DNA of 48,002 nucleotides. Source: Anaerolineales bacterium (GTDB taxonomy: Bacteria > Chloroflexota > Anaerolineae > Anaerolineales > UBA11858). The stretch is from NCBI GenBank assembly GCA_024763275.1, contig JANTFT010000016.1, positions 1 to 48,002 of the forward strand, in the 5' to 3' direction. Shown here one piece after another: positions 1 to 48,002 of this stretch. Position numbers and translations under genes: made by a program. Numbering within the stretch: the first letter of the stretch is position 1; the number at the start of each line of letters is the position of its first letter. The notes beneath the pieces are model-generated. The model had not been told where the DNA came from. It made no database searches and saw only the letters and a list, made by a program, of their open reading frames with translations.

Positions 1-2
1 TT

Positions 3-1247
3 AAAGGGATCGCCCTGCGGTTCAACCTACTGCCGGAAGTGATCATCGAAGCCAATCAGATCAGCGACCCCAGTTTGATCTATTCGGGCCAGCAACTGCT
101 GCTGCCAGCTCCGGAAATCAGCGACACCGGGCCGGGTTTTAAATCCATCCCTGATTCCGAGCTGGTCAGAAGTCCCTACACCGTGCATTTTCAGATTGAC
201 TCCTACATCCACAACATGCCGGGGTATTTGAAAGACTATCAGGAAGAGGTTGACGGCGAGGTCCAAACTGGAGCGGAAATAATCACCAGGATCTCCGAGG
301 ACTATTCGGTCAACCCCCGCCTGCTGCTGGCAGTCATCGAACACCAATCCGGCTGGCTCACCACCCGCCAAGGCAAGGATAATCCTTTTCCCCTGGGCTA
401 TCGAGAAAGCGGTTATGAGGGTCTGTACCATCAGCTGGCCTGGGCGGCCGATGAGCTCAACCTGGGGTACTACCTCTGGAAGGTGAAGGGGATTGGATCC
501 TGGACCTGCAAGGACGGGATCACCGTACCAATTAACCCAACCATCAACCCAGGAACAGCGGGTCTGCAGAGGTTATTTTCCAGGCTGCTTCCTTACCGGC
601 AATGGCTTGAGACCGTCAGTGAGGGTGGTTTTGTCGATACTTATATCAAACTGTTCGGTTTTCCTTTTGACTATAATTTCACTCCCTTGATCCCGGCCGA
701 TCTAGTTCAGCCTGACCTGCAGCTGCCTTTTGAAAAAGGGGTGGTCTGGTTGTTCACCGGCGGTCCCCACGGCGGCTGGGATGAAGGATCAGCCTGGGCA
801 GCACTTGATTTTGCGCCTGCTGACAAGGACCTCGGCTGTAGCTCCAGCGATGAATGGGTTGTGGCCGTGGCCGATGGTCCAATTGTCCGGTCCGATCACG
901 GAGCTGTAGTGCAGAGCATCGATGGCGATCCCTACGACCAGACCGGTTGGGCAATATTGTATATGCACATTGAATCCCGCGACCGCGTGGAAGTTGGAGC
1001 CCGCCTGCGGGCAGGAGAGCGCATCGGGCATCCTTCCTGCGAAGGAGGCATCTCCACCGGTACTCATCTTCACATCGCCCGGCGGTATAATGGGGAATGG
1101 ATCCCAGCCGACCAGGACCTGCCGTTCGTGATGGATGGCTGGGTCTCTCAGGGATTGGGATATGCCTACCAGGGCTTGCTGGTCCACGGCGACCAGGTCA
1201 TTCAGGCAGAAGACACCAAAACAGAAATCAACAGGATCCAACGGTGA
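3..1247 (+). CDS. LysM/M23 metallopeptidase-like protein, 5' partial
   Basis: The reading frame is open from base 3, so the N-terminus lies outside the window. The first visible residues (RFNLLPEVIIEANQ ... YSGQQLLLP) are the end of a LysM peptidoglycan-binding domain. The C-terminal half is an M23 (LytM) peptidase-like domain with GGPHGGW, a later LDF aspartate and the zinc-ligand-type THLHIARRYNGEW motif. M23 enzymes cut peptidoglycan cross-bridges outside the cell; whether this one is catalytic is unproven, because the first ligand motif is spaced unusually. It is the first of three tandem paralogues, and its TGA stop overlaps the GTG start of the next gene (GTGA), so the two are translationally coupled. 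Confidence 0.85.
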   Translation, partial: KGIALRFNLLPEVIIEANQISDPSLIYSGQQLLLPAPEISDTGPGFKSIPDSELVRSPYTVHFQIDSYIHNMPGYLKDYQEEVDGEVQTGAEIITRISEDYSVNPRLLLAVIEHQSGWLTTRQGKDNPFPLGYRESGYEGLYHQLAWAADELNLGYYLWKVKGIGSWTCKDGITVPINPTINPGTAGLQRLFSRLLPYRQWLETVSEGGFVDTYIKLFGFPFDYNFTPLIPADLVQPDLQLPFEKGVVWLFTGGPHGGWDEGSAWAALDFAPADKDLGCSSSDEWVVAVADGPIVRSDHGAVVQSIDGDPYDQTGWAILYMHIESRDRVEVGARLRAGERIGHPSCEGGISTGTHLHIARRYNGEWIPADQDLPFVMDGWVSQGLGYAYQGLLVHGDQVIQAEDTKTEINRIQR

Positions 1248-2824
1248 CCACGCTGAAAAAGATCTTGCTCTCGCTGCTGGCACTTTCCCTGGCAGGGTGC
1301 AGTCTTTACCAAAAGACACCCCCCCTATTCGTGCCCCCGGTAGGTTCGACCCCGACTGCCGAGGGTGCCCAAATCCTGCCAACCAAGTCGCCTACCAGCG
1401 GAGTCACCCCCACGCCGGAAGAAGACCTTCAACCCACCCCTACAGTCTATCTGCCACCCACTGAAACGCTGGTTCCCACACCTATGGAAGAGCGTGATCC
1501 GATCGTCTATCACGCCCAGGCAGGAGATACCCTGTCTGTGGTTGCCACTCATTTCGGGGTCAGCAGAGACCAGATCCAGTCCAATGTGGAACTTCCAGAA
1601 AGTTCCTTCATCAACCCTGGCACACTGCTGGTCATCCCCCAGGTGCTGGTAAATACTACCTCCGGGATCCATCTGCTTCCAGATAGTGAATTCGTTTACT
1701 CCCGGGCAATCACTGATTCGGATTTCCCGGATGACGTGGTCCAGTTTGTGCAGGAAGCTGGTGGATACCTAAGCGAAGAGCGCGAATATGATCATACCAC
1801 CATGACCAACGGAGGAGAGATCGTCCAACAAATTGCCCGCAACAATTCCATCAACCCTTTCCTGCTGCTGGCCCTGCTGGAGTATCAAAGCAATTGGGTT
1901 TTCGGCCAGCCTCAGAATCTGGCCCAGCTCAAATACCCCCTGGGATATGTCAATTATGACGATGCCGGCCTGGTGCGCCAGCTCCGCTGGGCGGTCAATC
2001 AGCTCTCAATTGGCTATTACGGCTGGCGTGAGGGCAGGCTGACGGAGATCCTGCTGGAAAGCGCTCAGAATCCCAACCAGGAAGTGACCGCCCGGATCGA
2101 ACCCAGTCTGAACGCCGGAACGGTTGCCCTGCAGTATTACTTCTCCCAGATTTATGATAGTGATGAATGGATCCAGGCGCTGGATGACGATATCGGTTTC
2201 ATCACCACCTATATAGAGATGTTCGGGTCTCCAGAGAACAGGACCCAGTACGAACCTTTGTTCTCGCATGATCTGAGTCAGCCAACACTGGAGCTGCCCT
2301 TTATGTCTGGCGTAGTCTGGAATTACACCGGTGGGCCTCACGGAGCCTGGGAAAGGGAGGGTTCCTGGTCTGCGGTGGATTTCGCCCCCTCTGGATTCCG
2401 GGGAGAATGTTCCCGTTCGTATGCCTACGTAACGGCAGCTGCTCCCGGCCTGGTTGTCAGGGCTGAGGACGGTGTGGTGATGATCAACCTGGATTACAAC
2501 GAGAACGAACACACTGGCTGGGTGCTGCTCTACCTGCACATCGCCACCGAGGGCCGGCTGGTGAACGTCGGAGACGAGGTCAATACCGGAGATAGGCTCG
2601 GCAATCCCTCCTGCGAAGGGGGCATCGCCACCGGCACCCATGTTCACCTGGCCAGGAAATACAACGGCGAATGGATGGCCGCGGACGGACCGATCCCCTT
2701 TGTCCTCAGCGGCTGGACAGTCCACAAAGGCGCTGCCCCCTACAAGGGTACACTCACCAAACCAGGCGAAAGCCCGGTCACGGCCAGCTCGTACAGCGCC
2801 CCCGGGAGCCAGATAACGCGGTAA
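1244..2824 (+). CDS. LysM/M23 metallopeptidase-like lipoprotein (paralogue 2)
   Basis: Second tandem paralogue, 526 residues from the GTG at 1244; the longer upstream frame (from 1097) runs inside gene 1 and lacks a signal peptide. The chosen start gives an ideal lipoprotein signal, LLSLLALSLAGC with Cys19. Then comes a Pro/Thr-rich linker (about 25-85), one LysM domain (about 88-135, with AGDTLSVVATHFGVS), a central helical region, and a C-terminal M23-like domain with GGPHGAW and GTHVHLARKYNGEW. It is probably anchored on the outer face of the membrane and acts on, or senses, cell wall. It is separated by 12 nt from the third paralogue, consistent with one operon. Confidence 0.87.
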   Translation: MTTLKKILLSLLALSLAGCSLYQKTPPLFVPPVGSTPTAEGAQILPTKSPTSGVTPTPEEDLQPTPTVYLPPTETLVPTPMEERDPIVYHAQAGDTLSVVATHFGVSRDQIQSNVELPESSFINPGTLLVIPQVLVNTTSGIHLLPDSEFVYSRAITDSDFPDDVVQFVQEAGGYLSEEREYDHTTMTNGGEIVQQIARNNSINPFLLLALLEYQSNWVFGQPQNLAQLKYPLGYVNYDDAGLVRQLRWAVNQLSIGYYGWREGRLTEILLESAQNPNQEVTARIEPSLNAGTVALQYYFSQIYDSDEWIQALDDDIGFITTYIEMFGSPENRTQYEPLFSHDLSQPTLELPFMSGVVWNYTGGPHGAWEREGSWSAVDFAPSGFRGECSRSYAYVTAAAPGLVVRAEDGVVMINLDYNENEHTGWVLLYLHIATEGRLVNVGDEVNTGDRLGNPSCEGGIATGTHVHLARKYNGEWMAADGPIPFVLSGWTVHKGAAPYKGTLTKPGESPVTASSYSAPGSQITR

Positions 2825-2836
2825 AATTGGTGACCT

Positions 2837-4333
2837 ATGTTCCACCAGCCAGAGATTCGCTCCTTGGTTGCGAAGGTCTTACACAGCACCCTGCTGCTAG
2901 GGTTGCTGCTGTCCGCCTGCCTCCCCCAATCCTCAGGACAGCTTGAGATTTTTCCAGGAGTTAGCACCACGCCAACCAGCCAGCCTATTCCCATCAACGT
3001 CCGGCCGGTCTACTCACCCGGGGAGCTGGTTTCCTATACCGCTCAGAGCGGTGACACCCTGGCCAATCTGGCTTTCCACTTTAACACCACTACCAGGGAA
3101 ATTCTGGCCGAAAATCCGATCATTCCGGAAGATGCCACCACACTGCCTCCGGGATTGCCCATGACCATTCCCATATATTACGAGGCACTGTGGGGCCCAC
3201 AATTCCAGATCCTGCCCAACTGTGCCTTTGTGAACGGACCCGCTCAAATCGGGTTTGACACTGCTGCTTTTGTGGATTCGCAGCCGGGCTGGTTCAAGAA
3301 TTTCCAGCAGTATGCGGCAGAACAGCAGCGGAGCGGAGCGGAAATCATCGACTACATCTCCTCCCGGTTCAGCATCAGCCCCAGAATTCTGCTGGCCATT
3401 CTGGAATATCAGCTGGGAGCCCTGAGCGATCCCACTCCTCCTGAAGGCCTGTTGAACGGCTACCCCCTGGGATATCGGGTCAGCGGTTATCACGGCCTGT
3501 ACATCCAGCTGGTCTGGGCGGCCAACCGCCTCAACCAGGGCTACTACGGCTGGCTTGACAGCCATCTGGACACCCTGGAATTCTCCGATCAGACCATCGA
3601 GCACCCGGACCCCTGGCAGAATGCCGCTACCGTCGCCCTGCAGTATTATTTCTCCCGGCTGGAGCCCAAAGGGGAATATTTCCGGACCGTCACCTCGGAC
3701 GGATTCCTGGCCACCTACCAGGAACTCTTCGGGGACCCCTGGACCTGTGAACCGCTCATCCCCGGCAGCCTGCGCCAGCCTGCCATGACCCTGCCCTTCA
3801 AACCCGGGAAAACCTGGGCCCTCACTGGCGGCCCTCACACCGGCTGGGGCCAGGGCGATCCCTGGGCTGCCCTGGACTTTGCTCCCCCCAGCAACGTGAG
3901 CGGCTGCGAGATCACCAGCGAGTGGGCTGTAGCTGTGGCCCCGGGAGTGATAGCCCGCAGCGAACCGGGGCTGGTAGAACTGGATCTTGATGGAGATGGC
4001 GATTCCCGGACCGGCTGGGTCCTGCTTTATCTCCACCTGGGAACCCAGGACAAGGCTGCCACAGGCGACCGGGTAGAGACAGGCGACCACCTGGGACATC
4101 CTTCCTGCGAAGGAGGCGAAAGCACCGGATCCCATATCCATATCGCCAGAAAGTACAACGGGGAGTGGATCCCGGCTGCCGGCGTGATTCCCTTCAACCT
4201 CAGCGGCTGGATCGCTCAGGCTGGAGCGACCGAATATCAGGGCTCCCTGACGCGGTTTGGGGAAACGGTCATTGCCAGCGTCGACGCCGAAGAAAAAAGC
4301 CTCATCAGCGCCCCGGAACCTCCCTCCCAGTAA
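2837..4333 (+). CDS. LysM/M23 metallopeptidase-like lipoprotein (paralogue 3)
   Basis: Third tandem paralogue, 498 residues. The N-terminal signal with LLGLLLSAC (Cys28) marks a lipoprotein. A LysM domain follows (about 70-115, QSGDTLANLAFHF), then the same central region as in the two genes before (RILLAILEYQ, NGYPLGYRVSGYHGLY), and a C-terminal M23-like domain with GGPHTGW and GSHIHIARKYNGEW. The conserved middle region also contains a repeated motif (ATVALQYYFSRL) found in all three, so the whole architecture was duplicated, not only the peptidase. Likely extracytoplasmic and peptidoglycan-directed; substrate unknown. Confidence 0.87.
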   Translation: MFHQPEIRSLVAKVLHSTLLLGLLLSACLPQSSGQLEIFPGVSTTPTSQPIPINVRPVYSPGELVSYTAQSGDTLANLAFHFNTTTREILAENPIIPEDATTLPPGLPMTIPIYYEALWGPQFQILPNCAFVNGPAQIGFDTAAFVDSQPGWFKNFQQYAAEQQRSGAEIIDYISSRFSISPRILLAILEYQLGALSDPTPPEGLLNGYPLGYRVSGYHGLYIQLVWAANRLNQGYYGWLDSHLDTLEFSDQTIEHPDPWQNAATVALQYYFSRLEPKGEYFRTVTSDGFLATYQELFGDPWTCEPLIPGSLRQPAMTLPFKPGKTWALTGGPHTGWGQGDPWAALDFAPPSNVSGCEITSEWAVAVAPGVIARSEPGLVELDLDGDGDSRTGWVLLYLHLGTQDKAATGDRVETGDHLGHPSCEGGESTGSHIHIARKYNGEWIPAAGVIPFNLSGWIAQAGATEYQGSLTRFGETVIASVDAEEKSLISAPEPPSQ

Positions 4334-4448
4334 ACTGCATTCCCACCCGGGAATCTAATTTGATCGTTCTTCATGCCCCGGAAGGGCATCTCCCCGGGGT
4401 ATTTAACCCTGCCACCTTCTCTTCCAGCGCAATAAAACAAGGCCAAAT

Positions 4449-4519
4449 TCAATATTATCAATATATTTTTCAATTTTTCTTATTTTTCCTATTGACAATT
4501 TCAATATTTTTGATATACT
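4449..4519 (+). promoter_or_regulatory. Promoter with three TCAATAT boxes
   Basis: A strongly A+T-rich stretch carries TTGACA at 4492-4497 and TATACT at 4514-4519, 16 nt apart, just upstream of the small-protein/DUF2089 operon. The heptamer TCAATAT occurs at 4449-4455, 4459-4465 (10 nt apart) and 4501-4507 between -35 and -10. The phased copies look like an operator, possibly for the DUF2089 protein of the same operon; that assignment is inference. Confidence 0.65.
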
Positions 4520-4553
4520 GCAAGAGAATTCAGCTGTAAAACAGGAGAACACC

Positions 4554-4784
4554 ATGTTCTTAACTCATTTAGAAAACCACAGGACCCGTCAAAAAGAACT
4601 GCAGCGGCAGGCGGCAGAATATCGTTTGGCCAGGTCGCTGGCAAGACCCACTTCCCGGGCCGCCGGGGTCTGTCAATCGCTGGGCAAAAAGCTGATCGCT
4701 GCCGGGGGCGAGCTGATCGAAAAGTCCCGCTTATCCACTGAACCCGGGATCAACGGAGAGGAGATCTTCAGGAGGGCAGCATGA
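4554..4784 (+). CDS. Small hypothetical protein, first gene of DUF2089 operon
   Basis: A 76-residue charged, helical protein preceded by an AGGAGA ribosome-binding site. I do not recognise a family. Its N-terminal part (RQAAEYRLARSLARP) matches the next protein (RQQQAAAYRLIRSL), so the two are diverged duplicates. It overlaps the next start by 4 nt (ATGA). It is the first gene after a strong promoter and probably co-regulated with the DUF2089/SHOCT-like genes. No signal peptide or membrane segment is evident. Confidence 0.7.
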   Translation: MFLTHLENHRTRQKELQRQAAEYRLARSLARPTSRAAGVCQSLGKKLIAAGGELIEKSRLSTEPGINGEEIFRRAA

Positions 4785-4969
4785 ATTTCGCAAATTTTGA
4801 AACAGCCAAAATGATTCAAGAACAACGTCAACAGCAGGCAGCCGCATACCGGTTGATCAGATCCCTGGAAAAATCCTCGCATCCGCTGGCCAGGATCTAC
4901 GCGGCCATCGGCAGGGCCCTGATCATCCTGGGGCAGATTTTGATCAAGCGCACCCAGGCGGCTCATTAA
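4781..4969 (+). CDS. Small hypothetical protein, paralogue of preceding gene
   Basis: A 62-residue protein starting in the ATGA overlap with the gene before. It shares the RxQxAAxYRLxRSL core with that protein and ends in an amphipathic, rather hydrophobic helix (ARIYAAIGRALIILGQILIKR) that could lie on the membrane. Function unknown. The pairing with DUF2089 and SHOCT-like proteins suggests a part in the same envelope or stress response; this is contextual inference only. Confidence 0.68.
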   Translation: MNFANFETAKMIQEQRQQQAAAYRLIRSLEKSSHPLARIYAAIGRALIILGQILIKRTQAAH

Positions 4970-4996
4970 TCCAGCTAATTAGTGAAGGAGTCAACC

Positions 4997-5383
4997 ATGC
5001 ATCCCTTACCATCACAGTGCCCTGTTTGCGGCGGAGAGATCATCGTCACCCGGATCGAGTGCCGGGACTGCAATACCAGGGTTGAAGGTCAGTTCTACAC
5101 CCGGTCATTTTCGCAGCTGACACCCAAACAGATGGAGTTTGTGGAAACATTTATCCGCCTGGAAGGCAAAATCACCCGCATGGAAAAGGAGCTCAATCTC
5201 TCCTATCCAACCATCCGCAAACTGCTCCACGATGTGATCAGGTCTTTAGGGTATGAGCCGGGCGGTGAGGAAGAGCTGGACAACCTGACACCAGAGGAGC
5301 GCCAGCAAATCCTCAATGACCTGGACAGCGGGTCTATCAGTCTGGAAGAAGCCCTTAAGAAACTGAAGGATGAGGAGAGTTAA
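4997..5383 (+). CDS. DUF2089 family protein (zinc ribbon plus HTH-like region)
   Basis: A 128-residue protein starting at the ATG at 4997, 8 nt after AAGGAG; an in-frame codon at 4982 is upstream of that site. Two CxxC pairs (CPVCGG and CRDC) form a zinc ribbon in the first 30 residues. The middle (LTPKQMEFVETFIRLEGKITRMEKELNLSYPTIRKLL) reads as a helix-turn-helix like that of sigma-type or DUF2089 regulators. The C-terminus (SGSISLEEALKKLK) resembles the short SHOCT-like helical hairpin seen in the next three proteins. It is probably the DNA-binding regulator of this operon, perhaps acting on the TCAATAT boxes upstream. Confidence 0.82.
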   Translation: MHPLPSQCPVCGGEIIVTRIECRDCNTRVEGQFYTRSFSQLTPKQMEFVETFIRLEGKITRMEKELNLSYPTIRKLLHDVIRSLGYEPGGEEELDNLTPEERQQILNDLDSGSISLEEALKKLKDEES

Positions 5384-5385
5384 GC

Positions 5386-6606
5386 ATGACAGAGCGAATA
5401 ATTCCTGCTGAAGACCTGACGGGGCTGGAAATTACATCCGTGAACGGCAATCTGCACCTCACCGGATGGAACCGGCCTGAGATACGGGTGAAGGAAGGGG
5501 CTGGTGATCTTCAGATCAAGGAAAAGAAAGGTGTGCTCCAGATCAGCAGTCCCGATAACCTGTTCATCCACCTGCCCCACAGCCTGCCGATCCAGGTCAG
5601 ATCTGTCACAGGGGATGCCAGCGTCCGGGGCCTCACCAGTGATCTGGCAATTGACTCCCTTGCGGGTGACCTCAGCCTGCGGGATATCAGCTCCACCACC
5701 ATCAAAAATCTAAAGGGGGACCTGTTCGCTTCCCGGGTCCAGGGAGACCTGCGAGGGGAGACGATCAGCGGGGACGCCCTGATCGATGACGTGCAGGGGC
5801 AGGTAGAGCTCAAAGACCTTGCGGGTGACCTGCAGATAGAAAAAGCGGACGGGGGCATTGACGTCCTGGCAGCCGGGGATGGAATAGCCGTTTTCAGCCC
5901 TGTCCCCTGGCAGGCCTACCGGATCGAAGTCGGGGGCGATTTATCGGTCGTTATTCCGGCCGATTCCGATGCCGACCTGGTCATTCATTGTGGAGGGCAG
6001 GAGATCAGCCTGCTCCCGGGCAAGCTGGACATTAATAGCGAAGAGGAAGATCTCACACAAAAGCTGGGAGAGGGAGGTACCTCCCTTCAACTCTCGGCTG
6101 GCGGCAGGGTCTTCGTCACAGACGATGAGTTCGGCATACTGACCAACCTCAAATACAACCTGGAAGAACTGGAAGCGCTGACGGTTGATTTTTCATCCGA
6201 AACCGCTGAGCACATCAAAAGCAGTCTGGACCATCTGGAAGATGAGCTGCAGGTATCCCTGGCGGGGCTAGCGGAATCCCTGGAGGATATCGGTCTGTCT
6301 GAGGAAAGCCTGAAGGATCTGGGCGCAAAGATTGCAGAGACCAGCCGCAAAGCTGCCGAAAAAGCGGAGATGGCCGCCATCAAAGCCCAGGCCAAAGTTG
6401 AGAAAAAAATCGCCAGAGCCAGGCGGAAAGCCCTGCAAGCCAGAGAAAAGACCAGGCAATTTGATCTGAATAAATTCCTGGAGACAAAAGCCAGCCAGGA
6501 CTCAGTCACTGAACAGGAAAGGCTGCTGATCCTGAAAATGCTTCAGGAGAAGAAAATCAGCCCAAAGGAAGCTGACAACCTGCTTAAGGCGCTGGAGGGT
6601 AAATAA
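5386..6606 (+). CDS. DUF4097-like beta-repeat protein with C-terminal SHOCT-like domain
   Basis: A 406-residue protein starting 3 nt after the DUF2089 stop. Residues about 5-230 are built from short beta-strand repeats (SVNGNLHLTG, SVTGDASVRG, SLAGDLSLRD, TISGDALIDD, DLAGDLQIEK), the pattern of DUF4097/head-GIN-type adhesin-like folds. A long charged coiled coil follows (about 270-370), then ERLLILKMLQEKKISPKEADNLLKALEG, the SHOCT-like helical hairpin found in YvlB-type proteins. No signal peptide is present, so it is likely cytoplasmic. Known relatives occur next to DUF2089 or PspC genes, as here. Molecular role unknown. Confidence 0.8.
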   Translation: MTERIIPAEDLTGLEITSVNGNLHLTGWNRPEIRVKEGAGDLQIKEKKGVLQISSPDNLFIHLPHSLPIQVRSVTGDASVRGLTSDLAIDSLAGDLSLRDISSTTIKNLKGDLFASRVQGDLRGETISGDALIDDVQGQVELKDLAGDLQIEKADGGIDVLAAGDGIAVFSPVPWQAYRIEVGGDLSVVIPADSDADLVIHCGGQEISLLPGKLDINSEEEDLTQKLGEGGTSLQLSAGGRVFVTDDEFGILTNLKYNLEELEALTVDFSSETAEHIKSSLDHLEDELQVSLAGLAESLEDIGLSEESLKDLGAKIAETSRKAAEKAEMAAIKAQAKVEKKIARARRKALQAREKTRQFDLNKFLETKASQDSVTEQERLLILKMLQEKKISPKEADNLLKALEGK

Positions 6607-6607
6607 T

Positions 6608-7252
6608 ATGACCGCTTCAGACAGAGAACGTCTGGAAATCCTGGAGATGATCCAGCAGGGGAAGGTCAGCCCCGCAGAAGGACTGCGGCTGATCGAGGTT
6701 CTGAATGAAAGTCTGGAAATTGAAAACCAGGAATACATTCAGGCCAGGGAAGAAATGCTTTCTAGGCCCCCGAACCCGTCCGCAGCTGCCCCTGATCAGG
6801 AACTCGACCCTGACGAGCCAGGAAAATGGCGGCAGTGGTGGATCATTCCCTTCTGGAGCGGAGTAGCAATCACCGTACTGGGAGGGGCCCTGATGTATTG
6901 GGCCTGGGCAGCTAGAGGGATCGGGCTGGGATTCGTCGCCGCCTGGATCCCTTTCCTGATCGGACTGGGGGTGATGATGCTGGGGTGGAACAGCCGCACC
7001 GGGCCATGGATCCATATCCGGGTCCAGCAGAAGCCCGGAGAAAGTCCGGAAAGGATTTTCCTCAGCTTACCCATCCCCGTTCGCGCGACTGCCTGGGTGA
7101 TGCGGACTTTCGGGCGCTGGATCCCGTATCTGCCAGGGGGGATGGATGAAGTGCTCTTCGCCCTGAAAGGCTACTCACCAGGAGACCCGCCCCTGAGCAT
7201 TAAGGTAGATGATGAAGAAGACGGCCAGAAAGTACTAATATATATCGGTTAG
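6608..7252 (+). CDS. SHOCT-like domain membrane protein
   Basis: A 214-residue protein starting 1 nt after the previous stop. The N-terminus (RERLEILEMIQQGKVSPAEGLRLIEVL) is the same SHOCT-like hairpin that ends the previous gene and starts the next. Two membrane segments follow (about 80-100 and 105-125), then a C-terminal domain of about 80 residues with an IHIRVQQ start and a KVLIYIG end. The same last strand type (HVEIYID) ends the next protein. It may link the cytoplasmic beta-repeat protein to the membrane in an envelope-sensing module; this is inference. Confidence 0.78.
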   Translation: MTASDRERLEILEMIQQGKVSPAEGLRLIEVLNESLEIENQEYIQAREEMLSRPPNPSAAAPDQELDPDEPGKWRQWWIIPFWSGVAITVLGGALMYWAWAARGIGLGFVAAWIPFLIGLGVMMLGWNSRTGPWIHIRVQQKPGESPERIFLSLPIPVRATAWVMRTFGRWIPYLPGGMDEVLFALKGYSPGDPPLSIKVDDEEDGQKVLIYIG

Positions 7253-7278
7253 GAGAATTCCTCAGAAGGAGCAGGGAT

Positions 7279-7659
7279 ATGGTTACCAGTGAAGAACGGA
7301 TGAAAATCCTGAAAATGATCAGCGAGGAAAAGATCACCGCGGAAGAGGGCGCCCAGCTGCTCTCGGCACTGACACAACACAGCGAAAAGCCCAAATCCGG
7401 GGGCAGGCGCTCCCTGGCCGGGCACATGCTCCGGGTCCGGGTCACAGATATGGCCACCGGGAGGGCGAAAGCAAAGATCAACGTGCCCATGCGCCTGGTA
7501 GACGCCGGCCTCAACATCGCGGCCCAGTTTGCGCCGGAAATGGAAAACGCCCAGATGATGGACGCGGTCAAGGAAGCTCTGTCAGAGAATATGACCGGCA
7601 AGATCGTCGATGTGATCGATGAGGAAGACCAGGAGCATGTGGAGATTTACATCGATTGA
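7279..7659 (+). CDS. SHOCT-like domain protein
   Basis: A 126-residue soluble protein. Residues 4-35 (EERMKILKMISEEKITAEEGAQLLSAL) are the SHOCT-like hairpin; residues about 45-126 form a small domain (LRVRVTDMATGRAKAKINVPMRLVDAGLNIA ... EHVEIYID) of the type usually annotated only as hypothetical beside DUF2089 and DUF4097 genes. It is the last gene of the operon and is followed by a strong intrinsic terminator. Preceded by AGAAGGAG 10 nt before its ATG. Confidence 0.8.
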   Translation: MVTSEERMKILKMISEEKITAEEGAQLLSALTQHSEKPKSGGRRSLAGHMLRVRVTDMATGRAKAKINVPMRLVDAGLNIAAQFAPEMENAQMMDAVKEALSENMTGKIVDVIDEEDQEHVEIYID

Positions 7660-7681
7660 CCGGTTGACCCCTAAATAATAA

Positions 7682-7711
7682 GCAAAAAGCCCGGGTTACC
7701 GGGCTTTTTGC
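7682..7711 (+). terminator. Intrinsic terminator, bidirectional
   Basis: A perfect 13-bp stem (GCAAAAAGCCCGG paired with CCGGGCTTTTTGC) with a 4-nt loop. A and T runs on both sides let it serve the DUF2089 operon and the convergent pspC gene. Confidence 0.9.
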
Positions 7712-7737
7712 ATTTCCAGGGCGCCAGCAGACCGATC

Positions 7738-7986
7738 TTACTCCTCAGGGAGGTCTTCTGAGGAAGTGGCGACCACATCGCTGGAAGCCGGGACCTGCTC
7801 AGGAACAATGAACATCATCACCAGGTAAGCCCAGAATAAACCGCTGGCGGTGCCCAGCATCCCTAAAACGAACAGCAGGCGTACCAGGGTTGGGTCGATC
7901 TCAAAATACTCCGCGATACCTCCGCACACACCGGCAATCATCCGGTCTTCCCTTGAGCGGTACAAGCGTTTATATTCTTCAGTCAT
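7738..7986 (-). CDS. PspC domain membrane protein
   Basis: An 82-residue protein starting at the ATG ending at base 7986, preceded on the minus strand by AGGAGA; an in-frame TTG three bases earlier is less likely. Residues 8-60 match the PspC domain: KRLYRSREDRMIAGVCGGIAEYFEIDPTLVRLLFVL, then a membrane segment (GTASGLFWAYLVMMFIVP). The C-terminus is an acidic tail. PspC-type proteins sense envelope stress or bind phage-shock partners; here it lies convergent to a DUF2089/SHOCT-like operon, the usual company of such proteins. Confidence 0.88.
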   Translation of the reverse strand: MTEEYKRLYRSREDRMIAGVCGGIAEYFEIDPTLVRLLFVLGMLGTASGLFWAYLVMMFIVPEQVPASSDVVATSSEDLPEE

Positions 7987-8067
7987 CAATTGATCTCCTG
8001 ATAAGTTATAAAGGTCTATTCAATCATAATATACGGCTTTCCTTCAGAAAGGTTGTACCCAACCACC

Positions 8068-8104
8068 GTAACTCTATTGTTACATTTTGGTTTATTGATA
8101 TAAT
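8068..8104 (+). promoter_or_regulatory. Promoter and small inverted repeat upstream of XRE-cupin gene
   Basis: TTGTTA at 8077-8082 and TATAAT at 8099-8104 are 16 nt apart. GTAAC (8068-8072) and GTTAC (8079-8083) form an inverted repeat over the -35 box, so autoregulation by the XRE protein is plausible. A related GTAAC/GTTAC pair sits at the sqr promoter. Confidence 0.6.
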
Positions 8105-8132
8105 CAGGTTATCTGTCAGCAAACGAGGAACC

Positions 8133-8747
8133 ATGGATATATACGATCAAGAAGCTCTCTCAGTTAATATCAGCGAACGCTTACGTGCGCTGCGCGAAGA
8201 ACGCGAGCTGTCTATCCGGGCTCTGGGGCGGTTAAGCGGCCTGTCCGCTAACGCGCTCAGCGTGATTGAACGCGGGCTGTCCTCCCCATCCGTGAGTACC
8301 CTTTATAAAATTGCCACTGCCCTGGAGATCCCGGTCACGGCATTCTTCGAGGAAACACCTCCCAAACAGAACGTGGTTCTGATCAAATCCTCGGAACGCA
8401 ACCGCATTCCGCTGTACCGCGGCTTATGGGAAGGGCTGGGTGGAGAACATTATGAAGGCCTGATGGAACCCTTTATGATCACCCTGGAGGCTGGCAGCAG
8501 CAGCGGCAGATTTCCCATGTCTCACTCCGGGAATGAATTTGTGTTCTGCCTGCGCGGTGAATTGGTATATGAAGTGGCCGAAGATACCTACACCCTGGAG
8601 GCTGGAGATGCCCTGATCTTTTCCGCATCCCTGGAGCACAAATGGCATAATCCGGGAACCAAGGTAACCAACGCGCTGATTGTCCTGTGCGGATTCAAGG
8701 CAGGGGAAAGCCCCAGCAAATATCACCTGGCATCCGGGAAGACCTAA
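8133..8747 (+). CDS. XRE-family HTH plus cupin transcriptional regulator
   Basis: A 204-residue regulator starting at the ATG at 8133 after GAGGA; the open frame continues upstream but has no start signal. Residues about 12-70 are an XRE helix-turn-helix (RLRALREERELSIRALGRLSGLSANALSVIERG). Residues about 125-195 are a cupin_2 barrel (SHSGNEFVFCLRGELVYEVAEDTYTLEAGDALIFSASLEHKWHNPG). Such proteins bind DNA and sense a small ligand or metal in the barrel. It converges on the sulfide oxidation operon and may control it, but the ligand is unknown. Confidence 0.87.
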   Translation: MDIYDQEALSVNISERLRALREERELSIRALGRLSGLSANALSVIERGLSSPSVSTLYKIATALEIPVTAFFEETPPKQNVVLIKSSERNRIPLYRGLWEGLGGEHYEGLMEPFMITLEAGSSSGRFPMSHSGNEFVFCLRGELVYEVAEDTYTLEAGDALIFSASLEHKWHNPGTKVTNALIVLCGFKAGESPSKYHLASGKT

Positions 8748-8799
8748 AAGGCCCGGCCGGCTGAAGACCAGGAATGATCTTCCCATAAAGATTAAAATA

Positions 8800-8829
8800 C
8801 AAAGCCCCGATTGAGAAATCGGGGCTTTG
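8800..8829 (+). terminator. Bidirectional intrinsic terminator
   Basis: CAAAGCCCCGATT and AATCGGGGCTTTG form a perfect 13-bp stem with a GAGA loop between the convergent XRE-cupin gene and the dsrE-like gene. Confidence 0.88.
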
Positions 8830-8846
8830 TCATTCGGGCAGACGAA

Positions 8847-9362
8847 TCAGACGAACACTATTTGAGCACCTTCCGTTAAATCCATGAACTCCATTGCCCC
8901 CAACACGGTCGCTCCCTCTACTAGATCGTCCACGGTCAACTTCATCATATCCATGGACATCTTGCAGCCGTAAACGTTGGCGCCAGCGTCGACCAGCAGC
9001 TTGACAAATTCGGCCACCGGGGGGAACCCCAGTTTCTTGATCTCGCCCCGCATCATCCAGGACGCCGCCCAGGACATGCCGGGCAGGGCTCCCAGCAGGG
9101 TGGGAATCCCAAACCAGGGATGCATATTGGGATTGCCGACAGTGGCCACACTGAGCTTGCCCATCTTCTTCTTAGTGATGATGTCCAGCCCCCAGAAGGT
9201 GAAGAACATTTCCACATCGATCCCGCTCATCCTGGCCGCATTGGCCAGGATCAGAGGAGGATAGGCCATGTCCAGAGAACCCTTGGAAGCTACCAGGGCC
9301 AGTTTTCTTCTGCCATTCGCAGCGGACGAACTTTGATGTAAGACCCGGGAAGGTTTTGCCAT
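8847..9362 (-). CDS. DsrE/DsrF/DrsH-like family protein
   Basis: A 171-residue protein, last gene of the leftward sqr operon. It matches the DsrE/F-like fold: KLALVASKGSLDMAYPPLILANAARMSGIDVEMFFTFWGLDI near the start, a hydrophobic MSWAASWMMRGE segment, and VDAGANVYGCKMSMDMM, whose cysteine is the usual persulfide-carrying residue. Family members pass sulfur as protein persulfide to TusE/DsrC-type partners, and such a partner is encoded immediately upstream. The first about 18 residues are poorly conserved and could be a later-start artefact. Confidence 0.85.
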   Translation of the reverse strand: MAKPSRVLHQSSSAANGRRKLALVASKGSLDMAYPPLILANAARMSGIDVEMFFTFWGLDIITKKKMGKLSVATVGNPNMHPWFGIPTLLGALPGMSWAASWMMRGEIKKLGFPPVAEFVKLLVDAGANVYGCKMSMDMMKLTVDDLVEGATVLGAMEFMDLTEGAQIVFV

Positions 9363-9377
9363 TATAATCTCCTTTTC

Positions 9378-9686
9378 TTAGATGCAACCTGTGGGTTTCT
9401 TGAGCCCGGCAATATTGGCCGCCAGTTTCGCAGGACCATCCGGGAACAGCTGGTACATTTCTTTCATGCTGACACCCGTCTGCTGGGTGATGCGCCGCAG
9501 CGTAGGCGGCTCGCCAGTCTTCTCAAAGTCGCTGCGGGCGAAATTGATCACCTTCCAGTGGCGGTCGGTCAGCTCGATCTCCAGGGCTTCGGCAATTGCC
9601 CGGCCGATTTCCTCGGTCCAGTCAGCGGCGTTCACCATAAAACCATCATCGTCGAACTCTATGGTATCCAGAATATCTTCAGTCAT
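9378..9686 (-). CDS. TusE/DsrC/DsvC family sulfur carrier
   Basis: A 102-residue protein. The fold is recognisable from FDDDGFMVNAADWTEEIGRAIAEALEIELTDRHWKVINFAR and the C-terminal arm ending KKPTGCI. The penultimate cysteine (Cys101), which carries sulfur, is present. The second cysteine of true DsrC, about ten residues earlier, is replaced (KLAANIAGL), so this is a one-cysteine, TusE-like carrier rather than a DsrAB partner. It sits between DUF1641 and DsrE-like genes, downstream of sulfide:quinone reductase, which fits a sulfur-relay role. Confidence 0.87.
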   Translation of the reverse strand: MTEDILDTIEFDDDGFMVNAADWTEEIGRAIAEALEIELTDRHWKVINFARSDFEKTGEPPTLRRITQQTGVSMKEMYQLFPDGPAKLAANIAGLKKPTGCI

Positions 9687-9725
9687 CTTTTTTTGCTCCT
9701 TTTCTTGAAACTCTTCAATATTGAT

Positions 9726-10313
9726 TTACCCCGGAGCACTTCCCAGGGCGTTGATTACATTCAGCAAACGGCTTAACCCCCGCCGGGCTTCAGGCTGGTT
9801 AACTTCCCGCAGGAGAGCCAGCAGAGAGGGAGGAGGGGCATCCTCTCCGGGATCGGTTTGAAATGCGATCAGCATGCGGTTGAGATCATCCAGGGCATTC
9901 CCCTCACCCAGAGTGCGCAGCAGATCGCCGGTCTGAGCGAAAAGACCCATCCGCTCCAGGCGGTCCAGGGCTTCAACCGCCGCTGAAAACACCTGCTTCC
10001 CCAGCAGCTCAACCTCATCGGCAATTCCCATCATAGCCTCAAACCTATCCATCATGGAAAGGATCAGGTGAGTGTTGCGGAGGGCACGTTTGAGCAGGTA
10101 GAGCAGGTCTTCCAGCTCAAACTCAGATCCGATCTCCTCCAACTCGTGGATGGTCAGGCTCACCAGCTGGTTGCCAATGGGGATCAAATCCGCTTTGAGC
10201 TCGTCCAGCTCCTGGCTCCGACGCTGCTGGTCCCGGGCCTGCTCGGTGAGCAGGGAGATCTGTTCGGTCAAGAGGTCAACTTTCGTGTGCAGCAGGGCAA
10301 GATCTTTATCCAT
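9726..10313 (-). CDS. DUF1641 family protein
   Basis: A 195-residue, all-helical soluble protein. The N-terminal third is a coiled coil (LLTEQISLLTEQARDQQRRSQELDELKADL); the middle (LYLLKRALRNTHLILSMMDRFEAMMGIADEVELLGKQVFSAAVEALDRLERMG) is the DUF1641 core. DUF1641 genes commonly accompany sulfide:quinone reductase or formate-dehydrogenase genes; the biochemical role is unknown. It starts 9 nt after the sqr stop on the minus strand, so the two are co-transcribed. Confidence 0.82.
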   Translation of the reverse strand: MDKDLALLHTKVDLLTEQISLLTEQARDQQRRSQELDELKADLIPIGNQLVSLTIHELEEIGSEFELEDLLYLLKRALRNTHLILSMMDRFEAMMGIADEVELLGKQVFSAAVEALDRLERMGLFAQTGDLLRTLGEGNALDDLNRMLIAFQTDPGEDAPPPSLLALLREVNQPEARRGLSRLLNVINALGSAPG

Positions 10314-10322
10314 AAGTCCACC

Positions 10323-11558
10323 TCACTGCCATTTTCCGGCCATAGTCATCTGGGATTCAAAAGGCATCTCTCCACCTTTGAGGAGCACATTCCAGTACAC
10401 CCAGCGGAACATCATCTTTCCCCAGTGGTTGGCGGGGGATTCCTTCAACAGGGAGAATGGGCCCAGGCCGGGCAGCGGGTATTTGCCGGGCAGCGGCTCG
10501 ACATCGTAATTGAAATCGATCAGAATTCCCTGCTCAAAACCGGACTCGATAAAACAGTTGGCGTGTCCGTCAAAACCAGGCCGGGGTTCCAAGCCTTCCA
10601 TGTGGCGCAGCAGGTTCTCGATCACCACATCGAGCATGAAGTGGGCTACCGATCCCGCCTTGGATGTGGGGGCGTTGCCGGCGTCGCCGATCACCCAGAT
10701 ATTCTCATAGGCGGTTGACTGCAGAGTGTGTTTGTCAACGGGCACATAGTTCAGCTCGTCCCCCAGACCGGAGCGACCGATCACATCCGCTCCCATATTG
10801 GTGGGAACGGTGACCAGCAGGTCATAGGCGATCTCACGCTGATCCCAGGAGCGGATGACCTTCTTGTCGTTGTCCACTTCGCCGATGTTGAAGTTCGGCT
10901 CCAGTTTGATGCCTTTGCTCTCCAGCATGCCGCCCAGGATGCCGGCTGCCCGGGGTTTGGTGAAGGCACCGTCCAGCGGAGTGGCGTAAACGATCTCAAC
11001 CTGGTCCCGCAGGCCCTTTTGATGGAAATACCAGTCTGCCAGGAACAGGAACTCCAGGGGAGCTACCGGGCATTTGATAGGCATCTCCGCCACATTGACC
11101 ACCATCCGGCCCCCCTTCCAGAACTTCAGAAAGCTTGCCAGAGCGGCAGCCCCATCCGGGGAGTAGAAATCAAAGATGTCCTTCCGCCAGCCTCCCCCAT
11201 CCAGCAGGCCCTCGGTCTCGGCTGGACGAATGCCGGTTCCAGTAGCGATCACCAGATAATCATAAGAGATGGTCTGGTTGTCCTTGGCCAGGATAACCTG
11301 GTTCTTCTCCGGCTCGATCAGCTCGATCTCCGAGAGAATCAGCTTGACACCGCGGGGAATAAAATCCCGTTTGGGTTTTTCCACATCGCGGGGAGAGTAT
11401 ATCCCGAAGGGGATAAAAAGCAATCCGGGTTGATAATAATGAGTCTCATCCCGATCTACCAGGATGATCTCCCATTCCTGGGGATCCAGTTCGTGAACCA
11501 TCTTATTGGCCACCATCGTTCCCCCTGTACCGCCTCCCAGAATCAACAAAGTTTTCAT
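10323..11558 (-). CDS. sqr: Sulfide:quinone oxidoreductase family flavoprotein
   Basis: A 411-residue FAD enzyme. The N-terminal dinucleotide motif GGGTGGTMVANKM, a second region VIATGTGIRPAETEG, and the C-terminal FAD motif IWVIGDAGNAPTSKAGSVAHFM are clear. Cysteines in PIKCPVAPLEF and HANCFIE are in positions used by this family for sulfide and polysulfide chemistry. C-terminal hydrophobic stretches suit monotopic membrane attachment. The enzyme oxidises sulfide and reduces quinone; the downstream TusE- and DsrE-like carriers would accept the released sulfur. The C-terminus (MFRWVYWNVLLKGGEMPF) is typical of type III/VI-like Sqr, but subtype is not certain. Confidence 0.88.
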   Translation of the reverse strand: MKTLLILGGGTGGTMVANKMVHELDPQEWEIILVDRDETHYYQPGLLFIPFGIYSPRDVEKPKRDFIPRGVKLILSEIELIEPEKNQVILAKDNQTISYDYLVIATGTGIRPAETEGLLDGGGWRKDIFDFYSPDGAAALASFLKFWKGGRMVVNVAEMPIKCPVAPLEFLFLADWYFHQKGLRDQVEIVYATPLDGAFTKPRAAGILGGMLESKGIKLEPNFNIGEVDNDKKVIRSWDQREIAYDLLVTVPTNMGADVIGRSGLGDELNYVPVDKHTLQSTAYENIWVIGDAGNAPTSKAGSVAHFMLDVVIENLLRHMEGLEPRPGFDGHANCFIESGFEQGILIDFNYDVEPLPGKYPLPGLGPFSLLKESPANHWGKMMFRWVYWNVLLKGGEMPFESQMTMAGKWQ

Positions 11559-11644
11559 ACCTGTAACCTCCTGATCAATACCATTAAGAACAGCTACACT
11601 TCTGGCTGCGGTCGCTCAAGGAGCGCGGGTATTCGGTGAGCAAG

Positions 11645-11686
11645 TGTAACAAGCCAAATATTACCATGTTACAGCCCGTCTGTGAA
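11645..11686 (-). promoter_or_regulatory. sqr promoter with inverted repeat
   Basis: On the minus strand TTCACA (complement of 11681-11686) and TAATAT (complement of 11658-11663) are 17 nt apart. TGTAACA (11645-11651) and TGTTACA (11667-11673) form a 7-bp inverted repeat flanking the -10 box, which would suit a repressor or redox regulator. Confidence 0.62.
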
Positions 11687-11841
11687 GGTTTTTGTGATTT
11701 TTTACACATGTATTTAATAAAACTTTTATAAAAAGGGCGGTCAGCCCCTACTTCTATCTGAATTGGGGTGAATTTCAGCCATAAGCGACATTTTTTTATA
11801 TAATCAAAGGGAAAACAACCATTGGAAACAGGAAGGCTGCC

Positions 11842-12114
11842 ATGAAGTTAAACGTGAAAGCTTTTGCCCTGGCGGGCGGATTGGTTTGGGGATTCAACTG
11901 GTTCATTCTCACCTGGTGGATGATAGCCTTTGACGGCATCACTCATGAAGTCACGCTGCTGGGGCGCATCTACCGCGGCTTCACGCTTTGCCCGCTGGGC
12001 AGCCTGGTGGCTCTGGGCTACGGGTTTGTGGACGGATTCTTTCTGGGTTTGATGGTCGCCCTGCTCTACAACTGGATCGCTTCCCGATCAAAGTCCGAGT
12101 CGGGCCAGGATTAA
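11842..12114 (+). CDS. Holin-like small membrane protein
   Basis: A 90-residue protein with two membrane segments (about 6-28 and 55-82) and a conserved middle, LLGRIYRGFTLCPLGSLVALGYGFVDGFFLGL, recognised in chromosomal proteins commonly labelled bacteriophage holin. No other phage gene is nearby, so that label describes similarity, not prophage origin. A TATAAT lies at 11799-11804 and a strong terminator follows, so it is a single-gene unit divergent from sqr. Confidence 0.72.
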   Translation: MKLNVKAFALAGGLVWGFNWFILTWWMIAFDGITHEVTLLGRIYRGFTLCPLGSLVALGYGFVDGFFLGLMVALLYNWIASRSKSESGQD

Positions 12115-12137
12115 CCTCCCCTGCCCAAAAAAAGATT

Positions 12138-12167
12138 TGAGCCGACCAGAAAGCTGGTCGGCTCTTT
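12138..12167 (+). terminator. Intrinsic terminator
   Basis: GAGCCGACCAG and CTGGTCGGCTC form a perfect 11-bp stem with a 4-nt loop, followed by TTTCACTTT and preceded by a run of A, so it can also end the convergent VIT/VWA gene. Confidence 0.85.
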
Positions 12168-12194
12168 CACTTTCCAGTCAGGCAGTTTCCTCTA

Positions 12195-14579
12195 TCAGCC
12201 AGACCTGAATTTCCCCACTCCCCAGAACGCCAAACCTACCAGCAGCGGGGAGGAGCACAATGACCGCCAGGGGGCCGGCAGCTCACCGGACAGGTCCGGA
12301 CTGGCTGCTGGCGGCTCGCTTTCCAGAACAGGGAGGTCATCCGGCAGGGCGCTGAGGCCGCCTTCTCCGGAAATGATCTGGTAGGCTTTGCCGTCCTCCA
12401 CGAAGATGACGTCTTGGCCCAGAGCCAAATACCTGCCCCAGTCCGGCCTGGCGGTCAGCAGCTCAAAGTAGACCTCTGAGCCGAACCCGATCCGAACAGG
12501 ATCCATTCTCTCGGGGTCGAACAGGCTGTCGATCCACATCCCATCCTGATAGAAAAAGCTTTTCTCACCCACATACTTCACCACTGGCCCGGCAGGCACG
12601 GGGCCGCCCATCTCCTCCGGCGGGAGGGCCTGGGGAACGGATTCGGCTGCCCGCAGGTCAGACTCGGCATCCGCTTTACCCACTGCCTCAGCCCCGCTGG
12701 CAGGTCCGCCGTAGTTTTCCTGGAGCTGTTGGGCGGCTTCGTCCCGACCTTCCTCTGAAAAGATATCTTCCTCCACCATCAAGAAAGAGGTATAGGGGGT
12801 GATGATCCCGTACTGCAGGCTGAGCTGGATGACCGCATCCACCCATTCCTGCTTCTCTCCCTGGTGGCGGATCTGACCCAGCAGATAACCGATCTTGCGG
12901 GCAGCCCACAGCCGGGGAATGAACTCACTTCCCCCCGTGACCCCTTCCTCATCCTGAAAATCGGCCTGGAAATGGTAGCTTTCCTGGCGGGAGCCCACCA
13001 TCCCGGTCAGTTTGATGACCGCCATCCCGGAAGAGCCTGCCGGCAGCCGGTAGCGCCCAACCAGCAGCAGCTGTGATCCGGCGAACAGATCCGGCAGCTG
13101 CGGGGGGTAAAGCTCATCTACCAGGACCTCCCCGAAATCGATCTCCAGGTCGGTCAGCACCGGGGCCTGGATCCTGGCGAACAAGCCCGAGACTTCTTCA
13201 TCTATCCGCTCGCCAGAACGCACATAGCTCACCAGTCCGCGGTTGTCTTCAGCCAGAGTGTCCAGCAGCTGGGTGTTGACGTCATCGCCCACTCCGAAGG
13301 AAAACAGCCGCAGGCTGGGGCCGGCCGCGGCCTGAACGTTGGCCAGGATCTGCTCGACCCCGGTCTCCCCTTCAGTAGGCAGACCATCGGTCAGGAAGAG
13401 CAGCACCTGCGGTCGGGTTGCGGTTTTCTCCTCTTGATCCAGAGTCAGGGCTTCCAGCAGAGCCTGGTTGATATTGGTTCCTCCCAGGGCCCGCATGCGG
13501 CCGATCCAGGCAACCGCCTGGGAAGCTGAGGAAGCTGGCTGCAGATCGCTCGCGAAAAGCTTGACGCTGGTCGAAAAAGCAACCACATTAAAGCGGTCTT
13601 CCGGATTGAGATGGCTGAGCACATACTCGGCTGCGCCTTTGGCCTGCTCCAGCTTGCCGCCTTCCATCGATCCCGAGGTGTCCAGCACAAGGATGATATC
13701 CCGGGGTACGATCCGGTCAGCCTCCACCGCGGGGGCTGCCAGCAGCAGAAAATAGCCTTCTTCGCCGAACAGGGAACCGCTCTGCAGATCCGGATAGGTC
13801 AGCAGGTTCAGACCGATATCCTCCACGCTGACCGTGTAGATCAGCTCAAAATCCTGGTCGGGCAGGACCTGGTACTCCTCATAACCCACCACCGCCCGGT
13901 TATCACCATCCCGCAGGATATCGATCCGGTCCTGGTGGGTAGGAGAATACACGCTCCGCAGCGGCCGGGAGGATGACAGCTCCACCCGCACAGAACACTC
14001 TTCCAGAGGCCGGGCAGAGAATTTTTCCGTGTTCAGGGGATAGCGGTAGCGCACCAGCCCGGCCTCCATCTCGAGCACCTGACTGTACTCCAGCTCGATC
14101 ACCCGGGAGCCGCCGGGGGGAATGGGGAAGATGCGAGCCTGAACCGCGTCCTTGCCGATATATTCCAGCAGGGCCGGGTCCCGGCGCTCCCGGACAATCT
14201 CCTCATAGATCTTCCGGGCCAGGTCAGCCGGCAGGATCTCACTCTCCAGGGGAACGCCGTCCGCCCAGATCACGAATTTGGAGATCGTCGCTCCTTCCGG
14301 GATGGGGAAGATATAGGTGCCCTCCACATCCCAGTCCTGCTCATTGAGGAACTCCTGCTTCACTCGGGTGACAGCGATCTGATCCTCGATCGAGACTGAC
14401 ACCCGGTGGTAGCGGATGGTCAGCCAGCTGCGCTCCAGCGGCACAGGGTCCGGCAGCGGGGGCGGGTCAGGGATGATGACCCCGTCAGCCAGGGCCGGGG
14501 CACCGATCAGGGCGCTCAGGATCAGCGCCAGAAACAAACTGAGGGAAAACTTCACAGGGGTATGAACACGGGGATACAT
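12195..14579 (-). CDS. VIT and VWA domain surface protein
   Basis: A 794-residue protein from the ATG ending at 14579, preceded by AAAGGAGG; the longer frame to 14783 adds residues without start support. A signal peptide is visible (FSLSLFLALILSALIGAPALADG). The VIT domain follows (RVKQEFLNEQDWDVEGTYIFPIPEGATISKFVIW), then a VWA domain with an intact MIDAS motif DTSGSM, and FLTDGLPTEGE. The C-terminus has a short hydrophobic stretch (SLCSSPLLVGLAFWGVG), probably a membrane anchor. These inter-alpha-trypsin-inhibitor-like proteins are exported and bind metal or protein ligands; the ligand is unknown. Confidence 0.88.
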   Translation of the reverse strand: MYPRVHTPVKFSLSLFLALILSALIGAPALADGVIIPDPPPLPDPVPLERSWLTIRYHRVSVSIEDQIAVTRVKQEFLNEQDWDVEGTYIFPIPEGATISKFVIWADGVPLESEILPADLARKIYEEIVRERRDPALLEYIGKDAVQARIFPIPPGGSRVIELEYSQVLEMEAGLVRYRYPLNTEKFSARPLEECSVRVELSSSRPLRSVYSPTHQDRIDILRDGDNRAVVGYEEYQVLPDQDFELIYTVSVEDIGLNLLTYPDLQSGSLFGEEGYFLLLAAPAVEADRIVPRDIILVLDTSGSMEGGKLEQAKGAAEYVLSHLNPEDRFNVVAFSTSVKLFASDLQPASSASQAVAWIGRMRALGGTNINQALLEALTLDQEEKTATRPQVLLFLTDGLPTEGETGVEQILANVQAAAGPSLRLFSFGVGDDVNTQLLDTLAEDNRGLVSYVRSGERIDEEVSGLFARIQAPVLTDLEIDFGEVLVDELYPPQLPDLFAGSQLLLVGRYRLPAGSSGMAVIKLTGMVGSRQESYHFQADFQDEEGVTGGSEFIPRLWAARKIGYLLGQIRHQGEKQEWVDAVIQLSLQYGIITPYTSFLMVEEDIFSEEGRDEAAQQLQENYGGPASGAEAVGKADAESDLRAAESVPQALPPEEMGGPVPAGPVVKYVGEKSFFYQDGMWIDSLFDPERMDPVRIGFGSEVYFELLTARPDWGRYLALGQDVIFVEDGKAYQIISGEGGLSALPDDLPVLESEPPAASPDLSGELPAPWRSLCSSPLLVGLAFWGVGKFRSG

Positions 14580-14653
14580 GGTCGTCCTCCTTTCAGCAGA
14601 TGCTGATAAAGAGATGACGAACAGGAGGCCCGCCTGGTTCCCGGAACTGGCGC

Positions 14654-15319
14654 TTATTCCCGGCCGTAGATTTCCAGCATGTCGGGATATTCCGTGAAAT
14701 AATAATGGGCCCAGATGAATAGATGGTTGAAAAGGGCGGCCAGCAAGGCGGCCCGGGACTGGAAAGCCAGGCCTATGGCCCACAGGGCCAGAAAGCCGAA
14801 GATGTACATGGCGTTAGGGGTCCAGGCGAAGATCCCTTCCCGGACCAGAGGCAGCTCCCGGGAGACCTCCGGGTCGAAGTGGTCTACCCCCAGGGCTCTG
14901 GGCATTTTGAAGTATCTGAGGAAGGAATAGGCCAGGTAGGCAAACAGGCCCAGGCAAACAGCCAGCAGGGGAAGGTTGAGCCAGAGCGGGATGGGCAGGG
15001 TGCCCCGATCCGCATATCCCAGAGCCAGGATCGTCAGCGGGCGGGCCAGGAGCAGAGCCATGAATCCCACCGCCCAGACGTCAAAGGCCTTTTCCCCCAG
15101 AAGCCTGGACAGCCAGCCGTAATACAGCTCTCCCCTCCAGCAAACCACCACATAGAACTGGTGCAGAATCGGAACCAGCAGGGCCAGAACCAGCCAGGCT
15201 GGCGTGGAGATCCCCCACAGCGATCCTTTCAGCCCGGGAACCCGGGCTGCGATCCCCACCAGGCCGGCCAGGACCACAGCGGACAGCAGATGATAGCCCT
15301 GCCTGGAAAGGATTTTCAT
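14654..15319 (-). CDS. Multi-pass membrane protein, ICMT/PEMT- or NnrU-like
   Basis: A 221-residue protein with about six hydrophobic segments. The end, FNHLFIWAHYYFTEYPDMLEIYG, resembles the C-terminal signature of membrane methyltransferase-like families, but the usual RNPxY motif is not obvious (RYFKMPRALGVDHF instead), so catalytic activity is uncertain. It is preceded by an unambiguous ICMT-family gene, 21 nt away and in the same orientation. Confidence 0.65.
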   Translation of the reverse strand: MKILSRQGYHLLSAVVLAGLVGIAARVPGLKGSLWGISTPAWLVLALLVPILHQFYVVVCWRGELYYGWLSRLLGEKAFDVWAVGFMALLLARPLTILALGYADRGTLPIPLWLNLPLLAVCLGLFAYLAYSFLRYFKMPRALGVDHFDPEVSRELPLVREGIFAWTPNAMYIFGFLALWAIGLAFQSRAALLAALFNHLFIWAHYYFTEYPDMLEIYGRE

Positions 15320-15340
15320 GGTTTATGCACTCCTGATCGG

Positions 15341-15856
15341 CTAATAGATGAAGGGGATAAAACGGCGGGTTTTCTCCATGTAGTCCCGGTAATCCTCCCC
15401 GAAACGAGCCAGGTTGTGCTGCTCCTCGATGCCCGCTGTCAGGTTCACACCCAGGGTGGTTCCTAGCACCAGGGCAGCTCCCGGGAAAGAGGGATCTTTG
15501 AAGAACACTCCCAGGCTGAGCAGCAGCAGCGAGGCATACAGCGGGTGGCGGATAAAGCGGTAGGCGCCGCTGGTGATCAAGCGGGTGGTATCCTCAAAAT
15601 CACCGGAGGGGGCTCCGCGGGACTTGATCAGGACAAATCCATGGACTGCCAGGGCGAGGGATCCCAGCAGCAGGATCCAGGAAAGGATCTGCCGGGGAGA
15701 AAAAGGATTTTCAAACCACACCCGACCATTGAGGAAGACCAGGCTCAGGATGCACTCAAAAGCCAGGAAGCGGGTGAAGCGGTAGGGATGGGAGCGGGCC
15801 AGAGTAAATCCCAGCAACAGGGCTGTGAAGAGAATCCAGGTTATCCAATACACCAT
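15341..15856 (-). CDS. Isoprenylcysteine carboxyl methyltransferase (ICMT) family protein
   Basis: A 171-residue membrane protein with four or five hydrophobic segments. The diagnostic motifs are present: SGAYRFIRHPLYASLLLLSLG, and EEQHNLARFGEDYRDYMEKTRRFIP at the C-terminus, which binds S-adenosylmethionine in this family. The substrate of bacterial members is generally unknown and may be a lipid or small thiol. It is in a leftward pair with the membrane protein at 14654. Confidence 0.83.
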   Translation of the reverse strand: MVYWITWILFTALLLGFTLARSHPYRFTRFLAFECILSLVFLNGRVWFENPFSPRQILSWILLLGSLALAVHGFVLIKSRGAPSGDFEDTTRLITSGAYRFIRHPLYASLLLLSLGVFFKDPSFPGAALVLGTTLGVNLTAGIEEQHNLARFGEDYRDYMEKTRRFIPFIY

Positions 15857-15889
15857 CGTTCCTCCTGAGCGGGCCTGCCGATTGGCCTC

Positions 15890-16609
15890 CTAATCTACCC
15901 GGTCGTCACCCAGCAGCCCTCGGTTCTCAAGCACTCCGAGCACATCACCGATACCCGCGGCTTCCAGATAACGCTGATAGACCCCCTCTTTCAAAGTATC
16001 ATCCTCATGCGACCAGGTGGGATGGTCCGCCAGATGCAGCCCCCACCCACCCAGTTCCAGGACCGGCAGCACGTCGGAGCGCAGGGAATTGCCGATCATC
16101 AAAAATCTCTCCGGGAGCACCCCGTAGCGGTCCAGGATTGCCCGGTAGACCGCCGGGGTCTTGTCGCTGACCACTTCCAGGGCTCGGAAGTATTCCCTCA
16201 GTCCGGAATCCTGAAATTTGCGCTCTTGATGGAGCAGATCTCCTTTGGTGACCAGCATCAGGGGGTATTCAGCCGCCAGGGTTCCCAACACTTCCCGGAC
16301 GCCCGGGAAGACTTCCACCTCAGCAGTGAGCATGCGCTTACCAAGCTGGATGATGCGCTGGATATCCCAGGGATGGATGTGTTCCCCTGTCAGCTGTATG
16401 GCAATCTCGATCATCGAGAGCACGAAGCTCATCACGCCATAGCCGAAATATTGGATGTTCTCAACCTCAAAGCTGTCAAATTTATGGATATCGCTGGCTT
16501 CCAGTCCGTATCCCTGGAGGATCTCCAGGAATTCCGCCCGCCCCTGCAGGTAGGTTTCCTCATTCTTCCACAGGGTATCATCGGCATCAAAAGCGATCCA
16601 ATCCAGCAT
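15890..16609 (-). CDS. HAD-family hydrolase
   Basis: A 239-residue enzyme starting at the ATG ending at 16609 after GGGAGGA; the longer frame to 16696 overlaps the kinase gene. HAD motif I is DADDTLW, motif II is VTKGD, motif III lysine lies in SDKTPAVY, and motif IV is GNSLRSDV, so all catalytic parts are there. The helical cap lies between motifs I and II (about 30-110). It removes phosphate from a small metabolite; context with a PfkB-type sugar or nucleoside kinase suggests a carbohydrate or nucleotide, but this is a guess. Confidence 0.85.
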   Translation of the reverse strand: MLDWIAFDADDTLWKNEETYLQGRAEFLEILQGYGLEASDIHKFDSFEVENIQYFGYGVMSFVLSMIEIAIQLTGEHIHPWDIQRIIQLGKRMLTAEVEVFPGVREVLGTLAAEYPLMLVTKGDLLHQERKFQDSGLREYFRALEVVSDKTPAVYRAILDRYGVLPERFLMIGNSLRSDVLPVLELGGWGLHLADHPTWSHEDDTLKEGVYQRYLEAAGIGDVLGVLENRGLLGDDRVD

Positions 16610-16622
16610 AATCCTCCCTTGC

Positions 16623-17531
16623 CTACACCAGCTGCACCGCGCCCAGGTAGGCTGTGGCAGCCGCGCCAAGCTGGTTGCCCAGCCCGCAGGCGGCAACCAG
16701 GTCCAGCCCCTGCCGCAACCCTGCCAGCAGGCCGGCGGCGAAGGCGTCGCCTGCCCCGGTGGTGTCGCAGGGGTCTGCCACCTGGATGCCGGGGATCAGC
16801 TTTCCCCTGCCGTCCTCTGACAGCCAGCAGCCCTCAGGGCCGAGTTTAACGATCACATTCCTGGCTCCTCGCTCGTGAAGGATTCCGGCAGCCTCCCCGG
16901 GGTCGCCCACCCCGGTGATGATCTCGGCTTCCCGGCGGTTGCACAGCAAGGCATCCAGGTGGGGAAGCAGCGGCCAGAGCACCTCCGGATGATCCATAGC
17001 CGGGGAAGTCACCACGTCCAGGGAAGTATGAATCCCGGATTCCCGGAGTCTGGAAAGTGGACCAGCAAAACCATCTTCCAGCAGTCCGGGAAGCACAAAA
17101 TAGCCCGCTACATGCAGGAATCCCACCCCTTTCTCCAGCAGGGACTCAACGTTCAGGCTGTCCGCGTTCAGCAGGCTGTTGGCTCCCGGGGTGTGGATGA
17201 AGCGGGGCTGCAGATCGCTGTCCACCAGCCCGACTGAGACGCCGGTGCCCAGCCCCTCAGCCCGACGGACGAATTCCGCGCTCACACCCTGTTCCTTCCA
17301 GGTGCTTTCCAGCAGGTCGGCCGCCCGGTCATTTCCGGTCCAGGCAATCAGATAGACAGTTTCTCCCAGCTGAGCCAGCTGGATGGCGGTGTTCGAGGCA
17401 CAGCCACCCGGTGTGACGGCCGCTTCTTGAAAGGCGATCGAATCGTGGCGGGGTACATCATCCACCGTCCTGCAGATGATATCCAGGGTGACGTTGCCAA
17501 AGACCGCGCAGGAAAGGGTCTCAGCTGCCAT
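16623..17531 (-). CDS. PfkB-family carbohydrate kinase
   Basis: A 302-residue kinase starting at the ATG ending at 17531. It overlaps the end of gatA by 11 nt, so the two are coupled. PfkB signature 1 is seen as TPGGCASNTAIQLAQLG and signature 2 as DTTGAGDAFAAGLLAGL, with the catalytic Asp in GAGD. Family members phosphorylate ribose, fructose-phosphate, adenosine and related substrates; the specificity cannot be read from the sequence. The C-terminal segment ends soon after the second signature, as usual for the family. Confidence 0.87.
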   Translation of the reverse strand: MAAETLSCAVFGNVTLDIICRTVDDVPRHDSIAFQEAAVTPGGCASNTAIQLAQLGETVYLIAWTGNDRAADLLESTWKEQGVSAEFVRRAEGLGTGVSVGLVDSDLQPRFIHTPGANSLLNADSLNVESLLEKGVGFLHVAGYFVLPGLLEDGFAGPLSRLRESGIHTSLDVVTSPAMDHPEVLWPLLPHLDALLCNRREAEIITGVGDPGEAAGILHERGARNVIVKLGPEGCWLSEDGRGKLIPGIQVADPCDTTGAGDAFAAGLLAGLRQGLDLVAACGLGNQLGAAATAYLGAVQLV

Positions 17532-19122
17532 TATCTGCCAGGATCGGGGGCCGCCGGGAGCGCCAGTCCTCATTCTCAGTAGCCAGCTCGTAAGCGCGGG
17601 CAACGCTCAGCAGCCGCCCTTCCGAGTAATCGGGGCCCAGCACCTGGGCGCCGATGGGCAGTCCCTCTCTGTCAAATCCAACCGGAAAGGTCAGCCCGGG
17701 AATTCCGGCGTGGTTGGTGGTAACGGTCAGCTGATCGGAATACTGCATCAACACCGAGTCCCCGTAAACGCTGCCGATCGGGAAAGCCGTGGTGGGCGCG
17801 GTAGGGGTAAGCAGGGCATCCAGGCGGTAGTCACCCTGAGGGTCGAAGATCGCCTCAAAGTCCTGTCTGATCAGCGCCCGGGCTTTCAGAGCCCGCTGAT
17901 AGTAGCCTTTGTCGAACTGGGCCGCACTCAGGTAAACCCCCATCAGCATACGCAGCTTGGGCTCCACCCCGAAGGCTTCTCCCCGGGTCTTGCGGTAGAG
18001 CTCCCGCAGGTCCGCGAAGGGAGCGCTGGTGCGGTAGCCGTATTTCACGCCATCGTAGCGCAGCAGGTTGGAGGAAGCCTCCACCCGGGAGATCACGAAA
18101 TAGGTCGGCACCCCGTATTTGGTGTGGGGCAGCGGGACATCGGTGACGATATCAGCACCCAGCTGGGCCAGGAACCCGGCCGCGCTGAGCACAGCGTCCC
18201 GGATCTGGTCGTCAATGGGGTTTTCCACCAGCTCCATGGATTCAGAATCAAAATAGGTCACCCGGAAGAACTCCTCCGAGAGGCCGATCCGCAGGCCGCG
18301 GATGTCTTTCGCCATTTCCGCCAGGTAGTCCGGCACCGGAACCGTGGCCGATGTGGCGTCCCGGGGGTCCTGGCCGGCGATGGCCTGGAGGGTCAGAGCA
18401 GCGTCGGTGACACTGCGGGCCAGCGGACCGGGGCAGTCCAGGGAAGAGCCGAAGGCGATCAGGCCGTAGCGCGAGACCCGCCCATAGGTAGGTTTCAGCC
18501 CCACCGTTCCACAGAAAGAAGCCGGATGGCGGATGGAGCCTCCCGTATCCGTCCCCAGGGAAATCGCACCCTCACCAGCCGCCACTGCGGCAGCGCTGCC
18601 GCCCGAGGAGCCCCCGGTCACCCGGCTGGTATCCCAGGGATTGCGGGGCACCGGCTTGTAGGCTGAGGATTCGCTGGAGGAGCCATAGGTGAACTCATCC
18701 AGATTGACCTTGCCAACCAGCACCGCGCCAGCTTCCTGCATGCGCTCGACAACCGTGGCGGAATAAGGGGAAATGTAATTGGAAAGGATCTTAGAGCCGG
18801 CCGTGGAGCGGATGCCTCTGACCGTGAAGATATCCTTGGCCGTATAGGGCACTCCAGCCAGCGGGCCGGGGTCTTCCCCGGCCTGGATCTGGCTGTCGAT
18901 CTGGCGGGCCTGCTGGCGGGCGTAATCTTCGGTCACCAGTGTAAAGGCGTGCACCGCGGCCCGGTCCTCCACTGTTTCGGCTGCAGGGGCATCGACCTCG
19001 CCGGGGCGGCCGTCAACCTGTTTGACGCGCTTCAGAGTGTCCTCCAGGACTTCAAGGGCCGAGACCTGTTTGGCTCTGATCAATTCCGCGATCTGATATG
19101 CTGGCAAATCACAGGTGCTCAT
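17521..19122 (-). CDS. gatA: Glutamyl-tRNA(Gln)/aspartyl-tRNA(Asn) amidotransferase subunit A
   Basis: A 533-residue amidase. The Ser-cisSer-Lys triad is visible: Lys in GVPYTAKD, and the serines in GGSSGGSAAAVAAGEGAISLG followed by GTDTGGSIRHPASFCG. With GatB and GatC it converts misacylated Glu-tRNA(Gln) or Asp-tRNA(Asn) to the amide form. gatC lies directly upstream (2 nt); gatB is not in this window. Length is slightly above the typical 480-490 residues, mostly through an insertion near residues 55-75 and an extended C-terminus. Confidence 0.93.
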   Translation of the reverse strand: MSTCDLPAYQIAELIRAKQVSALEVLEDTLKRVKQVDGRPGEVDAPAAETVEDRAAVHAFTLVTEDYARQQARQIDSQIQAGEDPGPLAGVPYTAKDIFTVRGIRSTAGSKILSNYISPYSATVVERMQEAGAVLVGKVNLDEFTYGSSSESSAYKPVPRNPWDTSRVTGGSSGGSAAAVAAGEGAISLGTDTGGSIRHPASFCGTVGLKPTYGRVSRYGLIAFGSSLDCPGPLARSVTDAALTLQAIAGQDPRDATSATVPVPDYLAEMAKDIRGLRIGLSEEFFRVTYFDSESMELVENPIDDQIRDAVLSAAGFLAQLGADIVTDVPLPHTKYGVPTYFVISRVEASSNLLRYDGVKYGYRTSAPFADLRELYRKTRGEAFGVEPKLRMLMGVYLSAAQFDKGYYQRALKARALIRQDFEAIFDPQGDYRLDALLTPTAPTTAFPIGSVYGDSVLMQYSDQLTVTTNHAGIPGLTFPVGFDREGLPIGAQVLGPDYSEGRLLSVARAYELATENEDWRSRRPPILADNGS

Positions 19123-19124
19123 AC

Positions 19125-19445
19125 CTAATCCAACTCCTCTTGAGAGATGTCCGGGACCACGATATAGCCGTCCTCCAGCTCCGGGGCCTGGTCGAGGATT
19201 TCCTGGCGGTGGGGGTCCTGGCGGGCGACGTCCGGCCGGGGAAGAGGGCTGTTCTCATCCGTATAGGGCAGGCCGTGGGCGGCCAAACCGGTTTCGGCCT
19301 CAATGGGAATGGATTCCAGCACCTCGATGGAGACCATCTGGTTGTTCAGCTCCCGGCGCAGGTATTCTGCTTCCTCTTCCGGCAGCTCCAGGGAGGCCAG
19401 GTCAGCCAGCTTCCGGAAATCCTCCTGAGAAATATGATCGGTCAT
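19125..19445 (-). CDS. gatC: Glutamyl-tRNA(Gln)/aspartyl-tRNA(Asn) amidotransferase subunit C
   Basis: A 106-residue protein with the GatC pattern: a start like ISQEDFRKLADLASLELPEEEAEYL, a middle LESIPIEAE, the proline-rich NSPLPRPDVARQD and a C-terminal VVPDI. GatC stabilises GatA and helps bind GatB. First gene of the leftward gatC-gatA-pfkB-HAD operon. Confidence 0.92.
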   Translation of the reverse strand: MTDHISQEDFRKLADLASLELPEEEAEYLRRELNNQMVSIEVLESIPIEAETGLAAHGLPYTDENSPLPRPDVARQDPHRQEILDQAPELEDGYIVVPDISQEELD

Positions 19446-19570
19446 GGTTCTTCCTTTAAAATTCAGCTGTGAAAGATATCCCTATTTTATCATCGAAAAT
19501 TTCCAGTCCGCCCATGGAAAGGAGGGTCCCAACGGGAAGTCATGATCCCCTGGAAAGTGCCTTTCCTTAG

Positions 19571-19600
19571 TTGGCTCCCCCTCCTTCCAGGTGGTAGAAT
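19571..19600 (+). promoter_or_regulatory. Possible glmS promoter
   Basis: TTGGCT at 19571-19576 and TAGAAT at 19595-19600 are 18 nt apart and end 43 nt before the glmS ATG. No glmS ribozyme-like structure is evident in the 200-nt leader by eye. Confidence 0.45.
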
Positions 19601-19643
19601 AAGGGCTCGAAAACAGCTTCCTGACCAGAAAAGCGGAGTTATT

Positions 19644-21452
19644 ATGTGCGGGATATTTGGCATTGTCACCAAAGAGATCACAGACCTGGGCCCGATCCTG
19701 ATCGGCGCCGGGGAGCGCTTATCCTACCGGGGCTACGACACCGTGGGGGCGGCCACCCTGCCCCAGGAAGGTGAGATCGACCTGCGCAAGGACGCCGGCA
19801 GGGTCCAGGAAGTGGCCGAAAAGTACAACTTCGCGGAGATGACCGGGAACCGGGGCATCCTGCAGCTGCGCTGGGCCACCTTCGGAGCCCCCTCTAAAAC
19901 CAACTCCCAGCCCCATCTGGACTCGGACGGCGACCTGGTGGGCGCCCACAACGGCAACGTGGTCAACAACATCGAATTGATGGAGGAATTCCGGGCCGAG
20001 GGCATGACTGTGCGCTCGGAGAACGACGGCGAGAGCTGCGTGCACGCCGTGGAGCGCTACGTCGACCAGGGCCACGAGATGGTGGAAGCCATCCGCCTGG
20101 CCACCCGGGATCTGGAAGGGGATTATTCCTTCGTAATCGGAAAGGTCGGGGAAGATCGGTTGTACGCCATCAAAATGGGCTCCGGCCTGGTGGCCGGGGT
20201 CACTGACGACCTGGTGTGCATCGGCTCAGACCTGCCCTCGATCCTGCCCATCACCCGTAAGATCGTGCGCCTGTACGACGGCGAGATCATCAGCTTCTGG
20301 GCAGACGGCTATGAGATCACCAGCGTGGAGGATGGCTCCCGGATCGAGCGAGAGCCCCAGCTGGTGGAAGTCAGCATGGAAATCGCCCAGAAAGGCGGCT
20401 ATCCCCACTTCATGCTCAAGGAGATCCATGAGCAGAGCCAGGTGGCCGGGGAGCTGCTCAAAGTGCTGGACAATTCGCCCGACCTGGAGCCTTTTCTGGA
20501 AAAGCTGCGGGACGCCAGGGATATCTACGTGATCGCCTGCGGGACCAGCTACCACGCCGGCCTGCTGGGAGCGGTGTTCTTCAATAAATTCGCCGGGCGC
20601 TCAGCCATCCCGGTGCTGGCTCCCCAATTCGCGGCCCAGTACGGGTCCGCGGTGGGGCCAGACGATGTGGGAATCTTCATCACCCAGAGCGGGGAAACCA
20701 AGGATGTCATCAATACCGTAGAAGCCGCCCGGGCGCGGGGCATGGGTGTGCTGGGCCTGGTCAATGTGGTCGGCTCGACCCTGACCCTGATCAGCGACCT
20801 GCATCTACCCCTGGCCTGCGGCTATGAGATCAGCGTGCCGGCCACCAAAACCTACCTCAACCAGGTGCTGGCCCTGCTCTATCTGGCCCTGCGCTGGGGA
20901 GGAAAGGACACCGGACCGCTGGCGGGGATCCCGGAAATGATCGACCGGACCATCGAGGCCTCAGAGGAACAGCTGGACCCGATCGTCGAGCAGGTCAAGG
21001 ATTGGGACGACCTCTACAGCCTGGGCTACGGGCTGACCTATCCGGTGGCTCTGGAAGGCGCCCTGAAATTCAAGGAGATCACCTACGCCCACTGCGAGGG
21101 CATGCTCTCCACCGAGTTCAAACACGGCCCGCTCTCAGCGGTAACTGACGGCTATCCAGTGCTGTTCACAGCCGGGCCGGAGGACATCCCCCTGATCGTC
21201 AGCGGCATCAACGAGGTCACCTGCCGGGGCGGGCAGGCCATCGCCATCGGCCTGGAGGATTCCCGGCTGGAAGCCAACGCCCAGCAGACTCTGACCCTCC
21301 CCCGGCCAGACCTGCCGGAGGAGCTGGTGCCGGCCGCGACCGCCCTGCTGAGTGCCGTTCCCCTGCAGCTGCTGTCCTATCAGGTCAGCCTGGCGAGAGG
21401 GTATGATCCGGACTTCCCGCGCAACCTGAGCAAGACCTTAACTGTAGATTGA
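19644..21452 (+). CDS. glmS: Glutamine-fructose-6-phosphate aminotransferase (isomerizing)
   Basis: A 602-residue enzyme from the ATG at 19644; the start is fixed by the N-terminal MCGIFG, where Cys2 becomes the glutaminase nucleophile, so the open frame upstream to 19542 is not translated. Class II glutaminase domain residues 1-230 (LRWATFG, SQPHLDSDGDLVGAHNGNVVNN), then two SIS sugar-isomerase domains (CGTSYHAGLLG, ITQSGETKDVINTV, KFKEITYAHCEGMLSTEFKHGPLS). The C-terminal end, DPDFPRNLSKTLTV, is typical. It makes glucosamine-6-phosphate for cell wall and lipid precursors. Confidence 0.96.
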   Translation: MCGIFGIVTKEITDLGPILIGAGERLSYRGYDTVGAATLPQEGEIDLRKDAGRVQEVAEKYNFAEMTGNRGILQLRWATFGAPSKTNSQPHLDSDGDLVGAHNGNVVNNIELMEEFRAEGMTVRSENDGESCVHAVERYVDQGHEMVEAIRLATRDLEGDYSFVIGKVGEDRLYAIKMGSGLVAGVTDDLVCIGSDLPSILPITRKIVRLYDGEIISFWADGYEITSVEDGSRIEREPQLVEVSMEIAQKGGYPHFMLKEIHEQSQVAGELLKVLDNSPDLEPFLEKLRDARDIYVIACGTSYHAGLLGAVFFNKFAGRSAIPVLAPQFAAQYGSAVGPDDVGIFITQSGETKDVINTVEAARARGMGVLGLVNVVGSTLTLISDLHLPLACGYEISVPATKTYLNQVLALLYLALRWGGKDTGPLAGIPEMIDRTIEASEEQLDPIVEQVKDWDDLYSLGYGLTYPVALEGALKFKEITYAHCEGMLSTEFKHGPLSAVTDGYPVLFTAGPEDIPLIVSGINEVTCRGGQAIAIGLEDSRLEANAQQTLTLPRPDLPEELVPAATALLSAVPLQLLSYQVSLARGYDPDFPRNLSKTLTVD

Positions 21453-21604
21453 GACGTTTGCGTATAAACCACCATTAACCTGATAACGTAAGTGATAAGA
21501 CGTAAACAGTAAGCCGATTAATCGTCTGACATTCCAGGGCTCTTGGTCGATTAGCTTTTTTATAATCTGGAATCAACCTTATAAGATCCCGCCCCTCTTA
21601 CTGG
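21453..21604. other. Intergenic region between glmS and intI
   Basis: This stretch between the convergent ends of glmS and intI holds an imperfect hairpin (TAATCG near 21518 with CGATTA before AGCTTTTTT near 21555) that may end glmS transcription. Nothing else is recognised. Confidence 0.35.
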
Positions 21605-22579
21605 TCATTGATAACTGCTATCTTTATCCAGGGGGCTCTTCACTCCCTTGCCGCCCTTGTTGAGCACATGGGTATAGATCATGGTGGTCTTGACGTCAGC
21701 GTGTCCTAAAAGCTCCTGGACCGTGCGGATATCATAGCCATCCTCCAGCAGATGGGTGGCAAAGCTGTGCCGGAAGACATGGGGGGTGACATGCTTGGCT
21801 ATGCCAGCTTTGGCAGCGGCTGCCCGGACCGCCCGCCGCAAACCCGAGGGGTGCAGATGATGGCGGCGGAAGGCCCCGGAGCGGGGATCCCTGGACGGTC
21901 TGGGAGCCGGGAAGAGGTACTGCCAGGCCCACTCCCTGGACGCACCCGGGTATTTGCGGGCCAGGGACCGGGGAAGTTCTACGGTCCCATACCCATCCTC
22001 CAGGGCGATATCAAAAGCCCTTTTAACACGTTCCAGATGGCGGATCAAGGGCTGGCGAACCGCTTCCGGGAGCACCGTGCGGCGGTCTTTATCCCCCTTT
22101 CCGCCCCGGACAGTGATCTCTCCGCGGTCAAAATCCAGGTCCTGGATCCGGAGTGAGAGGCATTCGGTCACCCGCAGGCCGCAGCCGTAGAGCAGCTGGC
22201 AGATCAGCAGATGGACACCGGAGAGTTCAGCGAGCAGGGCCCGGACCTCCCGGCGGCTGAGCACCACCGGCAGGCGTTTGGAGCGTTTGGCGGGGACGGG
22301 GAGGATATCCTCGTCAAGGGGGAGGTGCAGCACTTCCTGATAGAGGAAGAGCAGGGCTGCCAGAGCCTGATTCTGGGTGGAAGGTGCCACGTTGCGCTGG
22401 ACGGCCAGGTAGGTCAGGAAGGATTCGATCTCCACTTCGCCCATTTCCCGGGGATGGCGTTTATCATGGAAGAGGATAAAGCGCTTGATCCAGGAGAGAT
22501 AAGCCTTTTCGGTGCTGTAGGAATAATTCAGGCGGCGGATCTTGTAGCGGACCTGGTCGAGCAATTTCGATTCAGTCAT
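21605..22579 (-). CDS. intI: Integron integrase (tyrosine recombinase IntI)
   Basis: A 324-residue tyrosine recombinase. Catalytic residues are all visible: Arg136 (GLRVTE), a lysine in GGKGDK (161/164), His267-x-x-Arg270 ([15 protein letters not shown]), His293 (LGHADV) and Tyr302 (TMIYTHV). The IntI-specific inserted patch that separates these from XerC/D lies at about 215-262: [30 protein letters not shown]. It therefore recombines single-stranded attC hairpins with attI. It reads away from a cassette array that begins 162 nt from its start codon, the standard layout. The frame is intact, with a GGGGGAGGGGG ribosome-binding site and its own promoter. Confidence 0.96.
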
Positions 22580-22624
22580 TTCCCCCTCCCCCCGGGATTC
22601 AGCCGGGAAATATGCTACACTAAG

Positions 22625-22653
22625 ATCATACAGTGGGCCCCAGCAGAAAACAA
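22625..22653 (-). promoter_or_regulatory. intI promoter
   Basis: On the minus strand TTGTTT (complement of 22648-22653) and TATGAT (complement of 22625-22630) are exactly 17 nt apart and 46 nt before the intI start. Confidence 0.7.
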
Positions 22654-22659
22654 TACCCC

Positions 22660-22747
22660 GGGATAATTCCTTATCCCTTTAGAGATCACCAGGCGGGATA
22701 AAAGGATAAGACCTTATCCCGCAGTTGAAAGATAATTAACGTTAGGA
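22660..22747 (+). other. attI recombination site with repeated GGGATAA/TTATCCC boxes
   Basis: The primary attachment site ends in GTTAGGA at 22741-22747, with crossover expected between G22741 and T22742. Upstream lie GGGATAA (22660) and TTATCCC (22671), then GCGGGATAA (22693) and TTATCCCGC (22714), with an inner GGATAAG/CTTATCC pair (22704/22713). These could be IntI accessory sites or an operator acting on intI, whose -35 box is 6 nt away. Confidence 0.78.
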
Positions 22748-22769
22748 AGCTAAATCAGGCAGACACTTT

Positions 22770-23324
22770 ATGAAAAATTTTCTTTTCTTCACCTGCATTT
22801 CTCTTGAATTTTTCACCGTTTTGGCTCTCTTATTCAGCCATCTCTTTCAACACAATCGCATTTGGCCTCCACTACAGCAAAAATCGTGGCAGCAATACTT
22901 AATGTTATTCCTGTTTAATTCAACCTCCATTTGCATCATCTTACTCGGACTAGTAGACTGGAGTAACGATACATTTTCAAATTGGTTCCGGTTCCCAGGC
23001 TTCATTGGTTGGGTTTTTGGAAATTTTCTATCTGTCTGGGCAGTAGTAGCACTGGGACTTAATTCGACTATGGGGAATGACGGAGAACTGATCAAACAGG
23101 GTCCCTATAGTTTTTCTAGAAATCCACAATATGTTGGATTTATGTTTGCTTTACTAGGTTGGGGTTTGATGTCCAACTCTTTATTCACTCTTATAGTTTC
23201 GATGTTAGCCTGTGTTCCGCTCTTGATAGTCCCTATTGTTGAAGAACCCTGGCTGCTCACCAAGTTTGGAAAAGACTACAAGGAATATATGCAAACAGTC
23301 CCTCGTTATCTGTTCTGGAACTAA
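22770..23324 (+). CDS. Cassette 1: ICMT/PEMT-type membrane methyltransferase
   Basis: A 184-residue membrane protein with four to five hydrophobic segments. The motif GPYSFSRNPQYVGFMFALLGWGL and the C-terminal EEPWLLTKFGKDYKEYMQTVPRYL are the signatures of the isoprenylcysteine carboxyl methyltransferase/phospholipid methyltransferase family, which use S-adenosylmethionine. The substrate is unknown. The gene is noticeably A+T-rich compared with the flanks. It is the first cassette, the position of most recent capture if insertion happens at attI. Confidence 0.85.
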   Translation: MKNFLFFTCISLEFFTVLALLFSHLFQHNRIWPPLQQKSWQQYLMLFLFNSTSICIILLGLVDWSNDTFSNWFRFPGFIGWVFGNFLSVWAVVALGLNSTMGNDGELIKQGPYSFSRNPQYVGFMFALLGWGLMSNSLFTLIVSMLACVPLLIVPIVEEPWLLTKFGKDYKEYMQTVPRYLFWN

Positions 23325-23332
23325 TGATAGCT

Positions 23333-23456
23333 TCCTAACCCCCGCTGTACTCCGACCGCCTGCGGTGTGGGGAATCGGCCGTAAAAAGCAGTTTATGGTT
23401 TTGGGTCTATAATCATCAATAGCAAAAACGGCGGCGGGTAAGCTCTTCCGTTAGGT
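23333..23456 (+). other. attC site 1
   Basis: R'' TCCTAAC (23333-23339) and R' GTTAGGT (23450-23456), with arms CCCCGCTGTACTCC and GGCGGGTAAGCTC inside. Crossover is expected after G23450. It also contains a TCTATAATCATC motif that recurs in the degenerate site near 27290. Confidence 0.9.
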
Positions 23457-23472
23457 AAACTTGTTTTTTCTG

Positions 23473-23505
23473 TTGACATAGCATGGCATCCGTGCTATCA
23501 TGCTA
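23473..23505 (+). promoter_or_regulatory. Promoter and operator of cassette-2 HigBA
   Basis: TTGACA (23473-23478) and TATCAT (23496-23501) are 17 nt apart. TAGCATG (23479-23485) and CATGCTA (23499-23505) form a perfect 7-bp inverted repeat across the promoter, a typical HigA autorepression site. The -10 box ends only 6 nt before the toxin ATG, so the transcript would be leaderless or nearly so. Confidence 0.8.
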
Positions 23506-23507
23506 TC

Positions 23508-23801
23508 ATGATCGTTTGCTTCGCAGACCAAGGCACTGAAGATGTTTTCAATGGCAAGAACAGCGCTTCTGCCAGGAAAAAATGTCCCAACCAGATTTGG
23601 AAAGTGGCCTTCAGAAAGCTTGACCAGCTGGATTCCGCTGTAGAATTGATTGATCTTGCCACTCCCCCCGGCAACCGCCTGGAAGGATTATCAGGAGACA
23701 GAAAAGGGCAGCACAGCATCAGAATTAACGATCAATATAGAATATGTTTTATTTGGACTCAATCAGGTCCAGTAGATGTTGAAATAACTGATTACCATTA
23801 A
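23508..23801 (+). CDS. higB: Cassette 2: HigB/RelE-type toxin
   Basis: A 97-residue toxin of the HigB (plasmid maintenance killer) type: MIVCFADQGTEDVFNG at the start, LDLATPPGNRLEGLSGDRKGQHSIRINDQYRICFIW in the core and DVEITDYH at the end. Such proteins cleave mRNA at the ribosome. The ATG follows the -10 box with no room for a Shine-Dalgarno sequence. The antitoxin gene follows 20 nt later, the toxin-first order typical of higBA. It shares about the same core with the toxin of the next cassette. Confidence 0.92.
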   Translation: MIVCFADQGTEDVFNGKNSASARKKCPNQIWKVAFRKLDQLDSAVELIDLATPPGNRLEGLSGDRKGQHSIRINDQYRICFIWTQSGPVDVEITDYH

Positions 23802-23821
23802 AGGTTTTGGAGGATAGAAAT

Positions 23822-24139
23822 ATGGTTCGCATACCAACTAATCGCACACCCACTCACCCTGGGGTTATGCTCCGGGAAGAATTCCTTGATCCGTTAGGGC
23901 TAACTCAGCGTGAATTAGCTGATGCCATTCTTGTTCCGTACCAGCGGGTAAATGAGATTATCAATGAAAAACGGGGAATTACTCCAGATACCGCTTTACG
24001 CTTGGCCAAGTATTTCGGAAACACTCCGGGGTTCTGGATGAATCTGCAGCTTCGTTTTGATCTCTATCAATCTCAGAAAGCTGAAAGCGAAGACATCAAG
24101 AAAATTAGGCCACTGAAACTTGACCACGCTTTGGCATAG
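23822..24139 (+). CDS. higA: Cassette 2: HigA antitoxin (XRE family)
   Basis: A 105-residue antitoxin starting at the ATG at 23822, 8 nt after GGAGG; the TTG at 23807 overlaps that site. RTPTHPGVMLREEFLDPLGLTQRELADAILVPYQRVNEIINEKRGITPDTALRLAKYFGNTPGFWMNLQ is a full HigA XRE helix-turn-helix. It neutralises HigB and represses the promoter, probably at the TAGCATG/CATGCTA operator. It stops 10 nt before the attC, so the cassette is compact. Confidence 0.93.
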   Translation: MVRIPTNRTPTHPGVMLREEFLDPLGLTQRELADAILVPYQRVNEIINEKRGITPDTALRLAKYFGNTPGFWMNLQLRFDLYQSQKAESEDIKKIRPLKLDHALA

Positions 24140-24148
24140 AGCCAAGTT

Positions 24149-24247
24149 TCCTAACCAACGCTCCACCTGACAGCCGGTAAGGGCGGCAAAACGGGGCCAG
24201 GGATTGGCAATGAAGACCCGGCGTCAGGTGAGCTCAATCCGTTAGCT
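24149..24247 (+). other. attC site 2
   Basis: R'' TCCTAAC (24149-24155), arm ACGCTCCACCTGAC, matching arm GCGTCAGGTGAGCTC, and R' GTTAGCT (24241-24247). The two arms are complementary (CCACCTGAC with GTCAGGTG), a good bottom-strand hairpin. Confidence 0.92.
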
Positions 24248-24276
24248 TACAGGAAAAACCCTTCACAGTTCCATTC

Positions 24277-24314
24277 TAATAACGCTTGACGATATTATCG
24301 CAATGCGTTATTAT
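24277..24314 (+). promoter_or_regulatory. Promoter and operator of cassette-3 HigBA
   Basis: TTGACG (24286-24291) and TATTAT (24309-24314) are 17 nt apart. TAATAACGC (24277-24285) and GCGTTATTA (24305-24313) form a perfect 9-bp inverted repeat enclosing the promoter. The toxin ATG lies 7 nt after the -10 box, again implying a leaderless transcript. The operator sequence is unlike that of cassette 2. Confidence 0.82.
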
Positions 24315-24321
24315 ACACTCA

Positions 24322-24609
24322 ATGATTAAGAGCTTTGCAGATTCCGAAACAGAAAAGATATTTAACCGGGAGTTTTCTCGGAAGCTCCCACCTGATATCC
24401 AACGTAGTGCTCGCCGCAAACTTGAGCTTTTAAACGTAGCAAATGTTCTTAATGACATGCGAATTCCACCTGGAAATCGTTTGGAAAAATTAGTTGGTGA
24501 TCGTGATGGTCAACATAGTATCCGGGTTAACCAACGCTGGCGTATATGTTTTTTTTGGAGAAACGGGGAAGCCTACGATGTTGAAATTGTTGATTATCAC
24601 AAGGAGTAA
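24322..24609 (+). CDS. higB: Cassette 3: HigB toxin
   Basis: A 95-residue HigB toxin starting at the ATG at 24322 (MIKSFADSETEKIFNREFSRKLP); the TTG at 24286 is part of the -35 box. The core MRIPPGNRLEKLVGDRDGQHSIRVNQRWRICFFW and the end DVEIVDYHKE are complete. It shares the PPGNRLExLxGDRxGQHSIR block with the cassette-2 toxin but differs elsewhere, so the two cassettes are separate captures rather than a recent duplication. The antitoxin starts 2 nt after its stop. Confidence 0.93.
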   Translation: MIKSFADSETEKIFNREFSRKLPPDIQRSARRKLELLNVANVLNDMRIPPGNRLEKLVGDRDGQHSIRVNQRWRICFFWRNGEAYDVEIVDYHKE

Positions 24610-24611
24610 TT

Positions 24612-24998
24612 ATGGCTACCAGAAAACTTGATCCAATCCATCCTGGAGAAATCCTTTTAGAAGAATTTTTGAAGCCTATGGGCATAAGTCAGTATCGTCT
24701 TGCGAAAGATATTAGTGTTCCTCCTCGTCGCATTAATGAAATAGTTCATGGTAAGAGGGGTGTGTCTGCGGATACCGCCTTGCGCCTGGAACGGTTCTTT
24801 GGTTTGTCTGAAGGATTTTGGCTTCGTTTACAGGCTCATTATGATTTAGAGGTTGAAAAAGATCGTCTTGAAAACCGCCTTGAAAAAGAAGTCCGAGTCT
24901 ATTCACCTGTAAGCTCCGCTCCACCCGATAGCCGGTTGGGTTCGCTGCGCGAACGACCGGGGACGGGAGACGGAGGACCGGGAAAAAGAGACCGGTAA
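24612..24998 (+). CDS. higA: Cassette 3: HigA antitoxin with attC-encoded tail
   Basis: A 128-residue antitoxin. Residues about 5-85 (LDPIHPGEILLEEFLKPMGISQYRLAKDISVPPRRINEIVHGKRGVSADTALRLERFFG) are the XRE/HigA fold. After about residue 98 the frame runs into the attC site and encodes a basic, Gly/Pro/Arg-rich tail (SSAPPDSRLG ... GKRDR) ending at TAA 24996. The usual length of this family is 95-110 residues, so about 30 residues come from the recombination site. The attC R'' box here is altered, which fits loss of the original stop codon. Confidence 0.88.
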   Translation: MATRKLDPIHPGEILLEEFLKPMGISQYRLAKDISVPPRRINEIVHGKRGVSADTALRLERFFGLSEGFWLRLQAHYDLEVEKDRLENRLEKEVRVYSPVSSAPPDSRLGSLRERPGTGDGGPGKRDR

Positions 24999-25036
24999 AA
25001 ACAAGACCCGGCGCCAGGTGAGCTCATCCGTTAGTC
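24907..25036 (+). other. attC site 3, overlapping the antitoxin gene
   Basis: R' GTTAGTC (25030-25036) and arm GCGCCAGGTGAGCTCATCC are canonical. The left arm CCGCTCCACCCG is present, but R'' reads CTGTAAG (24907-24913) instead of RYYYAAC. The site overlaps the last 92 nt of higA. Confidence 0.82.
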
Positions 25037-25057
25037 AGTCTGAAAGGGGAAAGAACT

Positions 25058-26845
25058 ATGCTAAGTAAATCGTTCCTGGTTTTGCTTTTGACCAGCCTGG
25101 TGCTTTTCATAAGCGCTTGCAGTGGTGCGACCACTCCTTCACCCATTACATCCTCCTCTGCCACAGCAGCCACTATGCCAACCGAGCTGTCAGCGGTGGT
25201 TTCTCCCACTTTTCCGCCAAGCGAGTTGGGAGAAACGCCCGGAGCCCCACCAGCTGATAGCGTCCGCCCTCTCTTTCCCGCGCAGGGCAGCGCATTGGCT
25301 TTCGCCAGCAATGATTGGTTCGCCACTGCAGGAATATGCGTTGTCTGTCATCAGAACAACGTGGACGAGGCCGGCAACGACGTTTCCAACGGCGAATACT
25401 GGCGCAGCACCATGATGGCCAATGCTGCCAGGGATCCCTATTATCTGGCTAGCACCAGCATCGAAGTGGAACGCAATCCAGAATTTGGTGAGGTTATTGA
25501 AGCCAAATGCAACACCTGCCACATGCCCATGGCGCATTTCAGCGATGCAGCCCAAGGGCAGCGAGGTATCATCTTTGGGTTAGATGGCTATCTCGACCCG
25601 CAGCATCCGCTTTACGCGCTGGCTTTGGATGGCGTCTCTTGCACTACCTGTCACCAGATACAAGATAATGGGCTGGGGGATTTTGCCAGTTTCAGCGGCG
25701 GCATGGTCTTTGATCTGCAATCTCTGCCAGGACAACGCGCCATATTCGGCCCCTTCATACCCCGGCGGCAAGGCATAAACATTATGTCGAGCGGCTCCGG
25801 GTTCGTACCCCAGCAAGGCGCGCATCTCGTTCAATCGGAACTGTGCGCCACCTGCCACAACTTGTACACCAACTACATCACTGAAAAAGGTGTGTTAAGT
25901 GAAGACTACTTCCCAGAACAAACGCCTTACAGCGAATGGTTGAATTCGGATTATGCGGTGCGGGCCACCTGTCAGGACTGCCACATGCCGCCAGCCGAAG
26001 GTGCGGTGGTTCTGGCGAATATAGGCCCGGCAATCATGCGTAGTCCTTACGCCAAACATAGTTTTGTCGGCGGTAACGTCTATATGCTCGAACTTCTGAA
26101 GAACTTTGGCGGCGAACTTGGCGTCCAAGCCAGTACAGATCATTTCGACGCGACCATTGACCGTACGCTGACGCAGTTACAGACCCAAACCGCTACACTC
26201 GCGGTCTTTGACCCTGTCCTGACGGGGACGACGCTGAATTTCGACGTCATTGTGGACGTGCTCACCGGACACAAGTTCCCTACCAGTTACCCATCTCGTC
26301 GTGTCTGGCTGCATGTTGCAGTCAAGGATGCCAATGGTCAGGTTATCTTTGAATCGGGGGGCGTGGGTCCGGATGGCGCCATCAGCGGCAATGATAACGA
26401 TGTCGATCCGCTGACTTTTGAGCCGCATTACGATGAAATTACCAGCCCTGAGCAAGTGCAAATTTACGAGCCCATCATGCACGACGTATACGGCAACGTG
26501 ACCACTGAACTGCTAATGGCAGCATCCTATGTAAAAGACAATCGGCTGCTCCCTGCAGGGTTCGACAAGGGTACTGTTCCAGACGATATTGCGCCGCAGG
26601 GCACTGCGCGGCTGGATGACGATTTCGTCAGCGGGGCGGACACCGTGACCTACCGCATCGAAACCGACGATGCCGAAGGACCATTTACGATCGCTGTGGA
26701 ACTGCTCTATCAATCCATCGGTTATCGCTGGGCAAAAAATATCAGCGCCCATGGTACCGAACAGGCCCAACTTTTCAGTGCCTACTACAACACCCTGCCC
26801 AACCTGCCGGTCGTCGTAGCCGCACAGAGTGTAGAAAGCAAATAG
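25058..26845 (+). CDS. Cassette 4: five-haem cytochrome c lipoprotein
   Basis: A 595-residue exported protein. The signal ends in a lipobox (VLFISAC, Cys21), followed by a Ser/Thr/Pro-rich linker. Five CxxCH haem-attachment motifs are seen at Cys94 (CVVCH), 151 (CNTCH), 195 (CTTCH), 263 (CATCH) and 305 (CQDCH). The C-terminal 250 residues (VLTGHKFPTSYPSRRVWLHVAVKDANGQVIFESGG) resemble the domain that follows the haems in exported multihaem cytochromes. It probably carries electrons at the outer face of the membrane. It is large for a cassette gene. An AAAGGGG-like ribosome-binding site precedes the ATG. Confidence 0.88.
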   Translation: MLSKSFLVLLLTSLVLFISACSGATTPSPITSSSATAATMPTELSAVVSPTFPPSELGETPGAPPADSVRPLFPAQGSALAFASNDWFATAGICVVCHQNNVDEAGNDVSNGEYWRSTMMANAARDPYYLASTSIEVERNPEFGEVIEAKCNTCHMPMAHFSDAAQGQRGIIFGLDGYLDPQHPLYALALDGVSCTTCHQIQDNGLGDFASFSGGMVFDLQSLPGQRAIFGPFIPRRQGINIMSSGSGFVPQQGAHLVQSELCATCHNLYTNYITEKGVLSEDYFPEQTPYSEWLNSDYAVRATCQDCHMPPAEGAVVLANIGPAIMRSPYAKHSFVGGNVYMLELLKNFGGELGVQASTDHFDATIDRTLTQLQTQTATLAVFDPVLTGTTLNFDVIVDVLTGHKFPTSYPSRRVWLHVAVKDANGQVIFESGGVGPDGAISGNDNDVDPLTFEPHYDEITSPEQVQIYEPIMHDVYGNVTTELLMAASYVKDNRLLPAGFDKGTVPDDIAPQGTARLDDDFVSGADTVTYRIETDDAEGPFTIAVELLYQSIGYRWAKNISAHGTEQAQLFSAYYNTLPNLPVVVAAQSVESK

Positions 26846-27366
26846 ACCATCCTTTCAACCAACAGTCAGAGGGGAGAATGTTCTGCTGGGTCAAGTTTAG
26901 CCTGCCCAACACCGGCTGCAGCGGGCAGCGGCTATACCGCATGCGAATCAAGTGTGATTTACCAGCCAGGTAGGTCGCAAGCGAAGAAGTCTTGCCCGCA
27001 CCGCCGCTGCCGCTGAGCCACACCGGTAGATGGCATTCTGGTTTGATATTGGCGCCGATACTTAGAGCACACCATTGTATTGATTCTGGGATCCTATTTC
27101 CATGATCGTTAAGTTCTTGGCAGCGGTTTCAGGTCTTGCAGCGATCCTTGCTCCTCTGTTAAGCATTTTCCGTTCTTCGATGCGTGCCAAGGGGCGGACA
27201 ATCGGTTCGGGATCGGCCCACACTGCACCAGACAACCTGCCTCATCGGGCAATTTGACTTTTGTTTCTCATAAATGGTTTTCGTTCTATAATCATAAAAA
27301 GCCTTCGGCGCCAGGCGAGCTCATCCGCGTGGACTTAACATTCATTTATTAATCAATTGATCAACC
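26846..27366. other. Gene-poor stretch holding a degenerate attC and a P-loop gene fragment
   Basis: No intact gene is seen here. A possible R'' box GCCCAAC lies at 26904-26910, and the right end of an attC (GCGCCAGGCGAGCTCATCC) at about 27308-27327, followed by GCGTGGA where GTTRRRY is expected. The stretch TCTATAATCAT just before it matches the inside of attC site 1. Between them lies a minus-strand P-loop fragment. If the two boxes belong together the site is about 430 nt long, far above its neighbours. Confidence 0.6.
26930..27136 (-). pseudogene. P-loop NTPase gene fragment
   Basis: On the minus strand a frame open from a stop near 27140 encodes NRIPESIQWCALSIGANIKPE, then LPVWLSGSGGAGKTSSLATYLAGKSHLIRMRYS, with a clear Walker A box (GSGGAGKTS). 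It has no ribosome-binding site and becomes unrelated sequence after about 26930, so it reads as a remnant, not a gene. The family cannot be named. It is the only coding-like trace opposite to the cassette direction. Confidence 0.45.
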
Positions 27367-27813
27367 ATGGTAGATAAAGACTCAATATCCACTCAAGAAG
27401 CTTTTGAAAAATATCCTGGTGAGATGTTCTTTCAACTCCAAGGAGAAATGGTCAAGGTCCAAGGATGGCCTGGTCACAGAAACAGGCCCGGACGGTTTGG
27501 AACTGATCCATTGGACACAGATTATGAACTTGCCCATATGGAAGGAGTCATCATAAGAAAATTGATTATTGGACAAGTATTTACGACCAATCCATTCTAT
27601 TTATTCTTTATGGCTTTCTACGGTGTTGTCGGAATTTTTCCACTGATCTTATCCATAATTGAGACAATTCAGGGTGGATCAATGCTTCTTATCAATATCC
27701 CTTTTTTACTCCATGAATTATTAGGTATCAGTCTGATAAGGAACGTTATCCTTAGTGTTCTTTATGCTTTGAACAATAATGAGGAAGATCAACAATCAAT
27801 AATTATTACTTAG
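27367..27813 (+). CDS. Cassette 5: hypothetical membrane protein
   Basis: A 148-residue protein I do not recognise. Residues 1-60 are soluble (YPGEMFFQLQGEMVKVQGWPGHRNRPGRFGTDPLDTDYELAHMEG); two hydrophobic segments follow at about 75-98 and 102-125, and a hydrophilic C-terminus (ALNNNEEDQQS). It is strongly A+T-rich compared with flanking chromosome. It sits between a degenerate attC and attC site 5. No good ribosome-binding site is seen before its ATG. Confidence 0.7.
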   Translation: MVDKDSISTQEAFEKYPGEMFFQLQGEMVKVQGWPGHRNRPGRFGTDPLDTDYELAHMEGVIIRKLIIGQVFTTNPFYLFFMAFYGVVGIFPLILSIIETIQGGSMLLINIPFLLHELLGISLIRNVILSVLYALNNNEEDQQSIIIT

Positions 27814-27832
27814 ATAGTATTCTGTTTCCTTG

Positions 27833-27932
27833 TCCTAACCCCCGCTCTACCCGAGCGCCAGCAGTGGACCGATGACCGAGGACAGAAGACATGGAAAAAC
27901 ATCATGCGCCAGGGGAGCTCAATCTGTTGGGC
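27833..27932 (+). other. attC site 5
   Basis: R'' TCCTAAC (27833-27839), arm CCCCGCTCTACCCGAGCGCC, matching arm GCGCCAGGGGAGCTC, and R' GTTGGGC (27926-27932), which fits GTTRRRY. Confidence 0.88.
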
Positions 27933-27953
27933 GACTTCAAATTTACACTTACA

Positions 27954-28859
27954 ATGAATACTGCGACTCTATTGAAACGCTCACTTGTCATACTGATAGT
28001 TGTTCTGATCCTGACGGGCTGCAGTCAGTTTGACTCGATTCCTTACAATCCCCAACAAACCCCAGAAACCTGGCTTCGCATTCAACCGTTCATCGAACTC
28101 CGTATGGCATCGAGGACGATCATTATTATCCAGCCTACCACGACAGCTATCGTATACTTACTTGGCATTGTCACCATTGGCGTGGGCCTGTATTTCTTGG
28201 GCATTAGAGACGCACAACGTTCGCGTCTATGGTGGGGAATTGCTCTACTGCTCTGGGGGATCGGTGCTTTATTTGCTGGAACGAGCTATGAGGCCTTTAG
28301 CTATCAGATTAAGTGTGCGGGGCGAGCCGTTTGTATTTGGACCAGTTGGTGGGAAATCGCTTATCTTGTGGCTTCGGTCGCCAGTGTAGATGCTATGCTG
28401 ATGGCGCAGGCCCACTCATGTGCGACGGGAAACTGGCGGAGATTCTTGACGCTTTATGCACTTGGTAACTTCGTCTTGTACCTGATTGCGGTGCTGATTG
28501 GCATACTTATCCCCATCCAGTTTCTGATGTCTTTTGAGTTGCTGCTCTTATTCTCAGCTCCTACCATCGTGCTTTTCATCGTCCAGAACGGTTGGCGTTA
28601 CCATAGCTTCAAGCGAGGCATGGATCTCGCCTTGTTGGGGACTTGGATTTGGCTTGTCCTGACGATTGGAGGCTACTTCCTTTATCTCATCTCGGGTTTG
28701 ACTCAGCTGTTATGGAGTCGTGGGATATGGTTTTCCGAGAATGATGTACTTCATCTCGGCTTGCTTATCTGGATGGTCTATATTGCAGTGATTGTCGCCC
28801 GACGGGTCGAAGATGAGTCATTCTCTTGCAATGTGCCTTCCGTTGACGGAATGAACTGA
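27954..28859 (+). CDS. Cassette 6: multi-pass membrane protein with lipoprotein-like N-terminus
   Basis: A 301-residue protein from the ATG at 27954. An earlier in-frame ATG at 27891 lies inside attC site 5 and is not credible. The N-terminus (LVILIVVLILTGCSQ) has a lipobox-like LTGC, then seven or so hydrophobic segments (for example AIVYLLGIVTIGVGLYFLG, LWWGIALLLWGIGALFAG, FVLYLIAVLIGILIPIQF). No family recognised. It may be a sensor or transporter-like protein; the sequence gives no catalytic motif. Confidence 0.72.
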   Translation: MNTATLLKRSLVILIVVLILTGCSQFDSIPYNPQQTPETWLRIQPFIELRMASRTIIIIQPTTTAIVYLLGIVTIGVGLYFLGIRDAQRSRLWWGIALLLWGIGALFAGTSYEAFSYQIKCAGRAVCIWTSWWEIAYLVASVASVDAMLMAQAHSCATGNWRRFLTLYALGNFVLYLIAVLIGILIPIQFLMSFELLLLFSAPTIVLFIVQNGWRYHSFKRGMDLALLGTWIWLVLTIGGYFLYLISGLTQLLWSRGIWFSENDVLHLGLLIWMVYIAVIVARRVEDESFSCNVPSVDGMN

Positions 28860-28866
28860 ACTCGGC

Positions 28867-28995
28867 GCCCAACCCGCGGCTGTACCTGACGCGGCTATCA
28901 TGCTCGGTTGCGGAAGTTGGCTGGGTTTGCCATCGAGGTCTCGCCAGGAGGCTTGTCAACCCAGCCGCCGCGCAGGTGAGCTCATCTTTCGCCGT
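28867..28995 (+). other. attC site 6 with altered crossover box
   Basis: R'' GCCCAAC (28867-28873), arm CCGCGGCTGTACCTGACGCGGC and matching right arm GCCGCCGCGCAGGTGAGCTCATC are present. The expected GTTAG is replaced by TTTCGCC (about 28988-28993), so the crossover G|TT is missing. Confidence 0.75.
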
Positions 28996-29016
28996 CACAC
29001 TAAGTAAGGAGGCAGG

Positions 29017-29292
29017 ATGACTGAGAAGAAATCGCAGCTAAAACGTCCCCGGCACGCTCTGCCAAGTTTCGTTAAGCAGGCAATTGAAGAGCGTGGCCTG
29101 GTGGACGCATACAAAGAGCGGCCGGCATACCAGCAAAATGACTATATTGGCTGGATAAATGCAGCAAAGCGCCCAGAGACGAAAGAGAAGAGGCTCCAAC
29201 AAATGCTCGACGAACTGGAAAGGGGCGGTGTTTACATGAATATGCCCCATCCACCATCAAGTAAAACAACGAAAAGGGCGAAAAGAAAATGA
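29017..29292 (+). CDS. Cassette 7a: YdeI/OmpD-associated (OmdA)-like protein
   Basis: A 91-residue basic protein. Residues about 35-75 (RPAYQQNDYIGWINAAKRPETKEKRLQQMLDELERGG) match the C-terminal domain of YdeI/OmdA bacteriocin-protection-type proteins; the usual N-terminal domain is missing, so this is a stand-alone version. It has an AGGAGG site 8 nt before the ATG and overlaps the next start by 4 nt (ATGA). The C-terminus is Lys/Arg-rich. Confidence 0.8.
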   Translation: MTEKKSQLKRPRHALPSFVKQAIEERGLVDAYKERPAYQQNDYIGWINAAKRPETKEKRLQQMLDELERGGVYMNMPHPPSSKTTKRAKRK

Positions 29293-29699
29293 GCATCGAA
29301 TACCTAAACCCTGATGGCCTGCATAAGAACCCTGCTTACTCGCAGGTGGTTGTAACACAGGGAAAGTTTCGCACTGTCTACGTCGGTGGGCAGAATGCGG
29401 TTGACTCGACCGGAGAAATCGTTGGGAAAGGTGACATAGGTCAGCAAGCAGAGCAAATATTCAAAAATCTCGAAATCGCACTTTCTGCAGCGGGCGCGCG
29501 ACTAGAAAACGTCATCAAATGGAATGTTTATGTTGTCCAAGGACAACCACTACAACCCGCATTTGAAGTATTTCGTAGCGTATGGGGGAATCATCCCAAT
29601 CCTCCACTTGTCACAGTACTGGTTGTTGCCGGCTTGGCGAACCCAGGCTTTCTATTAGAGATTGAAACAATTGCTGTTGTTCCTGATGACATTGGTTAA
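29289..29699 (+). CDS. Cassette 7b: RidA family protein
   Basis: A 136-residue member of the RidA/YjgF family: FRTVYVGGQNAVDSTGEIVGKGDIGQQAEQIFKNLEIALSAAGARLENVIKWNVYVV is the family core. The catalytic Arg of deaminating RidA (in an R-x-x-V-x-V-x-x-L stretch near residue 105) is not seen: the C-terminal part reads NPPLVTVLVVAGLANPGFLLEIETIAV, so it may not be an imine deaminase. Its TAA lies inside the R'' box of the half attC that follows, so the cassette had almost no spacer. Confidence 0.87.
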   Translation: MSIEYLNPDGLHKNPAYSQVVVTQGKFRTVYVGGQNAVDSTGEIVGKGDIGQQAEQIFKNLEIALSAAGARLENVIKWNVYVVQGQPLQPAFEVFRSVWGNHPNPPLVTVLVVAGLANPGFLLEIETIAVVPDDIG

Positions 29700-29720
29700 C
29701 AAGGCGCTGCACCTGATCGT
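29694..29720 (+). other. Left half of an attC site (array break)
   Basis: GGTTAAC (29694-29700) and AAGGCGCTGCACCTGATCG look like the R''/L'' arm of an attC. No matching right arm follows; the sequence changes at once into a truncated DUF1295 gene. This is the right border of the first array segment. Confidence 0.65.
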
Positions 29721-29722
29721 AA

Positions 29723-29908
29723 TTCTGCTGGCGCTGGCTGACGCTGGTCTCGCCGCTCTTCGTCATCCTGCTGCTGACACGGGTCAGCCCCTTCCCCATG
29801 CTCGCAGCCCGCGCAGACGCTAAATGGGGCGGCCAGCAGGATTATGAAGATTACAAAGCAAACACGCCCGCGCTCATCCCGTGGTGGACGGAAAGGAAAC
29901 AGAAATAA
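29723..29908 (+). pseudogene. Truncated DUF1295/steroid-reductase-like gene, C-terminal end only
   Basis: Only about the last 60 codons remain. In the frame of TGG 29735 the sequence reads WLTLVSPLFVILLLTRVSPF, then AKWGGQQDYEDYKANTPALIPWW, the C-terminal signature of DUF1295 membrane proteins, ending at TAA 29906. An in-frame stop lies at 29720 and no start is available. The rest of the gene was lost where the integron array meets non-cassette DNA. It is followed 2 nt later by the next gene, so the original operon downstream is intact. Confidence 0.8.
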
Positions 29909-29910
29909 CC

Positions 29911-30612
29911 ATGTCAGACTATCCATCAACCCATCCTGGGGGTACAGCTTCCTGGAAGCCAACCCGCCTTGACCTCCTCCTGGCCGTGTTGGTCACCCTG
30001 ACCCTGCCCTGGCTTACCGGATGGCTTTACAAGCTCACCGGCGCTTTGCTCCCTATGCTGCTCTACTACGGTCTGGCCTGGGGACTGGTCAAGGCGCGCC
30101 GTGGCGCAATTGGCTACCGCAATCCCATGCCAAAGCGTCCGCCAATCTGGTTTTACGTCAATCTGGGCATCATCGCCGCCGGGCTGTTCTTTGCCTGGCT
30201 CACCCCCGTCAAGGTGACCGACTGGCAAATTTCTGGCGTTCTACTGACCGCGCTCATTTGGGCGCCCCTCAACGCAGCCAGCGAGCAAATTCTCTGGCTA
30301 TATATCTTTGACGCCTGGGATCTATTTTCCCAAAAACCCCGTTTAGGTTATCGCCTGGCAGGGCTATTGCTTTTCAGTGCCTTTGTTGGGATGATTCACA
30401 CCATGTTCTGGACGCAATTCCTGCACACAGTTCAGCCTGAAGGCTTGTTCAGTGTGCTTTTTGTCTTGCTGACAACCATTTCAGGCTTTCTGCATATTGT
30501 CGTCTGGAGGCAATCGCGCCAAATGATTTTCACTTTCATACCTCATTTGTTGCTGAATTTAGGGCCGCTGTTTTGGACCGGCTACAGTATACTCCCCTAT
30601 TTGCTGCGATAA
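29911..30612 (+). CDS. CPBP-like membrane protein
   Basis: A 233-residue membrane protein from the ATG at 29911, following the DUF1295 remnant by 2 nt; the earlier start at 29881 lies inside that remnant. Six to seven hydrophobic segments. The motifs SEQILWLYIFDAWD, GMIHTMFW and HLLLNLGPLFW fall where CPBP/CAAX-protease-like proteins have EExxxR, FxxxH and HxxxN, but the first motif has only one Glu and no Arg. It may be a non-peptidase relative. No ligand can be named. Confidence 0.66.
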   Translation: MSDYPSTHPGGTASWKPTRLDLLLAVLVTLTLPWLTGWLYKLTGALLPMLLYYGLAWGLVKARRGAIGYRNPMPKRPPIWFYVNLGIIAAGLFFAWLTPVKVTDWQISGVLLTALIWAPLNAASEQILWLYIFDAWDLFSQKPRLGYRLAGLLLFSAFVGMIHTMFWTQFLHTVQPEGLFSVLFVLLTTISGFLHIVVWRQSRQMIFTFIPHLLLNLGPLFWTGYSILPYLLR

Positions 30613-30666
30613 CTGCCGTTGCGGATGCGGGATTTTTTACAGACCCTACCCGAAAGGTAAATCATC

Positions 30667-31095
30667 ATGCGTCTCTGGAGTTTGCACCCGGAAGTTCTCG
30701 ACAGCAAGGGGCTGGTGGCGTTGTGGCGTGAAGGGCTGCTGGCGCGTGCGGTGCTGGCCGAGCAGACCAAAGGCTACCGCCATCACCCGCAACTGGAGCG
30801 TTTCCGGGCGGCCGCCAACCCACTGGGGACCGTGGAAGCCTATCTCTGGGAAGTGGTTGCCGAAGCCGATCGGCGCGGCTATCGCTTCGACCGGCGCAAA
30901 CTCGCGCCGAGGCGCAATGTTCCGCCGCTTCCGGTGACAGAAGGACAGCTGGCTTACGAATGGGGGCATCTCCTGGCCAAACTGGCCGTCCGCGATCCCG
31001 TCCGCTGGCAGGCTCTCCAGGGCCAACGTCCGCGGCCGCATCCTCTTTTCGTGGTCGTGCCGGGCGATATTGCACCCTGGGAACGGACCGGCTGA
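30667..31095 (+). CDS. Pyrimidine-dimer DNA glycosylase family protein
   Basis: A 142-residue protein of the Pyr_excise family: MRLWSLHPEVLDSKGLVALWREGLLARAVLAEQTKGYRHHPQLERF is the characteristic N-terminal block, starting right at the initiator Met as in phage T4 endonuclease V relatives (catalytic N-terminus after Met removal). The family cuts at UV photoproducts, but many bacterial members of this length are only assigned by similarity. It lies between a CPBP-like protein and an SDR, the latter 36 nt downstream. Confidence 0.84.
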   Translation: MRLWSLHPEVLDSKGLVALWREGLLARAVLAEQTKGYRHHPQLERFRAAANPLGTVEAYLWEVVAEADRRGYRFDRRKLAPRRNVPPLPVTEGQLAYEWGHLLAKLAVRDPVRWQALQGQRPRPHPLFVVVPGDIAPWERTG

Positions 31096-31131
31096 GCCAT
31101 GGTACACTTTGGAAGAAGGAGCAAATCAACC

Positions 31132-31983
31132 ATGAACTTAAAAGATAAAGTCATCGTCATTACCGGTTCCACCCGTGGATTTGGCAACGCGGTGGCGCGC
31201 GCCGTGCTGGCCAAAGGGGCGCGGGTGCTGATTTCCGGCCGCAGACAGGTCGATGTAGATCGCGTGGTCGCTGAACTGGGCGAACGGACGGACGGCCTGG
31301 CCTGTGACGTCAGCGTCGCCGAACAGGTTTATACGCTGGCGCGCTTCGCCGCGGAGAAGTTCGGACGCATTAACGTGTGGGTCAACAACGCCGGCATCAC
31401 CCCTCCGCCCGGCGGCGTGCTGGACTTCCCGCCGGAAGAAGCCGAACGCGCCTTCCGCGTAAATTGCATCGGCACAGTCAACGGCACGCAGGCGGCGCTG
31501 GCCGTGATGAAGCCGCAGGGACACGGGACGATCGTCAACCTGTACGGGCGCGGCAGCGACCTGAAACCTACCACCCCGTCCGGACTGTATGGCGCGACCA
31601 AAGCCTGGATTACGTCCTTCACCCGCACCATGGCCGCCGAGTACAAAGACCTGCCCATCCAGTTCATCGGCTTCAGTCCCGGCATGATGACCACCGACAT
31701 GCTGAACGTCCATGAAGTGGTCGGCCAGGCGGTGGCCGATACCATGCGACGCTTCCCGATGGTGCTCAAGGCGCTGGGCAACCCGCCGGAAGTGCCAGCG
31801 GCTGAACTCGTCCGGCTGCTGGAGACCAACGACCAGCCCTTTGGGGAATATTTCTTCATGCGCGGGCTGCGACTGATGAAGATGCTCGCGCACCTGGCCT
31901 GGATGGGGATGAATAAGAAAGCCCGTCCGCCGGAAGCCGAATTGACCGTGCTGCCGCCCTTCGAGCCGCCTTTGGACGTTTGA
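31132..31983 (+). CDS. Short-chain dehydrogenase/reductase
   Basis: A 283-residue SDR from the ATG at 31132, 7 nt after AAGGAG; the ATG at 31099 belongs to the upstream spacer. Classical motifs are present: TGSTRGFG for NAD(P) binding, NNAG (WVNNAGITPPPGG), and YGATK with the catalytic Tyr and Lys. Arg in SGRRQVD after the second strand suggests NADP(H) preference. The substrate is unknown. Confidence 0.9.
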   Translation: MNLKDKVIVITGSTRGFGNAVARAVLAKGARVLISGRRQVDVDRVVAELGERTDGLACDVSVAEQVYTLARFAAEKFGRINVWVNNAGITPPPGGVLDFPPEEAERAFRVNCIGTVNGTQAALAVMKPQGHGTIVNLYGRGSDLKPTTPSGLYGATKAWITSFTRTMAAEYKDLPIQFIGFSPGMMTTDMLNVHEVVGQAVADTMRRFPMVLKALGNPPEVPAAELVRLLETNDQPFGEYFFMRGLRLMKMLAHLAWMGMNKKARPPEAELTVLPPFEPPLDV

Positions 31984-32160
31984 TGTCACTGCGAGGAGCG
32001 CAGCGACGAAGCCGTCTCTGGCCAAAGAGAGGAGATTGCTTCGCCCCTTCGGGGCTCGCAATGACATGGCCTTGTCATCGCGAGGGCGAAGCCCGAAGCG
32101 ATCTCCTGCACAGCCAGGTTGGAACTTGCTTCGCTCGCTAACGTTCACTCGCAATGAAAG
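31984..32160. repeat. Dispersed intergenic repeat cluster
   Basis: GTCACTGCGAGGAGCGCAGC, GGAGATTGCTTCG (32031-32043) and CTCGCAATGACAT (32055-32067), followed by an inverted related copy (GTCATCGCGAGGGCGAAGC), form palindromic units of a dispersed family. The same blocks recur inside the PEP-utilizing enzyme gene at 43049-43090 and, in part, at 41888. Fills the gap between two genes. Confidence 0.85.
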
Positions 32161-32175
32161 AAAGAGAGGTGCCCC

Positions 32176-32634
32176 ATGCCCAGAGTCTCCCTCACCACCC
32201 CCGCCCCGGATTTCGAACTGACCGATTTCCACGGACAGCCCGTCCGGCTTTCGGACTACCGCGGCCAGCGCGCGCTGCTGGTCTTCAACCGCGGCTTTGT
32301 TTGACCTTTCTGCCGCGCGCACATGGCGCAGTTGCGCCAGGACTACGAACAATTCCGCCAGGCGGACACAGTCATCCTGGTCATCGGCCCGGAAAAGGTC
32401 GAGGCCTTCGCAAAGTATTGGGAGGAGAACGACCTGCCCTTTATCGGCCTGCCCGACCCGAAGCACAGCGTACTGAAACTGTACGGGCAGGAAGTCAACC
32501 TGTTCAAGCTCGGACGCATGCCCGCCATGGTCATTGTGGACGCCGAGGGCGTGGTGCGCTTCGTGCACTACGGCCACAGCATGAGCGACATTCCGGGAAA
32601 TGCAGAGGTGCTGGAGACGCTGCACATTATTTAA
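32176..32634 (+). CDS. Peroxiredoxin-like selenoprotein (in-frame TGA at residue 43)
   Basis: A 152-residue AhpC/TSA-fold protein interrupted only by TGA at 32302-32304. Upstream: VSLTTPAPDFELTDFHGQPV, LSDYRGQRALLVFNRGFV; downstream: PFCRAHMAQLRQDY, ..., LGRMPAMVIVDAEGVVRFVHYG. In this peroxiredoxin-like family the motif is FxRGFxCPFCR, so TGA stands exactly where the first cysteine of CPFC belongs, giving a UxxC redox motif. A perfect hairpin with its loop about 25-29 nt after TGA fits a bacterial SECIS. The ATG at 32176 has AGAGAGG before it. A simple Cys-to-stop mutation or read error is the alternative; an internal start at 32323 would lose the active site. Confidence 0.82.
32302..32339 (+). 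promoter_or_regulatory. Putative bacterial SECIS element
   Basis: After TGA 32302-32304, TGGCGCA (32324-32330) and TGCGCCA (32333-32339) make a perfect 7-bp hairpin, effectively a 5-bp stem with loop CAGTTG. Its position is within the 16-37 nt range known for SelB-dependent elements, and the loop contains a GU as in known ones. Confidence 0.6.
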
Positions 32635-32661
32635 TGGTATAGTAATCACAGGAAGAACACG

Positions 32662-32844
32662 ATGAGCAGCGAGCTGACAGGACAACTGGGCAAGATGAGC
32701 CTGGAAGCGCTGCTGGGGCTAGGGCTGTTCCGTCTGCGGACGCGCTTCGGCCTGCTGGCCGCCGGCCGCGAACTGCTCATGAAGGAACTGCAGGGGGAAA
32801 TCAAAGCCCTGCGAAAACAGTTGCATGACCTGGGTTCCGTCTAA
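32662..32844 (+). CDS. Small coiled-coil protein related to the sensor tail
   Basis: A 60-residue protein with a weak AGGAAG site before ATG 32662. Residues 23-57 (RLRTRFGLLAAGRELLMKELQGEIKALRKQL) closely match the C-terminal coil of the next gene (LRRFALLAADRELRMKELGEENQALRERL). It ends 3 nt before that gene. It may be a mini-subunit that pairs with the sensor by coiled coil, or a leftover of duplication; it is too short to hold any other domain. Confidence 0.68.
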   Translation: MSSELTGQLGKMSLEALLGLGLFRLRTRFGLLAAGRELLMKELQGEIKALRKQLHDLGSV

Positions 32845-32847
32845 GGG

Positions 32848-34704
32848 ATGGCAATGCGCCGAGTGATTTTCTTTCTTACGGTTGTGCTCAGCCTTTGGCT
32901 GAGCGCCTGGACCGTACTGCCCCAAAATCCGCAAGTGATCCGCGTGGGGTTTTATGAAAACCCGCCTAAGATCTATACGGATGACAATGGAGCAATCAGC
33001 GGTTTTTGGCCGGAGTTGATCCGCGTCATCGCCGCCGAACACAGCTGGCAAATCGAATGGGTGCCGGGTACCTGGAACGAGCTCCTGGTGATGCTCGATA
33101 ACCATGAAATCGATATCCTGCCCGATACGCTCTGGACCGAGCCGCGCGCGCAAAAGTATGCCTTCAACCAGGAAACCGTGCTGGTCAGCTGGACGCGCGT
33201 CTATACCCGTCCCCGCCAGAAGATTGAATCTCTGCTTGATCTGGAAGGAAAACGAATCGGTGCGCTGCGCGGCAGCGCCAACCTGGAAGGTCCCGAAGGC
33301 TTGCGCGACCTGCTCACCCGCCTGCAACTCAATGCTGAAATCGTCGAGATGGACGATTACAACGCCATCTTCGCCGCCCTGGAAGCCGGTCAACTGGATG
33401 CGGCGATCACCAACAAGGATTTCGGGCAGCTCAATGAGTCCAGGTACAGGGTCGTCCGCACACCGATTATCATGCAGCCGGTACGCATTCTGTTCGCCTT
33501 TCCGAAAGATGCCCTCCGTACGCCCATGCTCATCCAAACGATTGACCAGAGCCTGGCAGCCATGAAGACTGACCCGAATTCCGCCTATTACCGACTGCAG
33601 GACGATTATCTGGGAAGCCGGGTTATTGAAGAAGAAAAGACACTCCCCCCCTGGGTACAAAATGCGCTTTTGATTAGCGGCGGAACGCTGCTGTTTTTGC
33701 TGGCCGTGGGTATTGTCTCGCGAATCCAGGTGCGAGCACGTACGCGCGCGCTGCGGGAGAGCGAAGTACGCCTGCGCAACGTCATCGAGCAATTGAGCGA
33801 CGGGGTCTCGCTCACCGATGAACAGGGGATGGTAATCGTCTGGAACAGCCGCCTGGAGGCGATCACCGGCCTGCCCGCCGAAACCATGCTGGGAAGACCC
33901 CTCTGGGATACCCAGTTCGAGCTGCTGCCCGCGGACCAGCAAACCCCCGAACGACGCACCCAACTCGAAGGATCCCTGCGGGCCTTCCTGGAAACCGGGC
34001 AGGCCCCCTGGGCGGGCAAACCCCTGGAACGGTCGTTCACCCGCCCCGATGGGGATACCACCTTTGTCGAGGGAATCACCTTCCCCATCCAGACCCGCCG
34101 GGGCTTCATGCTTGGCAGCGTCACCCGCGACATCACCGAGCGCACTCGGGCCGAACACGAACGCGATGAAGCCCGCCAGTTGTTCCAAAAGATGTTCGAA
34201 ATCAGCCCGGTTGCCATGTCGCTCTCTCGCATTGCGGATCGCAAAGTGGTGGAAATCAACGAGGCGCATACCAGGTTGTTAGGCTATTCCCGGGAAGAAC
34301 TGTTGGGCGTCCATGCACCGAAGATTGATTACTGGGCCGATCCTGCCGAACGGCAAAAGGTTTTCGAGATGCTGCAGACCGAAGGTCGGGTGGCCAATTA
34401 TCCCTTCACTTTTCGCAAGCAGAACGGCGAACCCGGACGGGCAGTGATCTTTGCTGAAATCATCGAACAGCAGGGAGAGAAATACGTGCTCTCGGTCATG
34501 GTCGATATCACCGAGTTGCAGCGTTACCGCGAAAACCTGGAAGAACTGGTCGCCGAGCGCACCGCCGAGCTGGAACAGCGCAACGAAGACCTGCGCCGCT
34601 TCGCCCTGCTGGCCGCAGACCGCGAACTGCGTATGAAGGAACTGGGGGAGGAAAACCAGGCCCTGCGGGAGCGTTTGAAAGCCGCGGGGAAGAATAAGCC
34701 ATGA
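32848..34704 (+). CDS. Solute-binding/PAS/PAS sensor without kinase domain
   Basis: A 618-residue membrane receptor. The N-terminal signal (VIFFLTVVLSLWLSAWTVLPQ) is followed by a periplasmic-binding-protein type 3 domain (about 30-255; IRVGFYENPPKIYTDDNGAISGFWPELI), one membrane segment (about 270-292, ALLISGGTLLFLLAVGIVS), PAS 1 (about 310-430), PAS 2 (about 440-560) and a coiled coil (LEELVAERTAELEQRNEDLRRFALLAADREL). There is no HisKA or HATPase domain. It overlaps the next gene, a kinase, by 4 nt (ATGA), so ligand signals probably pass to that kinase by the shared coil. The bound ligand is likely an amino acid or similar small molecule. Confidence 0.87.
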   Translation: MAMRRVIFFLTVVLSLWLSAWTVLPQNPQVIRVGFYENPPKIYTDDNGAISGFWPELIRVIAAEHSWQIEWVPGTWNELLVMLDNHEIDILPDTLWTEPRAQKYAFNQETVLVSWTRVYTRPRQKIESLLDLEGKRIGALRGSANLEGPEGLRDLLTRLQLNAEIVEMDDYNAIFAALEAGQLDAAITNKDFGQLNESRYRVVRTPIIMQPVRILFAFPKDALRTPMLIQTIDQSLAAMKTDPNSAYYRLQDDYLGSRVIEEEKTLPPWVQNALLISGGTLLFLLAVGIVSRIQVRARTRALRESEVRLRNVIEQLSDGVSLTDEQGMVIVWNSRLEAITGLPAETMLGRPLWDTQFELLPADQQTPERRTQLEGSLRAFLETGQAPWAGKPLERSFTRPDGDTTFVEGITFPIQTRRGFMLGSVTRDITERTRAEHERDEARQLFQKMFEISPVAMSLSRIADRKVVEINEAHTRLLGYSREELLGVHAPKIDYWADPAERQKVFEMLQTEGRVANYPFTFRKQNGEPGRAVIFAEIIEQQGEKYVLSVMVDITELQRYRENLEELVAERTAELEQRNEDLRRFALLAADRELRMKELGEENQALRERLKAAGKNKP

Positions 34705-36821
34705 ACCCAAAACGCCCTTCCTCACCAGATGCCACCCTGTACCAACAGATCTTCGAGGTCTCCAGAGACAGTATCTTCCTGATCGACCTGGAAAGCCGCT
34801 ACGTGGAGGCCAACCCGGCGGCGATTTCTTTGGTCGGTTACAGCCTGGACGAATTGCGTCAAATGACGGTGGATGATTTACTGATGCCAGGGCAAGCCTT
34901 ACCTCCCGAAGAGCGCCAGCAGTCCTGGCGCGAGGGCCACACCGTCGAGGTCATCCTGCTCCATAAAGACGGCCATCCCGTCCCCGTAGAATTGAGCATT
35001 ACGCCGGTGAACCTGCCGGATGGACAGCATTTCGTTCTAGGCATGGCACGCGATATCACCGAGCGGGTGCAGACCGAACGGGCGCTGAAAGAGAGTGAAG
35101 AGAAGTTCGCCAAAGCCTTCCAACTGGCCCCGTTCTTGATGTCGCTCACTCGCCTGGCGGATGGACATTTCATCGAAGCCAACCAGAATTTTCTCAACTG
35201 CATCGGCTTCACCCAGGAGGAGGTCATCGGCCATACCAGCGCCGATATCAACCTATTTACCGACCCGGAAGACCGCACCCGGCTGGTAAGCCAGTTGCAA
35301 AAACAGGGCTTTGTCGAACGGATGCAAACCCGCATCAACACCCGCAGAGGGGAAATCCGCGATATGCTCATCTCGGCGCGCCCCCTCCATATCCAGGAGA
35401 CAGCCAGCATCCTCATTGTGGGGATGGACATTACCAATAGGGTACAGGCGAAACAGGCCTTGCAGCATTCCAGCGAGCGCCTGGAGATTTTGCACACCAT
35501 CGACCGGGCCATCCTGGCCGCCGAATCCCCACAGGCCATCGCTCAGGCTGCGCTGGCAGGTCTCCAGCGGCTGATCCCCTGCCCGCGCCTCAGCGTGGCG
35601 CTGATTGACCAGGAAGCCGGGGAGGGGAGGTTGCTGGCCGCTTCCCGCGACGGCGAGGCGCAAACATTCTCCGGGCAGCCGGTGCCGCTGGCGGACTTTG
35701 ATTCCTTCGCCGATCTCGCCCAGGACCAGCTCCGCCTGATCCCCAACCTGGAAAAAGTGCCCGTAAAGTCCCCGGAGCAGGAACGCCAGCTGGAAGATGG
35801 GATGCAAGCTACGCTTAACCTACCGCTGCTGGTGGAGGGTGAACTGGTCGGCAGCCTAAACCTGAAGGCGGCTGAACCGGGCTGGTTCAACGATGAACAC
35901 ATCGAATTCGCCCAGGATGTGGCCACCCAGTTGGGGGTCGCCCTCCTACAGGCACGCCTGCGCGAGCAACTGCGGCGCTACGGCGACGAGTTGGAACAGC
36001 GGGTCGCCGAGCGCACCCACGCCCTGGAGCAGCGCACTGCCGAAATCGAGAAACTTAACAGCGGGATGCTGGCCATGCTGGAAGACCTGAAAGAAGCCAA
36101 CCTGCGCTATGAGCAGGCCTCCCGGGAACTGCAAGCCGCCAACGCCGAGTTGAAGGCTTTTACCTATTCGGTCTCCCATGACCTGAAAGCGCCGCTGCGC
36201 GGCATCGACGGCTACAGCCGCCTGCTGCTGGATGATTACTACGATCAACTGGACGAAGACGGCCGTTTCTTCCTTGAAAACATCCGCCAGGCCGCCGGGC
36301 AGATGAACCAGTTGATCGAAGACCTGCTGACCTATTCGCGCGTGGAGCGCCGCGCGCTGGCGCCCCAACCCCTTTCGCTGAAACAGCTGGTGGAAGGGTT
36401 GTTGCTGGAGCGGCGCGTCGATATCCAGGAACATGGCACGCAGATTGTGTTAGACTTGCCTTGTGATGAAATCACCGCCGACCGCGAGGGGCTAACGGCA
36501 GCCCTGCGCAACCTGCTCGATAACGCCCTCAAATTCAGCACCGCGGCGCACCCTCCGGAGGTCGAGATCGGTTCTCGTCTGGGAGAAAGCGGGTGTCTCA
36601 TCTGGATCAAGGATAACGGCATCGGCTTCGATATGACCTATCGAGAGCGCATCTTCGAAATTTTCCAGCGCCTGCATCCGCCCGACGCATACCCGGGCAC
36701 CGGCATCGGGCTGGCCATCGTCCAAAAGGCCATGCAGCGCATGGGAGGGCGGACCTGGGCCGAGAGCGAACCCGGACAGGGCGCGACGTTCTACCTGGAG
36801 GTACCCCATGCAAACGCTTAA
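34701..36821 (+). CDS. PAS/PAS/GAF sensor histidine kinase
   Basis: A 706-residue cytoplasmic kinase: PAS 1 (about 10-130), PAS 2 (about 135-260), GAF (about 265-420), a long coiled coil, HisKA with the phosphorylated His in VSHDLKAPLRGIDGYSRLLLDDYY (near residue 493), and a HATPase_c domain with N box ALRNLLDNALKF, G1 DNGIGF and GTGIGLAIVQ. This is the phytochrome-like kinase type (HisKA with SHDLKAPLR). It has no membrane segment and probably takes its signal from the preceding binding-protein sensor. The next gene, a single-domain response regulator, overlaps by 14 nt. Confidence 0.93.
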   Translation: MNPKRPSSPDATLYQQIFEVSRDSIFLIDLESRYVEANPAAISLVGYSLDELRQMTVDDLLMPGQALPPEERQQSWREGHTVEVILLHKDGHPVPVELSITPVNLPDGQHFVLGMARDITERVQTERALKESEEKFAKAFQLAPFLMSLTRLADGHFIEANQNFLNCIGFTQEEVIGHTSADINLFTDPEDRTRLVSQLQKQGFVERMQTRINTRRGEIRDMLISARPLHIQETASILIVGMDITNRVQAKQALQHSSERLEILHTIDRAILAAESPQAIAQAALAGLQRLIPCPRLSVALIDQEAGEGRLLAASRDGEAQTFSGQPVPLADFDSFADLAQDQLRLIPNLEKVPVKSPEQERQLEDGMQATLNLPLLVEGELVGSLNLKAAEPGWFNDEHIEFAQDVATQLGVALLQARLREQLRRYGDELEQRVAERTHALEQRTAEIEKLNSGMLAMLEDLKEANLRYEQASRELQAANAELKAFTYSVSHDLKAPLRGIDGYSRLLLDDYYDQLDEDGRFFLENIRQAAGQMNQLIEDLLTYSRVERRALAPQPLSLKQLVEGLLLERRVDIQEHGTQIVLDLPCDEITADREGLTAALRNLLDNALKFSTAAHPPEVEIGSRLGESGCLIWIKDNGIGFDMTYRERIFEIFQRLHPPDAYPGTGIGLAIVQKAMQRMGGRTWAESEPGQGATFYLEVPHANA

Positions 36822-37239
36822 GAGCATTTTCCTGGTCGAAGACAACCCCATGGACGTGGACCTGACCCGGCGCGCCTTTGCCCGGCGCAATCTGGCCAAC
36901 CCGCTGGTCATCGCCCGGGACGGGCAGGAAGCGCTGGACCTGCTGGCCAATTGGCCAGCAGACCGGCCGCTGCCGGCCGTCATCCTGCTTGACCTGAAAC
37001 TGCCGCGCATGGACGGGCTGGAGGTGCTTCGCCAGATCAAATCCCATCCGCGCTGGAAAACCCTGCCGGTGGTGGTGCTGACCACCTCCAGCGACAGCGA
37101 AGACATCCAGACCGCCTATGAGCTGGGCACCAACTCCTACATCGTCAAACCCGTGGATTTCAATAAATTCATGGAAGTCGCCGCCAAAATTGACCTTTAC
37201 TGGCTGGTGACCAACCAGCCGCCGGATCTTAAGCCATGA
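36808..37239 (+). CDS. Single-domain response regulator (Rcp1-like)
   Basis: A 143-residue CheY-like receiver. The acidic pair is EDNPMD, the phosphoacceptor is Asp62 in LLDLKLPRMDG, Thr in LTTSSDSED is the switch residue, and Lys lies in YIVKPVDF. There is no output domain. The insertion pattern (ARDGQEALDLL, NWPADRPLPAVIL) matches the Rcp1-type partners of phytochrome-like kinases. Its stop overlaps the next start (ATGA), so the phosphorelay and the HD-GYP protein are made together. Confidence 0.93.
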   Translation: MQTLKSIFLVEDNPMDVDLTRRAFARRNLANPLVIARDGQEALDLLANWPADRPLPAVILLDLKLPRMDGLEVLRQIKSHPRWKTLPVVVLTTSSDSEDIQTAYELGTNSYIVKPVDFNKFMEVAAKIDLYWLVTNQPPDLKP

Positions 37240-40001
37240 GAGTTCTTTACATCGAAGATAACAGCCAGGACGCCGACCTGACCCTGCGGGCTTTGCAACG
37301 CAAGCCCGGGGTCACGGTGACGGTCGTTTCCACCCAGCGGGCCGCGGAGGACAAACTGCGCCGCCCGGAAAATTACGATCTGGTGCTGACCGACATGAAC
37401 CTGCCGGATGGCAACGGGCTGGCGCTATTAACCTACATCCGCGGCCGGAGTCTGCCGCTGGCTGTGGTGCTGGTCACCGGGGCCGGGGACGAAGAAATCG
37501 CGGTAGCGTCCCTGCGCGGTGGCGCGGACGATTACATCGTCAAACGGGCAGGCTATCTGAAACACCTGCCGGATTTGTTGCGGGCTGCCTGGGAACGGCA
37601 TCAGGCGCAGGCCAGGTCTGAAAACCAGCCAATTCGCGTGCTGTATGCCGAACATCATGCCGACGACCGCGACCTCACCATGCGTCACCTACAGCGGCTG
37701 TCGCCGCACATAGCCCTGGAAACCGTGCCCAATGCCGCTGCGTTTCTGGAACGGATGCGCCAGGCAACCTTCGATGTGCTGCTGGTGGATTACAAACTGC
37801 CGGGGATGAACGCGCTGGAACTGCTGCAGGTGTTGAAGCAGGAATACGGCGAGGCCCTGCCGCCGATGGTTTTCGTCACCGGGCAGGGTCATGAAGAAGT
37901 CGTTATACAGGCCATCAGACTGGGGGCGGCCGATTATGTGGCCAAGCAACCCGGGTACCTGAACCGCCTGGCGTACGTGCTGGAAAACGCCTTCCACCGT
38001 GCCCGCATCCAACGAGAACATCAGTCCCTTCTGGCCAGTGAAGCACGCTACCGCACCCTGTTCAACGGCGTGCCGGTCGGTCTGTATCGCTCCACGCCAG
38101 ATGGCCGCCTGCTCGACGCCAACCCGGCCATGGCACATTTGCTGGGCTACAAATCTCTGGATGAATTGCTGACGATCGATCTGCATACGGCCTATGTCAA
38201 CCCGGCGGATCGGGAACAATTTCAGCAGGTGCTGGCCTCCCACGGGGAGGTGCAGGGCTTCGAAGTGCGCATGCAACGCCGGGACGGCTCGGTGTTCTGG
38301 GGCTCGCTGGCTTCGCGGCTGGTGCGCGAGGGTCAGGATCCGCAGGTCGAGTACTATGATGGCAGCCTGCAGGATATTACCAGCAGCAAGCTGCGTCAGC
38401 GGGAGTTGGAATCCATCGCCGAGTTCGGCAAGGCCCTGCGCACAGCCACCAGCGGCGAGACCATGTATCCGCTGATTCTCGATTTCCTGATGAATACGCT
38501 GGTCATTCAGGGGGCGGCGCTCGGCCTGGTGGACACCCCGGAAGGCGACCTGTTCTTCCCTCTCGGGGTGGGCCTCTGGTCCGGGATCGCCGGTTTGCGC
38601 CTGCCGCCCGGTGTGGGCGTCAGTGGCGAAGTGCTGTCCAGTGGGAAACCCTATATCAGCGAGAACGTGCAGGCGGACCCGCGACACGAGTATCCGGAGC
38701 GGCATGAGAACCTGCCTGCCGCGGCCTGCGTACCACTTACTGCAGAAGACAAATCTGTTGGGGTGGTCTGGATTGGCGCCGACAAGCCGGTGTCAAAAGA
38801 AGACCTGTACATCCTGTCGGCCATTGCTGAAATTGCAGCCATTGCCATTCAACGGGAGGGTCTGTTCGATGCCTTGCGCAGCCGGGCCAGTCAGCTGCAG
38901 GCTATGCACGCTATCGATACCGCGATCAGCAGCAACACCGAACTCGCTCCCATGTTTGCGGTCATCTTTGAGGAATGCCGCCGGAATCTGGAGGTGGACA
39001 CGATACTGATCTGGAAAATGTCAGCAGATGGCAGGCAGCTGCTGTTTCGCCAGCAAATGGGCGCCACCGTGGGCATGCCGCCAACCATGACCCTGGTGCA
39101 GCACCCGGCTTCTGGCATACTGGATCCCCGAATGACTTCTTTGCTTATCCCCGATTTGCGTGCCTGGGGGCTGGAGCACCCAGATGCGAACCTGTCGGTC
39201 TATCATGACAACGGCATCCAATTCTATTGCGGCGTTCCTTTAATCGTCAAGGGAGAAAGACGAGGACTGATCGAATTTTGTCATACTGCCGTGCCGGATT
39301 CTTACAAAAACCAGCCAGCGGTCTGGCTGAATTTTGCCGAATCGGTTGCCGGACAGGCCGCAGTGGCGATGGAAAACGCCGGCCTTTTCCGTGAGCTGCG
39401 CGAAGCGCTGGAACGTATTTCAACAGCCTATGATGAGACGCTGGAGGGGTGGGCGCGTGCGCTGGAGTTGCGCGATCAGGAGACTGCCGGGCACAGTCAA
39501 CGGGTGACCGAGCTGGCCGTCGCCATCGCCCGCGAGATGGGCATAACCGGAGACGCGCTGGTCGCGGTGCGCCGCGGCGCCCTGTTACACGATATCGGCA
39601 AAATGGGTATCCCCGATGCGATTTTGCACAAGCCGGGGCCATTGACAGAGAGCGAATGGCGCGTCATGCGCCAGCACCCGGTTTTCGCTTACCAACTTCT
39701 ACAGCCGATCGAATACCTGCACGACGCGCTGGACATTCCTTATTGTCATCATGAACGCTGGAATGGCAGCGGTTACCCGCGCGGCTTGCGCGGAACGGAT
39801 ATTCCCCTGCCGTCCCGCATCTTCGCCGTAGTGGACGTGTGGGATGCGCTCTTGTCAGACCGGTCCTACCGCTCCGCCTGGTCGTCGGAAAAGGTGCGGG
39901 CGTACATCAATGAACAGGATGGCGTGCTCTTCGACCCCGAAGTGGTCACGGTCTTATGGAGCGTGCTGGGGAAAATGGACGACGAACATAAGCGGGGCTA
40001 A
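37236..40001 (+). CDS. REC-REC-PAS-GAF-GAF-HD-GYP protein
   Basis: A 921-residue signalling protein. Receiver 1 (1-120, Asp53 in LTDMNLPDG), receiver 2 (about 127-250, Asp in LLVDYKLPGMN), PAS (about 265-390), GAF 1 (about 395-545), GAF 2 (about 555-715) and a C-terminal HD-GYP domain (about 730-915). The metal motif HDIGKMGIPDAILHKPG and HHERWNGSGYPRGLRG are complete, with NGSGYP in place of the commoner DGxGYP. It is therefore likely an active cyclic-di-GMP phosphodiesterase. It is the last gene of the signalling operon, so its activity would be set by the kinase through its receivers. Confidence 0.92.
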   Translation: MRVLYIEDNSQDADLTLRALQRKPGVTVTVVSTQRAAEDKLRRPENYDLVLTDMNLPDGNGLALLTYIRGRSLPLAVVLVTGAGDEEIAVASLRGGADDYIVKRAGYLKHLPDLLRAAWERHQAQARSENQPIRVLYAEHHADDRDLTMRHLQRLSPHIALETVPNAAAFLERMRQATFDVLLVDYKLPGMNALELLQVLKQEYGEALPPMVFVTGQGHEEVVIQAIRLGAADYVAKQPGYLNRLAYVLENAFHRARIQREHQSLLASEARYRTLFNGVPVGLYRSTPDGRLLDANPAMAHLLGYKSLDELLTIDLHTAYVNPADREQFQQVLASHGEVQGFEVRMQRRDGSVFWGSLASRLVREGQDPQVEYYDGSLQDITSSKLRQRELESIAEFGKALRTATSGETMYPLILDFLMNTLVIQGAALGLVDTPEGDLFFPLGVGLWSGIAGLRLPPGVGVSGEVLSSGKPYISENVQADPRHEYPERHENLPAAACVPLTAEDKSVGVVWIGADKPVSKEDLYILSAIAEIAAIAIQREGLFDALRSRASQLQAMHAIDTAISSNTELAPMFAVIFEECRRNLEVDTILIWKMSADGRQLLFRQQMGATVGMPPTMTLVQHPASGILDPRMTSLLIPDLRAWGLEHPDANLSVYHDNGIQFYCGVPLIVKGERRGLIEFCHTAVPDSYKNQPAVWLNFAESVAGQAAVAMENAGLFRELREALERISTAYDETLEGWARALELRDQETAGHSQRVTELAVAIAREMGITGDALVAVRRGALLHDIGKMGIPDAILHKPGPLTESEWRVMRQHPVFAYQLLQPIEYLHDALDIPYCHHERWNGSGYPRGLRGTDIPLPSRIFAVVDVWDALLSDRSYRSAWSSEKVRAYINEQDGVLFDPEVVTVLWSVLGKMDDEHKRG

Positions 40002-40005
40002 GTTC

Positions 40006-40470
40006 CTACAGGCAGCACGCCAGGTCGAGGTCTTGCGCCTGTGGCGCAGGGCTGATCGGCCTGCGCTTGACGAAGTATTCCCAACTCACGCCATTCACAG
40101 CGGGAGAAGTTACCAGGTAGAGGATGGTTTCGGCACCCACGACGGGAGGAAGCATGAAGAAACCCGCTATCTATTGGGCCAGCCGGTTAATTGGCGCAAA
40201 CCCAATCCTCCAAATGCCGGTTGCCACGACTCCGGGATGCAAGGCATTGACAGTGACTGACGAATTCTCCAATTGACGTGCCTGCACGCGGGAATTCGGC
40301 TGCACGACGCGAATTTTCCGCAGCGTAGATTCGGCTTTGACAGATACGCACCCAACCAGCACCCCCACTTCCCCCAGCGGGGCCAGCGTAGCTGCGGTCT
40401 CCTCCCCGATGCAAGACACGGCCCCGGTCGCCAGGCAAATTTTGCCGTCCCTATGGGAATAGGCGTTCAT
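40006..40470 (-). pseudogene. Decayed short-chain dehydrogenase gene
   Basis: The minus strand starts well (MNAYSHRDGKICLATGAVSCIGEETAATLAPLG, an SDR nucleotide-binding site), then jumps after about residue 60 to the late SDR motif NSSVTVNALHPGVVATG, so the middle with the catalytic Tyr/Lys is gone. After a stop near 40171 another frame continues with VGAETILYLVTSPAVNGVSW, then EYFVKRRPI, the normal end of retinol-dehydrogenase-like SDRs. A deletion plus a frameshift explain this. The start overlaps the TetR stop (ATGA), so it was once co-expressed with tetR. Confidence 0.85.
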
Positions 40471-41057
40471 GGATGAGTTGCTCCTTGTTCCGATGAAGTC
40501 TGTCGCCCTTCCAGGAAGTGCTGCACATGCTTTTCCGCGTCTGCCGGGGGAATTCGAGACTCAAAGGTGGTGCCGCGCGCCATGGCGAAGTAGACCAGCG
40601 GCCCCAGCAGTGCCGCGGCGCTGTGCATGGGATGCTCCGGACTTAGGACGCCCTCCTGCTGATAACGTGCCAGCAGCGCCGCGATGGACGTCATCACCTG
40701 CAGCGGACGCGCCATCACGTCCCGCAGTTCCGGGTGACGGTGCATCTCCGGGATGAGCACAACCATGAACTCGCCGTAGGTACGCATCAGGGTCAGGTAG
40801 CGTTCAACGATGCGCAGCAGGTCGGCGTGAACATCGCCAGTGTAGCGCACGGCAACTTCAAAGTTCATCTTTTCGGCAATATGTCCCACCGCCCGGCGCA
40901 CCAGCTCGGCCTTGCTGCCGTACTTGCGGAACAGGGTCACCTCGCTGATGCTGGCTGCTTCCGCCATCTGGCGCGTGGTCGCGCCTTCATAGCCGCGCGC
41001 CAGCACCACTTGCATCACGGCCTGAAAAACATCTTCATCGTGAATGATTTTTGGCAT
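40467..41057 (-). CDS. TetR-family transcriptional regulator
   Basis: A 196-residue repressor. Residues about 8-55 (DEDVFQAVMQVVLARGYEGATTRQMAEAASISEVTLFRKYGSKAELV) are the TetR helix-turn-helix; the rest is a ligand-binding helical domain. It is divergent from the GAP/LysE-type exporter gene, and a perfect palindrome lies between them, so it probably controls both its own gene (with the decayed SDR behind it) and the exporter. Ligand unknown. Confidence 0.92.
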   Translation of the reverse strand: MPKIIHDEDVFQAVMQVVLARGYEGATTRQMAEAASISEVTLFRKYGSKAELVRRAVGHIAEKMNFEVAVRYTGDVHADLLRIVERYLTLMRTYGEFMVVLIPEMHRHPELRDVMARPLQVMTSIAALLARYQQEGVLSPEHPMHSAAALLGPLVYFAMARGTTFESRIPPADAEKHVQHFLEGRQTSSEQGATHP

Positions 41058-41129
41058 GGGTGCTCCCTTGGAGGGCGGGCTTTTCAGCCCGTCCCTGGTT
41101 TTACGGACGGGTAAAATGCCTGCTTGCAG

Positions 41130-41180
41130 ATTATACTATCTTTTGCAAGTGTTGACTTGCAATAAAAACGGTGATATGAT
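41130..41180. promoter_or_regulatory. Divergent promoters with TetR-type operator
   Basis: Rightward: TTGACT (41152-41157), 17 nt, TATGAT (41175-41180). Leftward: TATAAT as complement of 41130-41135. TTGCAAGT (41143-41150) and ACTTGCAA (41155-41162) form a perfect palindrome with a 4-nt centre that overlaps the rightward -35 box, a likely operator for the TetR protein. Confidence 0.82.
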
Positions 41181-41218
41181 TTTCGCAAGTAATCACTAAC
41201 AAACAAGGATTTCGTTCG

Positions 41219-41887
41219 GTGTTTCCGGTTCTCATCCAAACCCTATTGCTGGCTTCTTCTGGGCTGCTCTCCGTCGGCTCGATCACCCTGGTGATTCTGT
41301 TGCTGCTTTCCGAGCGTGGCTGGCGCAGCGGCCTGGGCTATGCCCTCGGGTATGCCACCGCCTACAGCCTGATCGGGGCCGCCGCGGTGACGCTGGGGTA
41401 TCGCGCCACCCAAGCCAGCGGCGGGCAGCCCTCGCCCATCTTCCCAGTGGTGCTGCTGGCCCTGGGCGGTCTGCTGCTCTGGCTGGGCTTCCGCAACAGC
41501 CGCAAGCCGCCGGCCGATAACCCCGAACCGCCGCGCTTTTTCGCGCTCCTGGACGGTATCACCCCGCGCAAGGCTTTTGGTTTCGGCGCGCTGGTAAGCG
41601 TGCTAAACTTTAAGAACCTGGCGCTTTACCTGACGGCGCTCTCGGTAGTGATCCTCAGCGACCTGCCGCTGGCGCAGAAACTGACCATCGCCACCCTGGC
41701 CGCCCTGGTCTTCTCGCTTTCGGTGCTTATCCCGAGCGGCATCTACTTGTTGGCCCCGCACCGCGCCCGTCAGGTACTGGATGCCTTCAAGGGCTGGCTT
41801 CAACGTCACAGTCGAGCGATCGGCATCGGGGCACCATTGATTTTTGGGCTGCTGTTTGTATTGAAAGGTCTCGGTGATTTGTTGTAG
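41219..41887 (+). CDS. GAP/LysE-superfamily membrane exporter-like protein
   Basis: A 222-residue membrane protein with six hydrophobic segments, starting at GTG 41219. The central LDGITPRKAFGFGALVSVLNFKNLALYLTALSVVILSDLPLAQ fits the GAP (sulfolipid-1-addressing, LysE-related) family, in which an NxKNL motif is conserved. Such proteins are thought to move lipids or small molecules; the cargo is unknown. It lies behind a strong TetR-controlled promoter. Confidence 0.8.
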   Translation: MFPVLIQTLLLASSGLLSVGSITLVILLLLSERGWRSGLGYALGYATAYSLIGAAAVTLGYRATQASGGQPSPIFPVVLLALGGLLLWLGFRNSRKPPADNPEPPRFFALLDGITPRKAFGFGALVSVLNFKNLALYLTALSVVILSDLPLAQKLTIATLAALVFSLSVLIPSGIYLLAPHRARQVLDAFKGWLQRHSRAIGIGAPLIFGLLFVLKGLGDLL

Positions 41888-41960
41888 GTGTCATTACGAG
41901 CCCCAAGGGGCAAAGCAAACCCACCGGCCTTGCAGGAGACCGCCACGGGGCTGAGGCCCC
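41888..41960. repeat. Partial dispersed repeat
   Basis: TGTCATTACGAGCCCCAAGGG and GGGGCTGAGGCCCCTTGCAG form small palindromes related to the repeat blocks at 31984-32160 (CTCGCAATGACA in reverse). It fills the gap before the PEP-utilizing enzyme gene. Confidence 0.6.
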
Positions 41961-42014
41961 TTGCAGTATCAAGCCAGGATATTTTTTCAAAATTCCAAAC
42001 TCAAGGAACCCACA

Positions 42015-44900
42015 TTGACCAATTCCTCCCCTCTCGTCCTGCCCTTCTCTCAAATCCGCACCGCTGATCTGCCGCTGGTCGGCGGCAAAGGTGCCAATCT
42101 GGGCGAAATGACTTCCGCCGGCTTCCCAATCCCCCCTGGTTTCTGCCTGACGACCGCAGCATTCCGCCGCTTCGTGGACAGCTGCCCGCAGGCCGATGCG
42201 CTTTACACCGAACTCGACGCACTGACCGCGGAAGACCTGGACGCAGTCCGCGACGTGGGTGCGCGCCTGCGGACGGCCCTGCTGGAGACACCCATCCCTG
42301 CCGATCTGCGCGCCGCGGCGCTCGACTCCTGGCAGTCTGCCGGCAGCAACGCAGCCTATGCGGTACGCTCCTCCGCCACCGCCGAAGACCTGCCGGGCGC
42401 ATCCTTCGCCGGTCAGCAGGAGACCTATCTGAACATACGCGGCGCAGACTCCTTGCTTGACGCCGTCCGCCAATGCTGGGCCTCTCTCTTTACTGACCGC
42501 GCCATCCTCTACCGCATCCAGAACGGTTTTGAGCACCGCCAGGTGGCACTCTCGGTAGTAGTACAGCAGATGGTTTTCGCTAAAGAATCCGGTATCCTGT
42601 TCACCGCTGACCCGGTCACCGGGCACCGCCATACACTGACCATCGACGCCAGTTTCGGGCTGGGCGAAGCGCTGGTCGGCGGGTTGGTCACGCCCGACAC
42701 CTACCACGTGGACAAGCGAACCCGCATCATCCTCGACCGTCAAATAGCTGACAAAAAAATCGGCATCTTCCCAGAAGAAGGCGGCGGAACCCATCAAATA
42801 GCTTTGGACGAGTCTCAACGGAACCAAACTGTCCTCACCGACCAGCAAATTTTAGCGCTGGCAGACCTGGGGTCAAGAATCGAAGCACATTATGGTCAAC
42901 CTCAGGATATCGAGTGGGCTATCGCACCCGTGTCCTTAGGAGATGCCCGGTGGTCGAGCAGCGCCGAGCGCAGCGAAGGCGCGTATCGAGACCCCGGCGG
43001 CGCATGCTCCGAGCGAAGCGTGGGGGAAGCAATCTCTCCCTCGGAGCAGGAGATTGCTTCGTCGGGTTTACGCCCTCCTCGCAATGACATTTTTATCCTC
43101 CAATCCCGCCCGATTACCTCGCTCTACCCCATCGAAAATCTGGGCTCCCCCGACGGCACGCTCCACATCTTTTTCAGCATGGGACACCAGCAGGGCATGA
43201 CTCGGCCGATGGCCCCTCTCAGCTTATCGTCCTTCCCACTGTTGTTGCCGATTGGCCGCAACCCTGATGGCTTCACAACGCCCTACCTGCGTTTCAGCGG
43301 TGGACGGATGTATGTTGACCTGACACTCCTCCTGCACCATCCTCTGCTGCGACGGGTGGTCTTCGCCCTGTTAAGCCAATTCGACATACTCGCCCCGCAG
43401 ATGTTCCGTGCCTTGATGTCCCGTCCGGAATTTCGGGCCAGCCCCTCCGACCGCATCCGCCTGCACCCGGCGCACCTGCGCTTCTTCGCCGGGATACTGC
43501 GGCGTGTTTTCACCGACGTCTGGCGGCGTGACTTGACTGGCTTCACCGCTCGGACAAACGTCATGATCGACGACTTCATCGCCGATTTCCGCAGCCGGCT
43601 GCACGCCGTCCCGCCCGGCAAACCCCGGCTACAGGCTGTGCGCGAGAACCTCTCCCGACTGGCCCCCTTCTTCCTCAACTGGGTACCCGAAGCCGCCGCT
43701 GGCGTTGCCGCCACGCACATCCTGCCCCGCCTGGCGCAGCGCCACCTCACACCAGAAGAAACCGATGCCCTCACGCTGGGCATCCCCGGCAATGTGGTCA
43801 ACGAGATGAATCTGGCAATTCGCGACCTGGCCGACCTAGCCCGCCAGTCCCCAGCGCTGGTGGCGCACTTCGAACATCTCAGCGACAAGGGGCATGCCTG
43901 GCTATCCGCCGCGGTGGAACTGCCCGGCAGCGCCCCCTTCCTGGACGCCTGGTACCGCTTCCTGGAAAAGTACGGCGCCCGCGGTCCATCGGAAATAGAC
44001 ATTGCCGCCCCGCGCTGGCACGAAGATCCACTGCCCCTGCTGCGCGTGATTGCCGGAAATCTGCAGGGCGACGCTGACCGGTACCGGACGCAATGGGAAA
44101 CCTCCGTCAGGGAGCGGGAAGCCAGCTTCGAGAAACTGCTGCGAACGGCAGGCCGCGGTCCGCTCGATCGGCTGCAGGTGCGGCTCTCCCGCCGGCTGTA
44201 CCACGTGGTCACTGAAGTTGGTGGCATGCGCGAGCATCACAAGCTCGCGGCCATTCAAGCGTTGTGGGAAGTCAAACAGGTGCTCTACCCCTGCAGGCTA
44301 GACATTCCAGTCCAGTCAGTTGGCGAGTTGGAAAACCTGTCCTCCGGAGAAACGGTGGCCGAACTACTGGTCAGGGCGGGCAAACTGGAACGCGCCTCAG
44401 ACATCTGGTTCCTGGAATGGCGTGACCTGTTCGCCATCTGGGACGATGACGCCACCGACTGGCGCGCGCTGGTCGCCCGCCGCCGCGCCGACCAGGAGCA
44501 CTACCGCAGACTGAGGCCACCAATTATCATCAGCAGTGATGGCGAGACACCGGCGGTGGGCTATACCCTGAAGGACATGCCACCTGGCGGACTGGTCGGC
44601 AACCCGATCTCATCGGGCGTGGTGGAAGGTGTGGCTCACGTGGTGCGCGACCCGCAGCGCGAGCAGTTGCAGCCCGGCGAAATCCTGGTGGCCGAATTCA
44701 CCGACCCCGGCTGGACGCCTCTCTTCATCAACGCCGCTGGCCTGGTGCTGGAAGTCGGCGGGGCGCTGACCCACGGTGCTGTGATAGCGCGCGAATATGG
44801 TATCCCGGCGGTGGTCGGCGTCCGCAGCGCGACTACAAAAATCCGTACAGGCCAGCGCCTGCGCGTGGACGGTCACCGCGGGGTGGTGGAGATCCTTTAA
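42015..44900 (+). CDS. PEP-utilizing/rifampicin-phosphotransferase-like enzyme
   Basis: About 961 residues from the TTG at 42015, which has AAGGAA 7 nt before it; the ATG at 41961 lies in a repeat. N-terminal ATP-grasp PPDK domain (LPLVGGKGANLGEMTSAGFPIPPGFCLTT, AVRSSATAEDLPGASFAGQQETYLN, ESGILFTADPVTGHRH, LQSRPIT). A middle region with FSMGHQQGMTRPMAPLSLS resembles rifampicin phosphotransferase. The C-terminal phosphohistidine domain has GGALTHGAVIAREYGIPAVVGV with the catalytic His. It uses ATP to phosphorylate a substrate. About 50 residues after QPQDIEWAIAP are encoded by an inserted dispersed repeat, in frame. Confidence 0.87.
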   Translation: MTNSSPLVLPFSQIRTADLPLVGGKGANLGEMTSAGFPIPPGFCLTTAAFRRFVDSCPQADALYTELDALTAEDLDAVRDVGARLRTALLETPIPADLRAAALDSWQSAGSNAAYAVRSSATAEDLPGASFAGQQETYLNIRGADSLLDAVRQCWASLFTDRAILYRIQNGFEHRQVALSVVVQQMVFAKESGILFTADPVTGHRHTLTIDASFGLGEALVGGLVTPDTYHVDKRTRIILDRQIADKKIGIFPEEGGGTHQIALDESQRNQTVLTDQQILALADLGSRIEAHYGQPQDIEWAIAPVSLGDARWSSSAERSEGAYRDPGGACSERSVGEAISPSEQEIASSGLRPPRNDIFILQSRPITSLYPIENLGSPDGTLHIFFSMGHQQGMTRPMAPLSLSSFPLLLPIGRNPDGFTTPYLRFSGGRMYVDLTLLLHHPLLRRVVFALLSQFDILAPQMFRALMSRPEFRASPSDRIRLHPAHLRFFAGILRRVFTDVWRRDLTGFTARTNVMIDDFIADFRSRLHAVPPGKPRLQAVRENLSRLAPFFLNWVPEAAAGVAATHILPRLAQRHLTPEETDALTLGIPGNVVNEMNLAIRDLADLARQSPALVAHFEHLSDKGHAWLSAAVELPGSAPFLDAWYRFLEKYGARGPSEIDIAAPRWHEDPLPLLRVIAGNLQGDADRYRTQWETSVREREASFEKLLRTAGRGPLDRLQVRLSRRLYHVVTEVGGMREHHKLAAIQALWEVKQVLYPCRLDIPVQSVGELENLSSGETVAELLVRAGKLERASDIWFLEWRDLFAIWDDDATDWRALVARRRADQEHYRRLRPPIIISSDGETPAVGYTLKDMPPGGLVGNPISSGVVEGVAHVVRDPQREQLQPGEILVAEFTDPGWTPLFINAAGLVLEVGGALTHGAVIAREYGIPAVVGVRSATTKIRTGQRLRVDGHRGVVEIL
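42945..43090 (+). repeat. Dispersed repeat inserted in frame in the PEP-utilizing enzyme gene
   Basis: The segment holds GGTGGTCGAGCAGCGCCGAG, GCGTATCGAGACC, then GGAGATTGCTTCG (43049-43061) and CTCGCAATGACAT (43078-43090), the last two identical to blocks at 32031 and 32055. It encodes about 50 residues between IEWAIAP and FILQSRPIT that the family lacks. Confidence 0.85.
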
Positions 44901-45020
44901 GCAGGGCATCCTTGCTCTCCGAGCAGCCAGGTAGGGGTATCTGGTATACCGCAATTCAGCTAATCACATAGCGGCAGTACAAACAGGTACTCTGGCCGGC
45001 AATATTATATAACAGCGTAA
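44901..45020. other. Spacer between the PEP-utilizing enzyme gene and the second array segment
   Basis: I see no gene here, and no clear terminator. GGTATCTGGTATACC is a small palindromic stretch. This is the left border of the resumed cassette array. Confidence 0.5.
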
Positions 45021-45145
45021 GCCTAACCATATATCCACTCGACCTACCGTCGGCGGCAGGCAAGCTGCGCAATAATTGCCTGCTGTGGTGGTTGAAGTTT
45101 GTCGGATTACCAGAGACACCGGGCAGGTGAGCTCATCCGTTATAA
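45021..45145 (+). other. attC site at left end of second array segment
   Basis: R'' GCCTAAC (45021-45027), internal arms with CGACCTACCGTCGGCGG, right arm GGCAGGTGAGCTCATCC, and R' GTTATAA (45139-45145). The R' box also creates a TATAAT at 45141. Confidence 0.87.
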
Positions 45146-45201
45146 TGGCGTTTGACAAGCTGCTTTCCAAAAAATCCTGAGTATTGCGACTGGGAGAGGA
45201 A

Positions 45202-45804
45202 ATGACGATTTCTGAATACTACAAATGGTTGAAGCGAGAATGGGCTAAAACTGGTTTCATTCTTTCAATTTTTCTTTTAGTCTGCCTTCTTGTGTTTGGG
45301 CGCAGATATGATTTCGTTGTTTTCGTCATTCTCTTACAAACACCACTCTATATGCTACATCAGACTGAAGAGTATGTTTTTCCGGGAGGTTTTAGAGCGT
45401 ATTTCAACACACAAATTTTCAAGCTGGATAGAGATGATGGTCCTATAGATCAAAACTTCGTTTTCTTTGTTAATGTAATTTTGATTTGGATCATTTTGCC
45501 GCTTTTTGGCTTGCTGTCCATAATTGACTACGAATATGGTTTATGGATTCCGTATTTTTCATTCTTTGCTGGAATAGCTCATATTCTATTGGCAATCAGA
45601 GCCGGGAAATTATATAACCCGGGAATGGTCGTGAGTCTGTTCATAAATATCCCTGTAGGTTTATGGTCAATTCTTTTCCTGATTAATCAGGGTATTTTGG
45701 ACAACTTCTTTTTAAATTTCTCATTTGCAATAGGATTAGCAGTAAACGCTTTTCTTCCAATAATGGGAGTAATTTTGCTTAGAAGCTATCAAAGAAGCAG
45801 ATAA
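45202..45804 (+). CDS. Cassette 8: HXXEE domain membrane protein
   Basis: A 200-residue protein from ATG 45202 after GGGAGAGGAA. The motif HQTEEYVFPGGF (about residues 54-65) is the HXXEE signature; it is found in integral membrane proteins of unknown function. Five or six hydrophobic segments are visible (FILSIFLLVCLLVFG, FVFFVNVILIWIILPLFGLL and others). It is strongly A+T-rich. It is the first cassette after the array resumes. Confidence 0.82.
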   Translation: MTISEYYKWLKREWAKTGFILSIFLLVCLLVFGRRYDFVVFVILLQTPLYMLHQTEEYVFPGGFRAYFNTQIFKLDRDDGPIDQNFVFFVNVILIWIILPLFGLLSIIDYEYGLWIPYFSFFAGIAHILLAIRAGKLYNPGMVVSLFINIPVGLWSILFLINQGILDNFFLNFSFAIGLAVNAFLPIMGVILLRSYQRSR

Positions 45805-45940
45805 CGTCAACATGCGCCAACTACAAATCCGCTGCAGCCGACTCCGCGGGCGGCGCGATTTGAAATCGATGGTCCGTGAGGAAGAATGATGAAAAGCAAT
45901 CGGAGTGCCGAGCGGGGCGGCTTTCGCCCACATTGAGCGG
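45801..45940 (+). other. attC-like site, poorly conserved
   Basis: GATAACG at 45800-45806, arm CCGCTGCAGCCGACTCCG (45829-45846) and partly complementary CGGAGTGCCGAGCGG (45901-45915) look like attC arms. The expected GTTRRRY is not found near 45930, so the site is divergent or inactive. Confidence 0.5.
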
Positions 45941-45987
45941 CCATTTATCTTCTTTATTTATTGGCTACTGCTAAAAAATTTTGAATA

Positions 45988-46032
45988 ATTTGTACAAATA
46001 TTCGTACTTACTCTGTTAATATTATTTGTACA
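45988..46032 (+). promoter_or_regulatory. Palindromic operator-like boxes before RelBE
   Basis: ATTTGTACAAAT (45988-45999) is a perfect 12-bp palindrome, and ATTTGTACA recurs at 46024-46032. The spacing suits autorepression by the antitoxin-toxin pair. A clear -35/-10 pair is not assigned. Confidence 0.6.
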
Positions 46033-46047
46033 CCTTGAGGAATTGCC

Positions 46048-46308
46048 ATGTTCAAAACTGCAACTGTTACAGAACTCAGATTAAACCTATCTTCATACAT
46101 TTCAAAACTCGGAGAGGGTCCCCTCCTGGTGCTTTCTCACAGTAAACCAAAAGCCATGTTGATTTAACCGGAGCTGTTCGACAATCTTCTTGAAAGGGTT
46201 GAGCTGCCGGAAGATCTCTTGGATGGACGCCAGGTGATAACTGAGTACCTTGAAGATCCTGATGTGGCAGTAGACGCTGAAGAGGTGTTTGAACGGATCG
46301 GTCAATGA
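46048..46308 (+). pseudogene. Cassette 9: RelB/Phd-type antitoxin with internal TAA
   Basis: From ATG 46048 (preceded by TTGAGGAATT) the frame reads MFKTATVTELRLNLSSYISKLGEGPLLVLSHSKPKAMLI, then TAA at 46165-46167, then PELFDNLLERVELPEDLLDGRQVITEY to TGA 46306. The whole is 86 codons and matches a Phd/YefM-like antitoxin. The TAA replaces a residue, usually Ser or another polar one, in KAMLISPE. TAA is not a selenocysteine codon, so this is a nonsense mutation or a read error. The DNA-binding half (39 residues) may still be made; the toxin-wrapping half is cut off. The stop overlaps the toxin start. Confidence 0.86.
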
Positions 46309-46616
46309 CTTCAACTCATGCCCTGAAACTCCATCGCAACGCAGAAAAACAACTGCAGAGAATTCCAAAGAAACACCAGGAGCGCGTGATTAACACCATG
46401 CGCTCTCTTCGTGAAGATCCAAGACCACCAGGCTGCACTAAATTGGATGATGTTCTATATCGAGTTAGACAGGGCCAATACCGCATCATTTATGCTGTAT
46501 TTTATAATCATGTTGTAGTCGTCATCTGCAAAGTTGTTAGAAAGCCTGAAGATATTTACAAGAATTTACCCACATTATTAGCTCGAGCAGAGAATGTTCT
46601 GGGCAACAACCCCTAG
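46305..46616 (+). CDS. Cassette 9: RelE/ParE-family toxin
   Basis: A 103-residue toxin: LKLHRNAEKQLQRIPKKHQERVINTMRSLREDPRPPGCTKLDDVLYRVRQGQYRIIYAVFYNHVVVVICKVVRKPEDIYKNL. The basic YRVRQGQYRIIYAV core is typical of RelE-type ribosome-dependent mRNA interferases. The frame is intact even though the antitoxin is interrupted, so either the toxin is tolerated or the antitoxin halves still work. It ends 8 nt before the next attC. Confidence 0.9.
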   Translation: MTSTHALKLHRNAEKQLQRIPKKHQERVINTMRSLREDPRPPGCTKLDDVLYRVRQGQYRIIYAVFYNHVVVVICKVVRKPEDIYKNLPTLLARAENVLGNNP

Positions 46617-46624
46617 AAGTTTCA

Positions 46625-46773
46625 GTATACCCCCGCTCCACCCGGACCGGGGCCTTCGGCCCAGTAAGTAGTAGTTTTGTAAGCAGTAAACAGACTAAGT
46701 TCTAGAAGAAACATATGCATTATGCTATGCTCAACTGCTTTCCGGCCCGGGCGAATGGGCTCATTCGTTAGAA
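46625..46773 (+). other. attC site after RelBE
   Basis: R' GTTAGAA (46767-46773) and arm GGCCCGGGCGAATGGGCTCATTC are good; the left arm CCCCGCTCCACCCGGACCGG is good; R'' is weak (GTATACC at 46625 instead of RYYYAAC). Confidence 0.78.
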
Positions 46774-46818
46774 GGCCTGAGGCCTATTAAAGTATATAAT
46801 TATCCATGAGGGAGATTT

Positions 46819-47751
46819 ATGCTAACCATCTATAAGAGCAGTGAAACAGGCCTTACACCGTCTCAGGCAATTTCGCCTGGAACGTGGGTCAACATGATCG
46901 ATCCTGATGTTACCGAAATAGCACAAATCTCCGATACGCTGGGAGTTCCCGAAGAATTCTTGCAAGCTCCCTTAGATATCGACGAGAGAGCTAGGACCGA
47001 CAGGGAAGAGAAAACGGTCTTAATGCTTCTGCGCATCCCCGTCTTTAGAGGAAGATCTGAGGATGTGCCTTATTCAACCATTCCATTGGGAATTATTATC
47101 ACCAATGAAATAATCATTACTATTTGCAGGGAAGAGCATGAGATTCTCCAAGACTTCATTGATGGGAAAGTTGCGGATTTCTCGACTAAGAAGAGGAATC
47201 TGTTTATCCTGCGGGCATTTCTTAATATCGCCAATCATTATCTCGGGTATCTCCGTGACATCAATCGTGAAATTGATTCATTAGAGGATCGGCTACAGCT
47301 GTCTATGAGAAATGAGGAGTTATTGGAGCTTCTGAAATTCCAGAAAAGTCTCGTTTACTTCACCACTGCTTTGAAATCGAATGAATTAATAATGGAGCGG
47401 TTACAGAGAAGCGGCTTGTTTCAGAACTTCCCGGAGGATGCGGATCTATTGGATGATGTCTTAACAGAGAATCGCCAGGCGATTGAGATGGTCGGGATTT
47501 CCAATGACATTCTCGGTCAAATGATGGATACCTTTGCATCAATCATTTCCAATAATCTGAACGTGGTCATGAAATTTCTCACGTCGGTCACTATTATTCT
47601 AATGCTTCCAACCCTGATTGCGAGTTTTTATGGGATGAACATTGCCTTACCCTTGCAGAGCTCACCTTATGCCTTTCTGCTTACTGTGGCTATCTCTTTA
47701 GTATTGTCCTTCGGAGCCGTACTCTTATTCCTTAAGAAAGATTGGTTTTAG
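46819..47751 (+). CDS. Cassette 10: CorA-type magnesium/divalent cation transporter
   Basis: A 310-residue CorA family protein. The N-terminal cytoplasmic part (about 1-240) includes the long helix LGYLRDINREIDSLEDRLQLS; two C-terminal membrane segments follow. The pore signature YGMN is present (LIASFYGMNIALPL). It forms a pentameric ion channel for Mg2+ or similar ions. The gene is A+T-rich with GAGGGAG before the ATG, and is complete. Confidence 0.93.
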   Translation: MLTIYKSSETGLTPSQAISPGTWVNMIDPDVTEIAQISDTLGVPEEFLQAPLDIDERARTDREEKTVLMLLRIPVFRGRSEDVPYSTIPLGIIITNEIIITICREEHEILQDFIDGKVADFSTKKRNLFILRAFLNIANHYLGYLRDINREIDSLEDRLQLSMRNEELLELLKFQKSLVYFTTALKSNELIMERLQRSGLFQNFPEDADLLDDVLTENRQAIEMVGISNDILGQMMDTFASIISNNLNVVMKFLTSVTIILMLPTLIASFYGMNIALPLQSSPYAFLLTVAISLVLSFGAVLLFLKKDWF

Positions 47752-47768
47752 ATCGCACAACTTTTATG

Positions 47769-47948
47769 ATACAACCTGGCTGCCCAGCAACTCGCCAGGG
47801 CAGACTGGGGTCGCCTTCGGCGCAGTAGGTCATTAATCAGTGTGCAGTCAACAGTTTTGGTGTGAATATCCAGGCTATATTCCCTGAACCAAAGTCTGAA
47901 TCTAGATTACTTAACACTGATCCAGGTGGGTGAGCTCTTCCGCTAGAC
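47769..47948 (+). other. attC site after corA
   Basis: R'' ATACAAC (47769-47775), arm CTGGCTGCCCAGC, right arm GGTGGGTGAGCTCTTCC, and R' GCTAGAC (47942-47948) where GTTAGAC is expected. It is long (180 nt), and includes a CGCCTTCGGCGCAG hairpin. Confidence 0.72.
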
Positions 47949-47976
47949 AGCAGAATCTGGCTCAAAGGAGAGTTAA

Positions 47977-48002
47977 ATGGAAAAGGGCACCTTGATATGT
48001 CT
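47977..48002 (+). CDS. Cassette 11: start of a gene cut by the window edge
   Basis: ATG 47977 follows AAAGGAGAG by 6 nt and lies 29 nt after the attC crossover, the layout of all cassette genes here. Only MEKGTLIC can be read, so no product can be named. Confidence 0.6.

Follow-up and report, generated by a model that had tools for sequence, protein, structure and literature searches.

A predicted selenoprotein of the peroxiredoxin-like UxxC type and its SECIS hairpin in an Anaerolineales bacterium

Does the TGA at position 32302 of an Anaerolineales contig end a gene, or is it read as selenocysteine (Sec) within one? We addressed this question in a window of 48,002 nucleotides (the whole stretch of DNA analyzed, contig C16), part of a 2.55 Mb draft genome of 98 contigs that is 90.7% complete. 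A prior sequence-only reading had proposed that this TGA stands at the first Cys of a CPFC motif in a peroxiredoxin-like (Prx-like) protein, that its flanks form one continuous family match, and that gene callers would report a 103-residue fragment from 32323. All of this was borne out.

A TGA within a peroxiredoxin-like gene

The reading frame extends from ATG 32176 to TAA 32632-32634, and its translation contains a single in-frame TGA and no other stop, yielding U-P-F-C at the motif (...NRGFV-U-PFCRAHMAQLR...). The joined protein gave one unbroken Pfam match across the TGA (PF00578 AhpC-TSA, residues 8-129, E 1.2e-25), and the ordinary ORF listing returned only the 103-aa piece from ATG 32323. 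The features of the locus are as follows:

32162..32169, + strand: probable ribosome binding site, a purine-rich AGAGAGG stretch a few bases 5' of ATG 32176, judged by reading the sequence
32176..32634, + strand: predicted Sec-containing Prx-like (AhpC/TSA fold) protein of 152 aa, translated with TGA as selenocysteine
32302..32304, + strand: predicted Sec codon (UGA), encoding U43 in the U-P-F-C motif, with the TGA shared by homologues
32311..32313, + strand: TGC, Cys46, predicted resolving Cys, an invariant residue aligning with the peroxidatic Cys of peroxiredoxins (PDB 2ywn/2cx3)
32324..32339, + strand: predicted upper stem and apical loop of a bacterial SECIS, UGGCGC-AGUU-GCGCCA, from codon invariance, compensatory changes and shuffles

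The sequence-only reading had tied its claim to the presence of selA, selB, selC (tRNA-Sec) and selD in the genome, and above all to selB and tRNA-Sec. All four were found: a tRNA-Sec with anticodon UCA (69.8 bits, also detected by ARAGORN), selB (306 bits, above its cut-off), selA (E 1.9e-162), and a selD that is a selenoprotein itself, with a TGA at its active site (SCAGUASK; G000:C4:44895-45827, - strand, locus L121). The same genome encodes a second Sec-containing Prx-like protein, a SelL-related protein (NF040769, 164.5 bits) with the motif G-U-L-P-C (G000:C26:9804-10346, - strand, locus L119). Taken with the comparisons below, the gene almost certainly encodes a selenoprotein, probably cytosolic, of the Prx-like thiol:disulfide oxidoreductase type, in which UGA 32302 would be translated as Sec through SelB and the downstream hairpin.

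UGA is an ordinary stop elsewhere in the genome, since the short-chain dehydrogenase gene adjoining the Sec gene terminates with TGA (31981-31983). We also listed the TGA-spanning frames of the window and, besides the Sec gene, scanned one of them, a UxxC-like UFVC frame at 8849 (- strand); the DsrE-like domain there ends before the TGA, which was set aside as an ordinary stop. A promoter and terminator scan found nothing above chance, the sole terminator-like site being inside the shuffle range. Several other observations concern the surroundings of the gene. Short GCGAGGAGCGCAGCGACGAAGC-like stretches lie 5' of it at 31990-32140, and this pattern has only three matches in the genome at <=2 mismatches, two of them in that interval. 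A 60-aa ORF at 32662-32844 resembles, in its C-terminal half, the tail region of the 618-aa PAS protein next to it (common pattern LLAAxRELxMKELxxExxALRxxL), possibly a duplicated tail, and a pyrimidine dimer DNA glycosylase domain protein (PF03013) is encoded at 30667-31095.

Conservation of the Sec codon and of the hairpin

Among 99 homologous loci readable at the site, the codon was TGA in 94, TGC in three, TGT in one and TAA in one; the four loci with a Cys codon are L036, L037, L038 and L117. The in-frame UGA thus replaces the catalytic Cys of homologues, as in bacterial selenoproteins. About a third of the Anaerolineae genomes surveyed (79 of 249) carry the family at E <= 1e-25, with one TGA in 79 of the 80 matches; the remaining match is a fragment that starts at residue 67, after the site. 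Homologues, Syntrophaceae among them, come from Chloroflexota, Thermodesulfobacteriota, Actinomycetota and Bacillota; carriers include the culturable Longilinea arvoryzae and Levilinea saccharolytica. In the tree, where NCBI's labeling of 'Deltaproteobacteria' bins is unreliable, phylum groups cluster far more than under shuffled labels, yet imperfectly. Thirteen residues are invariant, with position 43 being Sec or Cys: F13, R39, Sec43, C46, P72, D94, Q105, G113, R114, P116, R128, D138 and P140. No gene cluster recurred at more than 13 of the 96 loci compared, and the neighborhood therefore offers no operon clue to a substrate or partner.

The form of the gene also followed the Sec machinery. 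Within a set of 61 relatives, selA was present in 16 of 17 genomes with the UGA form (the exception, G002, is 88% complete) and absent or broken in all three with the Cys form. Under random pairing, computed by hand, this has a probability of 4/1140 = 0.0035, a figure that does not represent independent cases because the three Cys-form genomes belong to one family. In one Cys-form carrier, selA is split by a frameshift into two overlapping frames (G021:C6:30365-31518), an apparent decay of the Sec trait.

Two readings would remove Sec from this locus, and the comparison of homologues argues against both. In favor of an error in sequencing or assembly at the TGA, or of a nonsense pseudogene, the genome is a 98-contig draft with a single copy of the gene, and one relative, L116, is truly a pseudogene. 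The TAA at the Sec site of L116 (3001-3431) was considered as a new Sec codon and rejected, given the frameshifts in that locus. Yet a TGC or TGT misread at 32302, which the sequence-only reading had named as the finding that would overturn it, is incompatible with the data: well over 100 genomes, each sequenced independently, have the same TGA, which cannot be a read error. Moreover, the frame has no further lesion, and codon comparison on aligned columns indicated purifying selection in the parts 5' and 3' of the TGA (closest pair, L019/L020: dN/dS 0.215/1.16 before and 0.142/1.05 after). Comparison thus refutes this reading, to which we give next to no credence. We regard as equally improbable that UGA is an ordinary stop preceding a separate 103-aa protein from ATG 32323. 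Gene callers do see that ORF, but such a protein would split the active site, has no evident ribosome binding site 5' of 32323, and would begin at a Met50 that is Leu (CTG/TTG) in several homologues and in Thermomicrobium roseum; residues 5' of the TGA are conserved too.

Having set these readings aside in favor of Sec insertion, we turn to the predicted SECIS element. The perfect hairpin that the sequence-only reading had placed in the SECIS window was found at 32324-32339, with a 6 bp stem, a 4-nt loop (AGUU) located 25 nt after the UGA, and an energy of -10.0 kcal/mol. It agrees on every point with the published bSECIS model, which specifies a stem of 4-16 bp, a loop of 3-9 nt with a G in its first two positions, a UGA-to-loop spacing of 16-37 nt and an energy of at most -7.5 kcal/mol (PMC13188914). 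Alone, the hairpin would prove nothing, because its energy is ordinary and another fold is lower in the window's sequence. Its fold energy was not unusual for this GC-rich sequence (z about -0.3) and is by itself no evidence, since shuffles fold equally well. In the window's sequence the hairpin is not the minimum (-11.9 kcal/mol constrained vs -13.8 kcal/mol), the rival fold being 1.9 lower. An Rfam scan gave no match over threshold.

The comparative evidence for a SECIS hairpin, which supports the earlier placement, is strong. Codons within the predicted hairpin are near-fixed, at near 0 bits (Ala51 GCG in 84/86, Gln52 CAG in 85/85 and Leu53 TTG in 88/88), whereas at Ala and Leu columns elsewhere, where the residue is 80-100% conserved, codons vary freely at about 2 bits. 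The five loop-adjacent pairs are kept in 72 of 82 distinct sequences, compared with 8.1 +/- 2.7 (maximum 18) expected when codons are redrawn with the protein unchanged (synonymous shuffles). In a Bacillota clade (L094, L106 and L108), AUGGCGCAGUUGCGC has become AUGAUGCAGUUGCAU: G-C gave way to A-U and C-G to U-A, the cost to the protein being A51M and R54H. The T. roseum homologue has the identical 16 nt (L153 1649-1664) at 44% protein identity. Among the Cys forms, the hairpin codon pattern is gone in L036, L038 and L117, and part of it is kept in L037. As judged from these alignments, the predicted hairpin is under RNA-level selection, and its near-invariance across several phyla is the most notable additional finding of our analysis. 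The Cys46 codon is likewise TGC in 91 of 91 Sec homologues, though it lies outside the hairpin.

Predicted active site, function and family

The AlphaFold model (mean pLDDT 91) predicts a thioredoxin/peroxiredoxin-type fold, matching Bcp/AhpE peroxiredoxins at TM about 0.82-0.88 and ResA at TM about 0.74-0.86. In the alignment to Bcp structures (2ywn), Sec43 shares a column with the Thr of TxxC, and Cys46 with the peroxidatic Cys. The protein is probably cytosolic, since no signal peptide is apparent, nor any membrane anchor, on reading its sequence. We envisage that the hairpin at 32324-32339 would recruit SelB with Sec-tRNA(UCA) for decoding of UGA 32302 as Sec, and that Sec43 and Cys46, at the Thr and peroxidatic positions, would form a thioredoxin-style U-x-x-C site. 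The Sec43 selenolate may then attack a peroxide or a disulfide. Resolution by Cys46 may proceed through a selenenylsulfide, and reductants of the thioredoxin type may recycle the Sec43-Cys46 site.

Which of these substrates prevails bears on function only. A selenoprotein acting mainly as a peroxidase, that is, a true peroxiredoxin, would fit the closest folds by E-value (Bcp/PrxQ-type peroxiredoxins), the best sequence match among solved structures (Bcp) and the location of Cys46 at the peroxidatic position. However, Sec replaces the Thr of TxxC, ResA with its CxxC matches too by both sequence and fold, and the invariant Gly113-Arg114-x-Pro116 appears to resemble the cis-Pro loop of thioredoxin-type enzymes. 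We consider a mainly peroxidatic role somewhat unlikely; a thiol-disulfide oxidoreductase role is favored, with peroxidase activity possible.

Prx-like selenoproteins are, as the sequence-only reading had stated, already known and have been catalogued since 2004-2005 (PMC1088965, PMC1794560, PMC13188914). The family, whose motif is UxxC instead of TxxU, was described from the Sargasso Sea set (PMC1088965); Syntrophus aciditrophicus, Desulfotalea and Geobacter are given as having members (PMC1794560), and it appears as a UxxC/UxxU family (PF00578) in a 2026 catalogue (PMC13188914). The window's protein shares with the published Prx-like thiol:disulfide oxidoreductases the PF00578 domain and a UxxC motif with Sec first (here UPFC, with Sec at the Thr column of the 2ywn alignment). 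By domain and motif, it very probably belongs to this known family, of which WP_010940744.1 is the published exemplar. The published set has few Chloroflexota members, and in 2006 three Chloroflexi selenoproteins of any type were known.

Related families differ in specific respects. The SelL-related redox protein family (NF040769) has the same fold and UxxC position and is the best NCBIfam match, but the protein scored 82.6 bits, below the cut-off of 120, and the true member in the same genome is the separate ULPC protein. Sec-containing peroxiredoxins (TxxU) and Bcp share the AhpC/TSA fold, whereas here the motif is UxxC and Sec occupies the Thr position, not that of the peroxidatic Cys. The ResA/TlpA thiol-disulfide oxidoreductases, with CxxC at a helix start, have a similar fold, but the protein falls below their cut-off and, on reading its sequence, has no apparent signal peptide or membrane anchor. 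No NCBIfam model reached its cut-off for this protein, which may help explain poor annotation.

Annotation and significance

The gene is likely unreported in annotation, and the annotation problem for Sec-UGA homologues is real. The T. roseum RefSeq homologue (L153 1501-1947; NC_011961.1 545266-545712) is annotated as TRD_RS15230, a 42-residue "hypothetical protein" that ends exactly at the Sec UGA. It lies on a plasmid, on which no selA was found. Standard gene calling can thus cut a selenoprotein at its active site.

Tentatively, at a little short of an even chance, the UPFC group may form a separate subfamily, as yet unnamed, where one SECIS, fixed across several phyla, dictates the sequence of the helix following the active site (A-Q-L-R; in the Bacillota clade M-Q-L-H, via paired changes). 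If so, it would be a clear case of a recoding RNA shaping an enzyme. The alignment also offers a clean set of sequences for testing the constraint that a SECIS puts on the protein containing it.

The window's gene itself is a well-supported addition to a kind of selenoprotein known from many anaerobic bacteria. Anaerolineae are abundant, and most have yet to be cultured; counting the UPFC selenoprotein correctly changes what is predicted of the selenium dependence and the redox capacity of the anaerobes among them.

Follow-up and report, generated by a model that had tools for sequence, protein, structure and literature searches.

In the window, i.e., the 48,002 nucleotides of contig JANTFT010000016.1 from an Anaerolineales bacterium which were analyzed here, the gene of a PPDK_N and PEP-utilizer family enzyme carries palindromic repeat DNA in frame at the tip of a beta-hairpin. 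As different repeats occupy the same hairpin in relatives, this single curiosity becomes a recurrent hotspot. We consider it likely, with a probability of roughly 85%, that the insert is exapted repeat DNA and that the hairpin tip is a permissive site where repeats survive and which was filled repeatedly across lineages. Two short palindromes, at least one of them dispersed in the intergenic DNA of the genome itself, would have landed in or been copied into the tip. Since its net length is divisible by three and its reading frame has no stop codon, the insert left the gene open, and translation of the repeat would give a hydrophilic, disordered loop that lies outside the fold and has a presumably near-neutral effect on the enzyme. 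The tip would be structurally permissive, with selection removing most other insertions, so that it would be one of the few sites where insertions survive; for this reason unrelated repeats would have entered the same hairpin time and again in different lineages.

Host gene and hairpin

The host gene and the hairpin have the following parts:

41961 to 44900, plus strand: intact ORF of a PPDK_N and PEP-utilizer enzyme (dikinase, PEP-synthase or rifampin-phosphotransferase-like), 979 codons from a TTG at 41961, true start uncertain
42903 to 42926, plus strand: first beta-hairpin strand, residues 305-312 (..QDIEWAIA), at the end of the ATP-grasp domain (AlphaFold2, pLDDT of the block about 91)
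42927 to 43088, plus strand: insert of 54 codons (PVSLGDARW...PPRND) replacing about three residues (DGE-type turn), as judged against the plain hairpins of the nearest relatives and of the paralogue fragment in the same genome
43086 to 43112, plus strand: second beta-hairpin strand, residues 366-374 (IFILQSRPI) (AlphaFold2)

The ORF contains the Pfam domains PF01326 (E 2e-98) and PF00391 (E 2.2e-24), both above cut-off. It is open through the insert, has a strong coding score, and retains the invariant residues of the family on both sides of it. None of the NCBIfam profiles passed its cut-off, PRK06241.1-3 reaching 895 bits (cut-off 945) and the Rph model NF041857 710.6 bits (cut-off 999). 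The preliminary description had called the gene rifampicin-phosphotransferase-like, which holds as a family resemblance. The identity as a rifamycin-inactivating phosphotransferase (Rph) was dropped due to the score under the curated cut-off.

The insert lies between DIEWAIA and IFILQSRPIT and adds a net of about 51 residues to the 10-residue hairpin of relatives, in agreement with the roughly 50 extra in-frame residues reported before; the span of 42945-43090 given at that time is replaced by the longer one listed above. The hairpin closes the ATP-grasp domain, so the insert indeed sits at a domain edge. In an AlphaFold2 model (13-row alignment, mean pLDDT 79.6) residues 317-364, between the two strands, fall below 50. 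The structure prediction proposed in the preliminary description thus suggests a disordered loop outside the fold. The alignment to the best solved relative, 5hv1, runs to residue 313 and resumes at 367, the break being the insert.

Plain hairpins were found in a genome of the same genus (DIEWAIADGEIFIVQSRPI, G002), in two others (DIEWAFAEDKFYLLQSRPI, G349; DIEWSIADGELYLLQARPI, G131) and in the second gene copy of the own genome (DIEWARAGGQTYQLQTRPI), a decayed fragment of a close paralogue (G000:C3:59753-60145, L232). In a parallel scan of the 400-genome sample from the same order, 108 canonical 10-residue hairpins were counted by hand. Furthermore, 80 distant homologues were fetched, 68 of them with a hairpin readable by motif. 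From the D to the residue before the Q, it measures 12-18 residues in 66 of the 68; the two longer ones (20 residues in L094 and 30 in L075, a haloarchaeal acidic loop) are both unlike these repeats. The same insert in distant lineages had been named as the observation that would speak against a repeat turned protein segment, and it was present in none of the 68 readable hairpins.

Repeat elements in the insert

Three repeat elements were located in the window:

42949 to 42993, plus strand: left palindromic element, imperfect (GGTGGTCGAG...GGCGCGTATCGAGACC; also GGTGGTCGAG..CGCGTATCGAGACC), unrelated to the right element
43025 to 43089, plus strand: right palindromic element (GGAAGCAATCTC..GAGATTGCTTCG..CTCGCAATGACA) with arms at 43026-43036 and 43050-43060, which form a stem in the fold
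31984 to 32158, no strand assigned: intergenic dimer of the right-half repeat family (sequence, blast matches), the copy named in the preliminary description

The insert is a mosaic of two unrelated palindromes, a left and a right half. About 22 nt at its left end (42927-42948) and 31 nt in its middle (42994-43024) matched none of the repeats seen. The right element is of the type TGTCATTGCGAGG..GAAGCAATCTC / GAGATTGCTTCG..CTCGCAATGACA and shares with the copy at 32.0 kb the blocks AGGAGATTGCTTCG (43048-43061 = 32030-32043) and CTCGCAATGACAT (43078-43090 = 32055-32067). The match of the right half to this intergenic copy alone is weak (E 0.025). It is more than chance, because a blast search of the genome with the insert found the right half at four other places with 83-89% identity (E 1e-4 or better, best 1.8e-7), and a genome motif scan found its core motif at about ten repeat loci, all intergenic except the insert and including 31984-32158. 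The earlier statement that the insert has blocks identical to an intergenic repeat 11 kb away is correct for the right half, 43025-43089, but not for the left half, which is a different palindrome.

In 448 kb of the own genome (coding fraction 0.874), seven of eight repeat matches are intergenic and one, the insert, lies in a gene. A search of this genome for the repeat inside other genes had been proposed; among the loci seen, only the insert copy is intragenic. These loci include a tandem-like array of GCAATGACA-type units with a spacing of about 38-39 nt (G000:C11:8749-9046).

Since the left palindrome occurs once in the own genome, it is relatives that show its dispersal. Its architecture recurs in three of them (G021, G035 and G055; L334-L336) with up to 87% identity (E 4.5e-8). 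Neither a target-site duplication nor an empty allele from the same species was found for the insert, the closest plain-hairpin homologue being 65% identical.

As a separate observation, an AhpC/TSA-redoxin ORF at 32176-32634 of the window (plus strand) contains an in-frame TGA in FVUPFC. It scores 82.6 bits against NF040769 (cut-off 120), and the own genome has a SelB above cut-off. By sequence, this ORF is likely a candidate selenoprotein related to SelL.

Occupied hairpins in related genomes

Scanning 400 genomes of the order with gap patterns revealed 16 hairpins with palindromic repeats in 15 genomes (10 and 6 from two scans), the reversed-pattern controls giving one match per scan; pattern matches in G264, G140, G016:C284, and G080 were excluded from this count. 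Including the window, 17 genes in 16 genomes are filled, with at least four sequence-unrelated repeat types. These counts are not full frequencies, since certain codon choices and loop lengths escape the patterns. The commonest type, to which most of the inserts belong, is CCCTCACC..GGGAGAGGGG..GTGAGGG. Among 18 genomes searched for it, ten gave 20-77 matches, five gave 1-13 and three none (G000, i.e., the own genome, G002, and G238, whose hairpin insert is a variant beyond the reach of this query); match numbers exceed copy numbers, because some palindromes were counted on both strands. The hairpin of G004 holds an AGGTGC..GCACC type with 24 matches in G004 and none in four congeners (24 and 28 matches of this type were counted in genomes), that of G016 a nested GCCCTGAGC..GTCGAAGGG unit, and the window adds two further types. 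In addition, a second hairpin of the same enzyme family, located after PDHYVV / PDNYIV, carries in-frame repeats of several types in G009, G013, G238, and G388 (L028, L030, L152, and L153). One of these encodes QIASPAARND, which is close to EIASSGLRPPRND of the window.

The independence of the insertions was assessed with a tree of 104 ATP-grasp domains (insert left out, quick search). This tree needs nine changes between filled and empty, seven of which are forced by starred branches. It was the inserts and not the tree that defined the groups; the one exception is a group of three rows, named once the tree had been seen. L026, with a loop of 16 residues, was scored as filled although its repeat nature is weak, and sits inside a filled clade; L029 (G004) is filled but was left out as too short, its contig beginning just upstream.

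An unlikely explanation of this pattern is one ancestral insertion into the hairpin, with successive occupants written over it by gene conversion among repeats. It would fit nine inserts of one subgroup, which form nearly one clade and mostly share the start WAY(L/I)PPS. A single insertion event within the window's own small clade also agrees with the data: the window, L008, and L163 can be held as one clade (p-AU 0.20), although their three inserts differ in sequence. However, a single clade of all 17 filled rows is rejected (p-AU 8.6e-7), and empty hairpins stand between filled ones on starred branches.

In-frame repeats are also found in other genes of the relatives. Among the best-scoring copies of the CCCTCACC type (L165-L193), UvrA (two sites), ValRS, IleRS, AlaRS, and GatB are hosts, as are QueG, dihydroorotase, an HdrA-like protein, an FGE-sulfatase, UbiD, and others. 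For QueG and for the FGE-sulfatase, two genomes each have the repeat at approximately the same position. A match to the family profile extends across the insert in UvrA (L166), ValRS, IleRS, GatB, QueG, dihydroorotase, a CoA transferase, and the FGE-sulfatase; for AlaRS and UbiD, the insert is located past the matched domains or between them. Among the best-scoring copies, 28 of 51 are intragenic, but the impression of a majority in genes was rejected as biased. In random stretches, genes hold 2 of 10 copies in G208 and 1 of 8 in the own genome, as against about 87% coding bases according to a simple custom gene caller. Since the random stretches show gene avoidance, insertion into genes is rare or filtered, and permissive hairpins would gather the survivors.

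The hairpin could instead be an insertion hotspot through the target preference of a mobilizing enzyme, beyond mere tolerance, as several families recurrently took one site and a second hairpin of the same gene as well. We regard this as quite improbable, because the families share no sequence relationship and the preference of one enzyme would thus fail to explain them all, and because the other inserts, e.g., in UvrA and tRNA synthetases, are in varied protein contexts. A Y1/RAYT transposase (PF01797) was rejected as the mobilizer; its genes occur in 19 of 20 genomes, including the repeat-poor G002, and the inspected flanks hold other palindromes or none. Other palindromic repeats border the Y1 (RAYT-like) genes L219, L221, L224, and L227, one example from the own genome being GGACTAAGTCC.

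That the insert sits in a decaying, non-functional paralogue is very unlikely: the family does decay here, as the fragmentary second copy shows, but the window gene has 979 stop-free codons along with its coding score and invariant residues. A chimera driven by repeats, which do break assemblies (this one has 98 contigs), is practically negligible, as the two flanks code for the same enzyme in a single frame and the pattern recurs in independent genomes.

Beyond repeat exaptation at a permissive tip, certain beta-hairpin tips might be standing entry ports, at which unrelated palindromes repeatedly turn into disordered loops, in housekeeping enzymes too, and some loops may have been retained because they serve, e.g., in partner binding or regulation. 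This extension is tentative and rather doubtful at present; if true, the clade would offer a natural experiment in loop gain. The independent, unrelated insertions at a single structural site make it possible to test directly whether fold tolerance or element targeting decides survival. Moreover, where proteins of such genomes have loops rich in PSP..GEG or IAS..RND, these may stem from repeats.

Comparison with known repeat systems and enzymes

In-frame palindromes are best known from Rickettsia, and similar ones are now seen in another lineage. The Rickettsia palindromic elements (RPE) are about 150 bp long with a conserved peptide (Ogata et al., 2000, 2002, as reviewed in PMC10969869). By description, the repeats reported here are alike in that several palindromic families lie in frame in unrelated genes and are apparently compatible with the fold. 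The insert itself is in frame without a stop and has homologues without it. The presence of one family in several genes of a genome, typical of RPE, was not seen in the own genome; other families show it in relatives. Unlike RPE, short unrelated palindromes combine here, and one site is repeatedly taken by unrelated families. The central view of the preliminary description, a repeat turned into a predicted protein segment as in RPE, is well supported by the intact ORF, the intergenic copies elsewhere, the homologues without insert and the predicted disorder, with two palindromes in place of one repeat.

Intragenic GTAG/CGTC-tagged REPs are short palindromes, mostly intergenic and at times in frame, including in uvrA and tRNA synthetases (PMC3733652, 2013). 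The CGTC tag often reads TGTC, and CGTC repeats lack a linkage to transposase genes (PMC3733652). Likewise, the TGTCATTGCGAG..GCAATC elements carry a TGTC tag, and the own-genome copies CGTCATTGCGAGG.. and TGTCATTGCGAGG.. of the right-half repeat follow the rule of a terminal CGTC (often TGTC/CCTC) by a stem starting with AT. In contrast to the stems of 8-9 bp with loops of 4-5 nt in those REPs (PMC3733652), a single L130 unit folds with a 5-bp outer stem. CGTC repeats were described in five phyla without Chloroflexi, whereas GTAG repeats include Chloroflexi (PMC3733652). Different REPs at about the same recB site in two Xanthomonas species are the only same-site case there (PMC3733652). Intragenic palindromes are thus already known, and the new part is one hairpin recurrently filled by several unrelated repeat families across an order. 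A partial literature search found no description of such a hairpin, no papers on such repeats in Anaerolineae and none printing the peptide PLGEGRG.

The repeats also resemble MITEs with in-frame fusions (PMC10969869; Coxiella, PMC5896051) as small non-autonomous repeats that can add codons; neither target-site duplications nor a parent insertion sequence was identified here.

Finally, the rifampin phosphotransferase RPH-Lm (PDB 5fbs, 5hv1; PMC4844700) has the same domain order and provides the best solved relatives of the window enzyme, but its hairpin is plain, without an insert. Its Glu297 coordinates Mg, and the Ala mutant stays active (PMC4844700). This residue presumably corresponds to the Glu of DIEW, which would fit the tolerance of change at this hairpin.
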